Of a stretch of DNA of 64,000 nucleotides, positions 1 to 64,000 are shown piece by piece (position 1 is the stretch's first letter; the number at the start of each line of letters is the position of its first letter). The notes below the pieces were generated by a model. It saw only the letters and a list, made by a program, of their open reading frames with translations, had not been told where the DNA came from and ran no database searches. The translations under genes and the position numbers were made by a program. Source of the DNA: Styela clava (lineage: Eukaryota; Chordata; Ascidiacea; Stolidobranchia; Styelidae). The stretch spans positions 18,610,974-18,674,973 of the forward strand of contig NC_135259.1 in assembly GCF_964204865.1 (NCBI RefSeq), given 5' to 3'.

Positions 1-50
1 GACAGCATGGATATTAGTTCAGTGGAGAGAGTAAGTCATTTCTGCCGATA

Positions 51-122
51 TCCCAGATGAACTAGGCGTTAGGATTTCAGGCTCTCACCCATGCGGCCCG
101 GGTTCTATTCCCGGTCTGGGAA
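51..122 (+). pseudogene. tRNA-Glu (CTC) decayed copy, reference for this locus
   Basis: The 72-nt locus keeps the acceptor stem of Glu-TTC (TCCCAGA with TCTGGGA) and a CTC anticodon in loop CTCTCAC. The anticodon stem TCAGG/CCATG has two mismatches. The D stem has an A-A opposition, and box B reads GGTTCTATTCC, losing the near-invariant G of TTCGA. No TTTT terminator follows directly (CTCTTTATACC). All 34 copies share these changes, so decay preceded amplification. I infer a tRNA-Glu pseudogene; a non-coding Pol III or TFIIIC role cannot be excluded. Confidence 0.82.
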
Positions 123-478
123 ACTCTTTATACCAAATATTTTAAATTTTTGATTTCTTTCAGAAGGATCATTAGTGAGGTTTTATATGTCAAATCATTG
201 ATTGTTACAGTTGTAAAAGCGACAGTGACTGGGTAGGTTGTTCGTGAAGAACCATGTGGCCATTACAGTGTCAGCTTTATAATAAATTAATTTTGGATAG
301 GAATAGTTTTCCAGTGATATTTCCAACATAAAACAAAGATATCAGCTGTATACAGAAGACAGAAGTACATGAAGTATTTCAAATAATGACGAAGAAAACT
401 ACGCGGATATTACTTCAGTAGCGCTACATTGAGGTAACACCAATTTATTAGATAATACTTCTGCCAAAGTAATCGTAT
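123..478. other. Spacer between Glu-CTC pseudogene and Glu-TTC (long form)
   Basis: This AT-rich 356-bp spacer has no gene I can support. It contains a 57-bp segment bounded by CAAAT repeats that is absent from the short 299-bp form seen after the copies at 1704, 5554, 22506, 24105, 25703, 35372, 36970, 46639, 52350, 53946, 55542, 57139 and 63702. An AT-rich stretch (TTATTAGATAATAC) ends about 20 bases before Glu-TTC and could help position Pol III. The same spacer content recurs throughout the array. Confidence 0.7.
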
Positions 479-550
479 TCCCAGATGGTCTAGGGGTTAG
501 GATTCCTGGCTTTCACCCAGGCGGCCCGGGTTCGATTCCCGGTCTGGGAA
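479..550 (+). tRNA. tRNA-Glu-TTC: tRNA-Glu (TTC), reference copy
   Basis: A complete 72-nt tRNA that decodes GAA/GAG in the cytoplasm. Acceptor TCCCAGA pairs with TCTGGGA, the anticodon stem CCTGG/CCAGG is perfect around loop CTTTCAC (anticodon TTC), and the T stem CCGGG/CCCGG is perfect. Box B is the canonical GGTTCGATTCC. A TTTT run starts 3 bases after the gene. The sequence is close to animal nuclear tRNA-Glu. This is the best preserved locus of the unit and probably functional. Confidence 0.95.
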
Positions 551-866
551 ACTTTTCTTCAAACAAAGATCAGGTAGGTCAGTTTTAGTTTTGAAACGTC
601 AGAAAGATAATGGTGAAGCTTTACTCTTTAGGCTGTATTTCTCGAGTGACTAAAGAATATATTACCTTAACAAAAACTTTCCAGAATGTGATTAGTGGGG
701 TTTAACCTGATAATTTATCGATTTAACTGTTGTAGTTGTTAAGGAGGATGATCGTAAAGATGCATGCAAATATGGGAATGTCACGAGTACAATAATATAA
801 CAGCACAACACTTTCACCTAACTTCAAGCCCGTGTCATTCTTTGAGATTAACGGTTAATAAGACAC
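551..866. other. Spacer between Glu-TTC and Ile (representative)
   Basis: This 316-bp spacer separates the convergent Glu-TTC (+) and Ile (-) genes. After the Glu terminator I see no gene or convincing motif. The LINE inserted in the equivalent spacer after the Glu-TTC copy at 26074, at the sequence CTAAAGAATA (here about 644-653). Equivalent spacers elsewhere hold the same sequence. Confidence 0.7.
553..556 (+). terminator. Pol III TTTT terminator of tRNA-Glu-TTC (representative)
   Basis: A T4 run lies 2 bases past the discriminator base, where RNA polymerase III normally stops. The same ACTTTTCT context follows every Glu-TTC copy in the window. The other three loci of the standard unit lack a T4 run this close. 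Confidence 0.85.
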
Positions 867-940
867 TGGCCAGTACGGGGATCGAACCCGCGACATTCGC
901 GTTAGTAGCACGACGCTCTAACCAACTGAGCTAACCGGCC
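867..940 (-). tRNA. tRNA-Ile body with ACT anticodon
   Basis: The 74-nt body is that of animal tRNA-Ile-AAT: acceptor GGCCGGT/ACTGGCC, canonical box A and box B (GGTTCGATCCC), anticodon stem TCGTG/CGCGA. The loop reads CTACTAA instead of CTAATAA, so the anticodon is ACT, which would read AGU (serine) rather than AUU. Copies at 4717, 8571 and 10224 share the change. The gene is either an anticodon-shifted tRNA or a nonfunctional variant. No T4 terminator lies nearby; the 3' flank reads GTGTCTTATTAACC. Confidence 0.8.
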
Positions 941-1387
941 ATATGTTCTATTCAATATACTCAGCCAATTTCATTAAGACTCTTACAGTAATTGTCTTCA
1001 AAAAGGAAGTTGTGAAATGTTATTTTTTTAACTAAGAAAGTACTTTTCTCACACGAGTCATAAGCGCTGATAGGAAAGTACTGAAATCGACGTTGGGCTA
1101 TTCCTTGTGGAAAAGTGGAATTCGTCTAAGCATATAGAGTGAGGGAGAAGTTTTTCATTTGATATTTTAGTCACCTTGGATTAATTGTGTGAAGAAACAG
1201 TAGAGGAACGAGATAGCATCTTTCAGTTACGAAGTACTAAATTCTGTCAGCGACATTTGTTTTTGTAGTATCTGTTTGACTCTAGGAAACAGAAATTAAA
1301 GATAGACTTGCTATTCCTTAATATTAAATGGATTTCATCCGAGGGAACACACAGATAGAATGGATTCATTTTTTAAATAATAGACAG
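941..1387. other. Spacer between Ile and Asn (representative, long form)
   Basis: This 447-bp spacer has no gene I can support. It holds two copies of GAAAGTACT about 50 bases apart. Short minus-strand reading frames here (60-72 codons in some copies) look accidental. A 276-bp compact form occurs after the Ile copies at 13537, 15046, 17048 and 18532. Confidence 0.7.
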
Positions 1388-1479
1388 CGTCCCTGGGTGG
1401 GCTTGAACCACCAACCTTTCGGTACCCATCAGTATAAGAGGTAACAGCCGAACGCGCTGACCGATTGCGCCACAGAGAC
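1388..1479 (-). tRNA. tRNA-Asn-GTT: tRNA-Asn (GTT) with 18-nt intron, reference copy
   Basis: The 92-nt gene matches animal tRNA-Asn: acceptor GTCTCTG/CAGGGAC with discriminator G, D stem GCGC/GCGC, T stem GGTGG/CCACC and box B GGTTCAAGCCC. The anticodon arm is TTCGG-CTGTTA, then 18 extra bases, then A-CCGAA. Removing them restores loop CTGTTAA with anticodon GTT, so they form an intron at the canonical 37/38 position. Within the precursor UACC can pair with GGUA, giving an extended helix of the kind the tRNA splicing endonuclease recognises. No T4 run follows closely. Confidence 0.9.
1424..1441 (-). other. tRNA-Asn intron (representative)
   Basis: These 18 bases (CCTCTTATACTGATGGGT on the minus strand) lie between anticodon-loop positions 37 and 38. 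The position is canonical for nuclear tRNA introns and the segment is present in all 30 Asn copies. Confidence 0.85.
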
Positions 1480-1703
1480 CGACACGGACTATGGTTTGTT
1501 AATTTGTTTTTATAAAAGATTCGAAATGTCCAATATTTTTTGGTAATCTGCATTAAATTACATTGGTTTCAAATGATTTTCTCAACACAACAAAACACAT
1601 AATTTATAAATTTAAAAAGAATTACATGAAGTATTTAAAATACTGACCTCGAAGACAGCATGGATATTAGTTCAGTGGAGAGAGTAGGTCATTTCTGCCG
1701 ATA
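1480..1703. other. Divergent spacer between Asn and the next Glu-CTC (representative)
   Basis: This 224-bp AT-rich spacer separates the divergently oriented Asn (-) and Glu-CTC pseudogene (+). It holds the Asn TATA-like element and a second AT palindrome (AATTTATAAATT) about 95 bases before the pseudogene. No gene is seen. Confidence 0.65.
1507..1516 (-). promoter_or_regulatory. TATA-like element upstream of tRNA-Asn (representative)
   Basis: The palindrome TTTTATAAAA lies 28-37 bases upstream of the 5' end of tRNA-Asn. TATA-like boxes at about this distance assist TFIIIB placement at many eukaryotic tRNA genes. It is kept in most units; the unit near 14009 reads TATATAAAAG instead. No such box lies near -30 of the decayed Glu-CTC locus. 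Confidence 0.5.
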
Positions 1704-1775
1704 TCCCAGATGAACTAGGCGTTAGGATTTCAGGCTCTCACCCATGCGGCCCGGGTTCTATTCCCGGTCTGGGAA
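1704..1775 (+). pseudogene. tRNA-Glu (CTC) decayed copy
   Basis: Consensus for the decayed locus. Followed by the short spacer. Confidence 0.8.
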
Positions 1776-2074
1776 ACTCTTTATACCAAATCATTGATTG
1801 TTACAGTTGTAAAAGCGACAGTGACTGGGTAGGTTGTTCGTGAAGAACCATGTGGCCATTACAGTGTCAGCCTTATAATAAATTAATTTTTGATAGGAAT
1901 AGCTTTTCAGTGATATTTCCAACATAAAACAAAGATATCAGCTGTATACAGAAGACAGAAGTACATGAAGTATTTCAAATAATGAAGAAGAAAACTACGC
2001 GGATATTACTTCAGTAGCGCTACATTGAGGTAACACCAATTTATTAGATAATACTTCTGCCAAAGTAATCGTAT

Positions 2075-2146
2075 TCCCAGATGGTCTAGGGGTTAGGATT
2101 CCTGGCTTTCACCCAGGCGGCCCGGGTTCGATTCCCTGTCTGGGAA
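2075..2146 (+). tRNA. tRNA-Glu-TTC: tRNA-Glu (TTC), T-stem variant
   Basis: The 3' T-stem strand reads CCCTG instead of CCCGG, breaking one pair. The sister copy at 5929 in the duplicated block is intact, so the change came after duplication (or is a sequencing error). Confidence 0.85.
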
Positions 2147-2368
2147 ACTTTTCTTCAAACAAAGATCAGGTAGGTCAGTTTTAGTTTTGAAACGTCAGAA
2201 AGATAATGGTGAAGCTTTACTCTTTAGGCTGTATTTCTCGAGTGACTAAAGAATATATTACCTTAACAAAAACTTTCCAGAATGTGATTAGTGGGGTTTA
2301 ACCTGATAATTTATCGATTTAACTGTTGTAGTTGTTAAGGAGGATGATCGTAAAGATGCATGCAAATA

Positions 2369-2374
2369 TGGGAA
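2369..2374. other. Deletion junction removing Ile, Asn and Glu-CTC
   Basis: The Glu-TTC/Ile spacer jumps into sequence that normally follows Glu-CTC. The six bases TGGGAA occur at both parental breakpoints, so a microhomology or slippage deletion is likely. The same junction recurs at 6223-6228. Confidence 0.85.
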
Positions 2375-2673
2375 ACTCTTTATACCAAATCATTGATTGT
2401 TACAGTTGTAAAAGCGACAGTGACTGGGTAGGTTGTTCGTGAAGAACCATGTGGCCATTACAGTGTCAGCCTTATAATAAATTAATTTTTGATAGGAATA
2501 GTTTTTCAGTGATATTTCCAACATAAAACAAAGATATCAGCTGTATACAGAAGACAGAAGTACATGAAGTATTTCAAATAATGACGAAGAAAACTACGCG
2601 GATATTACTTCAGTAGCGCTACATTGAGGTAACACCATTTTATTAGATAATACTTCTGCCAAAGTAACCGTAT

Positions 2674-2745
2674 TCCCAGATGGTCTAGGGGTTAGGATTC
2701 CTGGCTTTCACCCAGGCGGCCCGGGTTCGATTCCCGGTCTGGGAA
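2674..2745 (+). tRNA. tRNA-Glu-TTC: tRNA-Glu (TTC)
   Basis: Consensus copy. It directly follows another Glu-TTC (599 bases start to start) because of the deletion at 2369. Confidence 0.93.
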
Positions 2746-3063
2746 ACTTTTCTTCAAACAAAGATCAGGTAGGACAGTTTTAGTTTTGAAACGTCAGAAA
2801 GATAATGGTGAAGCTTTACTCTTTAGGCTGTATTTCTCGAGTGACTAAAGAATATATTACCTTAACAAAAACTTTCCAGAATGTGATTAGTGGGGTTTAA
2901 CCTGATAATTTATCGATTTAACTGTTGTAGTTGTTAAGGAGGATGATCGTAAAGATGCATGCAAATATGGGAATGTCACGAGTACAAAATAATATACCAG
3001 CACAACACTTTCACCTAACTTCAAGCCCGTGTCATTCTTTGAGATAAACGGTTAATAAGACAC

Positions 3064-3137
3064 TGGCCAGTACGGGGATCGAACCCGCGGCATTCGCGTT
3101 ATTAGGACGACGCTCTAACCAAATGAGCTAACCGGCC
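3064..3137 (-). tRNA. tRNA-Ile (AAT), degenerate copy
   Basis: The anticodon is AAT, but the base before the loop is changed so that anticodon-stem pair 31-39 becomes C-C. A D-loop G is replaced (ATTTGG for AGTTGG, within box A), and one base outside the loops differs (GCGGC on the plus strand). Likely impaired. Confidence 0.65.
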
Positions 3138-3583
3138 ATATGTTCTATTGAATATACTCAGCCAATTTCATTAAGACTCTTACAGTAATTGTCTTCAAAA
3201 AGGAAGTTGTGAAATGTTATTTTTTTAACTAAGAAAGTACTTTTCTCACACGAGTCAAAAGCGCTGATAGGAAAGTACTGAAATCGCCGTTGGGCTATTC
3301 CTTGTGGAAAAGTGGAATTCGTCTAAGCATACAGAGTGAGGGAGAAGTTTTTCATTTGATATTTTAGTCACCATGGATTAATTGTGTGAAGAAACAGTAG
3401 AGGAACAAGATAGCATCTTTTAGTTACGAAGTACTAAATTCTGTCAGCGACATTTGTTTTTGTAGTATCTGTTTGACTCTAGGAAACAGAAATTGAAGAT
3501 AGACTGGCTATTCCATAATATTAAATGGATTTCATCCGAGGAACACACAGATAGAAAGGATTCATTTTTTAAATAATAGACAG

Positions 3584-3675
3584 CGTCCCTGGGTGGGCTT
3601 GAACCACCAACCTTTCGGTACCCATCAGTATAAGAGGTAACAGCCGAACGCGCTGACCGATTGCGCCACAGAGAC
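3584..3675 (-). tRNA. tRNA-Asn-GTT: tRNA-Asn (GTT) with intron
   Basis: Consensus copy. The intron is at 3620-3637. Confidence 0.88.
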
Positions 3676-3900
3676 CGACACGGACTACGGTTTGTTAATT
3701 TGTTTTTATAAAAGATTCGAAATGTCCAATATTTTTTGGTAATCTGCATTAAATTACATTGGTTTTAAATGATTTTCTCAACACAACAAAACACATAATT
3801 TATAAATTTAAGAAAGAATTACATGAAGTATTTAAAATACTGACCTCGAAGACAGCATGGATATTAGTTCAGTGGAGAGAGTAGGTCATTTCTGCCGATA

Positions 3901-3972
3901 TCCCAGATGAACTAGGCGTTAGGATTTCAGGCTCTCACCCATGCGGCCCGGGTTCTATTCCCGGTCTGGGAA
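3901..3972 (+). pseudogene. tRNA-Glu (CTC) decayed copy
   Basis: Consensus for the decayed locus; long spacer follows. Confidence 0.8.
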
Positions 3973-4328
3973 ACTCTTTATACCAAATATTTTAAATTTT
4001 TGATTTCTTTCAGAAGGATCATTAGTGAGGTTTTATATGTCAAATCATTGATTGTTACAGTTGTAAAAGCGACAGTGACTGGGTAGGTTGTTCGTGAAGA
4101 ACCATGTGGCCATTACAGTGTCAGCTTTATAATAAATTAATTTTGGATAGGAATAGTTTTCCAGTGATATTTCCAACATAAAACAAAGATATCAGCTGTA
4201 TACAGAAGACAGAAGTACATGAAGTATTTCAAATAATGACGAAGAAAACTACGCGGATATTACTTCAGTAGCGCTACATTGAGGTAACACCAATTTATTA
4301 GATAATACTTCTGCCAAAGTAATCGTAT

Positions 4329-4400
4329 TCCCAGATGGTCTAGGGGTTAGGATTCCTGGCTTTCACCCAGGCGGCCCGGGTTCGATTCCCGGTCTGGGAA
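4329..4400 (+). tRNA. tRNA-Glu-TTC: tRNA-Glu (TTC)
   Basis: Consensus copy with TTTT terminator. Confidence 0.94.
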
Positions 4401-4716
4401 ACTTTTCTTCAAACAAAGATCAGGTAGGTCAGTTTTAGTTTTGAAACGTCAGAAAGATAATGGTGAAGCTTTACTCTTTAGGCTGTATTTCTCGAGTGAC
4501 TAAAGAATATATTACCTTAACAAAAACTTTCCAGAATGTGATTAGTGGGGTTTAACCTGATAATTTATCGATTTAACTGTTGTAGTTGTTAAGGAGGATG
4601 ATCGTAAAGATGCATGCAAATATGGGAATGTCACGAGTACAATAATATAACAGCACAACACTTTCACCTAACTTCAAGCCCGTGTCATTCTTTGAGATTA
4701 ACGGTTAATAAGACAC

Positions 4717-4790
4717 TGGCCAGTACGGGGATCGAACCCGCGACATTCGCGTTAGTAGCACGACGCTCTAACCAACTGAGCTAACCGGCC
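4717..4790 (-). tRNA. tRNA-Ile body with ACT anticodon
   Basis: Same ACT-anticodon variant as at 867, from which it was duplicated within the 3.85-kb block. Confidence 0.8.
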
Positions 4791-5237
4791 ATATGTTCTA
4801 TTAAATATACTCAGCCAATTTCATTAAGACTCTTACAGTAATTGTCTTCAAAAAGGAAGTTGTGAAATGTTATTTTTTTAACTAAGAAAGTACTTTTCTC
4901 ACACGAGTCAAAAGCGCTGATAGGAAAGTACTGAAATCGACGTTGGGCTATTCCTTGTGGAAAAGTGGAATTCGTCTAAGCATATAGAGTGAGGGAGAAG
5001 TTTTTCATTTGATATTTTAGTCACCTTGGATTAATTGTGTGAAGAAACAGTAGAGGAACGAGATAGCATCTTTCAGTTACGAAGTACTAAATTCTGTCAG
5101 CGACATTTGTTTTTGTAGTATCTGTTTGACTCTAGGAAACAGAAATTAAAGATAGACTTGCTATTCCTTAATATTAAATGGATTTCATCCGAGGGAACAC
5201 ACAGATAGAATGGATTCATTTTTTAAATAATAGACAG

Positions 5238-5329
5238 CGTCCCTGGGTGGGCTTGAACCACCAACCTTTCGGTACCCATCAGTATAAGAGGTAACAGCCG
5301 AACGCGCTGACCGATTGCGCCACAGAGAC
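5238..5329 (-). tRNA. tRNA-Asn-GTT: tRNA-Asn (GTT) with intron
   Basis: Consensus copy. The intron is at 5274-5291. Confidence 0.88.
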
Positions 5330-5553
5330 CGACACGGACTATGGTTTGTTAATTTGTTTTTATAAAAGATTCGAAATGTCCAATATTTTTTGGTAATCTG
5401 CATTAAATTACATTGGTTTCAAATGATTTTCTCAACACAACAAAACACATAATTTATAAATTTAAAAAGAATTACATGAAGTATTTAAAATACTGACCTC
5501 GAAGACAGCATGGATATTAGTTCAGTGGAGAGAGTAGGTCATTTCTGCCGATA

Positions 5554-5629
5554 TCCCAGATGAACTAGGCGTTAGGATTTCAGGCTCTCACCCATGCGGC
5601 CCGGGTTCTATTCCCTCCCGGTCTGGGAA
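5554..5629 (+). pseudogene. tRNA-Glu (CTC) decayed copy with 4-nt insertion
   Basis: A tandem TCCC duplication in the T arm lengthens the locus to 76 nt and shifts the T-stem partners, adding further damage to the already decayed locus. Confidence 0.82.
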
Positions 5630-5928
5630 ACTCTTTATACCAAATCATTGATTGTTACAGTTGTAAAAGCGACAGTGACTGGGTAGGTTGTTGGTGAAGA
5701 ACCATGTGGCCATTACAGTGTCAGCCTTATAATAAATTAATTTTTGATAGGAATAGCTTTTCAGTGATATTTCCAACATAAAACAAAGATATCAGCTGTA
5801 TACAGAAGACAGAAGTACATGAAGTATTTCAAATAATGAAGAAGAAAACTACGCGGATATTACTTCAGTAGCGCTACATTGAGGTAACACCAATTTATTA
5901 GATAATACTTCTGCCAAAGTAATCGTAT

Positions 5929-6000
5929 TCCCAGATGGTCTAGGGGTTAGGATTCCTGGCTTTCACCCAGGCGGCCCGGGTTCGATTCCCGGTCTGGGAA
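5929..6000 (+). tRNA. tRNA-Glu-TTC: tRNA-Glu (TTC)
   Basis: Consensus copy. Confidence 0.94.
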
Positions 6001-6222
6001 ACTTTTCTTCAAACAAAGATCAGGTAGGTCAGTTTTAGTTTTGAAACGTCAGAAAGATAATGGTGAAGCTTTACTCTTTAGGCTGTATTTCTCGAGTGAC
6101 TAAAGAATATATTACCTTAACAAAAACTTTCCAGAATGTGATTAGTGGGGTTTAACCTGATAATTTATCGATTTAACTGTTGTAGTTGTTAAGGAGGATG
6201 ATCGTAAAGATGCATGCAAATA

Positions 6223-6228
6223 TGGGAA
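6223..6228. other. Deletion junction removing Ile, Asn and Glu-CTC (second copy)
   Basis: Same TGGGAA junction as at 2369, inherited through duplication of the block. Confidence 0.85.
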
Positions 6229-6527
6229 ACTCTTTATACCAAATCATTGATTGTTACAGTTGTAAAAGCGACAGTGACTGGGTAGGTTGTTCGTGAAGAA
6301 CCATGTGGCCATTACAGTGTCAGCCTTATAATAAATTAATTTTTGATAGGAATAGTTTTTCAGTGATATTTCCAACATAAAACAAAGATATCAGCTGTAT
6401 ACAGAAGACAGAAGTACATGAAGTATTTCAAATAATGACGAAGAAAACTACGCGGATATTACTTCAGTAGCGCTACATTGAGGTAACACCAATTTATTAG
6501 ATAATACTTCTGCCAAAGTAACCGTAT

Positions 6528-6599
6528 TCCCAGATGGTCTAGGGGTTAGGATTCCTGGCTTTCACCCAGGCGGCCCGGGTTCGATTCCCGGTCTGGGAA
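6528..6599 (+). tRNA. tRNA-Glu-TTC: tRNA-Glu (TTC)
   Basis: Consensus copy. Like that at 2674, it lacks its own preceding Glu-CTC locus. Confidence 0.93.
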
Positions 6600-6917
6600 A
6601 CTTTTCTTCAAACAAAGATCAGGTAGGACAGTTTTAGTTTTGAAACGTCAGAAAGATAATGGTGAAGCTTTACTCTTTAGGCTGTATTTCTCGAGTGACT
6701 AAAGAATATATTACCTTAACAAAAACTTTCCAGAATGTGATTAGTGGGGTTTAACCTGATAATTTATCGATTTAACTGTTGTAGTTGTTAAGGAGGATGA
6801 TCGTAAAGATGCATGCAAATATGGGAATGTCACGAGTACAAAATAATATACCAGCACAACACTTTCACCTAACTTCAAGCCCGTGTCATTCTTTGAGATA
6901 AACGGTTAATAAGACAC

Positions 6918-6991
6918 TGGCCAGTACGGGGATCGAACCCGCGGCATTCGCGTTATTAGGACGACGCTCTAACCAACTGAGCTAACCGGCC
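6918..6991 (-). tRNA. tRNA-Ile (AAT), anticodon-stem variant
   Basis: Carries the same C31-C39 mismatch as the copy at 3064 but has the normal D loop. Confidence 0.7.
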
Positions 6992-7437
6992 ATATGTTCT
7001 ATTGAATATACTCAGCCAATTTCATTAAGACTCTTACAGTAATTGTCTTCAAAAAGGAAGTTGTGAAATGTTATTTTTTTAACTAAGAAAGTACTTTTCT
7101 CACACGAGTCAAAAGCGCTGATAGGAAAGTACTGAAATCGCCGTTGGGCTATTCCTTGTGGAAAAGTGGAATTCGTCTAAGCATACAGAGTGAGGGAGAA
7201 GTTTTTCATTTGATATTTTAGTCACCATGGATTAATTGTGTGAAGAAACAGTAGAGGAACAAGATAGCATCTTTTAGTTACGAAGTACTAAATTCTGTCA
7301 GCGACATTTGTTTTTGTAGTATCTGTTTGACTCTAGGAAACAGAAATTGAAGATAGACTGGCTATTCCATAATATTAAATGAATTTCATCCGAGGAACAC
7401 ACAGATAGAAAGGATTCATTTTTTAAATAATAGACAG

Positions 7438-7529
7438 CGTCTCTGGGTGGGCTTGAACCACCAACCTTTCGGTACCCATCAGTATAAGAGGTAACAGCCG
7501 AACGCGCTGACCGATTGCGCCACAGAGAC
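7438..7529 (-). tRNA. tRNA-Asn-GTT: tRNA-Asn (GTT) with intron
   Basis: Acceptor 3' strand CAGAGAC turns the usual 4-69 U-G pair into a Watson-Crick pair; otherwise consensus. The intron is at 7474-7491. Confidence 0.88.
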
Positions 7530-7754
7530 CGACACGGACTACGGTTTGTTAATTTGTTTTTATAAAAGATTCGAAATGTCCAATATTTTTTGGTAATCTG
7601 CATTAAATTACATTGGTTTTAAATGATTTTCTCAACACAACAAAACACATAATTTATAAATTTAAGAAAGAATTACATGAAGTATTTAAAATACTGACCT
7701 CGAAGACAGCATGGATATTAGTTCAGTGGAGAGAGTAGGTCATTTCTGCCGATA

Positions 7755-7826
7755 TCCCAGATGAACTAGGCGTTAGGATTTCAGGCTCTCACCCATGCGG
7801 CCCGGGTTCTATTCCCGGTCTGGGAA
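7755..7826 (+). pseudogene. tRNA-Glu (CTC) decayed copy
   Basis: Consensus for the decayed locus. Confidence 0.8.
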
Positions 7827-8182
7827 ACTCTTTATACCAAATATTTTAAATTTTTGATTTCTTTCAGAAGGATCATTAGTGAGGTTTTATATGTCAAATC
7901 ATTGATTGTTACAGTTGTAAAAGCGACAGTGACTGGGTAGGTTGTTCGTGAAGAACCATGTGGCCATTACAGTGTCAGCTTTATAATAAATTAATTTTGG
8001 ATAGGAATAGTTTTCCAGTGATATTTCCAACATAAAACAAAGATATCAGCTGTATACAGAAGACAGAAGTACATGAAGTATTTCAAATAATGACAAAGAA
8101 AACTACGCGGATATTACTTCAGTAGCGCTACATTGAGGTAACACCAATTTATTAGATAATACTTCTGCCAAAGTAATCGTAT

Positions 8183-8254
8183 TCCCAGATGGTCTAGGGG
8201 TTAGGATTCCTGGCTTTCACCCAGGCGGCCCGGGTTCGATTCCCGGTCTGGGAA
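8183..8254 (+). tRNA. tRNA-Glu-TTC: tRNA-Glu (TTC)
   Basis: Consensus copy. Confidence 0.94.
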
Positions 8255-8570
8255 ACTTTTCTTCAAACAAAGATCAGGTAGGTCAGTTTTAGTTTTGAAA
8301 CGTCAGAAAGATAATGGTGAAGCTTTACTCTTTAGGCTGTATTTCTCGAGTGACTAAAGAATATATTACCTTAACAAAAACTTTCCAGAATGTGATTAGT
8401 GGGGTTTAACCTGATAATTTATCGATTTAACTGTTGTAGTTGTTAAGGAGGATGATCGTAAAGATGCATGCAAATATGGGAATGTCACGAGTACAATAAT
8501 ATAACAGCACAACACTTTCACCTAACTTCAAGCCCGTGTCATTCTTTGAGATTAATGGTTAATAAGACAC

Positions 8571-8644
8571 TGGCCAGTACGGGGATCGAACCCGCGACAT
8601 TCGCGTTAGTAGCACGACGCTCTAACCAACTGAGCTAACCGGCC
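8571..8644 (-). tRNA. tRNA-Ile body with ACT anticodon
   Basis: ACT loop as at 867. The upstream flank differs by one base (CACATG for CATATG). Confidence 0.8.
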
Positions 8645-9091
8645 ACATGTTCTATTCAATATACTCAGCCAATTTCATTAAGACTCTTACAGTAATTGTC
8701 TTCAAAAAGGAAGTTGTGAAATGTTATTTTTTTAACTAAGAAAGTACTTTTCTCACACGAGTCAAAAGCGCTGATAGGAAAGTACTGAAATCGCCGTTGG
8801 GCTATTCCTTGTGGAAAAGTGGAATTCGTCTAAGCATATAGAGTGAGGGAGAAGTTTTTCATTTGATATTTTAGTCACCTTGGATTAATTGTGTGAAGAA
8901 ACAGTAGAGGAACGAGATAGCATCTTTCAGTTACGAAGTACTAAATTCTGTCAGCGACATTTGTTTTTGTAGTATCTGTTTGACTCTAGGAAACAGAAAT
9001 TAAAGATAGACTTGCTATTCCTTAATATTAAATGGATTTCATCCGAGGGAACACACAGATAGAATGGATTCATTTTTTAAATAATAGACAG

Positions 9092-9183
9092 CGTCCCTGG
9101 GTGGGCTTGAACCACCAACCTTTCGGTACCCATCAGTATAAGAGGTAACAGCCGAACGCGCTGACCGATTGCGCCACAGAGAC
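9092..9183 (-). tRNA. tRNA-Asn-GTT: tRNA-Asn (GTT) with intron
   Basis: Consensus copy. The intron is at 9128-9145. Confidence 0.88.
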
Positions 9184-9407
9184 CGACACGGACTATGGTT
9201 TGTTAATTTGTTTTTATAAAAGATTCGAAATGTCCAATATTTTTTGGTAATCTGCATTAAATTACATTGGTTTCAAATGATTTTCTCAACACAACAAAAC
9301 ACATAATTTATAAATTTAAAAAGAATTACATGAAGTATTTAAAATACTGACCTCGAAGACAGCATGGATATTAGTTCAGTGGAGAGAGTAGGTCATTTCT
9401 GCCGATA

Positions 9408-9479
9408 TCCCAGATGAACTAGGCGTTAGGATTTCAGGCTCTCACCCATGCGGCCCGGGTTCTATTCCCGGTCTGGGAA
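9408..9479 (+). pseudogene. tRNA-Glu (CTC) decayed copy
   Basis: Consensus for the decayed locus. Confidence 0.8.
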
Positions 9480-9835
9480 ACTCTTTATACCAAATATTTT
9501 AAATTTTTGATTTCTTTCAGAAGGATCATTAGTGAGGTTTTATATGTCAAATCATTGATTGTTACAGTTGTAAAAGCGACAGTGACTGGGTAGGTTGTTC
9601 GTGAAGAACCATGTGGCCATTACAGTGTCAGCTTTATAATAAATTAATTTTGGATAGGAATAGTTTTCCAGTGATATTTCCAACATAAAACAAAGATATC
9701 AGCTGTATACAGAAGACAGAAGTACATGAAGTATTTCAAATAATGACGAAGAAAACTACGCGGATAATACTTCAGTAGCGCTACATTGAGGTAACACCAA
9801 TTTATTAGATAATACTTCTGCCTAAGTAATCGTAT

Positions 9836-9907
9836 TCCCAGATGGTCTAGGGGTTAGGATTCCTGGCTTTCACCCAGGCGGCCCGGGTTCGATTCCCGGT
9901 CTGGGAA
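9836..9907 (+). tRNA. tRNA-Glu-TTC: tRNA-Glu (TTC)
   Basis: Consensus copy. Confidence 0.94.
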
Positions 9908-10223
9908 ACTTTTCTTCAAACAAAGATCAGGTAGGTCAGTTTTAGTTTTGAAACGTCAGAAAGATAATGGTGAAGCTTTACTCTTTAGGCTGTATTTCTC
10001 GAGTGACTAAAGAATATACTACCTTAACAAAAACTTTCCAGAATGTGATTAGTGGGGTTTAACCTGATAATTTATCGATTTAACTGTTGTAGTTGTTAAG
10101 GAGGATGATCGTAATGATGCATGCAAATATGGGAATGTCACGATTACAATAATATAACAGCACAACACTTTCACCTAACTTCAAGCCCGTGTCATTCTTT
10201 GAGATTAACGGTTAATAAGACAC

Positions 10224-10297
10224 TGGCCAGTACGGGGATCGAACCCGCGACATTCGCGTTAGTAGCACGACGCTCTAACCAACTGAGCTAACCGGCC
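10224..10297 (-). tRNA. tRNA-Ile body with ACT anticodon
   Basis: Last copy in the window with the ACT anticodon; all later copies read AAT. Confidence 0.8.
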
Positions 10298-10744
10298 ATA
10301 TGTTCTATTCAATATACTCAGCCAATTTCATTAAGACTCTTACAGTAATTGTCTTCAAAAAGGAAGTTGTGAAATGTTATTTTTTTAACTAAGAAAGTAC
10401 TTTTCTCACACGAGTCAAAAGCGCTGATAGGAAAGTACTGAAATCGCCGTTGGGCTATTCCTTGTAGAAAAGTGGAATTCGTCTAAGCATATAGAGTGAG
10501 GGAGAAGTTTTTCATTCGATATTTTAGTCACCATGGATTAATTGTGTGAAGAAACAGTAGAGGAACGAGATAGCATCTTTCAGTTACGAAGTACTAAATT
10601 CTGTCAGCGACATTTGTTTTTGTAGTATCTGTTTGACTCTAGGAAACAGAAATTAAAGATAGACTTGCTATTCCTCAATATTAAATGGATTTCATCCGAG
10701 GGAACACACAGATAGAAAGGATTCATTTTTTAAATAATAGACAG

Positions 10745-10836
10745 CGTCCCTGGGTGGGCTTGAACCACCAACCTTTCGGTACCCATCAGTATAAGAGGTA
10801 ACAGCCGAACGCGCTGACCGATTGCGCCACAGAGAC
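10745..10836 (-). tRNA. tRNA-Asn-GTT: tRNA-Asn (GTT) with intron
   Basis: Consensus copy. The intron is at 10781-10798. Confidence 0.88.
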
Positions 10837-11061
10837 CGACACGGACTATGGTTTGTTAATTTGTTTTTATAAAAGATTCGAAATGTCCAATATTTTTTGG
10901 TAATCTGCATTAAATTACATTGGTTTTAAATGATTTTCTCAACACAACAAAACACATAATTTATAAATTTAAGAAAGAATTACATGAAGTATTTAAAATA
11001 CTGACCTCGAAGACAGCATGGATATTAGTTCAGTGAAGAGAGTAGGTCATTTCTGCCGATA

Positions 11062-11133
11062 TCCCAGATGAACTAGGCGTTAGGATTTCAGGCTCTCACC
11101 CATGCGGCCCGGGTTCTATTCCCGGTCTGGGAA
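11062..11133 (+). pseudogene. tRNA-Glu (CTC) decayed copy
   Basis: Consensus for the decayed locus. Confidence 0.8.
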
Positions 11134-11489
11134 ACTCTTTATACCAAATATTTTAAATTTTTGATTTCTTTCAGAAGGATCATTAGTGAGGTTTTATATG
11201 TCAAATCATTGATTGTTACAGTTGTAAAAGCGACAGTGACTGGGTAGGTTGTTCGTGAAGAATCATGTGACCATTACAGTGTCAGCCTAATAATAAATTA
11301 ATTTTGGATAGGAATAGTTTTTCAGTGATATTTCCAACATAAAACAAAGATATCAGCTGTATACAGAAGACAGAAGTACATGAAGTATTTCAAATAATGA
11401 CGAAGAAAACTACGCGGATATTACTTCAGTAGCGCTACATTGAGGTAACACCAATTTATTAGATAATACTTCTGCCAAAGTAATCGTAT

Positions 11490-11561
11490 TCCCAGATGGT
11501 CTAGGGGTTAGGATTCCTGGCTTTCACCCAGGCGGCCCGGGTTCGATTCCCGGTCTGGGAA
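11490..11561 (+). tRNA. tRNA-Glu-TTC: tRNA-Glu (TTC)
   Basis: Consensus copy. Confidence 0.94.
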
Positions 11562-11877
11562 ACTTTTCTTCAAACAAAGATCAGGTAGGTCAGTTTTAGT
11601 TTTGAAACGTCAGAAAGATAATGGTGAAGCTTTACTCTTTAGGCTGTATTTCTCGAGTGACTAAAGAATATATTACCTTAACAAAAACTTTCCAGAATGT
11701 GATTAGTGGGGTTTAACCTGATAATTTATCGATTTAACTGTTGTAGTTGTTAAGGAGGATGATCGTAAAGATGCATGCAAATATGGGAATGTCACGAGTA
11801 CAATAATATAACAGCACAACACTTTCACCTAACTTCAAGCCCGTGTCATTCTTTGAGATTAACGGTTAATAAGACAC

Positions 11878-11951
11878 TGGCCAGTACGGGGATCGAACCC
11901 GCGACATTCGCGTTATTAGCACGACGCTCTAACCAACTGAGCTAACCGGCC
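11878..11951 (-). tRNA. tRNA-Ile-AAT: tRNA-Ile (AAT), reference copy
   Basis: First fully normal Ile gene in the window; decodes AUU (and AUC/AUA after A34-to-inosine editing). Anticodon loop CTAATAA, stem TCGTG/CGCGA, D arm GCTC/GAGC with AGTTGGTTA loop, T arm GCGGG-TTCGATC-CCCGT, acceptor GGCCGGT/ACTGGCC. Boxes A and B are canonical. No T4 run lies in the immediate 3' flank, which reads GTGTCTTATTAACC. Confidence 0.93.
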
Positions 11952-12398
11952 ATATGTTCTATTGAATATACTCAGCCATTTTCATTAAGACTCTTACAGT
12001 AATTGTCTTCAAAAAGGAAGTTGTGAAATGTTATTTTTTTAACTAAGAAAGTACTTTTCTCACACGAGTCAAAAGCGCTGATAGGAAAGTACTGAAATCG
12101 CCGTTGGGCTATTCCTTGTGGAAAAGTGGAATTCGTCTAAGCATATAGAGTGAGGGAGAAGTTTTTCATTTGATATTTTAGTCACCATCTATTAATTGTG
12201 TGAAGAAACAGTAGAGGAACGAGATAGCATCTTTCAGTTACGAAGTACTAAATTCTGTCAGCGACATTTGTTTTTGTAGTATCTGTTTGACTCTAGGAAA
12301 CAGAAATTAAAGATAGACTTGCTATTCCTTAATATTAAATGGACTTCATCCGAGGGAACACACAGATAGAAAGGATTCAATTTTTAAATAATAGACAG

Positions 12399-12490
12399 CG
12401 TCCCTGGGTGGGCTTGAAACACCAACCTTTCGGTACCCATCAGTATAAGAGGTAACAGCCGAACGCGCTGACCGATTGCGCCACAGAGTC
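12399..12490 (-). tRNA. tRNA-Asn (GTT) with intron, damaged
   Basis: The G closing the T loop is T (GGTGT for GGTGG), which breaks a T-stem pair and box B. The second acceptor base is changed (GACTCTG), breaking another pair. Probably a pseudogene. Confidence 0.7.
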
Positions 12491-12715
12491 CGATACGGAC
12501 TATGGTTTGTTAATTTGTTTTTATAAAAGATTCGAAATGTCCAATATTTTTTGGTAATCTGCATTAAATTACATTGGTTTTAAATGATTTTCTCAACACA
12601 ACAAAACACATAATTTATAAATTTAAGAAAGAATTACATGAAGTATTTAAAATACTGACCTCGAAGACAGCATGGATATTAGTTCAGTGGAGAGAGTAGG
12701 TCATTTCTGCCGATA

Positions 12716-12787
12716 TCCCAGATGAACTAGGCGTTAGGATTTCAGGCTCTCACCCATGCGGCCCGGGTTCTATTCCCGGTCTGGGAA
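12716..12787 (+). pseudogene. tRNA-Glu (CTC) decayed copy
   Basis: Consensus for the decayed locus. Confidence 0.8.
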
Positions 12788-13147
12788 ACTCTTTATACCA
12801 AATATTTTAAATTTTTGATTTCTTTCAGAAGGATCATTAGTGAGGTTTTATATGTCAAATCATTGATTGTTACAGTTGTAAAAGCGACAGTGACTGGGTA
12901 GGTTGTTCGTGAAGAACCATGTGGCCATTACAGTGTCAGCCTAATAATAAATTAATTTTGGATAGGAATAGTTTTTCAGTGATATTTCCAACATAAAACA
13001 AAGATATCAGCTGTATACAGAAGACAGAAGTACATGAAGTATTTCAAATAATGACGAAGAAAACTACGCGGATATTACTTCAGTAGCGCTACATTGAGGT
13101 AACACCAATTTATTAGATAATACTTCTGCCAAAGCAGAAGATCGTAT

Positions 13148-13219
13148 TCCTAGATGGTCAAGGGGTTAGGATTCCTGGCTTTCACCCAGGCGGCCCGGGT
13201 TCGATTCCCGGTCTGGGAA
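13148..13219 (+). tRNA. tRNA-Glu-TTC: tRNA-Glu (TTC), acceptor and D-arm variant
   Basis: Reads TCCTAGA in the acceptor (a U-G pair replaces C-G at position 4) and GGTCAAGGGG in the D arm. The anticodon arm and box B are intact. The 5' flank carries a short insertion (AAAGCAGAAGATCG). Confidence 0.82.
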
Positions 13220-13526
13220 ACTTTTCTTCAAACAAAGATCAGGTAGGTCAGTTTTAGTTTTGAAACGTCAGAAAGATAATGGTGAAGCTTTACTCTTTAG
13301 GCTGTATTTCTCGAGTGACTAAAGAATATATTACCTTAACAAAAACTTTCCAGAATGTGATTAGTGGGGTTTAACCTGATAATTTATCGATGTAACTGTT
13401 GTAGTTGTTAAGGAGGATGATCGTAAAGATGCATGCAAATATGGGAATGTCACGAGTACAATAATATAACAGCACAACACTTTCACCTAACTTCAAGTCA
13501 CGTGTCTTTCTTTGAGATTAACGGTT

Positions 13527-13531
13527 AAAAA
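13527..13531 (-). terminator. T5 run after tRNA-Ile (compact subfamily)
   Basis: On the minus strand TTTTT starts 6 bases after the Ile gene. The usual Ile flank has CTTATT here. The same T5 run follows the Ile copies at 15046, 17048 and 18532. Confidence 0.75.
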
Positions 13532-13536
13532 GACAC

Positions 13537-13610
13537 TGGCCAGTACGGGGATCGAACCCGCGACATTCGCGTTATTAGCACGACGCTCTAACCAACTGAG
13601 CTAACCGGCC
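13537..13610 (-). tRNA. tRNA-Ile-AAT: tRNA-Ile (AAT)
   Basis: Consensus gene body with a T5 terminator. It is the only copy with both a normal body and a strong terminator. The compact 276-bp spacer follows toward Asn. Confidence 0.93.
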
Positions 13611-13886
13611 ATATGTCCTATCGAATATACTCAGCTAATTTCATTGAGACATTTCATTTGATATTTTAGTCACCATCTATTAATTGTGTGAAGAAACAGT
13701 AGAGGAACGAGATAGCATCTTTCAGTTACGAAGTACTAAATTCTGTCAGCGACATTTGTTTTTGTAGTATCTGTTTGACTCTAGGAAACAGAAATTAAAG
13801 ATAGACTTGCTATTCCTTAATATTAAATGGACTTCATCCGAGGGAACACACAGATAGAAAGGATTCAATTTTTAAATAATAGACAG

Positions 13887-13978
13887 CGTCCCTGGGTGGG
13901 CTTGAAACACCAACCTTTCGGTACCCATCAGTATAAGAGGTAACAGCCGAACGCGCTGACCGATTGTGCCACAGAGAC
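13887..13978 (-). tRNA. tRNA-Asn (GTT) with intron, damaged
   Basis: Has the T-loop-closing G-to-T change and a D-stem change (GCAC for GCGC). Probably nonfunctional. Confidence 0.68.
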
Positions 13979-14203
13979 CGACACGGACTATGGTTTGTTA
14001 ATTTGTTTATATAAAAGATTCTAAATTTCCAATATTTTTTGGTAATCTGCATTAAATTACATTGGTTTTAAATGATTTTCTCAACACAACAAAACACATA
14101 ATTTATACATTTAAGAAAGAATTACATGAAGTATTTAAAATACTGACCTCGAAGACATCATGGATATTATTTCAGTGGAGAGAATAGGTCATTTTTGCCG
14201 ATA

Positions 14204-14275
14204 TCCCAGATGGACTAGGTGTTAGGATTTCAGGCTCTCACCCATGCGGCCCGGGTTCTATTCTCGGTCTGGGAA
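14204..14275 (+). pseudogene. tRNA-Glu (CTC) decayed copy, diverged
   Basis: Differs from the consensus decayed locus at three sites: GGACT for GAACT in the D arm, GGTG for GGCG, and TTCTCGG for TTCCCGG in the T arm. The flanks of this unit are also diverged. Confidence 0.8.
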
Positions 14276-14527
14276 ACTCTTTATACCAAATATTTTAAAT
14301 TTTTGATTTCGTTCAGAAGGATCGTTAGTGAGGTTTTATATGTCAAATCATTCATTGTTACAGTTGTAAAAGCGACAGTGACTGAGTAGGTTGTTCGTGA
14401 AGAACCATGTGGCCATTAAAGTGTCAGCTTTATAATAAATTAATATAAATTAATATATAACAGCACAACACTTTCACCTAACTTCAAGTCACGTGTCATT
14501 CTTTGAGATTAACGGTTAAAAAGACAC

Positions 14528-14625
14528 TGGTCAGTACGGGGATCGAACCCGCGACATTCGCGTTATTAGCTCGACGCTCTAACGGTAGTCTAACCAACTG
14601 AGCTAACCGCTAACCGCTGAGCTAA
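14528..14625 (-). pseudogene. Scrambled tRNA-Ile pseudogene
   Basis: The 3' two thirds of an Ile-AAT gene are recognisable (box B, AAT loop). The 5' part is interrupted: after the anticodon stem comes GACTACCGT on the minus strand, and the D-arm/acceptor region is present in more than one partial copy. The locus sits between Glu-CTC and Glu-TTC, where no Ile gene normally lies. Its right end runs straight into the spacer preceding Glu-TTC. Confidence 0.8.
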
Positions 14626-14660
14626 TTTATTAGATAATACTTCTGCCAAAGTAATCGGAT

Positions 14661-14732
14661 TCCCAGATGGTCTAGGGGTTAGGATTCCTGGCTTTCACCC
14701 AGGCGGCCCGGGTTCGATTCCCGGTCTGGGAA
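14661..14732 (+). tRNA. tRNA-Glu-TTC: tRNA-Glu (TTC)
   Basis: Consensus gene body. The 5' flank reads ATCGGAT instead of ATCGTAT and the 3' flank reads CTTTTCTCC. Confidence 0.93.
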
Positions 14733-15045
14733 ACTTTTCTCCAAACAAAGATCAGGTCAGTTTTAGTTTTGAAACGTCAGAAAGATAATGGTGAAGTTTT
14801 ACACTATAGGCTCTATTTCTAGAGTGACTAAAGAATATATTACCTTAACAAAAACTTTCCAGAATGTTATTAATGGGGTTTAACCTGATAATTTATTGAT
14901 TCAACTATTGTAGTTGTTAAGGATGATGATCATAAAGATGCATGCAACCATGGCAATGTCATGAGTACAATAATATAACAGCACAACACTTTCACCTAAC
15001 TTCAAGTCACGTGTCATTCTTTGAGATTAACAGTTAAAAAGACAC

Positions 15046-15119
15046 TGGCCAGTACGGGGATCGAACCCGCGACATTCGCGTTATTAGCACGACGCTCTAA
15101 CCAACTGAGCTTACCGGCC
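15046..15119 (-). tRNA. tRNA-Ile (AAT), position-8 variant
   Basis: U8 is replaced by A (CCGGTAAGCTC). U8 normally forms the reverse-Hoogsteen pair with A14 and belongs to box A, so folding and transcription may both suffer. A T5 run follows the gene at 15036-15040. Confidence 0.72.
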
Positions 15120-15395
15120 ATATGTCCTATTGAATATACTCAGCTAATTTCATTGAGACATTTAATTTTATATTTTAGTCACCATCTATTAATTGTGTGA
15201 AGAAACAGTAGAGGAACGAGATAGCATCTTTCAGTTACGAAGTACTAAATTCTGTCAGCGACATTTGTTTTTGTAGTATCTGTTTGACTCTAGGAAACAG
15301 AAATTAAAGATAGACTTGCTATTCCTTAATATTAAATGGACTTCATCCGAGGGAACACACAGATAGAAAGGATTCAATTTTTAAATAATAGACAG

Positions 15396-15487
15396 CGTCC
15401 CTGGGTGGGCTTGAAACACCAACCTTTCGGTACCCATCAGTATAAGAGGTAACAGCCGAACGCGCTGACCGATTGCGCCACAGAGAC
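15396..15487 (-). tRNA. tRNA-Asn (GTT) with intron, box B variant
   Basis: The T-loop-closing G is changed to T (GGTGT-TTCAAGC); the rest is normal. The intron is at 15432-15449. Confidence 0.72.
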
Positions 15488-15712
15488 CGATACGGACTAT
15501 GGTTTGTTAATTTGTTTTTATAAAAGATTCGAAATGTCCAATATTTTTTGGTAATCTGCATTAAATTACATTGGTTTTAAATGATTTTCTCAACACAACA
15601 AAACACATAATTTATAAATTTAAGAAAGAATTACATGAAGTATTTAAAATACTGACCTCGAAGACAGCATGGATATTAGTTCAGTGGAGAGAGTAGGTCA
15701 TTTCTGCCGATA

Positions 15713-15784
15713 TCCCAGATGAACTAGGCGTTAGGATTTCAGGCTCTCACCCATGCGGCCCGGGTTCTATTCCCGGTCTGGGAA
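15713..15784 (+). pseudogene. tRNA-Glu (CTC) decayed copy
   Basis: Consensus for the decayed locus. Confidence 0.8.
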
Positions 15785-16140
15785 ACTCTTTATACCAAAT
15801 ATTTTAAATTTTTGATTTCTTTCAGAAGGATCATTAGTGAGGTTTTATATGTCAAATCATTGATTGTTACAGTTGTAAAAGCGACAGTGACTGGGTAGGT
15901 TGTTCGTGAAGAACCATGTGGCCATTACAGTGTCAGCCTAATAATAAATTAATTTTGGATAGGAATAGTTTTTCAGTGATATTTCCAACATAAAACAAAG
16001 ATATCAGCTGTATACAGAAGACAGAAGTACATGAAGTATTTCAAATAATGACGAAGAAAACTACGCGGATATTACTTCAGTAGCGCTACATTGAGGTAAC
16101 ACCAATTTATTAGATAATACTTCTGCCGAAGCAATCGTAT

Positions 16141-16212
16141 TCCCAGATGGTCTAGGGGTTAGGATTCCTGGCTTTCACCCAGGCGGCCCGGGTTCGATTC
16201 CCGGTCTGGGAA
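16141..16212 (+). tRNA. tRNA-Glu-TTC: tRNA-Glu (TTC)
   Basis: Consensus copy. The 5' flank has GCCGAAGCAATCG for GCCAAAGTAATCG. Confidence 0.94.
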
Positions 16213-16529
16213 ACTTTTCTTCAAACAAAGATCAGGTAGGTCAGTTTTAGTTTTGAAACGTCAGAAAGATAATGGTGAAGCTTTACTCTTTAGGCTGTAT
16301 TTCTCGAGTGACTAAAGAATATATTACCTTAACAAAAACTTTCCAGAATGTGATTAGTGGGGTTTAACCTGATAATTTATCGATGTAACTGTTGTAGTTG
16401 TTAAGGAGGATGATCGTAAAGATGCATGCAAATATGGGAATGTCACGAGTACAATAATATAACAGCACAACACTTTCACCTAACTTCAAGTCACGTGTCA
16501 TTCTTTGAGATTAACGGTTAAAAGGACAC

Positions 16530-16627
16530 TGGTCAGTACGGGGATCGAACCCGCGACATTCGCGTTATTAGCTCGACGCTCTAACGGTAGTCTAACCAAC
16601 TGAGCTAACCGCTAACCGCTGAGCTAA
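16530..16627 (-). pseudogene. Scrambled tRNA-Ile pseudogene, second copy
   Basis: Same rearranged Ile as at 14528 (offset 2002), but here preceded by a normal Glu-TTC/Ile spacer and followed at once by Glu-TTC. The chimera was thus moved between units by recombination. Confidence 0.8.
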
Positions 16628-16662
16628 TTTATTAGATAATACTTCTGCCAAAGTAATCGGAT

Positions 16663-16734
16663 TCCCAGATGGTCTAGGGGTTAGGATTCCTGGCTTTCAC
16701 CCAGGCGGCCCGGGTTCGATTCCCGGTCTGGGAA
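16663..16734 (+). tRNA. tRNA-Glu-TTC: tRNA-Glu (TTC)
   Basis: Consensus gene body with the same variant flanks as the copy at 14661. It is the second Glu-TTC of a 2.0-kb unit. Confidence 0.93.
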
Positions 16735-17047
16735 ACTTTTCTCCAAACAAAGATCAGGTCAGTTTTAGTTTTGAAACGTCAGAAAGATAATGGTGAAGTT
16801 TTACACTATAGGCTCTATTTCTAGAGTGACTAAAGAATATATTACCTTAACAAAAACTTTCCAGAATGTTATTAATGGGGTTTAACCTGATAATTTATTG
16901 ATTCAACTATTGTAGTTGTTAAGGATGATGATCATAAAGATGCATGCAACCATGGCAATGTCATGAGTACAATAATATAACAGCACAACACTTTCACCTA
17001 ACTTCAAGTCACGTGTCATTCTTTGAGATTAACAGTTAAAAAGACAC

Positions 17048-17121
17048 TGGCCAGTACGGGGATCGAACCCGCGACATTCGCGTTATTAGCACGACGCTCT
17101 AACCAACTGAGCTTACCGGCC
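17048..17121 (-). tRNA. tRNA-Ile (AAT), position-8 variant
   Basis: U8-to-A change as at 15046. A T5 run follows at 17038-17042. Confidence 0.72.
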
Positions 17122-17397
17122 ATATGTCCTATTGAATATACTCATCTAATTTCATTGAGACATTTAATTTTATATTTTAGTCACCATCTATTAATTGTGT
17201 GAAGAAACAGTAGAGGAACGAGATAGCATCTTTCAGTTACGAAGTACTAAATTCTGTCAGCGACATTTGTTTTTGTAGTATCTGTTTGACTCTAGGAAAC
17301 AGAAATTAAAGATAGACTTGCTATTCCTTAATATTAAATGGACTTCATCCGAGGGAACACACAGATAGAAAGGATTCAATTTTTAAATAATAGACAG

Positions 17398-17489
17398 CGT
17401 CCCTGGGTGGGCTTGAAACACCAACCTTTCGGTACCCATCAGTATAAGAGGTAACAGCCGAACGCGCTGACCGATTGCGCCACAGAGAC
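17398..17489 (-). tRNA. tRNA-Asn (GTT) with intron, box B variant
   Basis: Carries the T-loop-closing G-to-T change. The intron is at 17434-17451. Confidence 0.72.
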
Positions 17490-17714
17490 CGATACGGACT
17501 ATGGTTTGTTAATTTGTTTTTATAAAAGATTCGAAATGTCCAATATTTTTTGGTAATCTGCATTAAATTACATTGGTTTTAAATGATTTTCTCAACACAA
17601 CAAAACACATAATTTATAAATTTAAGAAAGAATTACATGAAGTATTTAAAATACTGACCTCGAAGACAGCATGGATATTAGTTCAGTGGAGAGAGTAGGT
17701 CATTTCTGCCGATA

Positions 17715-17786
17715 TCCCAGATGAACTAGGCGTTAGGATTTCAGGCTCTCACCCATGCGGCCCGGGTTCTATTCCCGGTCTGGGAA
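17715..17786 (+). pseudogene. tRNA-Glu (CTC) decayed copy
   Basis: Consensus for the decayed locus. Confidence 0.8.
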
Positions 17787-18142
17787 ACTCTTTATACCAA
17801 ATATTTTAAATTTTTGATTTCTTTCAGAAGGATCATTAGTGAGGTTTTATATGTCAAATCATTGATTGTTACAGTTGTAAAAGCGACAGTGACTGGGTAG
17901 GTTGTTCGTGAAGAACCATGTGGCCATTACAGTGTCAGCCTAATAATAAATTAATTTTGGATAGGAATAGTTTTTCAGTGATATTTCCAACATAAAACAA
18001 AGATATCAGCTGTATACAGAAGACAGAAGTACATGAAGTATTTCAAATAATGACGAAGAAAACTACGCGGATATTACTTCAGTAGCGCTACATTGAGGTA
18101 ACACCAATTTATTAGATAATACTTCTGCCAAAGCAATCGTAT

Positions 18143-18214
18143 TCCCAGATGGTCTAGGGGTTAGGATTCCTGGCTTTCACCCAGGCGGCCCGGGTTCGAT
18201 TCCCGGTCTGGGAA
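18143..18214 (+). tRNA. tRNA-Glu-TTC: tRNA-Glu (TTC)
   Basis: Consensus copy. Confidence 0.94.
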
Positions 18215-18531
18215 ACTTTTCTTCAAACAAAGATCAGGTAGGTCAGTTTTAGTTTTGAAACGTCAGAAAGATAATGGTGAAGCTTTACTCTTTAGGCTGT
18301 ATTTCTCGAGTGACTAAAGAATATATTACCTTAACAAAAACTTTCCAGAATGTGATTAGTGGGGTTTAACCTGATAATTTATCGATGTAACTGTTGTAGT
18401 TGTTAAGGAGGATGATCGTAAAGATGCATGCAAATATGGGAATGTCACGAGTACAATAATATAACAGCACAACACTTTCACCTAACTTCAAGTCACGTGT
18501 CATTCTTTGAGATTAACAGTTAAAAAGACAC

Positions 18532-18605
18532 TGGCCAGTACGGGGATCGAACCCGCGACATTCGCGTTATTAGCACGACGCTCTAACCAACTGAGCTTAC
18601 CGGCC
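18532..18605 (-). tRNA. tRNA-Ile (AAT), position-8 variant
   Basis: Third copy with U8 changed to A. A T5 run follows at 18522-18526. Last unit with the compact Ile-Asn spacer. Confidence 0.72.
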
Positions 18606-18881
18606 ATATGTCCTATTGAATATACTCAGCTAATTTCATTGAGACATTTAATTTTATATTTTAGTCACCATCTATTAATTGTGTGAAGAAACAGTAGAGG
18701 AACGAGATAGCATCTTTCAGTTACGAAGTACTAAATTCTGTCAGCGACATTTGTTTTTGTAGTATCTGTTTGACTCTAGGAAACAGAAATTAAAGATAGA
18801 CTTGCTATTCCTTAATATTAAATGGACTTCATCCGAGGGAACACACAGATAGAAAGGATTCAATTTTTAAATAATAGACAG

Positions 18882-18973
18882 CGTCCCTGGGTGGGCTTGA
18901 AACACCAACCTTTCGGTACCCATCAGTATAAGAGGTAACAGCCGAACGCGCTGACCGATTGCGCCACAGAGAC
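18882..18973 (-). tRNA. tRNA-Asn (GTT) with intron, box B variant
   Basis: Carries the T-loop-closing G-to-T change; last copy with it. The intron is at 18918-18935. Confidence 0.72.
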
Positions 18974-19198
18974 CGATACGGACTATGGTTTGTTAATTTG
19001 TTTTTATAAAAGATTCGAAATGTCCAATATTTTTTGGTAATCTGCATTAAATTACATTGGTTTTAAATGATTTTCACAACACAACAAAACACATAATTTA
19101 TAAATTTAAGAAAGAATTACATGAAGTATTTAAAATACTGACCTCGAAGACAGCATGGATATTAGTTCAGTGGAGAGAGTAGGTCATTTCTGCCGATA

Positions 19199-19270
19199 TC
19201 CCAGATGAAATAGGCGTTAGGATTTCAGGCTCTCACCCATGCGGCCCGGGTTCTATTCCCGGTCTGGGAA
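19199..19270 (+). pseudogene. tRNA-Glu (CTC) decayed copy
   Basis: One extra change in the D arm (GAAATAGG for GAACTAGG). Confidence 0.8.
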
Positions 19271-19626
19271 ACTCTTTATACCAAATATTTTAAATTTTTG
19301 ATTTCTTTCAGAAGGATCATTAGTGAGGTTTTATATGTCAAATCATTGATTGTTACAGTTGTAAAAGCGACAGTGACTGGGTAGGTTGTTCGTGAAGAAC
19401 CATGTGGCCATTACAGTGTCAGCCTAATAATAAATTAATTTTGGATAGGAATAGTTTTTCAGTGATATTTCCAACATAAAACAAAGATATCAGCTGTATA
19501 CAGAAGACAGAAGTACATGAAGTATTTCAAATAATGACGAAGAAAACTACGCGGATATAACTTCAGTAGCGCTACATTGAGGTAACACCAATTTATTAGA
19601 TAATACTTCTGCCAAAGCAATCGTAT

Positions 19627-19698
19627 TCCCAGATGGTCTAGGGGTTAGGATTCCTGGCTTTCACCCAGGCGGCCCGGGTTCGATTCCCGGTCTGGGAA
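19627..19698 (+). tRNA. tRNA-Glu-TTC: tRNA-Glu (TTC)
   Basis: Consensus copy. Confidence 0.94.
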
Positions 19699-20014
19699 AC
19701 TTTTCTTCAAACAAAGATCAGGTAGGTCAGTTTTAGTTTTGAAACGTCAGAAAGATAATGGTGAAGCTTTACTCTTTAGGCTGTATTTCTCGAGTGACTA
19801 AAGAATATATTACCTTAACAAAAACTTTCCAGAATGTGATTAGTGGGGTTTAACCTGATAATTTATCGATGTAACTGTTGTAGTTGTTAAGGAGGATGAT
19901 CGTAAAGATGCATGCAAATATGGGAATGTCACGAGTACAATAATATAACAGCACAACACTTTCACCTAACTTCAAGCCCGTGTCATTCTTTGAGATTAAC
20001 GGTTAATAAGACAC

Positions 20015-20088
20015 TGGCCAGTACGGGGATCGAACCCGCGACATTCGCGTTATTAGCACGACGCTCTAACCAACTGAGCTAACCGGCC
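20015..20088 (-). tRNA. tRNA-Ile-AAT: tRNA-Ile (AAT)
   Basis: Consensus gene body; standard spacers and CTTATT flank resume here. Confidence 0.92.
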
Positions 20089-20535
20089 ATATGTTCTATT
20101 GAATATACTCAGCCAATTTCATTAAGACTCTTACAGTAATTGTCTTCAAAAAGGAAGTTGTGAAATGTTATTTTTTTAACTAAGAAAGTACTTTTCTCAC
20201 ACGAGTCAAAAGCGCTGATAGGAAAGTACTGAAATCGCCGTTGGGCTATTCCTTGTGGAAAAGTGGAATTCGTCTAAGCATATAGAGTGAGGGAGAAGTT
20301 TTTCATTTGATATTTTAGTCACCATGGATTAACTGTGTGAAGAAACAGTAGAGGAACGAGATAGCATCTTTCAGTTACGAAGTACTAAATTCTGTCAGCG
20401 ACATTTGTTTTTGTAGTATCTGTTTGACTCTAGGAAACAGAAATTAAAGATGGACTTGCTATTCCTCAATATTAAATGGATTTCATCCGAGGGAACACAC
20501 AGATAGAAAGGATTCATTTTTTAAATAATAGACAG

Positions 20536-20627
20536 CGTCCCTGGGTGGGCTTGAACCACCAACCTTTCGGTACCCATCAGTATAAGAGGTAACAGCCGAA
20601 CGCGCTGACCGATTGCGCCACAGAGAC
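20536..20627 (-). tRNA. tRNA-Asn-GTT: tRNA-Asn (GTT) with intron
   Basis: Consensus gene body. The intron is at 20572-20589. Confidence 0.88.
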
Positions 20628-20852
20628 CGATACGGACTATGGTTTGTTAATTTGTTTTTATAAAAGATTCGAAATGTCCAATATTTTTTGGTAATCTGCA
20701 TTAAATTACATTGGTTTTAAATGATTTTCTCAACACAACAAAACACATAATTTATAAATTTAAGAAAGAATTACATGAAGTATTTAAAATACTGACCTCG
20801 AAGACAGCATGGATATTAGTTCAGTGGAGAGAGTAGGTCATTTCTGCCGATA

Positions 20853-20924
20853 TCCCAGATGAACTAGGCGTTAGGATTTCAGGCTCTCACCCATGCGGCC
20901 CGGGTTCTATTCCCGGTCTGGGAA
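20853..20924 (+). pseudogene. tRNA-Glu (CTC) decayed copy
   Basis: Consensus for the decayed locus. Confidence 0.8.
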
Positions 20925-21280
20925 ACTCTTTATACCAAATATTTTAAATTTTTGATTTCTTTCAGAAGGATCATTAGTGAGGTTTTATATGTCAAATCAT
21001 TGATTGTTACAGTTGTAAAAGCGACAGTGACTGGGTAGGTTGTTCGTGAAGAACCATGTGGCCATTACAGTGTCAGCCTAATAATAAATTAATTTTGGAT
21101 AGGAATAGTTTTTCAGTGATATTTCCAACATAAAACAAAGATATCAGCTGTATACAGAAGACAGAAGTACATGAAGTATTTCAAATAATGACGAAGAAAA
21201 CTACGCGGATATTACTTCAGTAGCGCTACATTGAGGTAACACCAATTTATTAGATAATACTTCTGCCAAAGTAATCGTAT

Positions 21281-21352
21281 TCCCAGATGGTCTAGGGGTT
21301 AGGATTCCTGGCTTTCACCCAGGCGGCCCGGGTTCGATTCCCGGTATGGGAA
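21281..21352 (+). tRNA. tRNA-Glu-TTC: tRNA-Glu (TTC), acceptor variant
   Basis: The 3' acceptor strand reads TATGGGA for TCTGGGA, giving a G6-A67 mismatch. Promoter boxes are intact. Confidence 0.85.
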
Positions 21353-21668
21353 ACTTTTCTTCAAACAAAGATCAGGTAGGTCAGTTTTAGTTTTGAAACG
21401 TCAGAAAGATAATGGTGAAGCTTTACTCTTTAGGCTGTATTTCTCGAGTGACTAAAGAATATATTACCTTAACAAAAACTTTCCAGAATGTGATTAGTGG
21501 GGTTTAACCTGATAATTTATCGATGTAACTGTTGTAGTTGTTAAGGAGGATGATCGTAAAGATGCATGCAAATATGGGAATGTCACGAGTACAATAATAT
21601 AACAGCACAACACTTTCACCTAACTTCACGCCCGTGTCATTCTTTGAGATTAACGGTTAATAAGACAC

Positions 21669-21742
21669 TGGCCAGTACGGGGATCGAACCCGCGACATTC
21701 GCGTTATTAGCACGACGCTCTAACCAACTGAGCTAACCGGCC
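21669..21742 (-). tRNA. tRNA-Ile-AAT: tRNA-Ile (AAT)
   Basis: Consensus copy. Confidence 0.92.
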
Positions 21743-22189
21743 ATATGTTCTATTGAATATACTCAGCCAATTTCATTAAGACTCTTACAGTAATTGTCTT
21801 CAAAAAGGAAGTTGTGAAATGTTATTTTTTTAACTAAGAAAGTACTTTTCTCACACGAGTCAAAAGCGCTGATAGGAAAGTACTGAAATCGCCGTTGGGC
21901 TATTCCTTGTGGAAAAGTGGAATTCGTCTAAGCATATAGAGTGAGGTAGAAGTTTTTCATTTGATATTTTAGTCACCATGGATTAACTGTGTGAAGAAAC
22001 AGTAGAGGAACGAGATAGCATCTTTCAGTTACGAAGTACTAAATTCTGTCAGCGACATTTGTTTTTGTAGTATCTGTTTGACTCTAGGAAACAGAAATTA
22101 AAGATAGACTTGCTATTCCTTAATATCAAATGGATTTCATCCGAGGGAACACACAGATAGAATGGATTCATTTTTTAAATAAGAGACAG

Positions 22190-22281
22190 CGTCCCTGAGT
22201 GGGCTTGAACCACCAACCTTTCGGTACCCATCAGTATAAGAGGTAACAGCCGAACGCGCTGACCGATTGCGCCACAGAGAC
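22190..22281 (-). tRNA. tRNA-Asn-GTT: tRNA-Asn (GTT) with intron
   Basis: One T-stem change turns the 49-65 pair into G-U; probably tolerated. The intron is at 22226-22243. Confidence 0.86.
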
Positions 22282-22505
22282 CGACACGGACTATGGTTTG
22301 TTAATTTGTTTTTATAAAAGATTCGAAATGTCCAATATTTTTTGGTAATCTGCATTAAATTACATTGGTTTCAAATGATTTTCTCAACACAACAAAACAC
22401 ATAATTTATAAATTTAAAAAGAATTACATGAAGTATTTAAAATACTGACCTCGAAGACAGCATGGATATTAGTTCAGTGGAGAGAGTAGGTCATTTCTGC
22501 CGATA

Positions 22506-22577
22506 TCCCAGATGAACTAGGCGTTAGGATTTCAGGCTCTCACCCATGCGGCCCGGGTTCTATTCTCGGTCTGGAAA
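22506..22577 (+). pseudogene. tRNA-Glu (CTC) decayed copy
   Basis: Two extra changes at the 3' end (TTCTCGG and CTGGAAA), weakening the T and acceptor stems further. Confidence 0.8.
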
Positions 22578-22876
22578 ACTCTTTATACCAAATCATTGAT
22601 TGTTACAGTTGTAAAAGCGACAGTGACTGGGTAGGTTGTTCGTGAAGAACCATGTGGCCATTACAGTGTCAGCCTAATAATAAATTAATTTTTGATAGGA
22701 ATAGTTTTTCAGTGATATTTCCAACATAAAACAAAGATATCAGCTGTATACAGAAGACAGAAGTACATGAAGTATTTCAAATAATGACGAAGAAAACTAC
22801 GCGGATATTACTTCAGTAGCGCTACATTGAGGTAACACCAATTTATTAGATAATACTTCTGCCAAAGTAATCGTAT

Positions 22877-22948
22877 TCCCAGATGGTCTAGGGGTTAGGA
22901 TTCCTGGCTTTCACCCAGGCGGCCCGGGTTCGATTCCCGGTCTGGGAA
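22877..22948 (+). tRNA. tRNA-Glu-TTC: tRNA-Glu (TTC)
   Basis: Consensus copy. Confidence 0.94.
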
Positions 22949-23264
22949 ACTTTTCTTCAAACAAAGATCAGGTAGGTCAGTTTTAGTTTTGAAACGTCAG
23001 AAAGATAATGGTGAAGCTTTACTCTTTAGGCTGTATTTCTCGAGTGACTAAAGAATATATTACCTTAACAAAAACTTTCCAGAATGTGATTAGTGGGGTT
23101 TAACCTGATAATTTATCGATTTAACTGTTGTAGTTGATAAGGAGGATGATCGTAAAGATGCATGCAAATATGGGAATGTCACGAGTACAATAATATAACA
23201 GCACAACACTTTCACCTATCTTCAAGTCCGTGTCATTCTTTGAGATTAACGGTTAATAAGACAC

Positions 23265-23338
23265 TGGCCAGTACGGGGATCGAACCCGCGACATTCGCGT
23301 TATTAGCACGACGCTCTAACCAACTGAGCTAACCGGCC
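23265..23338 (-). tRNA. tRNA-Ile-AAT: tRNA-Ile (AAT)
   Basis: Consensus copy. Confidence 0.92.
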
Positions 23339-23785
23339 ATATGTTCTATTGAATATACTCAGCCAATTTCATTAAGACTCTTACAGTAATTGTCTTCAAA
23401 AAGGAAGTTGTGAAATGTTATTTTTTTAACTAAGAAAGTACTTTTCTCACACGAGTCAAAAGCGCTGATAGGAAAGTACTGAAATCGCCGTTGGGCTATT
23501 CCTTGTGGAAAAGTGGAATTCGTCTAAGCATATAGAGTGAGGGAGAAGTTTTTCATATGATATTTTAGTCACCATGGATTAATTGTGTGAAGAAACAGTA
23601 GAGGAACGAGATAGCATCTTTCAGTTACGAAGTACTAAATTCTATCAGCGACATTTGTTTTTGTAGTATCTGTTTGACTCTAGGAAACATAAATTAAAGA
23701 TAGACTTGCTATTCCTTAATATTAAATGGATTTCATCCGAGGGAACACACAGATAGAAAGGATTCATTTTTTAAATAATAGACAG

Positions 23786-23877
23786 CGTCCCTGGGTGGGC
23801 TTGAACCACCAACCTTTCGGTACCCATCAGTATAAGAGGTAACAGCCGAACGCGTTGACCGATTGCGCCACAGAGAC
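23786..23877 (-). tRNA. tRNA-Asn-GTT: tRNA-Asn (GTT) with intron, D-stem variant
   Basis: D-stem base 22 is A instead of G, giving a C13-A22 mismatch. The intron is at 23822-23839. Confidence 0.8.
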
Positions 23878-24104
23878 CGACACGGACTATGGTTTGTTAA
23901 TTTGTTTTTATAAAAGATTCGAAATGTCCAATATTTTTTGGTAATCTGCATTAAATTACATTGGTTTCAAATGATTTTCTCAACACAACAAAACACATAA
24001 TTTATAAATTTAAGAAAAAGAATTACATGAAGTATTTAAAATACTGACCTCGAAGACAGCATGGATATTAGTTCAGTGGAGAGAGTAGGTCATTTCTGCC
24101 GATA

Positions 24105-24176
24105 TCCCAGATGAACTAGGCGTTAGGATTTCAGGCTCTCACCCATGCGGCCCGGGTTCTATTCCCGGTCTGGGAA
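24105..24176 (+). pseudogene. tRNA-Glu (CTC) decayed copy
   Basis: Consensus for the decayed locus; short spacer follows. Confidence 0.8.
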
Positions 24177-24475
24177 ACTCTTTATACCAAATCATTGATT
24201 GTTACAGTTGTAAAAGCGACAGTGACTGGGTAGGTTGTTCGTGAAGAACCATGTGGCCATTACAGTGTCAGCCTTATAATAAATTAATTTTTGATAGGAA
24301 TAGTTTTTCAGTGATATTTTCAACATAAAACAAAGATATCAGCTGTATACAGAAGACAGAAGTACATGAAGTATTTCAAATAATGACGAAGAAAACTACG
24401 CGGATATTACTTCAGTAGCGCTACTTTGAGGTAACACCAATTTATTAGATAATACTTCTGCCAAAGTAATCGTAT

Positions 24476-24547
24476 TCCCCGATGGTCTAGGGGTTAGGAT
24501 TCCTGGCTTTCACCCAGGCGGCCCGGGTTCGATTCCCGGTCTGGGAA
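24476..24547 (+). tRNA. tRNA-Glu-TTC: tRNA-Glu (TTC), acceptor C5 variant
   Basis: Acceptor TCCCCGA gives a C5-U68 mismatch. Five later copies (35743, 47010, 52721, 55913, 57510) share it, marking a sub-lineage. Confidence 0.86.
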
Positions 24548-24863
24548 ACTTTTCTTCAAACAAAGATCAGGTAGGTCAGTTTTAGTTTTGAAACGTCAGA
24601 AAGATAATGGTGAAGCTTTACTCTTTAGGCTGTATTTCTCGAGTGACTAAAGAATATATTACCTTAACAAAAACTTTCCAGAATGTGATTAGTGGGGTTT
24701 AACCTGATAATTTATCGATTTAACTGTTGTAGTTGTTAAGGAGGATGATCGTAAAGATGCATGCAAATATGGGAATGTCACGAGTACAATAATATAACAG
24801 CACAACACTTTCACCTAACTTCAAGCCCGTGTCATTCTTTGAGATTAACGGTTAATAAGACAC

Positions 24864-24937
24864 TGGCCAGTACGGGGATCGAACCCGCGACATTCGCGTT
24901 ATTAGCACGACGCTCTAACCAACTGAGCTAACCGGCC
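24864..24937 (-). tRNA. tRNA-Ile-AAT: tRNA-Ile (AAT)
   Basis: Consensus copy. Confidence 0.92.
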
Positions 24938-25384
24938 ATATGTTCTATTGAATATACTCAGCCAATTTCATTAAGACTCTTACAGTAATTGTCTTCAAAA
25001 AGGAAGTTGTGAAATGTTATTTTTTTAACTAAGAAAGTACTTTTCTCACACGAGTCAAAAGCGCTGATAGGAAAGTACTGAAATCGCCGTTGGGCTATTC
25101 CTTGTGGAAAAGTGGAATTCGTCTAAGCATATAGAGTGAGGGAGAAGTTTTTCATATGATATTTTAGTCACCATGGATTAATTGTGTGAAGAAACAGTAG
25201 AGGAACGAGATAGCATCTTTCAGTTACGAAGTACTAAATTCTATCAGCGACATTTGTTTTTGTAGTATCTGTTTGACTCTAGGAAACAGAAATTAAAGAT
25301 AGACTTGCTATTCCTTAATATTAAATGGATTTCATCCGAGGGAACACACAGATAGAATGGATTCATTTTTTAAATAATAGACAG

Positions 25385-25476
25385 CGTCCCTGGGTGGGCT
25401 TGAACCACCAACCTTTCGGTACCCATCAGTATAAGAGGTAACAGCCGAACGCGCTGACCGATTGCGCCACAGAGAC
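25385..25476 (-). tRNA. tRNA-Asn-GTT: tRNA-Asn (GTT) with intron
   Basis: Consensus gene body. Its upstream flank carries a GG insertion (TTTTTTGGGGTAATC) shared only with the copy at 36652, one LINE-block period away. Confidence 0.88.
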
Positions 25477-25702
25477 CGACACGGACTATGGTTTGTTAAT
25501 TTGTTTTTATAAAAGATTCGAAAGGTCCAATATTTTTTGGGGTAATCTGCATTAAATTACATTGGTTTCAAATGATTTTCTCAACACAACAAAACACATA
25601 ATTTATAAATTTAAAAAGAATTACATGAAGTATTTAAAATACTGACCTCGAAGACAGCATGGATATTTTTTCAGTGGAGAGAGTAGGTCATTTCTGCCGA
25701 TA

Positions 25703-25774
25703 TCCCAGATGAACTAGGCGTTAGGATTTCAGGCTCTCACCCATGCGGCCCGGGTTCTATTCCCGGTCTGGGAA
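25703..25774 (+). pseudogene. tRNA-Glu (CTC) decayed copy
   Basis: Consensus for the decayed locus. The 5' flank has GATATTTTTTCAG, shared with the copy at 36970. Confidence 0.8.
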
Positions 25775-26073
25775 ACTCTTTATACCAAATCATTGATTGT
25801 TACAGTTGTAAAAGCGACAGTGACTGGGTAGGTTGTTCGTGAAGAACCATGTGGCCATTACAGTGTCAGCCTTATAATAAATTAATTTTTGATAGGAATA
25901 GTTTTTCAGTGATATTTCCAACATAAAACAAAGATATCAGCTGTATACAGAAGACAGAAGTACATGAAGTATTTCAAATAATGACGAAGAAAACTACGCG
26001 GATATTACTTCAGTAGCGCTACATTGAGGTAACACCAATTTATTAGATAATACTTCTGCCGAAGCAATCGTAT

Positions 26074-26145
26074 TCCCAGATGGTCTAGGGGTTAGGATTC
26101 CTGGCTTTCACCCAGGCGGCCCGGGTTCGATTCCCGGTCTGGGAA
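26074..26145 (+). tRNA. tRNA-Glu-TTC: tRNA-Glu (TTC) just upstream of LINE I
   Basis: Consensus copy with an intact TTTT terminator. LINE I begins 110 bases past its 3' end, in the same orientation. Confidence 0.94.
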
Positions 26146-26245
26146 ACTTTTCTTCAAACAAAGATCAGGTAGGTCAGTTTTAGTTTTGAAACGTCAGAAA
26201 GATAATGGTGAAGCTTTACTCTTTAGGCTGTATTTCTCGAGTGAC

Positions 26246-26254
26246 TAAAGAATA
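26246..26254 (+). repeat. Target-site duplication, left (LINE I)
   Basis: TAAAGAATA precedes the LINE and recurs after its poly(A) tail at 31905-31913. The uninterrupted array site reads GACTAAAGAATATATT, so 9 bases were duplicated by target-primed reverse transcription. Confidence 0.9.
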
Positions 26255-26257
26255 GTC

Positions 26258-26374
26258 GGTAGAGCGTTGCACTACGAGGTGGCCGAGTGGTTAAGGCGAT
26301 GGACTGCTAATCCTAAACCTTACTATCTGTTAGTTGTGGTAGAGCGTTGGTTAAAGCGCCTGTCTGTCAAACAG
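26258..26374 (+). other. 5' UTR of LINE I built from tRNA 5'-half fragments
   Basis: Three tRNA-like pieces stand in a row. First is a D-arm piece (GTCGGTAGAGC). Second, at 26274-26313, is a tRNA-Ser-GCT 5' half ending just after the anticodon loop (GACTGCTAATCC), with canonical box A TGGCCGAGTGG at 26280-26290. Third, about 26346-26374, is a D-plus-anticodon arm like tRNA-Thr (GGTTAAAGCGCCTGTCT) with GTC in the anticodon place. GGTAGAGCGTTG occurs twice (26258 and 26338). None of the pieces derives from the Glu, Ile or Asn genes of this array. Box A without a following box B suggests a partial Pol III promoter; that is inference. Confidence 0.8.
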
Positions 26375-26375
26375 T

Positions 26376-27842
26376 ATGGATTACGCGAAAGCAGGCAGTG
26401 CAACAACAGGGAGAGAAGCAACAACCCGGGACTATTCTGCGGCTGTCGCATCGAACCCACCAGTAGAAACATCACCAGGAGAAGCAAGACCAAGAACGGT
26501 TTTCCTCAAAACGGACACGGAATTCACCTTCGCCTCAATAATGGAATTACTGAAAAACAATGAAAAAACTAAGGAATATACAAACGAAATTAAGGGGTTA
26601 TATGAGACCCGCAAGGGCCAATGGATTTTAACGTTTGCACCTACGGACGGTCCAAATAACAGCTGCAGGGAAAGTTTCCTGGAAGCTACACAAGGACAAA
26701 TTAAAACAGCAGAAGCACAAATCGCTGTACAAATGCCGAGCGATGCACCCGTAAGGATTTCAGTGAAGGATATACCTCACGAAATATCCTATGACAAAGC
26801 CGTTCATACGATCAACCAGCTGGGTTGTGGGACAGTAAAGAGTGCTATTAAGAATTGGCACAGAGGGACTGATGTATATAACGGCTACATAGCTTTCATA
26901 ATAGAGGGTTTTAAAAAGGAACGATTACCAGACTATGTAGTGTTCAAAGGCCTCAAATGTAAAACATATCTTCCGAAAGAACTATACGTTCCAAAATGTG
27001 GAAGATGTCTACAATCTGGACACACATTCATAGACTGTAATAACGAGCCTGTCTGCAGATATTGTAGACAGGCTGGACATTTACAAAAGGACTGCCAAAC
27101 AAAAGCTAGAGACTTTCCAGCCATAGGAAATTACACAAAAACCTGGACTTTTCCCAAACAAAGGAGGACGCAACCGATAATTCCTACAAATTCACCTAGC
27201 AAAACAAAACAAAACAATGGAAACACCAAGCAAAACCGACCGGTAATTACACCTAATCAGGTTAATTGCCAATCAACCGAAGAAATTACACCTACCAAGA
27301 ACAAACAGGAAACAACGCAAGGTGGCAAGGATAAATCCATCTCCGAATTTTCTCCGTCGGCCTCTGAACTACGTGAAATAAGTGACTGGTCGGAATGTGA
27401 AGATGTCGGAAACACAACAAGTCCGAGTCAAACCCCCCAAAAAGACGCGCAACTTGGAGAATCGCCCAAAGACGCACAACCTGGAAATACCCATCAAACA
27501 CCTAAACAACCGGAACCGAGCAGAAAACTGAAACAAACTTCGACCATCGGCAATACGCCTTTCCACCCTCCACCGAAAGGGAAGGCCTATGTTAAAGTCA
27601 TGGTCCATAAATATGAAGCGCACGACACAACAACGTCTTTATTTAGCGACGTTCCGGATGAAATTCTCTCTGCCCCAGCAGTTCTAGGAAATAACGAACA
27701 CATAGTAGATCTGACGGACGCAAACCTGGACAACTCCGACCTGAACAATAAAAGAAATAGAGAATCGTCATCGGAATCATCCTTTTCGGCTATAACAGAA
27801 ACAAAATTGACTGGAAAAAATAAAAAAGGAAAGCGTAAGTGA
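26376..27842 (+). CDS. LINE I ORF1 protein, zinc-knuckle nucleic-acid binding
   Basis: A 488-residue protein starting at the ATG two bases after the tRNA-like leader; an in-frame TAA at 26352-26354 supports this start. Residues of about 100-200 could be an RRM-like fold (inferred only from position and family habit). Two CCHC knuckles of type C-X2-C-X4-H-X4-C lie at 208-221 and 227-240 (CGRC...H...C and CRYC...H...C). The remainder is rich in Q, T, P, S and N and ends in a basic tail (GKNKKGKRK). ORF1 proteins of this kind coat the LINE RNA in the ribonucleoprotein. I see no long coiled coil, unlike mammalian L1 ORF1p. Frame is open throughout. Confidence 0.88.
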   Translation: MDYAKAGSATTGREATTRDYSAAVASNPPVETSPGEARPRTVFLKTDTEFTFASIMELLKNNEKTKEYTNEIKGLYETRKGQWILTFAPTDGPNNSCRESFLEATQGQIKTAEAQIAVQMPSDAPVRISVKDIPHEISYDKAVHTINQLGCGTVKSAIKNWHRGTDVYNGYIAFIIEGFKKERLPDYVVFKGLKCKTYLPKELYVPKCGRCLQSGHTFIDCNNEPVCRYCRQAGHLQKDCQTKARDFPAIGNYTKTWTFPKQRRTQPIIPTNSPSKTKQNNGNTKQNRPVITPNQVNCQSTEEITPTKNKQETTQGGKDKSISEFSPSASELREISDWSECEDVGNTTSPSQTPQKDAQLGESPKDAQPGNTHQTPKQPEPSRKLKQTSTIGNTPFHPPPKGKAYVKVMVHKYEAHDTTTSLFSDVPDEILSAPAVLGNNEHIVDLTDANLDNSDLNNKRNRESSSESSFSAITETKLTGKNKKGKRK

Positions 27843-27970
27843 ATGAAACTTTTAAAATTTTCAGAAACTGCTTCTTATACGTCTACTGACGTACAAACTT
27901 ATAAACTATAATTCGGGATATTATTTGCTTATACCATAAATAGTAGCATACACCTTTTTACTAGGTATAT
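27843..27970 (+). other. Inter-ORF region of LINE I
   Basis: These 128 bp between ORF1 stop and ORF2 start contain no coding potential I can support. ORF2 is in a different frame from ORF1; an in-frame TAG at 27962-27964 precedes its ATG, so it needs reinitiation or internal entry. Confidence 0.7.
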
Positions 27971-30900
27971 ATGGCTAAGGTGAAGATTGTTTCCATGAAC
28001 GTAAATGGTCTACAACACCATAGATATGAATTGGACAAATTTATAGAAACGGATAAGCCGAATGTCCTTTGTATACAAGAGGCCCATAAGGTCGACAAGG
28101 CCCTCATGACCCAGTGGGCGAATGATAAAAAATATAATATATATTATAATACTCTGGATAGGAATGAAGGTTTCCATACCTCTTACAGGCAAGGCACGTT
28201 GATAATGGTTAAAGTTTGTGATACCCTATTGCCACCAACTTACACCACACATATCACACATCGGTGCGATAGTATAGAAATAGAAATGGACAAGCGGATC
28301 ATCAAGATATTCAATGTTTACGCCCCGGCGAAAAACGGCCCTCATAAAACGGAGTTCTACCAAAATCTCGCCAACATTCTAAGTAATTACTGCGAATCAA
28401 ATTACTTAATAATAGTCGGAGATTTCAATGCCGTCCTGGACATTCGTGACGTCACAAATGCCAACAACTTCAAAATGCGACCCCCTGAGAAAATCTTCCG
28501 AAAATTCGTCCTACAGAACAATATATTCGATACCTACCGTGCAAAATATCCAAACAAACAAATCTATACCTTCCACTTCAAATCGCAAGGACGGAGAATA
28601 GACCGGATATATAACTCGGCCAATGTAAATAGCATCATTTCGGACATAACCCATATACCCAACACTGTTTCGGATCACATACTATGCCCACAAATTACAC
28701 TAGAACAAACCAAAAAGGTTCGATGGGGCAAAGGAACGTGGCGCAATAACACCGCGCTATATAAGGACCCCACGTATATCACCATCATCCAAAATACATA
28801 TAAAGACGCACTCACGGATATCGAAAACTTTGATTACTTGTCGGACTGGTGGGACTATGTGAAAAAGAGGGTTAAAAAACAAACCATTGCCTACTCGAAA
28901 TTCCGGACACGTGACCACAATAATAGCTTAATGCAAATTCGAAAAAGATTTGATATACTAATCAATGAGGGGAAAGCGGAAAACATGATCGAAATCAAAA
29001 GGCTAAAATCGCAGATCGAGATAATTCAAGATGAACGAAACAAAAGGGACATACTAATGGCAAAAATGAAAAACCTTGAAGAAGGGGAAAGGCCCACCAA
29101 AACCTTTTATGAAAAAATCCGGCGCAGATCTAGGCAAACAACAATAGAAGAGCTGGTGACAAATGACCAAAATGTACAGACAAATCCCGGGGAGATCATA
29201 TCAATAGTAGAAAGTTTCTATAAGAACCTATGGGGCAAAGAGAATATAACGCAAGAACAATACCAAAATCGTTATCTAAACTTAATGGGCTCTTCTAAAA
29301 TTGCAGATGAGGATAATATTATACTAGAAAGCTATATCTCACAAGAAGAGGTATATAGGGCAATAAAATTTATGGGAAACGATAAATCCCCAGGATTTGA
29401 TGGTCTATCCAAAGAATTCTACCTGACCTTCTGGAACTCTATTAAAAAGCAATTTACTCAACTTATGAATAACATATTATATTTCGGCCAAATACCAAAA
29501 TCTGCTACCATAGCGAAAGTTAAATTAGTATACAAGAAGGGAGACAAAACAAATTTAAAAAATTGGAGGCCAATCACAACGCTCAATGCAGATTATAAAA
29601 TCCTATCAAGAATCCTTGTTAAACGATTAGAACCAGTACTAAACAAAATCATAAGTCCATCCCAGAAATGCGCACTCAAGCAAAGATGTATGGAAGATGT
29701 TCATTATAATATAGACGCTATAATTAGACACTGCAAAATGAAAAATATCCCCGGATCACTAATAATAATAGACAATCTTAAAGCTTTTGATAGAGTGAAT
29801 CATGACTTCTTATTTAAAATTTTACATCAAATTGGACTTGGAAATAGAATCTCAAAAGCAATTAAAAGCATGTATTACGGAATTAAAAGTCAGGTAGATG
29901 TAAACGGTAGACTCACGCAGGAAATCGATATAGGGCAAGGAATTAGGCAAGGATGCCCGTTAAGTATGCTTCTCTACGCCATCAATATAGAGCCCCTAGC
30001 AAGATCGGTACAATTAAATGCCAATATACATGGTATCCAACTGGGGAGATACGAGCATAAACTCGATCAGTTTGCTGATGATATCACGTTCGCAGTTAGA
30101 GATCAATTATCTATTACAGAAATCTTTCACGAGCTAGACAATTTCCATTTAGCAACAGGACAAAAAATAAATAAAGATAAGACCGAAATTCTCTGTATTA
30201 CAAAAGAATCGCATAATTTAGTGAACAATTCGCCACATGGGAACTACATAAAACGAAACACCATAATACTTGGAATACAATTTGGAAATATGGACTTAAA
30301 CAATATGTGGCAGGTAATCGAAAATAAGATGATACGAACACTAAATTACGTTAAGCTGCGAAACCTCACCTGGTATGGTAAACTGATATCAATCAACTCC
30401 ATGATTATGTCTGTCATAATCTTCCATACGAGAGTAAAGAGAATCCCGAAAACGTATATAAAGAAAATCGAGAGTGCGCTGTTTAAGTTCCTCTGGCACC
30501 CGCAAAAGATAGAGGCCATTAGCAGAAAATCGCTACAAAGAATGTGGAACGATGGTGGGATCAATATGATTGATGTTGATGCAAAAATAAAGGCATGTGC
30601 AGTGGAAAAAATGAGATACATCGTGGGTAACGAACCCCTAACTCAATTTTGGCAAATAGAGGCATTATACTCTTTGGGATCCAGAGTCAAGCAAATCAAC
30701 AAGGATAGATACACCAACTCAATGCCCCACAGCAATACTATTCCAGAGCAATGGGCATACATCCTCGACATCTATAAAGAATTGAATTTCTCGCAATCCA
30801 CCTGGGAGGTTGCAAGACATAAAGACCTGTACATGAAATTGAAGAACAACAGAACAGCCAAAGAAAAACAACAGCTGCTGAATGTGAATTGGGAAGAAGC

Positions 30901-31453
30901 TCACCTATTTAACCATGATTATAAAAATAAGTTTACTAACGCGGAACGAATAATCTCGTATCGCATTATAAGAGAGGGGTACATATTCGGCGATCGCTTG
31001 AGGGGAATGTCCCTCAGGTATGATGCTCTCGGAAACTTAAAAATATTAGGCTGCAAATTTTGCAAAGGGCCTGTAGACAATACAGGACATATAATTATAA
31101 ACTGTAAATCAACGAGGAAATATGCGGTAAAACTTTTAAAAATTCTTAACAGCGTACTAAGCAACTCCATCAAAATAACTCTAAAGGAAATATTCTACAA
31201 TAGTTACAGGGGGCATAACCGAATAGTAGTCACCAAATGTTATGTAATATGGAAAAAGAACTTAATTGGCACCAAAATAAGACTGGATATCCAAAATAAA
31301 TATTTGACCCCTATGGACGATGATATAATTTCAAAAACAATATCTCACTTTACGCAATTTTTAAACACAATGGAGAACACTTTTACTAACCTTAATTTTC
31401 TCGGAATAGTAAATAACTGGAAGGAGATCCTAAATGGATATTCAGCTACATAA
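27971..31453 (+). CDS. LINE I ORF2 protein, endonuclease and reverse transcriptase
   Basis: This 1160-residue protein nicks target DNA and copies the LINE RNA there. The APE endonuclease occupies residues 1 to about 240: N10/N12, E37 in CIQEAH, Y117 in NVYAP, D151/N153 in GDFNAV, D211 in RRIDRI, and S234-D235-H236. The reverse transcriptase spans about 465-850: D601 in IIIDNLKAFDRV, GIRQGCPLS at 657-665, and catalytic FADD at 701-704. A thumb-like region (WYGKLISINS) follows. A C-terminal finger C1028-X2-C1031-X8-H1040-X4-C1045 resembles the L1 cysteine motif. All catalytic residues I can place are present, and length fits full-length L1/Tx1 ORF2. No RNase H domain is apparent. Confidence 0.93.
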   Translation: MAKVKIVSMNVNGLQHHRYELDKFIETDKPNVLCIQEAHKVDKALMTQWANDKKYNIYYNTLDRNEGFHTSYRQGTLIMVKVCDTLLPPTYTTHITHRCDSIEIEMDKRIIKIFNVYAPAKNGPHKTEFYQNLANILSNYCESNYLIIVGDFNAVLDIRDVTNANNFKMRPPEKIFRKFVLQNNIFDTYRAKYPNKQIYTFHFKSQGRRIDRIYNSANVNSIISDITHIPNTVSDHILCPQITLEQTKKVRWGKGTWRNNTALYKDPTYITIIQNTYKDALTDIENFDYLSDWWDYVKKRVKKQTIAYSKFRTRDHNNSLMQIRKRFDILINEGKAENMIEIKRLKSQIEIIQDERNKRDILMAKMKNLEEGERPTKTFYEKIRRRSRQTTIEELVTNDQNVQTNPGEIISIVESFYKNLWGKENITQEQYQNRYLNLMGSSKIADEDNIILESYISQEEVYRAIKFMGNDKSPGFDGLSKEFYLTFWNSIKKQFTQLMNNILYFGQIPKSATIAKVKLVYKKGDKTNLKNWRPITTLNADYKILSRILVKRLEPVLNKIISPSQKCALKQRCMEDVHYNIDAIIRHCKMKNIPGSLIIIDNLKAFDRVNHDFLFKILHQIGLGNRISKAIKSMYYGIKSQVDVNGRLTQEIDIGQGIRQGCPLSMLLYAINIEPLARSVQLNANIHGIQLGRYEHKLDQFADDITFAVRDQLSITEIFHELDNFHLATGQKINKDKTEILCITKESHNLVNNSPHGNYIKRNTIILGIQFGNMDLNNMWQVIENKMIRTLNYVKLRNLTWYGKLISINSMIMSVIIFHTRVKRIPKTYIKKIESALFKFLWHPQKIEAISRKSLQRMWNDGGINMIDVDAKIKACAVEKMRYIVGNEPLTQFWQIEALYSLGSRVKQINKDRYTNSMPHSNTIPEQWAYILDIYKELNFSQSTWEVARHKDLYMKLKNNRTAKEKQQLLNVNWEEAHLFNHDYKNKFTNAERIISYRIIREGYIFGDRLRGMSLRYDALGNLKILGCKFCKGPVDNTGHIIINCKSTRKYAVKLLKILNSVLSNSIKITLKEIFYNSYRGHNRIVVTKCYVIWKKNLIGTKIRLDIQNKYLTPMDDDIISKTISHFTQFLNTMENTFTNLNFLGIVNNWKEILNGYSAT

Positions 31454-31876
31454 CGCAATCCACCATAAACAAAAGCATATCTGCCCAAGTGGACTCTGCA
31501 ATTTTATCCATTTTTTATGTCGGAAATACCATCACATATTAAGCGGACGTGATGAATCGGAAGCTTCACGGTGGATGTCATGCTGTGTGCGTGTTAAGCG
31601 TCACGCAGTATGTACGGAAGCCGGGGGGCGGAAGTTGAGCTATGCTATGCATGGTGCAGACGGAAGCCCTGGGCGAAAGTTATGCTGTGACATACAGTGT
31701 ATACCGAACCCCGGGGTGGAAGTTTGTGCTGTGCAATGGCGCGGCAGATACTGAAGCCTCCATAAGTTTATGACTGCTGCTTATGCAGTGGCATGCTTAT
31801 GAAGCGTTATACCGATATGACACGGATATGACGTGGCATTAGACACTGATCTGTGCCTTGGAAAATTCTGATCCGC
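31454..31876 (+). other. 3' UTR of LINE I with degenerate repeats
   Basis: From 31558 to about 31800 the UTR holds four to five degenerate repeats of roughly 43-57 bp beginning CGGAAGC or similar, at 31558, 31615, 31661, 31704 and 31751. Several contain GCTGTG or GCTATGC and a GGGCGGAAGTT-like core. It is much more GC-rich than the array. Such repeats may form the RNA structure recognised by the reverse transcriptase (inference). A 106-codon frame overlapping the ORF2 end lies here but looks accidental. Confidence 0.65.
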
Positions 31877-31904
31877 AAAAAAAAAAAAAAAAAAAAAAAA
31901 AAAA
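31877..31904 (+). other. Poly(A) tail of LINE I
   Basis: 28 consecutive A residues end the element, as expected for poly(A)-primed target insertion. Confidence 0.9.
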
Positions 31905-31913
31905 TAAAGAATA
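31905..31913 (+). repeat. Target-site duplication, right (LINE I)
   Basis: TAAAGAATA, identical to 26246-26254. The array sequence resumes directly as TATTACTTTAAC. Confidence 0.9.
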
Positions 31914-32120
31914 TATTACTTTAACAAAAACTTTCCAGAATGTGATTAGTGGGGTTTAACCTGATAATTTATCGATTTAACTGTTGTAGTTGTTAAGGAG
32001 GATGATCGTAAAGATGCATGCAAATATGGGAATGTCACGAGTACAATAATATAACAGCACAACACTTTCACCTAACTTCAAGTCCGTGTCATTCTTTGAG
32101 ATTAACGGTTAATAAGACAC

Positions 32121-32194
32121 TGGCCAGTACGGGGATCGAACCCGCGACATTCGCGTTATTAGCAAGACGCTCTAACCAACTGAGCTAACCGGCC
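32121..32194 (-). tRNA. tRNA-Ile (AAT), anticodon-stem variant
   Basis: Anticodon stem TCTTG/CGCGA has a U29-C41 mismatch. Copies at 36131, 43388, 47398, 49099, 53109 and 59552 share it. First tRNA downstream of LINE I. Confidence 0.75.
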
Positions 32195-32641
32195 ATATGT
32201 TCTATTGAATATACTCAGCCAATTTCATTAAGACTCTTACAGTAATTGTCTTCAAAAAGGAAGTTGTGAAATGTTATTTTTTTAACTAAGAAAGTACTTT
32301 TCTCACACGAGTCAAAAGCGCTGATAGGAAAGTACTGAAATCGCCATTGGGCTATTCCTTGTGGAAAAGTGGAATTCGTCTAAGCATATAGAGTGAGGGA
32401 GAAGTTTTTCATTTGATATTTTAGTCACCATGGATTAATTGTGTGAAGAAACAGTAGAGGAACGAGATAGCATCTTTCAGTTACGAAGTACTAAATTCTG
32501 TCAGCGACATTTGTTTTTGTAGTATCTGTTTGACTCTAGGAAACAGAAATTAAAGATAGACTTGCTATTCCTTAATATTAAATGGATTTCATCCGAGGGA
32601 ACACACAGATAGAAAGGATTCATTTTTTAAATAATAGACAG

Positions 32642-32733
32642 CGTTCCTGGGTGGACTTGAACCACCAACCTTTCGGTACCCATCAGTATAAAAGGTAACA
32701 GCCGAACGCGGTGACCGATTGCGCCACAGAGAC
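32642..32733 (-). tRNA. tRNA-Asn (GTT) with intron, TTTT in intron
   Basis: The intron reads CCTTTTATAC, creating a T4 run (minus strand of 32690-32693) that could stop Pol III inside the gene. Acceptor pair 3-70 is C-A and D-stem pair 13-22 is C-C, and one T-stem base differs (G-U). Likely a pseudogene. Confidence 0.75.
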
Positions 32734-32958
32734 CGACACGGACTATGGTTTGTTAATTTGTTTTTATAAAAGATCCGAAATGTCCACTATTTTTTGGTAA
32801 TCTGCATTAAATTACATTGGTTTTAAATGATTTTCTCAACACAACAAAACACATAATTTATAAATTTAAGAAAGAATTACATGAAGTATTTAAAATACTG
32901 ACCTCGAAGACAGCATGGATATTAGTTCAGTGGAGAGAGTAGGTCATTTCTGCCGATA

Positions 32959-33030
32959 TCCCAGATGAACTAGGCGTTAGGATTTCAGGCTCTCACCCAT
33001 GCGGCCCGGGTTCTATTCCCGGTCTGGGAA
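32959..33030 (+). pseudogene. tRNA-Glu (CTC) decayed copy
   Basis: Consensus for the decayed locus. The Glu-TTC that should follow is deleted. Confidence 0.8.
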
Positions 33031-33386
33031 ACTCTTTATACCAAATATTTTAAATTTTTGATTTCTTTCAGAAGGATCATTAGTGAGGTTTTATATGTCA
33101 AATCATTGATTGTTACAGTTGTAAAAGCGACAGTGACTGGGTAGGTTGTTCGTGAAGAACCATGTGGCCATTACAGTGTCAGCCTAATAATAAATTAATA
33201 TTGGATAGGAATAGTTTTTCAGTGATATTTCCAACATAAAACAAAGATATCAGCTGTATACAGAAGACAGAAGTACATGAAGTATTTCAAATAATGACGA
33301 AGAAAACTACGCGGATATTACTTTAGTAGCGCTACATTGAGGTAACACCAATTTATTAGATAATACTTCTGCCAAAGTAATCGTAT

Positions 33387-33391
33387 TCCCT
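33387..33391. other. Deletion junction removing Glu-TTC and Ile
   Basis: The first bases of Glu-TTC (TCCC) run straight into the middle of the Ile-Asn spacer (TGATAGGAAAG) after base 33390. Little or no microhomology is visible. Repeated at 44657 and 50368. Confidence 0.85.
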
Positions 33392-33710
33392 GATAGGAAA
33401 GTACTGAAATCGCCATTGGGCTATTCCTTGTGGAAAAGTGGAATTCGTCTAAGCATATAGAGTGAGGGAGAAGTTTTTCATTTGATATTTTAGTCACCAT
33501 GGATTAATTGTGTGAAGAAACAGTAGAGGAACGAGATAGCATCTTTCAGTTACGAAGTACTAAATTCTGTCAGCGACATTTGTTTTTGTAGTATCTGTTT
33601 GACTCTAGGAAACAGAAATTAAAGATAGACTTGCTATTCCTTAATATTAAATGGATTTCATCCGAGGGAACACACAGATAGAAAGGATTCATTTTTTAAA
33701 TAATAGACAG

Positions 33711-33802
33711 CGTTCCTGGGTGGGCTTGAACCACCAACCTTTCGGTACCCATCAGTATAAAAGGTAACAGCCGAACGCGGTGACCGATTGCGCCACAGAG
33801 AC
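33711..33802 (-). tRNA. tRNA-Asn (GTT) with intron, TTTT in intron
   Basis: Shares the intron T4 run, C3-A70 and C13-C22 mismatches with the copy at 32642, but has a normal T stem. Confidence 0.75.
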
Positions 33803-34027
33803 CGACACGGACTATGGTTTGTTAATTTGTTTTTATAAAAGATCCGAAATGTCCACTATTTTTTGGTAATCTGCATTAAATTACATTGGTTTTAAATGAT
33901 TTTCTCAACACAACAAAACACATAATTTATAAATTTAAGAAAGAATTACATGAAGTATTTAAAATACTGACCTCGAAGACAGCATGGATATTAGTTCAGT
34001 GGAGAGAGTAGGTCATTTCTGCCGATA

Positions 34028-34099
34028 TCCCAGATGAACTAGGCGTTAATATTTCAGGCTCTCACCCATGCGGCCCGGGTTCTATTCCCGGTCTGGGAA
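34028..34099 (+). pseudogene. tRNA-Glu (CTC) decayed copy, D-stem variant
   Basis: GTTAATATTTC replaces GTTAGGATTTC, destroying the 3' side of the D stem. Confidence 0.8.
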
Positions 34100-34455
34100 A
34101 CTCTTTATACCAAATATTTTAAATTTTTGATTTCTTTCAGAAGGATCATTAGTGAGGTTTTATATGTCAAATCATTGATTGTTACAGTTGTAAAAGCGAC
34201 AGTGACTGGGTAGGTTGTTCGTGAAGAACCATGTGGCCATTACAGTGTCAGCCTAATAATAAATTAATATTGGATAGGAATAGTTTTTCAGTGATATTTC
34301 CATCATAAAACAAAGATATCAGCTGTATACAGAAGACAGAAGTACATGAAGTATTTCAAATAATGACGAAGAAAACTACGCGGATATTACTTTAGTAGCG
34401 CTACATTGAGGTAACACCAATTTATTAGATAATACTTCTGCCAAAGTAATCGTAT

Positions 34456-34527
34456 TCCCAGATGGTCTAGGGGTTAGGATTCCTGGCTTTCACCCAGGCG
34501 GCCCGGGTTCGATTCCCGGTCTGGGAA
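34456..34527 (+). tRNA. tRNA-Glu-TTC: tRNA-Glu (TTC)
   Basis: Consensus copy. Confidence 0.94.
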
Positions 34528-34843
34528 ACTTTTCTTCAAACAAAGATCAGGTAGGTCAGTTTTAGTTTTGAAACGTCAGAAAGATAATGGTGAAGCTTTA
34601 CTCTTCAGGCTGTATTTCTCGAGTGACTAAAGAATATATTACCTTAACAAAAACTTTCCAGAATGTGATTAGTGGGGTTTAACCTGATAATTTATCGATT
34701 TAACTGTTGTAGTTGTTAAGGAGGATGATCGTAAAGATGCATGCAAATATGGGAATGTCACGAGTACAATAATATAACAGCACAACACTTTCACCTAACT
34801 TCAAGCCCGTGTCATTCTTTGAGATTAACGGTTAATAAGACAC

Positions 34844-34917
34844 TGGCCAGTACGGGGATCGAACCCGCGACATTCGCGTTATTAGCACGACGCTCTAACC
34901 AACTGAGCTAACCGGCC
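34844..34917 (-). tRNA. tRNA-Ile-AAT: tRNA-Ile (AAT)
   Basis: Consensus copy. Its unit lacks the Asn gene. Confidence 0.92.
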
Positions 34918-35200
34918 ATATGTTCTATTGAATATACTCAGCCAATTTCATTAAGACTCTTACAGTAATTGTCTTCAAAAAGGAAGTTGTGAAATGTTAT
35001 TTTTTTAACTAAGAAAGTACTTTTCTCACACGAGTCAAAAGCGCTGATAGGAAAGTACTGAAATCGCCGTTGGGCTATTCCTTGTGGAAAAGTGGAATTC
35101 GTCTAAGCATATAGAGTGAGGGAGAAGTTTTTCATTTGATATTTTAGTCACCATGGATTAATTGTGTGAAGAAACAGTAGAGGAACGAGATAGCATCTTT

Positions 35201-35210
35201 CAGTTTTTGG
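35201..35210. other. Deletion junction removing Asn
   Basis: Pre-Asn sequence (CATCTTTCAG) joins post-Asn sequence (TTTTTGGTAATC), with at most two shared T residues. The whole Asn gene and its TATA-like box are lost. Repeated at 46470 and 52181. Confidence 0.85.
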
Positions 35211-35371
35211 TAATCTGCATTAAATTACATTGGTTTCAAATGATTTTCTCAACACAACAAAACACATAATTTATAAATTTAAGAAAGAATTACATGAAGT
35301 ATTTAAAATACTGACCTCGAAGACAGCATGGATATTAGTTCAGTGGAGAGAGTAGGTCATTTCTGCCGATA

Positions 35372-35443
35372 TCCCAGATGAACTAGGCGTTAGGATTTCA
35401 GGCTCTCACCCATGCGGCCCGGGTACTATTCCCGGTCTGGGAA
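35372..35443 (+). pseudogene. tRNA-Glu (CTC) decayed copy, box B variant
   Basis: Box B is further degraded (GGTACTATTCC). Confidence 0.8.
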
Positions 35444-35742
35444 ACTCTTTATACCAAATCATTGATTGTTACAGTTGTAAAAGCGACAGTGACTGGGTAG
35501 GTTGTTCGTGAAGAACCATGTGGCCATTACAGTGTCAGCCTTATAATAAATTAATTTTTGATAGGAATAGTTTTTCAGTGATATTTCCAACATAAAACAA
35601 AGATATCAGCTGTATACAGAAGACAGAAGTACATGAAGTATTTCAAATAATGACGAAGAAAACTACGCGGATATTACTTCAGTAGCGCTACATTGAGGTA
35701 ACACCAATTTATTAGATAATACTTCTGCCAAAGTAATCGTAT

Positions 35743-35814
35743 TCCCCGATGGTCTAGGGGTTAGGATTCCTGGCTTTCACCCAGGCGGCCCGGGTTCGAT
35801 TCCCGGTCTGGGAA
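35743..35814 (+). tRNA. tRNA-Glu-TTC: tRNA-Glu (TTC), acceptor C5 variant
   Basis: C5-U68 mismatch as at 24476, one block period earlier. Confidence 0.86.
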
Positions 35815-36130
35815 ACTTTTCTTCAAACAAAGATCAGGTAGGTCAGTTTTAGTTTTGAAACGTCAGAAAGATAATGGTGAAGCTTTACTCTTTAGGCTGT
35901 ATTTCTCGAGTGACTAAAGAATATATTACCTTAACAAAAACTTTCCAGAATGTGATTAGTGGGGTTTAACCTGATAATTTATCGATTCAACTGTTGTGGT
36001 TGTTAAGGAGGATGATCGTAAAGATGCATGCAAATATGGGAATGTCACGAGTACAATAATATAACAGCACAACACTTTCACCTAACTTCAAGTCCGTGTC
36101 ATTCTTTGAGATTAACGGTTAATAAGACAC

Positions 36131-36204
36131 TGGCCAGTACGGGGATCGAACCCGCGACATTCGCGTTATTAGCAAGACGCTCTAACCAACTGAGCTAACC
36201 GGCC
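36131..36204 (-). tRNA. tRNA-Ile (AAT), anticodon-stem variant
   Basis: U29-C41 mismatch as at 32121. Confidence 0.75.
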
Positions 36205-36651
36205 ATATGTTCTATTGAATATACTCAGCCAATTTCATTAAGACTCTTACAGTAATTGTCTTCAAAAAGGAAGTTGTGAAATGTTATTTTTTTAACTAAG
36301 AAAGTACTTTTCTCACACGAGTCAAAAGCGCTGATAGGAAAGTACTGAAATCGCCGTTGGGCTATTCCTTGTGGAAAAGTGGAATTCGTCTAAGCATATA
36401 GAGTGAGGGAGAAGTTTTTCATATGATATTTTAGTCACCATGGATTAATTGTGTGAAGAAACAGTAGAGGAACGAGATAGCATCTTTCAGTTACGAAGTA
36501 CTAAATTCTATCAGCGACATTTGTTTTTGTAGTATCTGTTTGACTCTAGGAAACAGAAATTAAAGATAGACTTGCTATTCCTTAATATTAAATGGATTTC
36601 ATCCGAGGGAACACACAGATAGAATGGATTCATTTTTTAAATAATAGACAG

Positions 36652-36743
36652 CGTCCCTGGGTGGGCTTGAACCACCAACCTTTCGGTACCCATCAGTATA
36701 AGAGGTAACAGCCGAACGCGCTGACCGATTGCGCCACAGAGAC
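36652..36743 (-). tRNA. tRNA-Asn-GTT: tRNA-Asn (GTT) with intron
   Basis: Consensus gene body without the intron T4 run. The intron is at 36688-36705. Flank marks link it to the copy at 25385. Confidence 0.88.
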
Positions 36744-36969
36744 CGACACGGACTATGGTTTGTTAATTTGTTTTTATAAAAGATTCGAAAGGTCCAATAT
36801 TTTTTGGGGTAATCTGCATTAAATTACATTGGTTTCAAATGATTTTCTCAACACAACAAAACACATAATTTATAAATTTAAAAAGAATTACATGAAGTAT
36901 TTAAAATACTGACCTCGAAGACAGCATGGATATTTTTTCAGTGGAGAGAGTAGGTCATTTCTGCCGATA

Positions 36970-37041
36970 TCCCAGATGAACTAGGCGTTAGGATTTCAGG
37001 CTCTCACCCATGCGGCCCGGGTTCTATTCCCGGTCTGGGAA
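36970..37041 (+). pseudogene. tRNA-Glu (CTC) decayed copy
   Basis: Consensus for the decayed locus. Confidence 0.8.
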
Positions 37042-37340
37042 ACTCTTTATACCAAATCATTGATTGTTACAGTTGTAAAAGCGACAGTGACTGGGTAGGT
37101 TGTTCGTGAAGAACCATGTGGCCATTACAGTGTCAGCCTTATAATAAATTAATTTTTGATAGGAATAGTTTTTCAGTGATATTTCCAACATAAAACAAAG
37201 ATATCAGCTGTATACAGAAGACAGAAGTACATGAAGTATTTCAAATAATGACGAAGAAAACTACGCGGATATTACTTCAGTAGCGCTACATTGAGGTAAC
37301 ACCAATTTATTAGATAATACTTCTGCCGAAGCAATCGTAT

Positions 37341-37412
37341 TCCCAGATGGTCTAGGGGTTAGGATTCCTGGCTTTCACCCAGGCGGCCCGGGTTCGATTC
37401 CCGGTCTGGGAA
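37341..37412 (+). tRNA. tRNA-Glu-TTC: tRNA-Glu (TTC) just upstream of LINE II
   Basis: Consensus copy, in the same position relative to LINE II as the copy at 26074 to LINE I. Confidence 0.94.
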
Positions 37413-37512
37413 ACTTTTCTTCAAACAAAGATCAGGTAGGTCAGTTTTAGTTTTGAAACGTCAGAAAGATAATGGTGAAGCTTTACTCTTTAGGCTGTAT
37501 TTCTCGAGTGAC

Positions 37513-37521
37513 TAAAGAATA
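37513..37521 (+). repeat. Target-site duplication, left (LINE II)
   Basis: TAAAGAATA; it matches 43172-43180. Confidence 0.9.
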
Positions 37522-37524
37522 GTC

Positions 37525-37641
37525 GGTAGAGCGTTGCACTACGAGGTGGCCGAGTGGTTAAGGCGATGGACTGCTAATCCTAAACCTTACTATCTGTTAG
37601 TTGTGGTAGAGCGTTGGTTAAAGCGCCTGTCTGTCAAACAG
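37525..37641 (+). other. 5' UTR of LINE II built from tRNA 5'-half fragments
   Basis: Same order of D-arm piece, Ser-GCT half (37541-37580) and Thr-like arm as in LINE I. Confidence 0.8.
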
Positions 37642-37642
37642 T

Positions 37643-39109
37643 ATGGATTACGCGAAAGCAGGCAGTGCAACAACAGGGAGAGAAGCAACAACCCGGGACT
37701 ATTCTGCGGCTGTCGCATCGAACCCACCAGTAGAAACATCACCAGGAGAAGCAAGACCAAGAACGGTTTTCCTCAAAACGGACACGGAATTCACCTTCGC
37801 CTCAATAATGGAATTACTGAAAAACAATGAAAAAACTAAGGAATATACAAACGAAATTAAGGGGTTATATGAGACCCGCAAGGGCCAATGGATTTTAACG
37901 TTTGCACCTACGGACGGTCCAAATAACAGCTGCAGGGAAAGTTTCCTGGAAGCTACACAAGGACAAATTAAAACAGCAGAAGCACAAATCGCTGTACAAA
38001 TGCCGAGCGATGCACCCGTAAGGATTTCAGTGAAGGATATACCTCACGAAATATCCTATGACAAAGCCGTTCATACGATCAACCAGCTGGGTTGTGGGAC
38101 AGTAAAGAGTGCTATTAAGAATTGGCACAGAGGGACTGATGTATATAACGGCTACATAGCTTTCATAATAGAGGGTTTTAAAAAGGAACGATTACCAGAC
38201 TATGTAGTGTTCAAAGGCCTCAAATGTAAAACATATCTTCCGAAAGAACTATACGTTCCAAAATGTGGAAGATGTCTACAATCTGGACACACATTCATAG
38301 ACTGTAATAACGAGCCTGTCTGCAGATATTGTAGACAGGCTGGACATTTACAAAAGGACTGCCAAACAAAAGCTAGAGACTTTCCAGCCATAGGAAATTA
38401 CACAAAAACCTGGACTTTTCCCAAACAAAGGAGGACGCAACCGATAATTCCTACAAATTCACCTAGCAAAACAAAACAAAACAATGGAAACACCAAGCAA
38501 AACCGACCGGTAATTACACCTAATCAGGTTAATTGCCAATCAACCGAAGAAATTACACCTACCAAGAACAAACAGGAAACAACGCAAGGTGGCAAGGATA
38601 AATCCATCTCCGAATTTTCTCCGTCGGCCTCTGAACTACGTGAAATAAGTGACTGGTCGGAATGTGAAGATGTCGGAAACACAACAAGTCCGAGTCAAAC
38701 CCCCCAAAAAGACGCGCAACTTGGAGAATCGCCCAAAGACGCACAACCTGGAAATACCCATCAAACACCTAAACAACCGGAACCGAGCAGAAAACTGAAA
38801 CAAACTTCGACCATCGGCAATACGCCTTTCCACCCTCCACCGAAAGGGAAGGCCTATGTTAAAGTCATGGTCCATAAATATGAAGCGCACGACACAACAA
38901 CGTCTTTATTTAGCGACGTTCCGGATGAAATTCTCTCTGCCCCAGCAGTTCTAGGAAATAACGAACACATAGTAGATCTGACGGACGCAAACCTGGACAA
39001 CTCCGACCTGAACAATAAAAGAAATAGAGAATCGTCATCGGAATCATCCTTTTCGGCTATAACAGAAACAAAATTGACTGGAAAAAATAAAAAAGGAAAG
39101 CGTAAGTGA
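37643..39109 (+). CDS. LINE II ORF1 protein, zinc-knuckle nucleic-acid binding
   Basis: Translated product is the same 488 residues as LINE I ORF1, with knuckles at 208-221 and 227-240 and a basic C-terminal tail. The frame is intact, so both copies could supply ORF1 protein. Confidence 0.88.
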   Translation: MDYAKAGSATTGREATTRDYSAAVASNPPVETSPGEARPRTVFLKTDTEFTFASIMELLKNNEKTKEYTNEIKGLYETRKGQWILTFAPTDGPNNSCRESFLEATQGQIKTAEAQIAVQMPSDAPVRISVKDIPHEISYDKAVHTINQLGCGTVKSAIKNWHRGTDVYNGYIAFIIEGFKKERLPDYVVFKGLKCKTYLPKELYVPKCGRCLQSGHTFIDCNNEPVCRYCRQAGHLQKDCQTKARDFPAIGNYTKTWTFPKQRRTQPIIPTNSPSKTKQNNGNTKQNRPVITPNQVNCQSTEEITPTKNKQETTQGGKDKSISEFSPSASELREISDWSECEDVGNTTSPSQTPQKDAQLGESPKDAQPGNTHQTPKQPEPSRKLKQTSTIGNTPFHPPPKGKAYVKVMVHKYEAHDTTTSLFSDVPDEILSAPAVLGNNEHIVDLTDANLDNSDLNNKRNRESSSESSFSAITETKLTGKNKKGKRK

Positions 39110-39237
39110 ATGAAACTTTTAAAATTTTCAGAAACTGCTTCTTATACGTCTACTGACGTACAAACTTATAAACTATAATTCGGGATATTATTTGCTTATA
39201 CCATAAATAGTAGCATACACCTTTTTACTAGGTATAT
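39110..39237 (+). other. Inter-ORF region of LINE II
   Basis: 128 bp with no coding potential I can support; same as in LINE I. Confidence 0.7.
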
Positions 39238-42200
39238 ATGGCTAAGGTGAAGATTGTTTCCATGAACGTAAATGGTCTACAACACCATAGATATGAATTG
39301 GACAAATTTATAGAAACGGATAAGCCGAATGTCCTTTGTATACAAGAGGCCCATAAGGTCGACAAGGCCCTCATGACCCAGTGGGCGAATGATAAAAAAT
39401 ATAATATATATTATAATACTCTGGATAGGAATGAAGGTTTCCATACCTCTTACAGGCAAGGCACGTTGATAATGGTTAAAGTTTGTGATACCCTATTGCC
39501 ACCAACTTACACCACACATATCACACATCGGTGCGATAGTATAGAAATAGAAATGGACAAGCGGATCATCAAGATATTCAATGTTTACGCCCCGGCGAAA
39601 AACGGCCCTCATAAAACGGAGTTCTACCAAAATCTCGCCAACATTCTAAGTAATTACTGCGAATCAAATTACTTAATAATAGTCGGAGATTTCAATGCCG
39701 TCCTGGACATTCGTGACGTCACAAATGCCAACAACTTCAAAATGCGACCCCCTGAGAAAATCTTCCGAAAATTCGTCCTACAGAACAATATATTCGATAC
39801 CTACCGTGCAAAATATCCAAACAAACAAATCTATACCTTCCACTTCAAATCGCAAGGACGGAGAATAGACCGGATATATAACTCGGCCAATGTAAATAGC
39901 ATCATTTCGGACATAACCCATATACCCAACACTGTTTCGGATCACATACTATGCCCACAAATTACACTAGAACAAACCAAAAAGGTTCGATGGGGCAAAG
40001 GAACGTGGCGCAATAACACCGCGCTATATAAGGACCCCACGTATATCACCATCATCCAAAATACATATAAAGACGCACTCACGGATATCGAAAACTTTGA
40101 TTACTTGTCGGACTGGTGGGACTATGTGAAAAAGAGGGTTAAAAAACAAACCATTGCCTACTCGAAATTCCGGACACGTGACCACAATAATAGCTTAATG
40201 CAAATTCGAAAAAGATTTGATATACTAATCAATGAGGGGAAAGCGGAAAACATGATCGAAATCAAAAGGCTAAAATCGCAGATCGAGATAATTCAAGATG
40301 AACGAAACAAAAGGGACATACTAATGGCAAAAATGAAAAACCTTGAAGAAGGGGAAAGGCCCACCAAAACCTTTTATGAAAAAATCCGGCGCAGATCTAG
40401 GCAAACAACAATAGAAGAGCTGGTGACAAATGACCAAAATGTACAGACAAATCCCGGGGAGATCATATCAATAGTAGAAAGTTTCTATAAGAACCTATGG
40501 GGCAAAGAGAATATAACGCAAGAACAATACCAAAATCGTTATCTAAACTTAATGGGCTCTTCTAAAATTGCAGATGAGGATAATATTATACTAGAAAGCT
40601 ATATCTCACAAGAAGAGGTATATAGGGCAATAAAATTTATGGGAAACGATAAATCCCCAGGATTTGATGGTCTATCCAAAGAATTCTACCTGACCTTCTG
40701 GAACTCTATTAAAAAGCAATTTACTCAACTTATGAATAACATATTATATTTCGGCCAAATACCAAAATCTGCTACCATAGCGAAAGTTAAATTAGTATAC
40801 AAGAAGGGAGACAAAACAAATTTAAAAAATTGGAGGCCAATCACAACGCTCAATGCAGATTATAAAATCCTATCAAGAATCCTTGTTAAACGATTAGAAC
40901 CAGTACTAAACAAAATCATAAGTCCATCCCAGAAATGCGCACTCAAGCAAAGATGTATGGAAGATGTTCATTATAATATAGACGCTATAATTAGACACTG
41001 CAAAATGAAAAATATCCCCGGATCACTAATAATAATAGACAATCTTAAAGCTTTTGATAGAGTGAATCATGACTTCTTATTTAAAATTTTACATCAAATT
41101 GGACTTGGAAATAGAATCTCAAAAGCAATTAAAAGCATGTATTACGGAATTAAAAGTCAGGTAGATGTAAACGGTAGACTCACGCAGGAAATCGATATAG
41201 GGCAAGGAATTAGGCAAGGATGCCCGTTAAGTATGCTTCTCTACGCCATCAATATAGAGCCCCTAGCAAGATCGGTACAATTAAATGCCAATATACATGG
41301 TATCCAACTGGGGAGATACGAGCATAAACTCGATCAGTTTGCTGATGATATCACGTTCGCAGTTAGAGATCAATTATCTATTACAGAAATCTTTCACGAG
41401 CTAGACAATTTCCATTTAGCAACAGGACAAAAAATAAATAAAGATAAGACCGAAATTCTCTGTATTACAAAAGAATCGCATAATTTAGTGAACAATTCGC
41501 CACATGGGAACTACATAAAACGAAACACCATAATACTTGGAATACAATTTGGAAATATGGACTTAAACAATATGTGGCAGGTAATCGAAAATAAGATGAT
41601 ACGAACCCTAAATTACGTTAAGCTGCGAAACCTCACCTGGTATGGTAAACTGATATCAATCAACTCCATGATTATGTCTGTCATAATCTTCCATACGAGA
41701 GTAAAGAGAATCCCGAAAACGTATATAAAGAAAATCGAGAGTGCGCTGTTTAAGTTCCTCTGGCACCCGCAAAAGATAGAGGCCATTAGCAGAAAATCGC
41801 TACAAAGAATGTGGAACGATGGTGGGATCAATATGATTGATGTTGATGCAAAAATAAAGGCATGTGCAGTGGAAAAAATGAGATACATCGTGGGTAACGA
41901 ACCCCTAACTCAATTTTGGCAAATAGAGGCATTATACTCTTTGGGATCCAGAGTCAAGCAAATCAACAAGGATAGATACACCAACTCAATGCCCCACAGC
42001 AATACTATTCCAGAGCAATGGGCATACATCCTCGACATCTATAAAGAATTGAATTTCTCGCAATCCACCTGGGAGGTTGCAAGACATAAAGACCTGTACA
42101 TGAAATTGAAGAACAACAGAACAGCCAAAGAAAAACAACAGCTGCTGAATGTGAATTGGGAAGAAGCTCACCTATTTAACCATGATTATAAAAATAAGTT

Positions 42201-42720
42201 TACTAACGCGGAACGAATAATCTCGTATCGCATTATAAGAGAGGGGTACATATTCGGCGATCGCTTGAGGGGAATGTCCCTCAGGTATGATGCTCTCGGA
42301 AACTTAAAAATATTAGGCTGCAAATTTTGCAAAGGGCCTGTAGACAATACAGGACATATAATTATAAACTGTAAATCAACGAGGAAATATGCGGTAAAAC
42401 TTTTAAAAATTCTTAACAGCGTACTAAGCAACTCCATCAAAATAACTCTAAAGGAAATATTCTACAATAGTTACAGGGGGCATAACCGAATAGTAGTCAC
42501 CAAATGTTATGTAATATGGAAAAAGAACTTAATTGGCACCAAAATAAGACTGGATATCCAAAATAAATATTTGACCCCTATGGACGATGATATAATTTCA
42601 AAAACAATATCTCACTTTACGCAATTTTTAAACACAATGGAGAACACTTTTACTAACCTTAATTTTCTCGGAATAGTAAATAACTGGAAGGAGATCCTAA
42701 ATGGATATTCAGCTACATAA
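39238..42720 (+). CDS. LINE II ORF2 protein, endonuclease and reverse transcriptase
   Basis: The same 1160-residue protein as LINE I ORF2: APE endonuclease (E37, D151, D211, H236), reverse transcriptase with FADD at 701-704 and C-terminal C-C-H-C finger at 1028-1045. The one substitution noted, at 41607, is silent. Identity at this level implies very recent duplication, ongoing homogenisation or an assembly repeat error. Confidence 0.93.
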   Translation: MAKVKIVSMNVNGLQHHRYELDKFIETDKPNVLCIQEAHKVDKALMTQWANDKKYNIYYNTLDRNEGFHTSYRQGTLIMVKVCDTLLPPTYTTHITHRCDSIEIEMDKRIIKIFNVYAPAKNGPHKTEFYQNLANILSNYCESNYLIIVGDFNAVLDIRDVTNANNFKMRPPEKIFRKFVLQNNIFDTYRAKYPNKQIYTFHFKSQGRRIDRIYNSANVNSIISDITHIPNTVSDHILCPQITLEQTKKVRWGKGTWRNNTALYKDPTYITIIQNTYKDALTDIENFDYLSDWWDYVKKRVKKQTIAYSKFRTRDHNNSLMQIRKRFDILINEGKAENMIEIKRLKSQIEIIQDERNKRDILMAKMKNLEEGERPTKTFYEKIRRRSRQTTIEELVTNDQNVQTNPGEIISIVESFYKNLWGKENITQEQYQNRYLNLMGSSKIADEDNIILESYISQEEVYRAIKFMGNDKSPGFDGLSKEFYLTFWNSIKKQFTQLMNNILYFGQIPKSATIAKVKLVYKKGDKTNLKNWRPITTLNADYKILSRILVKRLEPVLNKIISPSQKCALKQRCMEDVHYNIDAIIRHCKMKNIPGSLIIIDNLKAFDRVNHDFLFKILHQIGLGNRISKAIKSMYYGIKSQVDVNGRLTQEIDIGQGIRQGCPLSMLLYAINIEPLARSVQLNANIHGIQLGRYEHKLDQFADDITFAVRDQLSITEIFHELDNFHLATGQKINKDKTEILCITKESHNLVNNSPHGNYIKRNTIILGIQFGNMDLNNMWQVIENKMIRTLNYVKLRNLTWYGKLISINSMIMSVIIFHTRVKRIPKTYIKKIESALFKFLWHPQKIEAISRKSLQRMWNDGGINMIDVDAKIKACAVEKMRYIVGNEPLTQFWQIEALYSLGSRVKQINKDRYTNSMPHSNTIPEQWAYILDIYKELNFSQSTWEVARHKDLYMKLKNNRTAKEKQQLLNVNWEEAHLFNHDYKNKFTNAERIISYRIIREGYIFGDRLRGMSLRYDALGNLKILGCKFCKGPVDNTGHIIINCKSTRKYAVKLLKILNSVLSNSIKITLKEIFYNSYRGHNRIVVTKCYVIWKKNLIGTKIRLDIQNKYLTPMDDDIISKTISHFTQFLNTMENTFTNLNFLGIVNNWKEILNGYSAT

Positions 42721-43143
42721 CGCAATCCACCATAAACAAAAGCATATCTGCCCAAGTGGACTCTGCAATTTTATCCATTTTTTATGTCGGAAATACCATC
42801 ACATATTAAGCGGACGTGATGAATCGGAAGCTTCACGGTGGATGTCATGCTGTGTGCGTGTTAAGCGTCACGCAGTATGTACGGAAGCCGGGGGGCGGAA
42901 GTTGAGCTATGCTATGCATGGTGCAGACGGAAGCCCTGGGCGAAAGTTATGCTGTGACATACAGTGTATACCGAACCCCGGGGTGGAAGTTTGTGCTGTG
43001 CAATGGCGCGGCAGATACTGAAGCCTCCATAAGTTTATGACTGCTGCTTATGCAGTGGCATGCTTATGAAGCGTTATACCGATATGACACGGATATGACG
43101 TGGCATTAGACACTGATCTGTGCCTTGGAAAATTCTGATCCGC
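42721..43143 (+). other. 3' UTR of LINE II with degenerate repeats
   Basis: Same degenerate repeats as LINE I, at 42825, 42882, 42928, 42971 and 43018. Confidence 0.65.
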
Positions 43144-43171
43144 AAAAAAAAAAAAAAAAAAAAAAAAAAAA
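43144..43171 (+). other. Poly(A) tail of LINE II
   Basis: 28 A residues. Confidence 0.9.
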
Positions 43172-43180
43172 TAAAGAATA
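43172..43180 (+). repeat. Target-site duplication, right (LINE II)
   Basis: TAAAGAATA, followed by the same TATTACTTTAAC as after LINE I. Confidence 0.9.
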
Positions 43181-43387
43181 TATTACTTTAACAAAAACTT
43201 TCCAGAATGTGATTAGTGGGGTTTAACCTGATAATTTATCGATTTAACTGTTGTAGTTGTTAAGGAGGATGATCGTAAAGATGCATGCAAATATGGGAAT
43301 GTCACGAGTACAATAATATAACAGCACAACACTTTCACCTAACTTCAAGTCCGTGTCATTCTTTGAGATTAACGGTTAATAAGACAC

Positions 43388-43461
43388 TGGCCAGTACGGG
43401 GATCGAACCCGCGACATTCGCGTTATTAGCAAGACGCTCTAACCAACTGAGCTAACCGGCC
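43388..43461 (-). tRNA. tRNA-Ile (AAT), anticodon-stem variant
   Basis: U29-C41 mismatch; block II counterpart of 32121. Confidence 0.75.
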
Positions 43462-43908
43462 ATATGTTCTATTGAATATACTCAGCCAATTTCATTAAGA
43501 CTCTTACAGTAATTGTCTTCAAAAAGGAAGTTGTGAAATGTTATTTTTTTAACTAAGAAAGTACTTTTCTCACACGAGTCAAAAGCGCTGATAGGAAAGT
43601 ACTGAAATCGCCATTGGGCTATTCCTTGTGGAAAAGTGGAATTCGTCTAAGCATATAGAGTGAGGGAGAAGTTTTTCATTTGATATTTTAGTCACCATGG
43701 ATTAATTGTGTGAAGAAACAGTAGAGGAACGAGATAGCATCTTTCAGTTACGAAGTACTAAATTCTGTCAGCGACATTTGTTTTTGTAGTATCTGTTTGA
43801 CTCTAGGAAACAGAAATTAAAGATAGACTTGCTATTCCTTAATATTAAATGGATTTCATCCGAGGGAACACACAGATAGAAAGGATTCATTTTTTAAATA
43901 ATAGACAG

Positions 43909-44000
43909 CGTTCCTGGGTGGGCTTGAACCACCAACCTTTCGGTACCCATCAGTATAAAAGGTAACAGCCGAACGCGGTGACCGATTGCGCCACAGAGAC
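43909..44000 (-). tRNA. tRNA-Asn (GTT) with intron, TTTT in intron
   Basis: Intron T4 run, C3-A70 and C13-C22 mismatches. Unlike its counterpart at 32642, the T stem is normal. Confidence 0.75.
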
Positions 44001-44225
44001 CGACACGGACTATGGTTTGTTAATTTGTTTTTATAAAAGATCCGAAATGTCCACTATTTTTTGGTAATCTGCATTAAATTACATTGGTTTTAAATGATTT
44101 TCTCAACACAACAAAACACATAATTTATAAATTTAAGAAAGAATTACATGAAGTATTTAAAATACTGACCTCGAAGACAGCATGGATATTAGTTCAGTGG
44201 AGAGAGTAGGTCATTTCTGCCGATA

Positions 44226-44297
44226 TCCCAGATGAACTAGGCGTTAGGATTTCAGGCTCTCACCCATGCGGCCCGGGTTCTATTCCCGGTCTGGGAA
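44226..44297 (+). pseudogene. tRNA-Glu (CTC) decayed copy
   Basis: Consensus for the decayed locus; following Glu-TTC deleted. Confidence 0.8.
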
Positions 44298-44653
44298 ACT
44301 CTTTATACCAAATATTTTAAATTTTTGATTTCTTTCAGAAGGATCATTAGTGAGGTTTTATATGTCAAATCATTGATTGTTACAGTTGTAAAAGCGACAG
44401 TGACTGGGTAGGTTGTTCGTGAAGAACCATGTGGCCATTACAGTGTCAGCCTAATAATAAATTAATATTGGATAGGAATAGTTTTTCAGTGATATTTCCA
44501 ACATAAAACAAAGATATCAGCTGTATACAGAAGACAGAAGTACATGAAGTATTTCAAATAATGACGAAGAAAACTACGCGGATATTACTTTAGTAGCGCT
44601 ACATTGAGGTAACACCAATTTATTAGATAATACTTCTGCCAAAGTAATCGTAT

Positions 44654-44658
44654 TCCCT
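44654..44658. other. Deletion junction removing Glu-TTC and Ile (block II)
   Basis: Same TCCC/TGATAGG junction as at 33387-33391. Confidence 0.85.
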
Positions 44659-44977
44659 GATAGGAAAGTACTGAAATCGCCATTGGGCTATTCCTTGTGG
44701 AAAAGTGGAATTCGTCTAAGCATATAGAGTGAGGGAGAAGTTTTTCATTTGATATTTTAGTCACCATGGATTAATTGTGTGAAGAAACAGTAGAGGAACG
44801 AGATAGCATCTTTCAGTTACGAAGTACTAAATTCTGTCAGCGACATTTGTTTTTGTAGTATCTGTTTGACTCTAGGAAACAGAAATTAAAGATAGACTTG
44901 CTATTCCTTAATATTAAATGGATTTCATCCGAGGGAACACACAGATAGAAAGGATTCATTTTTTAAATAATAGACAG

Positions 44978-45069
44978 CGTTTCTGGGTGGGCTTGAACCA
45001 CCAACCTTTCGGTACCCATCAGTATAAAAGGTAACAGCCGAACGCGGTGACCGATTGCGCCACAGAGAC
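44978..45069 (-). tRNA. tRNA-Asn (GTT) with intron, TTTT in intron
   Basis: Acceptor 3' strand CAGAAAC (C3-A70 mismatch, pair 4-69 restored to U-A). It also has the intron T4 run and C13-C22. Confidence 0.74.
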
Positions 45070-45294
45070 CGACACGGACTATGGTTTGTTAATTTGTTTT
45101 TATAAAAGATCCGAAATGTCCACTATTTTTTGGTAATCTGCATTAAATTACATTGGTTTTAAATGATTTTCTCAACACAACAAAACACATAATTTATAAA
45201 TTTAAGAAAGAATTACATGAAGTATTTAAAATACTGACCTCGAAGACAGCATGGATATTAGTTCAGTGGAGAGAGTAGGTCATTTCTGCCGATA

Positions 45295-45366
45295 TCCCAG
45301 ATGAACTAGGCGTTAATATTTCAGGCTCTCACCCATGCGGCCCGGGTTCTATTCCCGGTCTGGGAA
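45295..45366 (+). pseudogene. tRNA-Glu (CTC) decayed copy, D-stem variant
   Basis: GTTAATATTTC change, counterpart of 34028. Confidence 0.8.
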
Positions 45367-45722
45367 ACTCTTTATACCAAATATTTTAAATTTTTGATTT
45401 CTTTCAGAAGGATCATTAGTGAGGTTTTATATGTCAAATCATTGATTGTTACAGTTGTAAAAGCGACAGTGACTGGGTAGGTTGTTCGTGAAGAACCATG
45501 TGGCCATTACAGTGTCAGCCTAATAATAAATTAATATTGGATAGGAATAGTTTTTCAGTGATATTTCCATCATAAAACAAAGATATCAGCTGTATACAGA
45601 AGACAGAAGTACATGAAGTATTTCAAATAATGACGAAGAAAACTACGCGGATATTACTTTAGTAGCGCTACATTGAGGTAACACCAATTTATTAGATAAT
45701 ACTTCTGCCAAAGTAATCGTAT

Positions 45723-45794
45723 TCCCAGATGGTCTAGGGGTTAGGATTCCTGGCTTTCACCCAGGCGGCCCGGGTTCGATTCCCGGTCTGGGAA
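45723..45794 (+). tRNA. tRNA-Glu-TTC: tRNA-Glu (TTC)
   Basis: Consensus copy. Confidence 0.94.
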
Positions 45795-46110
45795 ACTTTT
45801 CTTCAAACAAAGATCAGGTAGGTCAGTTTTAGTTTTGAAACGTCAGAAAGATAATGGTGAAGCTTTACTCTTCAGGCTGTATTTCTCGAGTGACTAAAGA
45901 ATATATTACCTTAACAAAAACTTTCCAGAATGTGATTAGTGGGGTTTAACCTGATAATTTATCGATTTAACTGTTGTAGTTGTTAAGGAGGATGATCGTA
46001 AAGATGCATGCAAATATGGGAATGTCACGAGTACAATAATATAACAGCACAACACTTTCACCTAACTTCAAGCCCGTGTCATTCTTTGAGATTAACGGTT
46101 AATAAGACAC

Positions 46111-46184
46111 TGGCCAGTACGGGGATCGAACCCGCGACATTCGCGTTATTAGCACGACGCTCTAACCAACTGAGCTAACCGGCC
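46111..46184 (-). tRNA. tRNA-Ile-AAT: tRNA-Ile (AAT)
   Basis: Consensus copy; Asn deleted from its unit. Confidence 0.92.
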
Positions 46185-46467
46185 ATATGTTCTATTGAAT
46201 ATACTCAGCCAATTTCATTAAGACTCTTACAGTAATTGTCTTCAAAAAGGAAGTTGTGAAATGTTATTTTTTTAACTAAGAAAGTACTTTTCTCACACGA
46301 GTCAAAAGCGCTGATAGGAAAGTACTGAAATCGCCGTTGGGCTATTCCTTGTGGAAAAGTGGAATTCGTCTAAGCATATAGAGTGAGGGAGAAGTTTTTC
46401 ATTTGATATTTTAGTCACCATGGATTAATTGTGTGAAGAAACAGTAGAGGAACGAGATAGCATCTTT

Positions 46468-46477
46468 CAGTTTTTGG
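46468..46477. other. Deletion junction removing Asn (block II)
   Basis: Same CAG/TTTTTGG junction as at 35201-35210. Confidence 0.85.
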
Positions 46478-46638
46478 TAATCTGCATTAAATTACATTGG
46501 TTTCAAATGATTTTCTCAACACAACAAAACACATAATTTATAAATTTAAGAAAGAATTACATGAAGTATTTAAAATACTGACCTCGAAGACAGCATGGAT
46601 ATTAGTTCAGTGGAGAGAGTAGGTCATTTCTGCCGATA

Positions 46639-46710
46639 TCCCAGATGAACTAGGCGTTAGGATTTCAGGCTCTCACCCATGCGGCCCGGGTACTATTCCC
46701 GGTCTGGGAA
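46639..46710 (+). pseudogene. tRNA-Glu (CTC) decayed copy, box B variant
   Basis: GGTACTATTCC box B, counterpart of 35372. Confidence 0.8.
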
Positions 46711-47009
46711 ACTCTTTATACCAAATCATTGATTGTTACAGTTGTAAAAGCGACAGTGACTGGGTAGGTTGTTCGTGAAGAACCATGTGGCCATTACAGT
46801 GTCAGCCTTATAATAAATTAATTTTTGATAGGAATAGTTTTTCAGTGATATTTCCAACATAAAACAAAGATATCAGCTGTATACAGAAGACAGAAGTACA
46901 TGAAGTATTTCAAATAATGACGAAGAAAACTACGCGGATATTACTTCAGTAGCGCTACATTGAGGTAACACCAATTTATTAGATAATACTTCTGCCAAAG
47001 TAATCGTAT

Positions 47010-47081
47010 TCCCCGATGGTCTAGGGGTTAGGATTCCTGGCTTTCACCCAGGCGGCCCGGGTTCGATTCCCGGTCTGGGAA
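47010..47081 (+). tRNA. tRNA-Glu-TTC: tRNA-Glu (TTC), acceptor C5 variant
   Basis: C5-U68 mismatch, counterpart of 35743. Confidence 0.86.
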
Positions 47082-47397
47082 ACTTTTCTTCAAACAAAGA
47101 TCAGGTAGGTCAGTTTTAGTTTTGAAACGTCAGAAAGATAATGGTGAAGCTTTACTCTTTAGGCCGTATTTCTCGAGTGACTAAAGAATATATTACCTTA
47201 ACAAAAACTTTCCAGAATGTGATTAGTGGGGTTTAACCTGATAATTTATCGATTCAACTGTTGTGGTTGTTAAGGAGGATGATCGTAAAGATGCATGCAA
47301 ATATGGGAATGTCACGAGTACAATAATATAACAGCACAACACTTTCACCTAACTTCAAGTCCGTGTCATTCTTTGAGATTAACGGTTAATAAGACAC

Positions 47398-47471
47398 TGG
47401 CCAGTACGGGGATCGAACCCGCGACATTCGCGTTATTAGCAAGACGCTCTAACCAACTGAGCTAACCGGCC
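47398..47471 (-). tRNA. tRNA-Ile (AAT), anticodon-stem variant
   Basis: U29-C41 mismatch. Confidence 0.75.
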
Positions 47472-47918
47472 ATATGTTCTATTGAATATACTCAGCCAAT
47501 TTCATTAAGACTCTTACAGTAATTGTCTTCAAAAAGGAAGTTGTGAAATGTTATTTTTTTAACTAAGAAAGTACTTTTCTCACACGAGTCAAAAGCGCTG
47601 ATAGGAAAGTACTGAAATCGCCATTGGGCTATTCCTTGTGGAAAAGTGGAATTCGTCTAAGCATATAGAGTGAGGGAGAAGTTTTTCATTTGATATTTTA
47701 GTCACCATGGATTAATTGTGTGAAGAAACAGTAGAGGAACGAGATAGCATCTTTCAGTTACGAAGTACTAAATTCTGTCAGCGACATTTGTTTTTGTAGT
47801 ATCTGTTTGACTCTAGGAAACAGAAATTAAAGATAGACTTGCTATTCCTTAATATTAAATGGATTTCATCCGAGGGAACACACAGATAGAAAGGATTCAT
47901 TTTTTAAATAATAGACAG

Positions 47919-48010
47919 CGTTCCTGGGTGGGCTTGAACCACCAACCTTTCGGTACCCATCAGTATAAAAGGTAACAGCCGAACGCGCTGACCGATTGCG
48001 CCACAGAGAC
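47919..48010 (-). tRNA. tRNA-Asn (GTT) with intron, TTTT in intron
   Basis: Has the intron T4 run and C3-A70 mismatch but a normal D stem. Its block I counterpart at 36652 is consensus, so this position differs between blocks. Confidence 0.76.
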
Positions 48011-48234
48011 CGACACGGACTATGGTTTGTTAGTTTGTTTTTATAAAAGATTCGGAATGTCCAATATTTTTTGGTAATCTGCATTAAATTACATTGGTTT
48101 CAAATGATTTTCTCAACACAACAAAACAAATAATTTATAAATTTAAAAAGAATTACATGAAGTATTTAAAATACTGACCTCGAAGACAGCATGGATATTA
48201 GTTCAGTGGAGAGAGTAGGTCATTTCTGCCGATA

Positions 48235-48306
48235 TCCCAGATGAACTAGGCGTTAGGATTTCAGGCTCTCACCCATGCGGCCCGGGTTCTATTCCCGGTC
48301 TGGGAA
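48235..48306 (+). pseudogene. tRNA-Glu (CTC) decayed copy next to LINE III junction
   Basis: Consensus for the decayed locus. Only 16 bases separate it from LINE-derived sequence. Confidence 0.8.
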
Positions 48307-48322
48307 ACTCTTTATACCAAAC

Positions 48323-48430
48323 CACTTTACGCAATTTTTAAACACAATGGAGAACACTTTTACTAACCTTAATTTTCTCGGAATAGTAAATAACTGGAAG
48401 GAGATCCTAAATGGATATTCAGCTACATAA
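48323..48430 (+). pseudogene. ORF2 C-terminal remnant of LINE III
   Basis: Encodes only the last 36 residues of ORF2 plus stop, with no start of its own. It lies beyond the zinc finger, so no functional domain remains. Confidence 0.85.
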
Positions 48431-48851
48431 CGCAATCCACCATAAACAAAAGCATATCTGCCCAAGTGGACTCTGCAATTTTATCCATTTTTTATGTCGG
48501 AAATACCATCACATATTAAGCGGACGTGATGAATCGGAAGCTTCACGGTGGATGTCATGCTGTGTGCGTGTTAAGCGTCACGCAGTATGTACGGAAGCCG
48601 GGGGGCGGAAGTTGAGCTATGCTATGCATGGTGCAGACGGAAGCCCTGGGCGAAAGTTATGCTGTGACATACAGTGTATACCGAACCCCGGGGTGGAAGT
48701 TTGTGCTGTGCAATGGCGCGGCAGATACTGAAGCCTCCATAAGTTTATGACTGCTGCTTATGCAGTGGCATGCTTATGAAGCGTTATACCGATATGACAC
48801 GGATATGACGTGGCATTAGACACTGATCTGTGCCTTGGAAAATTCTGATCC

Positions 48852-48853
<2 letters not shown>

Positions 48854-48882
<29 letters not shown>
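48854..48882 (+). other. Poly(A) tail of LINE III
   Basis: 29 A residues, one more than the other two copies. Confidence 0.9.
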
Positions 48883-48884
<2 letters not shown>

Positions 48885-48891
48885 AAGAATA
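48883..48891 (+). repeat. Right target-site duplication retained by LINE III
   Basis: TAAAGAATA; the left partner has been deleted. Confidence 0.88.
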
Positions 48892-49098
48892 TATTACTTT
48901 AACAAAAACTTTCCAGAATGTGATTAGTGGGGTTTAACCTGATAATTTATCGATTTAACTGTTGTAGTTGTTAAGGAGGATGATCGTAAAGATGCATGCA
49001 AATATGGGAATGTCACGAGTACAATAATATAACAGCACAACACTTTCACCTAACTTCAAGTCCGTGTCATTCTTTGAGATTAACGGTTAATAAGACAC

Positions 49099-49172
49099 TG
49101 GCCAGTACGGGGATCGAACCCGCGACATTCGCGTTATTAGCAAGACGCTCTAACCAACTGAGCTAACCGGCC
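49099..49172 (-). tRNA. tRNA-Ile (AAT), anticodon-stem variant
   Basis: U29-C41 mismatch; block III counterpart of 32121. Confidence 0.75.
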
Positions 49173-49619
49173 ATATGTTCTATTGAATATACTCAGCCAA
49201 TTTCATTAAGACTCTTACAGTAATTGTCTTCAAAAAGGAAGTTGTGAAATGTTATTTTTTTAACTAAGAAAGTACTTTTCTCACACGAGTCAAAAGCGCT
49301 GATAGGAAAGTACTGAAATCGCCATTGGGCTATTCCTTGTGGAAAAGTGGAATTCGTCTAAGCATATAGAGTGAGGGAGAAGTTTTTCATTTGATATTTT
49401 AGTCACCATGGATTAATTGTGTGAAGAAACAGTAGAGGAACGAGATAGCATCTTTCAGTTACGAAGTACTAAATTCTGTCAGCGACATTTGTTTTTGTAG
49501 TATCTGTTTGACTCTAGGAAACAGAAATTAAAGATAGACTTGCTATTCCTTAATATTAAATGGATTTCATCCGAGGGAACACACAGATAGAAAGGATTCA
49601 TTTTTTAAATAATAGACAG

Positions 49620-49711
49620 CGTTCCTGGGTGGGCTTGAACCACCAACCTTTCGGTACCCATCAGTATAAAAGGTAACAGCCGAACGCGGTGACCGATTGC
49701 GCCACAGAGAC
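49620..49711 (-). tRNA. tRNA-Asn (GTT) with intron, TTTT in intron
   Basis: Intron T4 run, C3-A70 and C13-C22 mismatches. Confidence 0.75.
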
Positions 49712-49936
49712 CGACACGGACTATGGTTTGTTAATTTGTTTTTATAAAAGATCCGAAATGTCCACTATTTTTTGGTAATCTGCATTAAATTACATTGGTT
49801 TTAAATGATTTTCTCAACACAACAAAACACATAATTTATAAATTTAAGAAAGAATTACATGAAGTATTTAAAATACTGACCTCGAAGACAGCATGGATAT
49901 TAGTTCAGTGGAGAGAGTAGGTCATTTCTGCCGATA

Positions 49937-50008
49937 TCCCAGATGAACTAGGCGTTAGGATTTCAGGCTCTCACCCATGCGGCCCGGGTTCTATTCCCGG
50001 TCTGGGAA
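49937..50008 (+). pseudogene. tRNA-Glu (CTC) decayed copy
   Basis: Consensus for the decayed locus; following Glu-TTC deleted. Confidence 0.8.
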
Positions 50009-50364
50009 ACTCTTTATACCAAATATTTTAAATTTTTGATTTCTTTCAGAAGGATCATTAGTGAGGTTTTATATGTCAAATCATTGATTGTTACAGTTGT
50101 AAAAGCGACAGTGACTGGGTAGGTTGTTCGTGAAGAACCATGTGGCCATTACAGTGTCAGCCTAATAATAAATTAATATTGGATAGGAATAGTTTTTCAG
50201 TGATATTTCCAACATAAAACAAAGATATCAGCTGTATACAGAAGACAGAAGTACATGAAGTATTTCAAATAATGACGAAGAAAACTACGCGGATATTACT
50301 TTAGTAGCGCTACATTGAGGTAACACCAATTTATTAGATAATACTTCTGCCAAAGTAATCGTAT

Positions 50365-50369
50365 TCCCT
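50365..50369. other. Deletion junction removing Glu-TTC and Ile (block III)
   Basis: Same TCCC/TGATAGG junction as at 33387. Confidence 0.85.
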
Positions 50370-50688
50370 GATAGGAAAGTACTGAAATCGCCATTGGGCT
50401 ATTCCTTGTGGAAAAGTGGAATTCGTCTAAGCATATAGAGTGAGGGAGAAGTTTTTCATTTGATATTTTAGTCACCATGGATTAATTGTGTGAAGAAACA
50501 GTAGAGGAACGAGATAGCATCTTTCAGTTACGAAGTACTAAATTCTGTCAGCGACATTTGTTTTTGTAGTATCTGTTTGACTCTAGGAAACAGAAATTAA
50601 AGATAGACTTGCTATTCCTTAATATTAAATGGATTTCATCCGAGGGAACACACAGATAGAAAGGATTCATTTTTTAAATAATAGACAG

Positions 50689-50780
50689 CGTTTCTGGGTG
50701 GGCTTGAACCACCAACCTTTCGGTACCCATCAGTATAAAAGGTAACAGCCGAACGCGGTGACCGATTGCGCCACAGAGAC
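50689..50780 (-). tRNA. tRNA-Asn (GTT) with intron, TTTT in intron
   Basis: CAGAAAC acceptor strand, intron T4 run and C13-C22, as at 44978. Confidence 0.74.
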
Positions 50781-51005
50781 CGACACGGACTATGGTTTGT
50801 TAATTTGTTTTTATAAAAGATCCGAAATGTCCACTATTTTTTGGTAATCTGCATTAAATTACATTGGTTTTAAATGATTTTCTCAACACAACAAAACACA
50901 TAATTTATAAATTTAAGAAAGAATTACATGAAGTATTTAAAATACTGACCTCGAAGACAGCATGGATATTAGTTCAGTGGAGAGAGTAGGTCATTTCTGC
51001 CGATA

Positions 51006-51077
51006 TCCCAGATGAACTAGGCGTTAATATTTCAGGCTCTCACCCATGCGGCCCGGGTTCTATTCCCGGTCTGGGAA
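51006..51077 (+). pseudogene. tRNA-Glu (CTC) decayed copy, D-stem variant
   Basis: GTTAATATTTC change. The following spacer has GCCTTATAATAAATTAATTTTTG, unlike blocks I and II, suggesting a conversion patch. Confidence 0.8.
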
Positions 51078-51433
51078 ACTCTTTATACCAAATATTTTAA
51101 ATTTTTGATTTCTTTCAGAAGGATCATTAGTGAGGTTTTATATGTCAAATCATTGATTGTTACAGTTGTAAAAGCGACAGTGACTGGGTAGGTTGTTCGT
51201 GAAGAACCATGTGGCCATTACAGTGTCAGCCTTATAATAAATTAATTTTTGATAGGAATAGTTTTTCAGTGATATTTCCAACATAAAACAAAGATATCAG
51301 CTGTATACAGAAGACAGAAGTACATGAAGTATTTCAAATAATGACGAAGAAAACTACGCGGATATTACTTCAGTAGCGCTACATTGAGGTAACACCAATT
51401 TATTAGATAATACTTCTGCCAAAGTAATCGTAT

Positions 51434-51505
51434 TCCCAGATGGTCTAGGGGTTAGGATTCCTGGCTTTCACCCAGGCGGCCCGGGTTCGATTCCCGGTCT
51501 GGGAA
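51434..51505 (+). tRNA. tRNA-Glu-TTC: tRNA-Glu (TTC)
   Basis: Consensus copy. Confidence 0.94.
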
Positions 51506-51821
51506 ACTTTTCTTCAAACAAAGATCAGGTAGGTCAGTTTTAGTTTTGAAACGTCAGAAAGATAATGGTGAAGCTTTACTCTTTAGGCTGTATTTCTCGA
51601 GTGACTAAAGAATATATTACCGTAACAAAAACTTTCCAGAATGTGATTAGTGGGGTTTAACCTGATAATTTATCGATTTAACTGTTGTAGTTGTTAAGGA
51701 GGATGATCGTAAAGATGCATGCAAATATGGGAATGTCACGAGTACAATAATATAACAGCACAACACTTTCACCTAACTTCAAGTCCGTGTCATTCTTTGA
51801 GATTAACGGTTAATAAGACAC

Positions 51822-51895
51822 TGGCCAGTACGGGGATCGAACCCGCGACATTCGCGTTATTAGCACGACGCTCTAACCAACTGAGCTAACCGGCC
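51822..51895 (-). tRNA. tRNA-Ile-AAT: tRNA-Ile (AAT)
   Basis: Consensus copy; Asn deleted from its unit. Confidence 0.92.
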
Positions 51896-52178
51896 ATATG
51901 TTCTATTGAATATACTCAGCCAATTTCATTAAGACTCTTACAGTAATTGTCTTCAAAAAGGAAGTTGTGAAATGTTATTTTTTTAACTAAGAAAGTACTT
52001 TTCTCACACGAGTCAAAAGCGCTGATAGGAAAGTACTGAAATCGCCGTTGGGCTATTCCTTGTGGAAAAGTGGAATTCGTCTAAGCATATAGAGTGAGGG
52101 AGAAGTTTTTCATTTGATATTTTAGTCACCATGGATTAATTGTGTGAAGAAACAGTAGAGGAACGAGATAGCATCTTT

Positions 52179-52188
52179 CAGTTTTTGG
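52179..52188. other. Deletion junction removing Asn (block III)
   Basis: Same CAG/TTTTTGG junction as at 35201. Confidence 0.85.
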
Positions 52189-52349
52189 TAATCTGCATTA
52201 AATTACATTGGTTTCAAATGATTTTCTCAACACAACAAAACACATAATTTATAAATTTAAGAAAGAATTACATGAAGTATTTAAAATACTGACCTCGAAG
52301 ACAGCATGGATATTAGTTCAGTGGAGAGAGTAGGTCATTTCTGCCGATA

Positions 52350-52421
52350 TCCCAGATGAACTAGGCGTTAGGATTTCAGGCTCTCACCCATGCGGCCCGG
52401 GTACTATTCCCGGTCTGGGAA
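52350..52421 (+). pseudogene. tRNA-Glu (CTC) decayed copy, box B variant
   Basis: GGTACTATTCC box B. Confidence 0.8.
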
Positions 52422-52720
52422 ACTCTTTATACCAAATCATTGATTGTTACAGTTGTAAAAGCGACAGTGACTGGGTAGGTTGTTCGTGAAGAACCATGTG
52501 GCCATTACAGTGTCAGCCTTATAATAAATTAATTTTTGATAGGAATAGTTTTTCAGTGATATTTCCAACATAAAACAAAGATATCAGCTGTATACAGAAG
52601 ACAGAAGTACATGAAGTATTTCAAATAATGACGAAGAAAACTACGCGGATATTACTTCAGTAGCGCTACATTGAGGTAACACCAATTTATTAGATAATAC
52701 TTCTGCCAAAGTAATCGTAT

Positions 52721-52792
52721 TCCCCGATGGTCTAGGGGTTAGGATTCCTGGCTTTCACCCAGGCGGCCCGGGTTCGATTCCCGGTCTGGGAA
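52721..52792 (+). tRNA. tRNA-Glu-TTC: tRNA-Glu (TTC), acceptor C5 variant
   Basis: C5-U68 mismatch. Confidence 0.86.
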
Positions 52793-53108
52793 ACTTTTCT
52801 TCAAACAAAGATCAGGTAGGTCAGTTTTAGTTTTGAAACGTCAGAAAGATAATGGTGAAGCTTTACTCTTTAGGCCGTATTTCTCGAGTGACTAAAGAAT
52901 ATATTACCTTAACAAAAACTTTTCAGAATGTGATTAGTGGGGTTTAACCTGATAATTTATCGATTCAACTGTTGTGGTTGTTAAGGAGGATGATCGTAAA
53001 GATGCATGCAAATATGGGAATGTCACGAGTACAATAATATAACAGCACAACACTTTCACCTAACTTCAAGTCCGTGTCATTCTTTGAGATTAACGGTTAA
53101 TAAGACAC

Positions 53109-53182
53109 TGGCCAGTACGGGGATCGAACCCGCGACATTCGCGTTATTAGCAAGACGCTCTAACCAACTGAGCTAACCGGCC
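53109..53182 (-). tRNA. tRNA-Ile (AAT), anticodon-stem variant
   Basis: U29-C41 mismatch. Confidence 0.75.
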
Positions 53183-53629
53183 ATATGTTCTATTGAATAT
53201 ACTCAGCCAATTTCATTAAGACTCTTACAGTAATTGTCTTCAAAAAGGAAGTTGTGAAATGTTATTTTTTTAACTAAGAAAGTACTTTTCTCACACGAGT
53301 CAAAAGCGCTGATAGGAAAGTACTGAAATCGCCATTGGGCTATTCCTTGTGGAAAAGTGGAATTCGTCTAAGCATATAGAGTGAGGGAGAAGTTTTTCAT
53401 TTGATATTTTAGTCACCATGGATTAATTGTGTGAAGAAACAGTAGAGGAACGAGATAGCATCTTTCAGTTACGAAGTACTAAATTCTGTCAGCGACATTT
53501 GTTTTTGTAGTATCTGTTTGACTCTAGGAAACAGAAATTAAAGATAGACTTGCTATTCCTTAATATTAAATGGATTTCATCCGAGGGAACACACAGATAG
53601 AAAGGATTCATTTTTTAAATAATAGACAG

Positions 53630-53721
53630 CGTTCCTGGGTGGGCTTGAACCACCAACCTTTCGGTACCCATCAGTATAAAAGGTAACAGCCGAACGCGCT
53701 GACCGATTGCGCCACAGAGAC
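53630..53721 (-). tRNA. tRNA-Asn (GTT) with intron, TTTT in intron
   Basis: As at 47919: intron T4 run and C3-A70 mismatch, normal D stem. Last copy with the intron T4. Confidence 0.76.
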
Positions 53722-53945
53722 CGACACGGACTATGGTTTGTTAGTTTGTTTTTATAAAAGATTCGGAATGTCCAATATTTTTTGGTAATCTGCATTAAAT
53801 TACATTGGTTTCAAATGATTTTCTCAACACAACAAAACAAATAATTTATAAATTTAAAAAGAATTACATGAAGTATTTAAAATACTGACCTCGAAGACAG
53901 CATGGATATTAGTTCAGTGGAGAGAGTAGGTCATTTCTGCCGATA

Positions 53946-54017
53946 TCCCAGATGAACTAGGCGTTAGGATTTCAGGCTCTCACCCATGCGGCCCGGGTTC
54001 TATTCCCGGTCTGGGAA
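53946..54017 (+). pseudogene. tRNA-Glu (CTC) decayed copy
   Basis: Consensus for the decayed locus; last locus of block III. Confidence 0.8.
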
Positions 54018-54316
54018 ACTCTTTATACCAAATCATTGATTGTTACAGTTGTAAAAGCGACAGTGACTGGGTAGGTTGTTCGTGAAGAACCATGTGGCCA
54101 TTACAGTGTCAGCCTTATAATAAATTAATTTTTGATAGGAATAGTTTTTCAGTGATATTTCCAACATAAAACAAAGATATCAGCTGTATACAGAAGACAG
54201 AAGTACATGAAGTATTTCAAATAATGACGAAGAAAACTACGCGGATATTACTTCAGTAGCGCTACATTGAGGTAACACCAATTTATTAGATAATACTTCT
54301 GCCAAAGTAATCGTAT

Positions 54317-54388
54317 TCCCAGATGGTCTAGGGGTTAGGATTCCTGGCTTTCACCCAGGCGGCCCGGGTTCGATTCCCGGTCTGGGAA
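54317..54388 (+). tRNA. tRNA-Glu-TTC: tRNA-Glu (TTC)
   Basis: Consensus copy. The site used by the LINE elsewhere is empty here (GACTAAAGAATATATT). Confidence 0.94.
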
Positions 54389-54704
54389 ACTTTTCTTCAA
54401 ACAAAGATCAGGTAGGTCAGTTTTAGTTTTGAAACGTCAGAAAGATAATGGTGAAGCTTTACTCTTTAGGCTGTATTTCTCGAGTGACTAAAGAATATAT
54501 TACCGTAACAAAAACTTTCCAGAATGTGATTAGTGGGGTTTAACCTGATAATTTATCGATTTAACTGTTGTAGTTGTTAAGGAGGATGATCGTAAAGATG
54601 CATGCAAATATGGGAATGTCACGAGTACAATAATATAACAGCACAACACTTTCACCTAACTTCAAGTCCGTGTCATTCTTTGAGATTAACGGTTAATAAG
54701 ACAC

Positions 54705-54778
54705 TGGCCAGTACGGGGATCGAACCCGCGACATTCGCGTTATTAGCACGACGCTCTAACCAACTGAGCTAACCGGCC
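54705..54778 (-). tRNA. tRNA-Ile-AAT: tRNA-Ile (AAT)
   Basis: Consensus copy. Confidence 0.92.
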
Positions 54779-55225
54779 ATATGTTCTATTGAATATACTC
54801 AGCCAATTTCATTAAGACTCTTACAGTAATTGTCTTCAAAAAGGAAGTTGTGAAATGTTATTTTTTTAACTAAGAAAGTACTTTTCTCACACGAGTCAAA
54901 AGCGCTGATAGGAAAGTACTGAAATCGCCGTTGGGCTATTCCTTGTGGAAAAGTGGAATTCGTCTAAGCATATAGAGTGAGGGAGAAGTTTTTCATTTGA
55001 TATTTTAGTCACCATGGATTAATTGTGTGAAGAAACAGTAGAGGAACGAGATAGCATCTTTCAGTTACGAAGTACTAAATTCTATCAGCGACATTTGTTT
55101 TTGTAGTATCTGTTTGACTCTAGGAAACATAAATTAAAGATAGACTTGCTATTCCTTAATATTAAATGGATTTCATCCGAGGGAACACACAGATAGAAAG
55201 GATTCATTTTTTAAATAATAGACAG

Positions 55226-55317
55226 CGTCCCTGGGTGGGCTTGAACCACCAACCTTTCGGTACCCATCAGTATAAGAGGTAACAGCCAAACGCGCTGACC
55301 GATTGCGCCACAGAGAC
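55226..55317 (-). tRNA. tRNA-Asn-GTT: tRNA-Asn (GTT) with intron
   Basis: One anticodon-stem change (TTTGG/CCGAA) gives a tolerable U-G pair. The intron is at 55262-55279. Confidence 0.86.
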
Positions 55318-55541
55318 CGACACGGACTATGGTTTGTTAATTTGTTTTTATAAAAGATTCGAAATGTCCAATATTTTTTGGTAATCTGCATTAAATTACA
55401 TTGGTTTCAAATGATTTTCTCAACACAACAAAACACATAATTTAAAATTTAAGAAAGAATTACATGAAGTATTTAAAATACTGACCTCGAAGACAGCATG
55501 GATATTAGTTCAGTGGAGAGAGTAGGTCATTTCTGCCGATA

Positions 55542-55613
55542 TCCCAGATGAACTAGGCGTTAGGATTTCAGGCTCTCACCCATGCGGCCCGGGTTCTATT
55601 CCCGGTCTGGGAA
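55542..55613 (+). pseudogene. tRNA-Glu (CTC) decayed copy
   Basis: Consensus for the decayed locus. Confidence 0.8.
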
Positions 55614-55912
55614 ACTCTTTATACCAAATCATTGATTGTTACAGTTGTAAAAGCGGCAGTGACTGGGTAGGTTGTTCGTGAAGAACCATGTGGCCATTAC
55701 AGTGTCAGCCTTATAATAAATTAATTTTTGATAGGAATAGTTTTTCAGTGATATTTCCAACATAAAACAAAGATATCAGCTGTATACAGAAGACAGAAGT
55801 ACATGAAGTATTTCAAATAATGACGAAGAAAACTACGCGGATATTACTTCAGTAGCGCTACATTGAGGTAACACCAATTTATTAGATAATACTTCTGCCA
55901 AAGTAATCGTAT

Positions 55913-55984
55913 TCCCCGATGGTCTAGGGGTTAGGATTCCTGGCTTTCACCCAGGCGGCCCGGGTTCGATTCCCGGTCTGGGAA
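55913..55984 (+). tRNA. tRNA-Glu-TTC: tRNA-Glu (TTC), acceptor C5 variant
   Basis: C5-U68 mismatch. Confidence 0.86.
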
Positions 55985-56300
55985 ACTTTTCTTCAAACAA
56001 AGATCAGGTAGGTCAGTTTTAGTTTTGAAACGTCAGAAAGATAATGGTGAAGCTTTACTCTTTAGGCTGTATTTCTCGAGTGACTAAAGAATATATTACC
56101 TTAACAAAAACTTTCCAGAATGTGATTAGTGGGGTTTAACCTGATAATTTATCGATTTAACTGTTGTAGTTGTTAAGGAGGATGATCGTAAAGATGCATG
56201 CAAATATGGGAATGTCACGAGTACAATAATATAACAGCACAACACTTTCACCTAACTTCAAGTCCGTGTCATTCTTTGAGATTAACGGTTAATAAGACAC

Positions 56301-56374
56301 TGGCCAGTACGGGGATCGAACCCGCGACATTCGCGTTATTATCACGACGCTCTAACCAACTGAGCTAACCGGCC
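56301..56374 (-). tRNA. tRNA-Ile-AAT: tRNA-Ile (AAT), loop position 32 variant
   Basis: Loop reads ATAATAA for CTAATAA: base 32 is A, the anticodon AAT is unchanged. Confidence 0.85.
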
Positions 56375-56821
56375 ATATGTTCCATTGAATATACTCAGCC
56401 AATTTCATTAAGACTCTTACAGTAATTGTCTTCAAAAAGGAAGTTGTGAAATGTTATTTTTTTAACTAAGAAAGTACTTTTCTCACACGAGTCAAAAGCG
56501 CTGATAGGAAAGTACTGAAATCGCCGTTGGGCTATTCCTTGTGGAAAAGTGGAATTCGTCTAAGCATATAGAGTGAGGGAGAAGTTTTTCATTTGATATT
56601 TTAGTCACCATGGATTAATTGTGTGAAGAAACAGTAGAGGAACGAGATAGCATCTTTCAGTTACGAAGTACTAAATTCTATCAGCGACATTTGTTTTTGT
56701 AGTATCTGTTTGACTCTAGGAAACAGAAATTAAAGATAGACTTGCTATTCCTTAATATTAAATGGATTTCATCCGAGGGAACACACAGATAGAAAGGATT
56801 CATTTTTTAAATAATAGACAG

Positions 56822-56913
56822 CGTCCCTGGGTGGGCTTGAACCACCAACCTTTCGGTACCCATCAGTATAAGAGGTAACAGCCGAACGCGCTGACCGATT
56901 GCGCCACAGAGAC
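56822..56913 (-). tRNA. tRNA-Asn-GTT: tRNA-Asn (GTT) with intron
   Basis: Consensus copy. The intron is at 56858-56875. Confidence 0.88.
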
Positions 56914-57138
56914 CGACACGGACTATGGTTTGTTAATTTGTTTTTATAAAAGATTCGAAATGTCCAATATTTTTTGGTAATCTGCATTAAATTACATTGG
57001 TTTCAAATGATTTTCTCAACACAACAAAACACATAATTTATAAATTTAAGAAAGAATTACATGAAGTATTTAAAATACTGACCTCGAAGACAGCATGGAT
57101 ATTAGTTCAGTGGAGAGAGTAGGTCATTTCTGCCGATA

Positions 57139-57210
57139 TCCCAGATGAACTAGGCGTTAGGATTTCAGGCTCTCACCCATGCGGCCCGGGTTCTATTCCC
57201 GGTCTGGGAA
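57139..57210 (+). pseudogene. tRNA-Glu (CTC) decayed copy
   Basis: Consensus for the decayed locus. Confidence 0.8.
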
Positions 57211-57509
57211 ACTCTTTATACCAAATCATTGATTGTTACAGTTGTAAAAGCGACAGTGACTGGGTAGGTTGTTCGTGAAGAACCATGTGGCCATTACAGT
57301 GTCAGCCTTATAATAAATTAATTTTTGATAGGAATAGTTTTTCAGTGATATTTCCAACATAAAACAAAGATATCAGCTGTATACAGAAGACAGAAGTACA
57401 TGAAGTATTTCAAATAATGACGAAGAAAACTACGCGGATATTACTTCAGTAGCGCTACATTGAGGTAACACCAATTTATTAGATAATACTTCTGCCAAAG
57501 TAATCGTAT

Positions 57510-57581
57510 TCCCCGATGGTCTAGGGGTTAGGATTCCTGGCTTTCACCCAGGCGGCCCGGGTTCGATTCCCGGTCTGGGAA
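57510..57581 (+). tRNA. tRNA-Glu-TTC: tRNA-Glu (TTC), acceptor C5 variant
   Basis: C5-U68 mismatch; last copy with it. Confidence 0.86.
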
Positions 57582-57897
57582 ACTTTTCTTCAAACAAAGA
57601 TCAGGTAGGTCAGTTTTAGTTTTGAAACGTCAGAAAGATAATGGTGAAGCTTTACTCTTTAGGCTGTATTTGTCGAGTGACTAAAGAATATATTACCTTA
57701 ACAAAAACTTTCCAGAATGTGATTAGTGGGGTTTAACCTGATAATTTATCGATTTAACTGTTGTAGTTGTTAAGGAGGATGATCGTAAAGATGCATGCAA
57801 ATATGGGAATGTCACGAGTACAATAATATAACAGCACAACACTTTCACCTAACTTCAAGTCCGTGTCATTCTTTGAGATTAACGGTTAATAAGACAC

Positions 57898-57971
57898 TGG
57901 CCAGTACGGGGATCGAACCCGCGACGTTCGCGTTATTAGCACGACGCTCTAACCAACTGAGCTAACCGGCC
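57898..57971 (-). tRNA. tRNA-Ile-AAT: tRNA-Ile (AAT)
   Basis: One change outside the anticodon (GACGTTCG on the plus strand) between anticodon and T stems; otherwise normal. Confidence 0.9.
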
Positions 57972-58418
57972 ATATGTTCTATTGAATATACTCAGCCAAT
58001 TTCATTAAGACTCTTACAGTAATTGTCTTCAAAAAGGAAGTTGTGAAATGTTATTTTTTTAACTTAGAAAGTACTTTTCTCACACGAGTCAAAAGCGCTG
58101 ATAGGAAAGTACTGAAATCGCCGTTGGGCTATTCCTTGTGGAAAAGTGGAATTCGTCTAAGCATATAGAGTGAGGGAGAAGTTTTTCATTTGGTATTTTA
58201 GTCACCATGGATTAATTGTGTGAAGAAACAGTAGAGGAACGAGATAGCATCTTTCAGTTACGAAGTACTAAATTCTGTCAGCGACATTTGTTTTTGTAGT
58301 ATCTGTTTGACTCTAGGAAACAGAAATTAAAGATAGACTTGCTATTCCTTAATATTAAATGGATTTCATCCGAGGGAACACACAGATAGAAAGGATTCAT
58401 TTTTTAAATATTAGACGG

Positions 58419-58510
58419 CGTCCCTGGGTGGGCTTGAACCACCAACCTTTCGGTACCCATCGGTATAAGAGGTAACAGCCGAACGCGCTGACCGATTGCG
58501 CCACAGAGAC
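58419..58510 (-). tRNA. tRNA-Asn-GTT: tRNA-Asn (GTT) with intron
   Basis: Mature part is consensus; the intron (58455-58472) has one change (ATACCGATGG). Confidence 0.88.
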
Positions 58511-58735
58511 CGACACGGACTATGGTTTGTTAATTTGTTTTTATAAAAGATTCGAAATGTCCAATATTTTTTGGTAATCTGCATTAAATTACATTGGTTT
58601 CAAATGATTTTCTCAACACAACAAAACACATAATTTATAAATTTAAGAAAGAATTACATGAAGTATTTAAAATACTGACCTCGAAGACAGCATGGATATT
58701 AGTTCAGTGGAGAGAGTAGGTCATTTCTGCCGATA

Positions 58736-58807
58736 TCCCAGATGAACTAGGCGTTAGGATTTCAGGCTCTCACCCAAGCGGCCCGGGTTCTATTCCCGGT
58801 CTGGGAA
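58736..58807 (+). pseudogene. tRNA-Glu (CTC) decayed copy
   Basis: One extra change in the 3' anticodon-stem strand (CCAAG for CCATG). Confidence 0.8.
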
Positions 58808-59163
58808 ACTCTTTATACCAAATATTTTAAATTTTTGATTTCTTTCAGAAGGATCATTAGTGAGGTTTTATATGTCAAATCATTGATTGTTACAGTTGTA
58901 AAAGCGACAGTGGCTTGGTAGGTTGTTCGTGAAGAACCATGTGGCCATTACAGTGTCAGCCTTATAATAAATTAATTTTGGATAGGAATAGTTTTTCAGT
59001 GATATTTCCAACATAAAACAAAGATATCAGCTGTATACAGAAGACAGAAGTACATGAAGTATTTCAAATAATGACGAAGAAAACTACGCGGATATTACTT
59101 CAGTAGCGCTACATTGAGGTAACACCAAATTATTAGATAATACTTCTGCCAAAGTAATCGTAT

Positions 59164-59235
59164 TCCCAGATGGTCTAGGGGTTAGGATTCCTGGCTTTCA
59201 CCCAGGCGGCCCGGGTTCGATTCCCGGTCTGGGAA
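59164..59235 (+). tRNA. tRNA-Glu-TTC: tRNA-Glu (TTC)
   Basis: Consensus copy. Confidence 0.94.
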
Positions 59236-59551
59236 ACTTTTCTTCAAACAAAGATCAGGTAGGTCAGTTTTAGTTTTGAAACGTCAGAAAGATAATGGTG
59301 AAGCTTTACTCTTTAGGCTGTATTTCTCGAGTGACTAAAGAATATATTACCTTAACAAAAACTTTCCAGAATGTGATTAGTGGGGTTTAACCTGATAATT
59401 TATCGATTTAACTGTTGTAGTTGTTAAGGAGGATGATCGTGAAGATGCATGCAAATATGGGAATGTCACGAGTACAATAATATAACAGCACAACACTTTC
59501 ACCTAACTTCAAGTCCGTGTCATTCTTTGAGATTAACGGTTAATAAGACAC

Positions 59552-59625
59552 TGGCCAGTACGGGGATCGAACCCGCGACATTCGCGTTATTAGCAAGACG
59601 CTCTAACCAACTGAGCTAACCGGCC
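59552..59625 (-). tRNA. tRNA-Ile (AAT), anticodon-stem variant
   Basis: U29-C41 mismatch, the only copy of this variant outside the LINE blocks. Confidence 0.75.
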
Positions 59626-60072
59626 ATATGTTCTATTGAATATACTCAGCCAATTTCATTAAGACTCTTACAGTAATTGTCTTCAAAAAGGAAGTTGTGA
59701 AATGTTATTTTTTTAACTAAGAAAGTACTTTTCTCACACGAGTCAAAAGCGCTGATAGGAAAGTACTGAAATCGCCGTTGGGCTATTCCTTGTGGAAAAG
59801 TGGAATTCGTCTAAGCATATAGAGTGAGGGAGAAGTTTTTCATTTGATATTTTAGTCACCATGGATTAATTGTGTGAAGAAACAGTAGAGGAACGAGATA
59901 GCATCTTTCAGTTACGAAGTACTAAATTCTGTCAGCGACATTTGTTTTTGTAGTATCTGTTTGACTCTAGGAAACAGAAATTAAAGATAGACTTGCTATT
60001 CCTTAATATTAAATGGATTTCATCCGAGGGAACACACAGATAGAAAGGATTCATTTTTTAAATAATAGACAG

Positions 60073-60164
60073 CGTCCCTGGGTGGGCTTGAACCACCAAC
60101 CTTTCGGTACCCATCAGTATAAGAGGTAACAGCCGAACACGCTGACCGATTGCGCCACAGAGAC
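60073..60164 (-). tRNA. tRNA-Asn-GTT: tRNA-Asn (GTT) with intron
   Basis: D-stem base 25 change gives a G10-U25 pair; otherwise consensus. The intron is at 60109-60126. Confidence 0.86.
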
Positions 60165-60389
60165 CGACACGGACTATGGTTTGTTAATTTGTTTTTATAA
60201 AAGATTCGAAATGTCCAATATTTTTTGGTAATCTGCATTAAATTACATTGGTTTTAAATGATTTTCTCAACACAACAAAACACATAATTTATAAATTTAA
60301 GAAAGAATTACATGCAGTATTTAAAATACTGACCTCGAAGACAGCATGGATATTAGTTCAGTGGAGAGAGTAGGTCATTTCTGCCGATA

Positions 60390-60461
60390 TCCCAGATGAA
60401 CTAGGCGTTAGGATTTCAGGCTCTCACCCATGCGGCCCGGGTTCTATTCCCGGTCTGGGAA
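60390..60461 (+). pseudogene. tRNA-Glu (CTC) decayed copy
   Basis: Consensus for the decayed locus. Confidence 0.8.
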
Positions 60462-60817
60462 ACTCTTTATACCAAATATTTTAAATTTTTGATTTCTTTC
60501 AGAAGGATCATTAGTGAGGTTTTATATGTCAAATCATTGATTGTTACAGTTGTAAAAGCGACAGTGACTGGGTAGGTTGTTCGTGAAGAACCATGTGGCC
60601 ATTACAGTGTCAGCCTAATAATAAATTAATTTTGGATAGGAATAGTTTTTCAGTGATATTTCCAACATAAAACAAAGATATCAGCTGTATACAGAAGACA
60701 GAAGTACATGAAGTATTTCAAATAATGACGAAGAAAACTACGCGGATATTACTTCAGTAGCGCTACATTGAGGTAACACCAATTTATTAGATAATACTTC
60801 TGCCAAAGTAATCGTAT

Positions 60818-60889
60818 TCCCAGATGGTCTAGGGGTTAGGATTCCTGGCTTTCACCCAGGCGGCCCGGGTTCGATTCCCGGTCTGGGAA
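60818..60889 (+). tRNA. tRNA-Glu-TTC: tRNA-Glu (TTC)
   Basis: Consensus copy. Confidence 0.94.
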
Positions 60890-61205
60890 ACTTTTCTTCA
60901 AACAAAGATCAGGTAGGTCAGTTTTAGTTTTGAAACGTCAGAAAGATAATGGTGAAGCTTTACTCTTTAGGCTGTATTTCTCGAGTGACTAAAGAATATA
61001 TTACCTTAACAAAAACTTTCCAGAATGTGATTAGTGGGGTTTAACCTGATAATTTATCGATTTAACTGTTGTAGTTGTTAAGGAGGATGTTCGTAAAGAT
61101 GCATGCAAATATGGGAATGTCACGAGTACAATAATATAACAGCACAACACTTTCACCTAACTTCAAGTCCGTGTCATTCTTTGAGATTAACGGTTAATAA
61201 GACAC

Positions 61206-61279
61206 TGGCCAGTACGGGGATCGAACCCGCGACATTCGCGTTATTAGCACGACGCTCTAACCAACTGAGCTAACCGGCC
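61206..61279 (-). tRNA. tRNA-Ile-AAT: tRNA-Ile (AAT)
   Basis: Consensus copy. Confidence 0.92.
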
Positions 61280-61728
61280 ATATGTTCTATTGAATATACT
61301 CAGCCAATTTCATTAAGACTCTTACAGTAATTGTCTTCAAAAAGGAAGTTGTGAAATGTTATTTTTTTAACTAAGAAAGTACTTTTCTCACACGAGTCAA
61401 AATCGCGCTGATAGGAAAGTACTGAAATCGCCGTTGGGCTATTCCTTGTGGAAAAGTGGAATTCGTCTAAGCATATAGAGTGAGGGAGAAGTTTTTCATT
61501 TGTTATTTTAGTCACCATGGATTAATTGTGTGAAGAAACAGTAGAGGAACGAAATAGCATCTTTCAGTTACGAAGTACTAAATTCTATCAGCGACATCTG
61601 TTTTTGTAGTATCTGTTTGACTCTAGGAAACATAAATTAAAGATAGACTTGCTATTCCTTAATATTAAATGGATTTCATCCGAGGGAACACACAGATAGA
61701 AAGGATTCATTTTTTAAATAATAGACAG

Positions 61729-61820
61729 CGTCCCTGGGTGGGCTTGAACCACCAACCTTTCGGTACCCATCAGTATAAGAGGTAACAGCCGAACGCGCTG
61801 ACCGATTGCGCCACAGAGAC
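61729..61820 (-). tRNA. tRNA-Asn-GTT: tRNA-Asn (GTT) with intron
   Basis: Consensus copy. The intron is at 61765-61782. Confidence 0.88.
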
Positions 61821-62045
61821 CGACACGGACTATGGTTTGTTAATTTGTTTTTATAAAAGATTCGAAATGTCCAATATTTTTTGGTAATCTGCATTAAATT
61901 ACATTGGTTTCAAATGATTTTCTCAACACAACAAAACACATAATTTATAAATTTAAGAAAGAATTACATGAAGTATTTAAAATACTGACCTCGAAGATAG
62001 CATGGATATTAGTTCAGTGGAGAGAGTAGGTCATTTCTGCCGATA

Positions 62046-62117
62046 TCCCAGATGAACTAGGCGTTAGGATTTCAGGCTCTCACCCATGCGGCCCGGGTTC
62101 TATTCCCGGTCTGGGAA
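62046..62117 (+). pseudogene. tRNA-Glu (CTC) decayed copy
   Basis: Consensus for the decayed locus. Confidence 0.8.
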
Positions 62118-62473
62118 ACTCTTTATACCAAATATTTTAAATTTTTGATTTCTTTCAGAAGGATCATTAGTGAGGTTTTATATGTCAAATCATTGATTGT
62201 TACAGTTGTAAAAGCGACAGTGACTGGGTAGGTTGTTCGTGAAGAACCATTTGGCCATTACAGTGTCAGCCTAATAATAAATTAATTTTGGATAGGAATA
62301 GTTTTTCAGTGATATTTCCAACATAAAACAAAGATATCAGCTGTATACAGAAGACAGAAGTACATGAAGTATTTCAAATAATGACGAAGAAAACTACGCG
62401 GATATTACTTCAGTAGCGCTACATTGAGGTAACACCAATTTATTAGATAATACTTCTGCCAAAGTAATCGTAT

Positions 62474-62545
62474 TCCCAGATGGTCTAGGGGTTAGGATTC
62501 CTGGCTTTCACCCAGGCGGCCCGGGTTCGATTCCCGGTCTGGGAA
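62474..62545 (+). tRNA. tRNA-Glu-TTC: tRNA-Glu (TTC)
   Basis: Consensus copy. Confidence 0.94.
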
Positions 62546-62861
62546 ACTTTTCTTCAAACAAAGATCAGGTAGGTCAGTTTTAGTTTTGAAACGTCAGAAA
62601 GATAATGGTGAAGCTTTACTCTTTAGGCTGTATTTCTCGAGTGACTAAAGAATATATTACCTTAACAAAAACTTTCCAGAATGTGATTAGTGGGGTTTAA
62701 CCTGATAATTTATCGATTTAACTGTTGTAGTTGTTAAGGAGGATGATCGTAAAGATGCATGCAAATATGGGAATGTCACGAGTACAATAATATAACAGCA
62801 CAACACTTTCACCTAACTTCAAGTCCGTGTCATTCTTTGAGATTAACGGTTAATAAGACAC

Positions 62862-62935
62862 TGGCCAGTACGGGGATCGAACCCGCGACATTCGCGTTAT
62901 TAGCACGACGCTCTAACCAACTGAGCTAACCGGCC
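62862..62935 (-). tRNA. tRNA-Ile-AAT: tRNA-Ile (AAT)
   Basis: Consensus copy. The following spacer shares an extra TC (AAAATCGCGCTG) with the unit at 61206. Confidence 0.92.
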
Positions 62936-63384
62936 ATATGTTCTATTGAATATACTCAGCCAATTTCATTAAGACTCTTACAGTAATTGTCTTCAAAAAG
63001 GAAGTTGTGAAATGTTATTTTTTTAACTAAGAAAGTACTTTTCTCACACGAGTCAAAATCGCGCTGATAGGAAAGTACTGAAATCGCCGTTGGGCTATTC
63101 CTTGTGGAAAAGTGGAATTCGTCTAAGCATATAGAGTGAGGGAGAAGTTTTTCATTTGATATTTTAGTCACCATGGATTAATTGTGTGAAGAAACAGTAG
63201 AGGAACGAGATAGCATCTTTCAGTTACGAAGTACTAAATTCTATCAGCGACATTTGTTTTTGTAGTATCTGTTTGACTCTAGGAAACATAAATTAAAGAT
63301 AGACTTGCTATTCCTTAATATTAAATGGATTTCATCCGAGGGAACACACAGATAGAAAGGATTCATTTTTTAAAAAATAGACAG

Positions 63385-63476
63385 CGTCCCTGGGTGGGCT
63401 TGAACCACCAACCTTTCGGTACCCATCAGTATAAGAGGTAACAGCCGAACGCGCTGACCGATTGCGCCACAGAGAC
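63385..63476 (-). tRNA. tRNA-Asn-GTT: tRNA-Asn (GTT) with intron
   Basis: Consensus copy. The intron is at 63421-63438. Confidence 0.88.
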
Positions 63477-63701
63477 CGACACGGACTATGGTTTGTTAAT
63501 TTGTTTTTATAAAAGATTCGAAATGTCCAATATTTTTTGGTAATCTGCATTAAATTACATTGGTTTCAAATGATTTTCTCAACACAACAAAACACATAAT
63601 TTATAAATTTAAGAAAGAATTACATGAAGTATTTAAAATACTGACCTCGAAGACAGCATGGATATTAGTTCAGTGGAGAGAGTAGGTCATTTCTGCCGAT
63701 A

Positions 63702-63773
63702 TCCCAGATGAACTAGGCGTTAGGATTTCAGGCTCTCACCCATGCGGCCCGGGTTCTATTCCCGGTCTGGGAA
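63702..63773 (+). pseudogene. tRNA-Glu (CTC) decayed copy
   Basis: Consensus for the decayed locus; its Glu-TTC partner lies beyond the window. Confidence 0.8.
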
Positions 63774-64000
63774 ACTCTTCATACCAAATCATTGATTGTT
63801 ACAGTTGTAAAAGCGACAGTGACTGGGTAGGTTGTTCGTGAAGAACCATGTGGCCATTACAGTGTCGGCCTTATATTAAATTAATTTTTGATAGGAATAG
63901 TTTTTCAGTGATATTTCCAACATAAAACAAAGATATCAGCTGTATACAGAAGACAGAAGTACATGAAGTATTTCAAATACCGACGAAGAAAACTATGCGG

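What the first reader, a model, noticed from the sequence alone, without database searches (positions are those of the whole stretch)
26255..26375. LINE leader assembled from tRNA 5' halves
The whole 5' UTR is a row of tRNA pieces: a D-arm piece, a Ser-GCT 5' half cut just past the anticodon loop, and a Thr-like D-plus-anticodon arm that ends 2 bases before the ORF1 start codon. GGTAGAGCGTTG is repeated. None comes from the tRNAs of this array, so it is not local carry-over. tRNA heads are common in SINEs but not usual for LINEs. It may supply a box A promoter, serve as a targeting signal, or record template switching onto tRNA halves.
Basis: partly seen in the sequence, partly recalled or inferred. 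Interest (0 to 1): 0.78.

Follow-up and report, generated by a model that had tools for sequence, protein, structure and literature searches.

The report
LINE leader layered from target tRNA genes
A jumping gene that inserts itself into tRNA genes carries, at its front end, a stack of front pieces of different tRNA genes that look like leftovers of places where its ancestors sat, so the front end reads like a travel log.

Summary
The 121-base leader (26255-26375) of an L1-like LINE contains exact pieces of tRNA-Lys, tRNA-Ser-GCT, tRNA-Thr and one more D-arm: 84 bases lie in 12-mers shared with this genome's tRNA genes, against at most 12 elsewhere in the LINE and 14 in shuffles. It is a family trait: an independent copy in a tRNA-Val gene has the same leader. 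The closest relatives (77-81%) have an ordinary leader. A second family has one copy in tRNA-Ile and three elsewhere carrying the Ile piece; in a third, two copies start with U2 snRNA. Best explanation: the leader is a layered record of earlier target genes. A copy inside a small-RNA gene is transcribed from within that gene's 5' part, and the next copy keeps the piece; if the next target matches a carried piece, the cDNA joins it in register. RNA-level joining to tRNA or U2 fragments is the main rival. No RNA data were available.

The parts
26246..26254 (+). left copy of target site duplication TAAAGAATA (spacer of the tRNA array, not in a tRNA gene)
   Evidence: uninterrupted site 29 times in the window
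26255..26273 (+). piece 1: tRNA-Lys, D-loop to base 33 just before the anticodon (one mismatch here, none in copy C4)
   Evidence: 15 nt exact here, 19 nt exact in C4; numbering
26273..26313 (+). piece 2: tRNA-Ser-GCT 5' part, nt 1-41, exact to a variant Ser gene of the Ser/Ala array (its first T may instead be the last base of piece 1)
26314..26335 (+). unassigned leader stretch between tRNA pieces; copy C13b begins inside it
   Evidence: the genome search for its origin did not complete
26336..26350 (+). piece 3: D-arm piece GTGGTAGAGCGTTGG (11 nt shared with Ala/Gln, overlapping 13 nt shared with Lys); source gene unresolved
   Evidence: Lys overlap by inspection
26346..26365 (+). piece 4: tRNA-Thr-AGT, D-loop to base 33 just before the anticodon; its first 5 bases are shared with piece 3
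26366..26375 (+). last 10 leader bases GTCAAACAGT: remnant of the ordinary leader of the relatives, or an altered Thr anticodon arm
   Evidence: by eye
26376..27842 (+). ORF1, 488 aa, CCHC zinc-knuckle match just below Pfam's cut-off
27971..31453 (+). ORF2, 1160 aa, AP-type endonuclease + reverse transcriptase, best match among solved structures human L1 ORF2p
31454..31904 (+). 3' UTR and poly(A) (A run 31877-31904)
31905..31913 (+). right copy of target site duplication
37522..37642 (+). same leader in a tandem segmental duplicate (offset 11267); not independent
48323..48888 (+). 3' fragment of the same insertion in a third, internally deleted duplicate (same 3' flank)

Best explanation
The leader is a layered record of small-RNA genes that the lineage occupied before. 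The LINE inserts into tRNA genes, mostly at the anticodon arm (shown). A copy lying there is transcribed from a start inside the 5' part of the host gene, about 17-41 bases upstream of the junction (inferred), so its RNA begins with that piece; reverse transcription at the next target adds the piece permanently (copies with the piece outside the gene: shown). Repeating this at a Thr gene, a Lys- or Ala-like gene, a Ser gene and a Lys gene replaced the ordinary leader still seen in the closest relatives. When the next target is homologous to a carried piece, the cDNA end anneals to it and joins in register (inferred from C9ser in tRNA-Ser and C9b in tRNA-Lys).
For: Same leader in an independent copy in a tRNA-Val gene (C4). 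8 of 8 independent insertions with a readable end lie among tRNA genes, 7 of 8 inside one. Ends of carried pieces (nt 33 Thr, 33 Lys, 41 Ser, 32 Ile) fall in the same interval as last bases before inserted elements (nt 30 Lys, 30 Glu, 32 Ile, 35 Cys, 41 Ser), though two of these (Ile, Ser) are the same base as the matching piece. Second family: one copy in tRNA-Ile (duplication GCGTCGTGC), three elsewhere with the Ile piece before the same leader, two of them back to the D-loop. Third family: two copies starting at U2 nt 1 and 2, ending at nt 33 and 35. Relatives C1 and C6:288 have a different leader, with no 11-mer of the tRNA set in the 150 bases before the ATG. The copies give a tree without conflicting sites in which C9ser (3 differences from W1) groups inside copies that already had the Ser piece. 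R2Bm RNA keeps 27 nt of upstream rRNA and its cDNA could hybridise to the target (PMC6895275, passages).
Against: No transcript was examined. Ser and U2 pieces start at or near nt 1 of the mature RNA, which joining to an RNA fragment also predicts. C9ser, the one copy in a Ser gene, is not the donor, so no donor of W1's pieces was caught in place. 26314-26335 and the source of piece 3 are unexplained. Three of five second-family copies and both third-family copies lie outside recognised tRNA or U2 genes; no copy inside a U2 gene was seen. The piece-4 start is uncertain because its first bases are shared with piece 3. A ninth, 98% copy on C18 has lost both ends and its site cannot be read; no tRNA was noticed beside it. 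Two second-family copies (C6a, C6b) show no readable target duplication.
Confidence: 0.62

Rival explanations
1. RNA-level joining: during or before target-primed reverse transcription the LINE RNA was joined to tRNA halves and U2 fragments by template switching or by RNA ligation (RtcB); later insertions into Ser and Ile genes were guided by the acquired homology.
For: Ser piece starts at nt 1 or 2 and U2 pieces at nt 1, 2 or 4. Human L1 makes chimeras with tRNA halves (n = 21) and other small RNAs (PMC13174262, section 11). The tree places the Ser piece before the Ser-gene insertion C9ser.
Against: The Lys and Ile pieces start in the D-loop at about nt 14-16, not at nt 1 as tRNA 5' halves do (recalled); W1 and C4 start at the same base, to within one, at unrelated targets. 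Human tRNA chimeras are predominantly antisense; all pieces here are sense. The family independently inserts into Ser and Lys genes, and the second family into Ile.
Confidence: 0.24
2. The tRNA pieces were kept because they supply a Pol III (box A) promoter for the LINE.
For: One full box-A-like motif TGGCCGAGTGG in the Ser piece, at 26280.
Against: No box B in the leader; 20 runs of four or more T in the element, the first about 125 bases into ORF1, where Pol III would be expected to stop (recalled); the Lys, D-arm and Thr pieces lack the start of box A; a third family uses U2, a Pol II gene (recalled), in the same way.
Confidence: 0.06
3. The stack is a locus-private accident or a chance resemblance.
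For: None found.
Against: C4 has the same leader at an unrelated site; C9ser shares it from piece 2 on; shuffles and the rest of the LINE never come near.
Confidence: 0.01

Closest known systems
LINEs with AP-type endonuclease (human L1; Tx1 clade; Keno for U2 snRNA, Dewa for the tRNA-Leu spacer)
   Same: endonuclease and RT in ORF2, poly(A), short target duplications; the Tx1 clade is named among the target-specific groups, Keno and Dewa among LINEs of multicopy small-RNA genes (PMC3706591 and PMC4640811, passages)
   Different: here insertions fall inside several different tRNA genes, mostly at the anticodon arm, and the leader is made of target-gene pieces; Tx1 membership not tested
tRNA-gene-specific LINEs near NeSL (NeSL-1_TV tRNA-Pro, LIN15_SM tRNA-Arg, LIN25_SM tRNA-Glu)
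   Same: insertion in tRNA genes (PMC4640811, passages)
   Different: they belong to a lineage with restriction-like endonuclease (PMC4640811, passages); this element has an AP-type endonuclease and hits several tRNA species
R2 LINEs
   Same: RNA can retain 27 nt of upstream target rRNA; cDNA could hybridise to the upstream target (PMC6895275, passages)
   Different: R2 has one fixed target and cuts its RNA out of the rRNA with a ribozyme (PMC3414825, passages), so pieces would not pile up
Human L1 chimeras and promoter co-option (tRNA halves, 28S; RAP1GDS1)
   Same: small-RNA sequence at the LINE 5' end; a 5'-damaged L1 expressed from a host promoter (PMC13174262, sections 11 and 14)
   Different: few loci per new RNA type (up to 21); here layers accumulate in a mobile family and match its target genes
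tRNA- or snRNA-headed SINEs
   Same: head from a small-RNA gene (PMC13174262 section 17, mentions tRNA and U1/U2)
   Different: this element codes for its own proteins, has several stacked 5' parts and no box B in the leader

Membership tests
L1-type LINE (AP endonuclease) | AP-type endonuclease N-terminal to reverse transcriptase in ORF2 | tested here: met
   PF03372 E 5.3e-10, PF00078 E 6.2e-29; human L1 ORF2p E 2.5e-65, R2 E 1.1e-24
L1-type LINE (AP endonuclease) | poly(A) 3' end and short target site duplication | tested here: met
Tx1 clade (Keno-like) | RT phylogeny within Tx1 | not tested
   no reference LINE set in the tools
Strictly site-specific LINE | one fixed target sequence | tested here: not met
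   Ser, Lys (2 kinds), Val (2), Cys and Glu genes and one spacer; first base after poly(A) from nt 24 to 36
tRNA-gene-targeting LINE | insertions inside tRNA genes | tested here: met
   7 of 8 independent insertions with a readable end
tRNA-derived SINE | tRNA head with boxes A and B, no ORFs | tested here: not met
   no box B in leader; two long ORFs
L1/tRNA-half chimera | piece starts at tRNA nt 1 and ends at the anticodon loop | tested here: inconclusive
   Ser nt 1-41; Lys and Thr start at nt 14-15 and end at nt 33

The most novel reading that the evidence does not exclude
Leader turnover by serial capture of target-gene 5' parts is a standing way of life of this LINE group: the target gene supplies the start of transcription, lost leaders are replaced this way, and the carried pieces then act as a set of homology arms that steer later insertions back into Ser, Lys, Ile or U2 genes.
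Probability: 0.35. Interest if true: 0.87.

Novelty: new variant of a known kind. Interest (0 to 1): 0.75.

Why it matters
The 5' UTR of L1 is described as evolving in jumps without transitional forms, with the mechanism only speculated on (PMC13174262, section 22). Here layers are still readable and can be compared with actual insertion sites in tRNA genes, so the question becomes testable. It would also link target choice and promoter supply in one cycle, and show an AP-endonuclease LINE that uses the anticodon arm of several tRNA genes.

Tried and rejected
Rejected: C9ser as the donor of the Ser piece. It is 3 differences from W1 while W1 and C4, which both have the piece, differ by 32; only a root on C9ser's own short branch, with a very uneven clock, would save it. 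Its gene starts with G where the piece fits a T variant, though that T may belong to the Lys piece. Rejected: leader as a structured tRNA mimic (fold z -0.04; Rfam tRNA 18.5 bits against a cut-off of 29). Led nowhere: relatives of ORF2 in viral contigs, Ser half in viral contigs, bacterial promoter scan (not suited). The first chance test used tRNA sequences broken into lines and its rest-of-LINE control failed (maximum 121); one search dropped every sequence; one search is the valid version. One of its 85 tRNA sequences is the C4 junction itself; by inspection it adds no 12-mer of the leader. A 98% ORF2 copy on C18 has neither end readable and was left out of the insertion count. C10:11710092 was not fetched. 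Seven U2-headed places were seen only as about 200-280 bases, so that they are LINE copies was not checked beyond leader resemblance. The stretch fetched for the 3' flank of C6b (L088) turned out to be ORF1-like sequence, so its target duplication was not seen. The 5' stretch fetched for C5:18041280 (L075) did not reach a recognisable leader, and C16:16900505 (L077, L078) belongs to a family inserted in a satellite-like repeat, without tRNA pieces noticed. Of 13 more distant loci (79-90% 3' UTR) given a locus, 12 were scanned and 2 had tRNA genes nearby; L058 was not scanned. Papers: no LINE leader built of target-gene pieces was seen in the listings of searches or in the texts opened; one search found no paper.

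Full report
Check of the observation. The LINE begins at 26255 and ends in a poly(A) run at 31904, between two copies of TAAAGAATA; the uninterrupted site occurs 29 times in the window. Its leader was compared with 85 tRNA sequences predicted by ARAGORN in this window and in the stretches fetched from the same genome (90 predicted, 5 dropped as overlong). Exact matches are Lys (15 nt, 19 in copy C4), Ser-GCT (41 nt), a D-arm (11 nt) and Thr-AGT (20 nt). 84 of 121 bases lie in shared 12-mers; 270 windows of the rest of the LINE reach at most 12, 2000 shuffles at most 14, the antisense leader 0. No piece hit the tRNAs of the window's own array at E <= 1. The second copy in the window is a tandem duplicate with one difference over 5851 bases; a third is a deleted duplicate with the same 3' flank.

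Other copies. The genome (376.6 Mb) is held. A search with the ORF1 start scored 20 of 20 candidates and gave 21 rows: six at 99-100% (W1, its duplicate W2, C9ser, C13b, C4, C9b), three rows from two relatives at 77% (C1) and 79-81% (C6:288), and twelve at 66-71%. A search with the 3' UTR scored 40 of 188 candidates; 17 of its 41 rows are at 99-100%. By flanks I count these 17 rows as 8 independent insertions: the window one (3 rows), C9ser, C9b, C4, C13b, C5, a Lys-TTT one copied with its surroundings (5 rows) and a Cys one likewise (4 rows). In all 8, further tRNA genes are predicted in the fetched flanks. Seven are inside a tRNA gene: Ser-GCT (duplication TAATCC), Lys-CTT (GCGTTGG), Val-TAC (long, imperfect), Val-CAC (3' joint only), Cys-GCA (TCGACTGC), Lys-TTT (about TTTAAATCCAA) and Glu-TTC (5' joint only; the 3' side is damaged) (by inspection). 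The window insertion lies in an array spacer. In anticodon-anchored numbering the first base after poly(A) is nt 24 (Lys), 28 (Cys), 32 (Val-TAC), 32-33 (Val-CAC) and 36 (Ser); the last base before the element is 30 (Lys), 30 (Glu), 35 (Cys) and 41 (Ser). The tRNA genes of the genome could not be counted (box-B search did not complete), so no exact probability is given; if tRNA clusters made up 1% of the genome (an assumption), 8 of 8 would have a chance of about 1e-16. Because only 40 of 188 candidates were scored, more insertions may exist.

Leaders of the copies. W1 and C4, at unrelated targets, have the whole stack and start at the same base to within one. C9ser sits in a tRNA-Ser gene and coincides with the leader from piece 2 on. 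C13b begins inside the unassigned stretch, in tRNA-Glu. C9b sits in tRNA-Lys and coincides from the 13-nt stretch GGTAGAGCGTTGG on. The five copies and W2 give site patterns without conflict: 16 sites separate W1, W2 and C9ser from the rest, 8 join C13b and C9b; W1 and C9ser differ at 3 of 5503 columns, W1 and C4 at 32. Unless the root lies on C9ser's own short branch, the Lys and Ser pieces shared by W1 and C4 are older than C9ser. So C9ser is best read as a later insertion into a tRNA-Ser gene by an element that already carried the Ser piece, joined in register by homology; C9b perhaps likewise at Lys. The nearest relatives C1 and C6:288 share a different leader that ends TCAACAAACATNATG; in the 150 bases before their ATG no 11-mer of the tRNA set occurs (whose set held partial tRNA sequences). 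The tRNA stack thus seems to have replaced an ordinary leader almost down to the start codon.

The same thing in other families. In a second family (about 56% identical ORF2) one copy lies in tRNA-Ile-AAT with duplication GCGTCGTGC. Three copies outside recognised tRNA genes carry the Ile sequence ending GAGCGTCGTGC directly before the same leader, two of them back to TTGGTTAG in the D-loop; only one of the three (C16) shows a clear target duplication, about ATATATGGGTT. A fifth copy is truncated and lies in a tRNA-Asp array. In a third family two copies start at U2 snRNA nt 1 and nt 2 and run to nt 33 and 35 before the LINE leader, each with its own target duplication outside U2. Seven further places among the fetched U2 hits have U2 from nt 1, 2 or 4 to nt 36-50 joined to other leaders; three fetched hits continue as U2 genes by eye. 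One of the seven has the C1/C6-type leader by eye. Five share one leader that contains a second, decayed U2 start further in (25 of 31 bases; 0 of 1000 shuffles as good, tested on one of the five); their ORFs were not examined. The U2 sequence downstream of Utopia insertions starts at nt 39, and Keno has the same 3' flank (PMC4640811, section 6).

How it most likely works. Shown: the pieces, the family-wide leader, insertion in tRNA genes, copies outside the genes that carry the pieces, and a different leader in the nearest relatives. Inferred: a copy in a small-RNA gene is transcribed from a start inside the gene's 5' part, so the RNA begins with about 17 to 41 bases of the gene, and the next insertion keeps them. 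Starts at about nt 14-16 for Lys and Ile, and perhaps Thr, fit a fixed RNA start better than tRNA halves, which start at nt 1 (recalled). U2 starts at nt 1 or 2 fit the U2 gene's own start. Inferred too: carried pieces help the cDNA pair with a homologous target, as proposed for R2Bm (PMC6895275, passages). Pol III is unlikely to make the whole RNA: no box B in the leader and 20 runs of four or more T, the first at 26500.

Against. No RNA data. The rival, joining at the RNA level, is supported by starts of the Ser and U2 pieces at or near nt 1, by the tree, in which the Ser piece precedes the only Ser-gene insertion seen, and by human L1 chimeras with tRNA halves (PMC13174262, section 11). 26314-26335 is unexplained. 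Three of five second-family copies lie outside recognised tRNA genes, so targeting is not strict in that family, and the 98% copy on C18 could not be placed. For these reasons I put the main reading at 0.62 and the RNA-level rival at 0.24 (before re-checking: 0.64 and 0.22).

Comparison. tRNA-gene-targeting LINEs, U2-targeting LINEs, R2 RNA with retained target sequence, and promoter co-option by a damaged human L1 are in print. A LINE leader made of stacked target-gene pieces was not seen in the listings of searches (one found no paper). I rate it a new variant of a known kind.

Noticed in passing
window 866-941, 4716-4791, 8570-8645, 10223-10298: Four tRNA genes on the minus strand, in the place of the array's tRNA-Ile, are called Ser with anticodon ACT by ARAGORN: possibly a tRNA-Ile body with a changed anticodon, kept in several array units.
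   Followed up: no
window 1387-1479 and repeats: The array's 93-nt tRNA called '???' appears as tRNA-Asn-GTT when introns are allowed, so an intron-bearing tRNA-Asn.
   Followed up: partly
window 24030-48079: Tandem segmental duplication with offset 11267 includes the LINE; one difference in the LINE stretch, so very recent.
   Followed up: partly
L089, L090, L094, L095, L096: Five places share a leader that begins with U2 sequence up to nt 38-40 and holds a second, decayed U2 start: another stacked leader.
   Followed up: partly
L030 (C4 copy): The Val-gene insertion has a long imperfect duplication (about 34 bp) whose left copy resembles Val-AAC and right copy Val-TAC, as if converted by a neighbour gene.
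   Followed up: no
L086/L065 (C16 copy of the second family): 3' flank GGGTTCGAATCCC looks like a tRNA T-arm although ARAGORN finds no tRNA there.
   Followed up: no
L041, L043, L044, L046, L047: Short TAATAA-like stretch between poly(A) and the Lys-TTT target, in all five copies.
   Followed up: no
window 26299-26310: The Ser piece brings an upstream ATG with a three-codon frame (ATGGACTGCTAA) ahead of ORF1.
   Followed up: no
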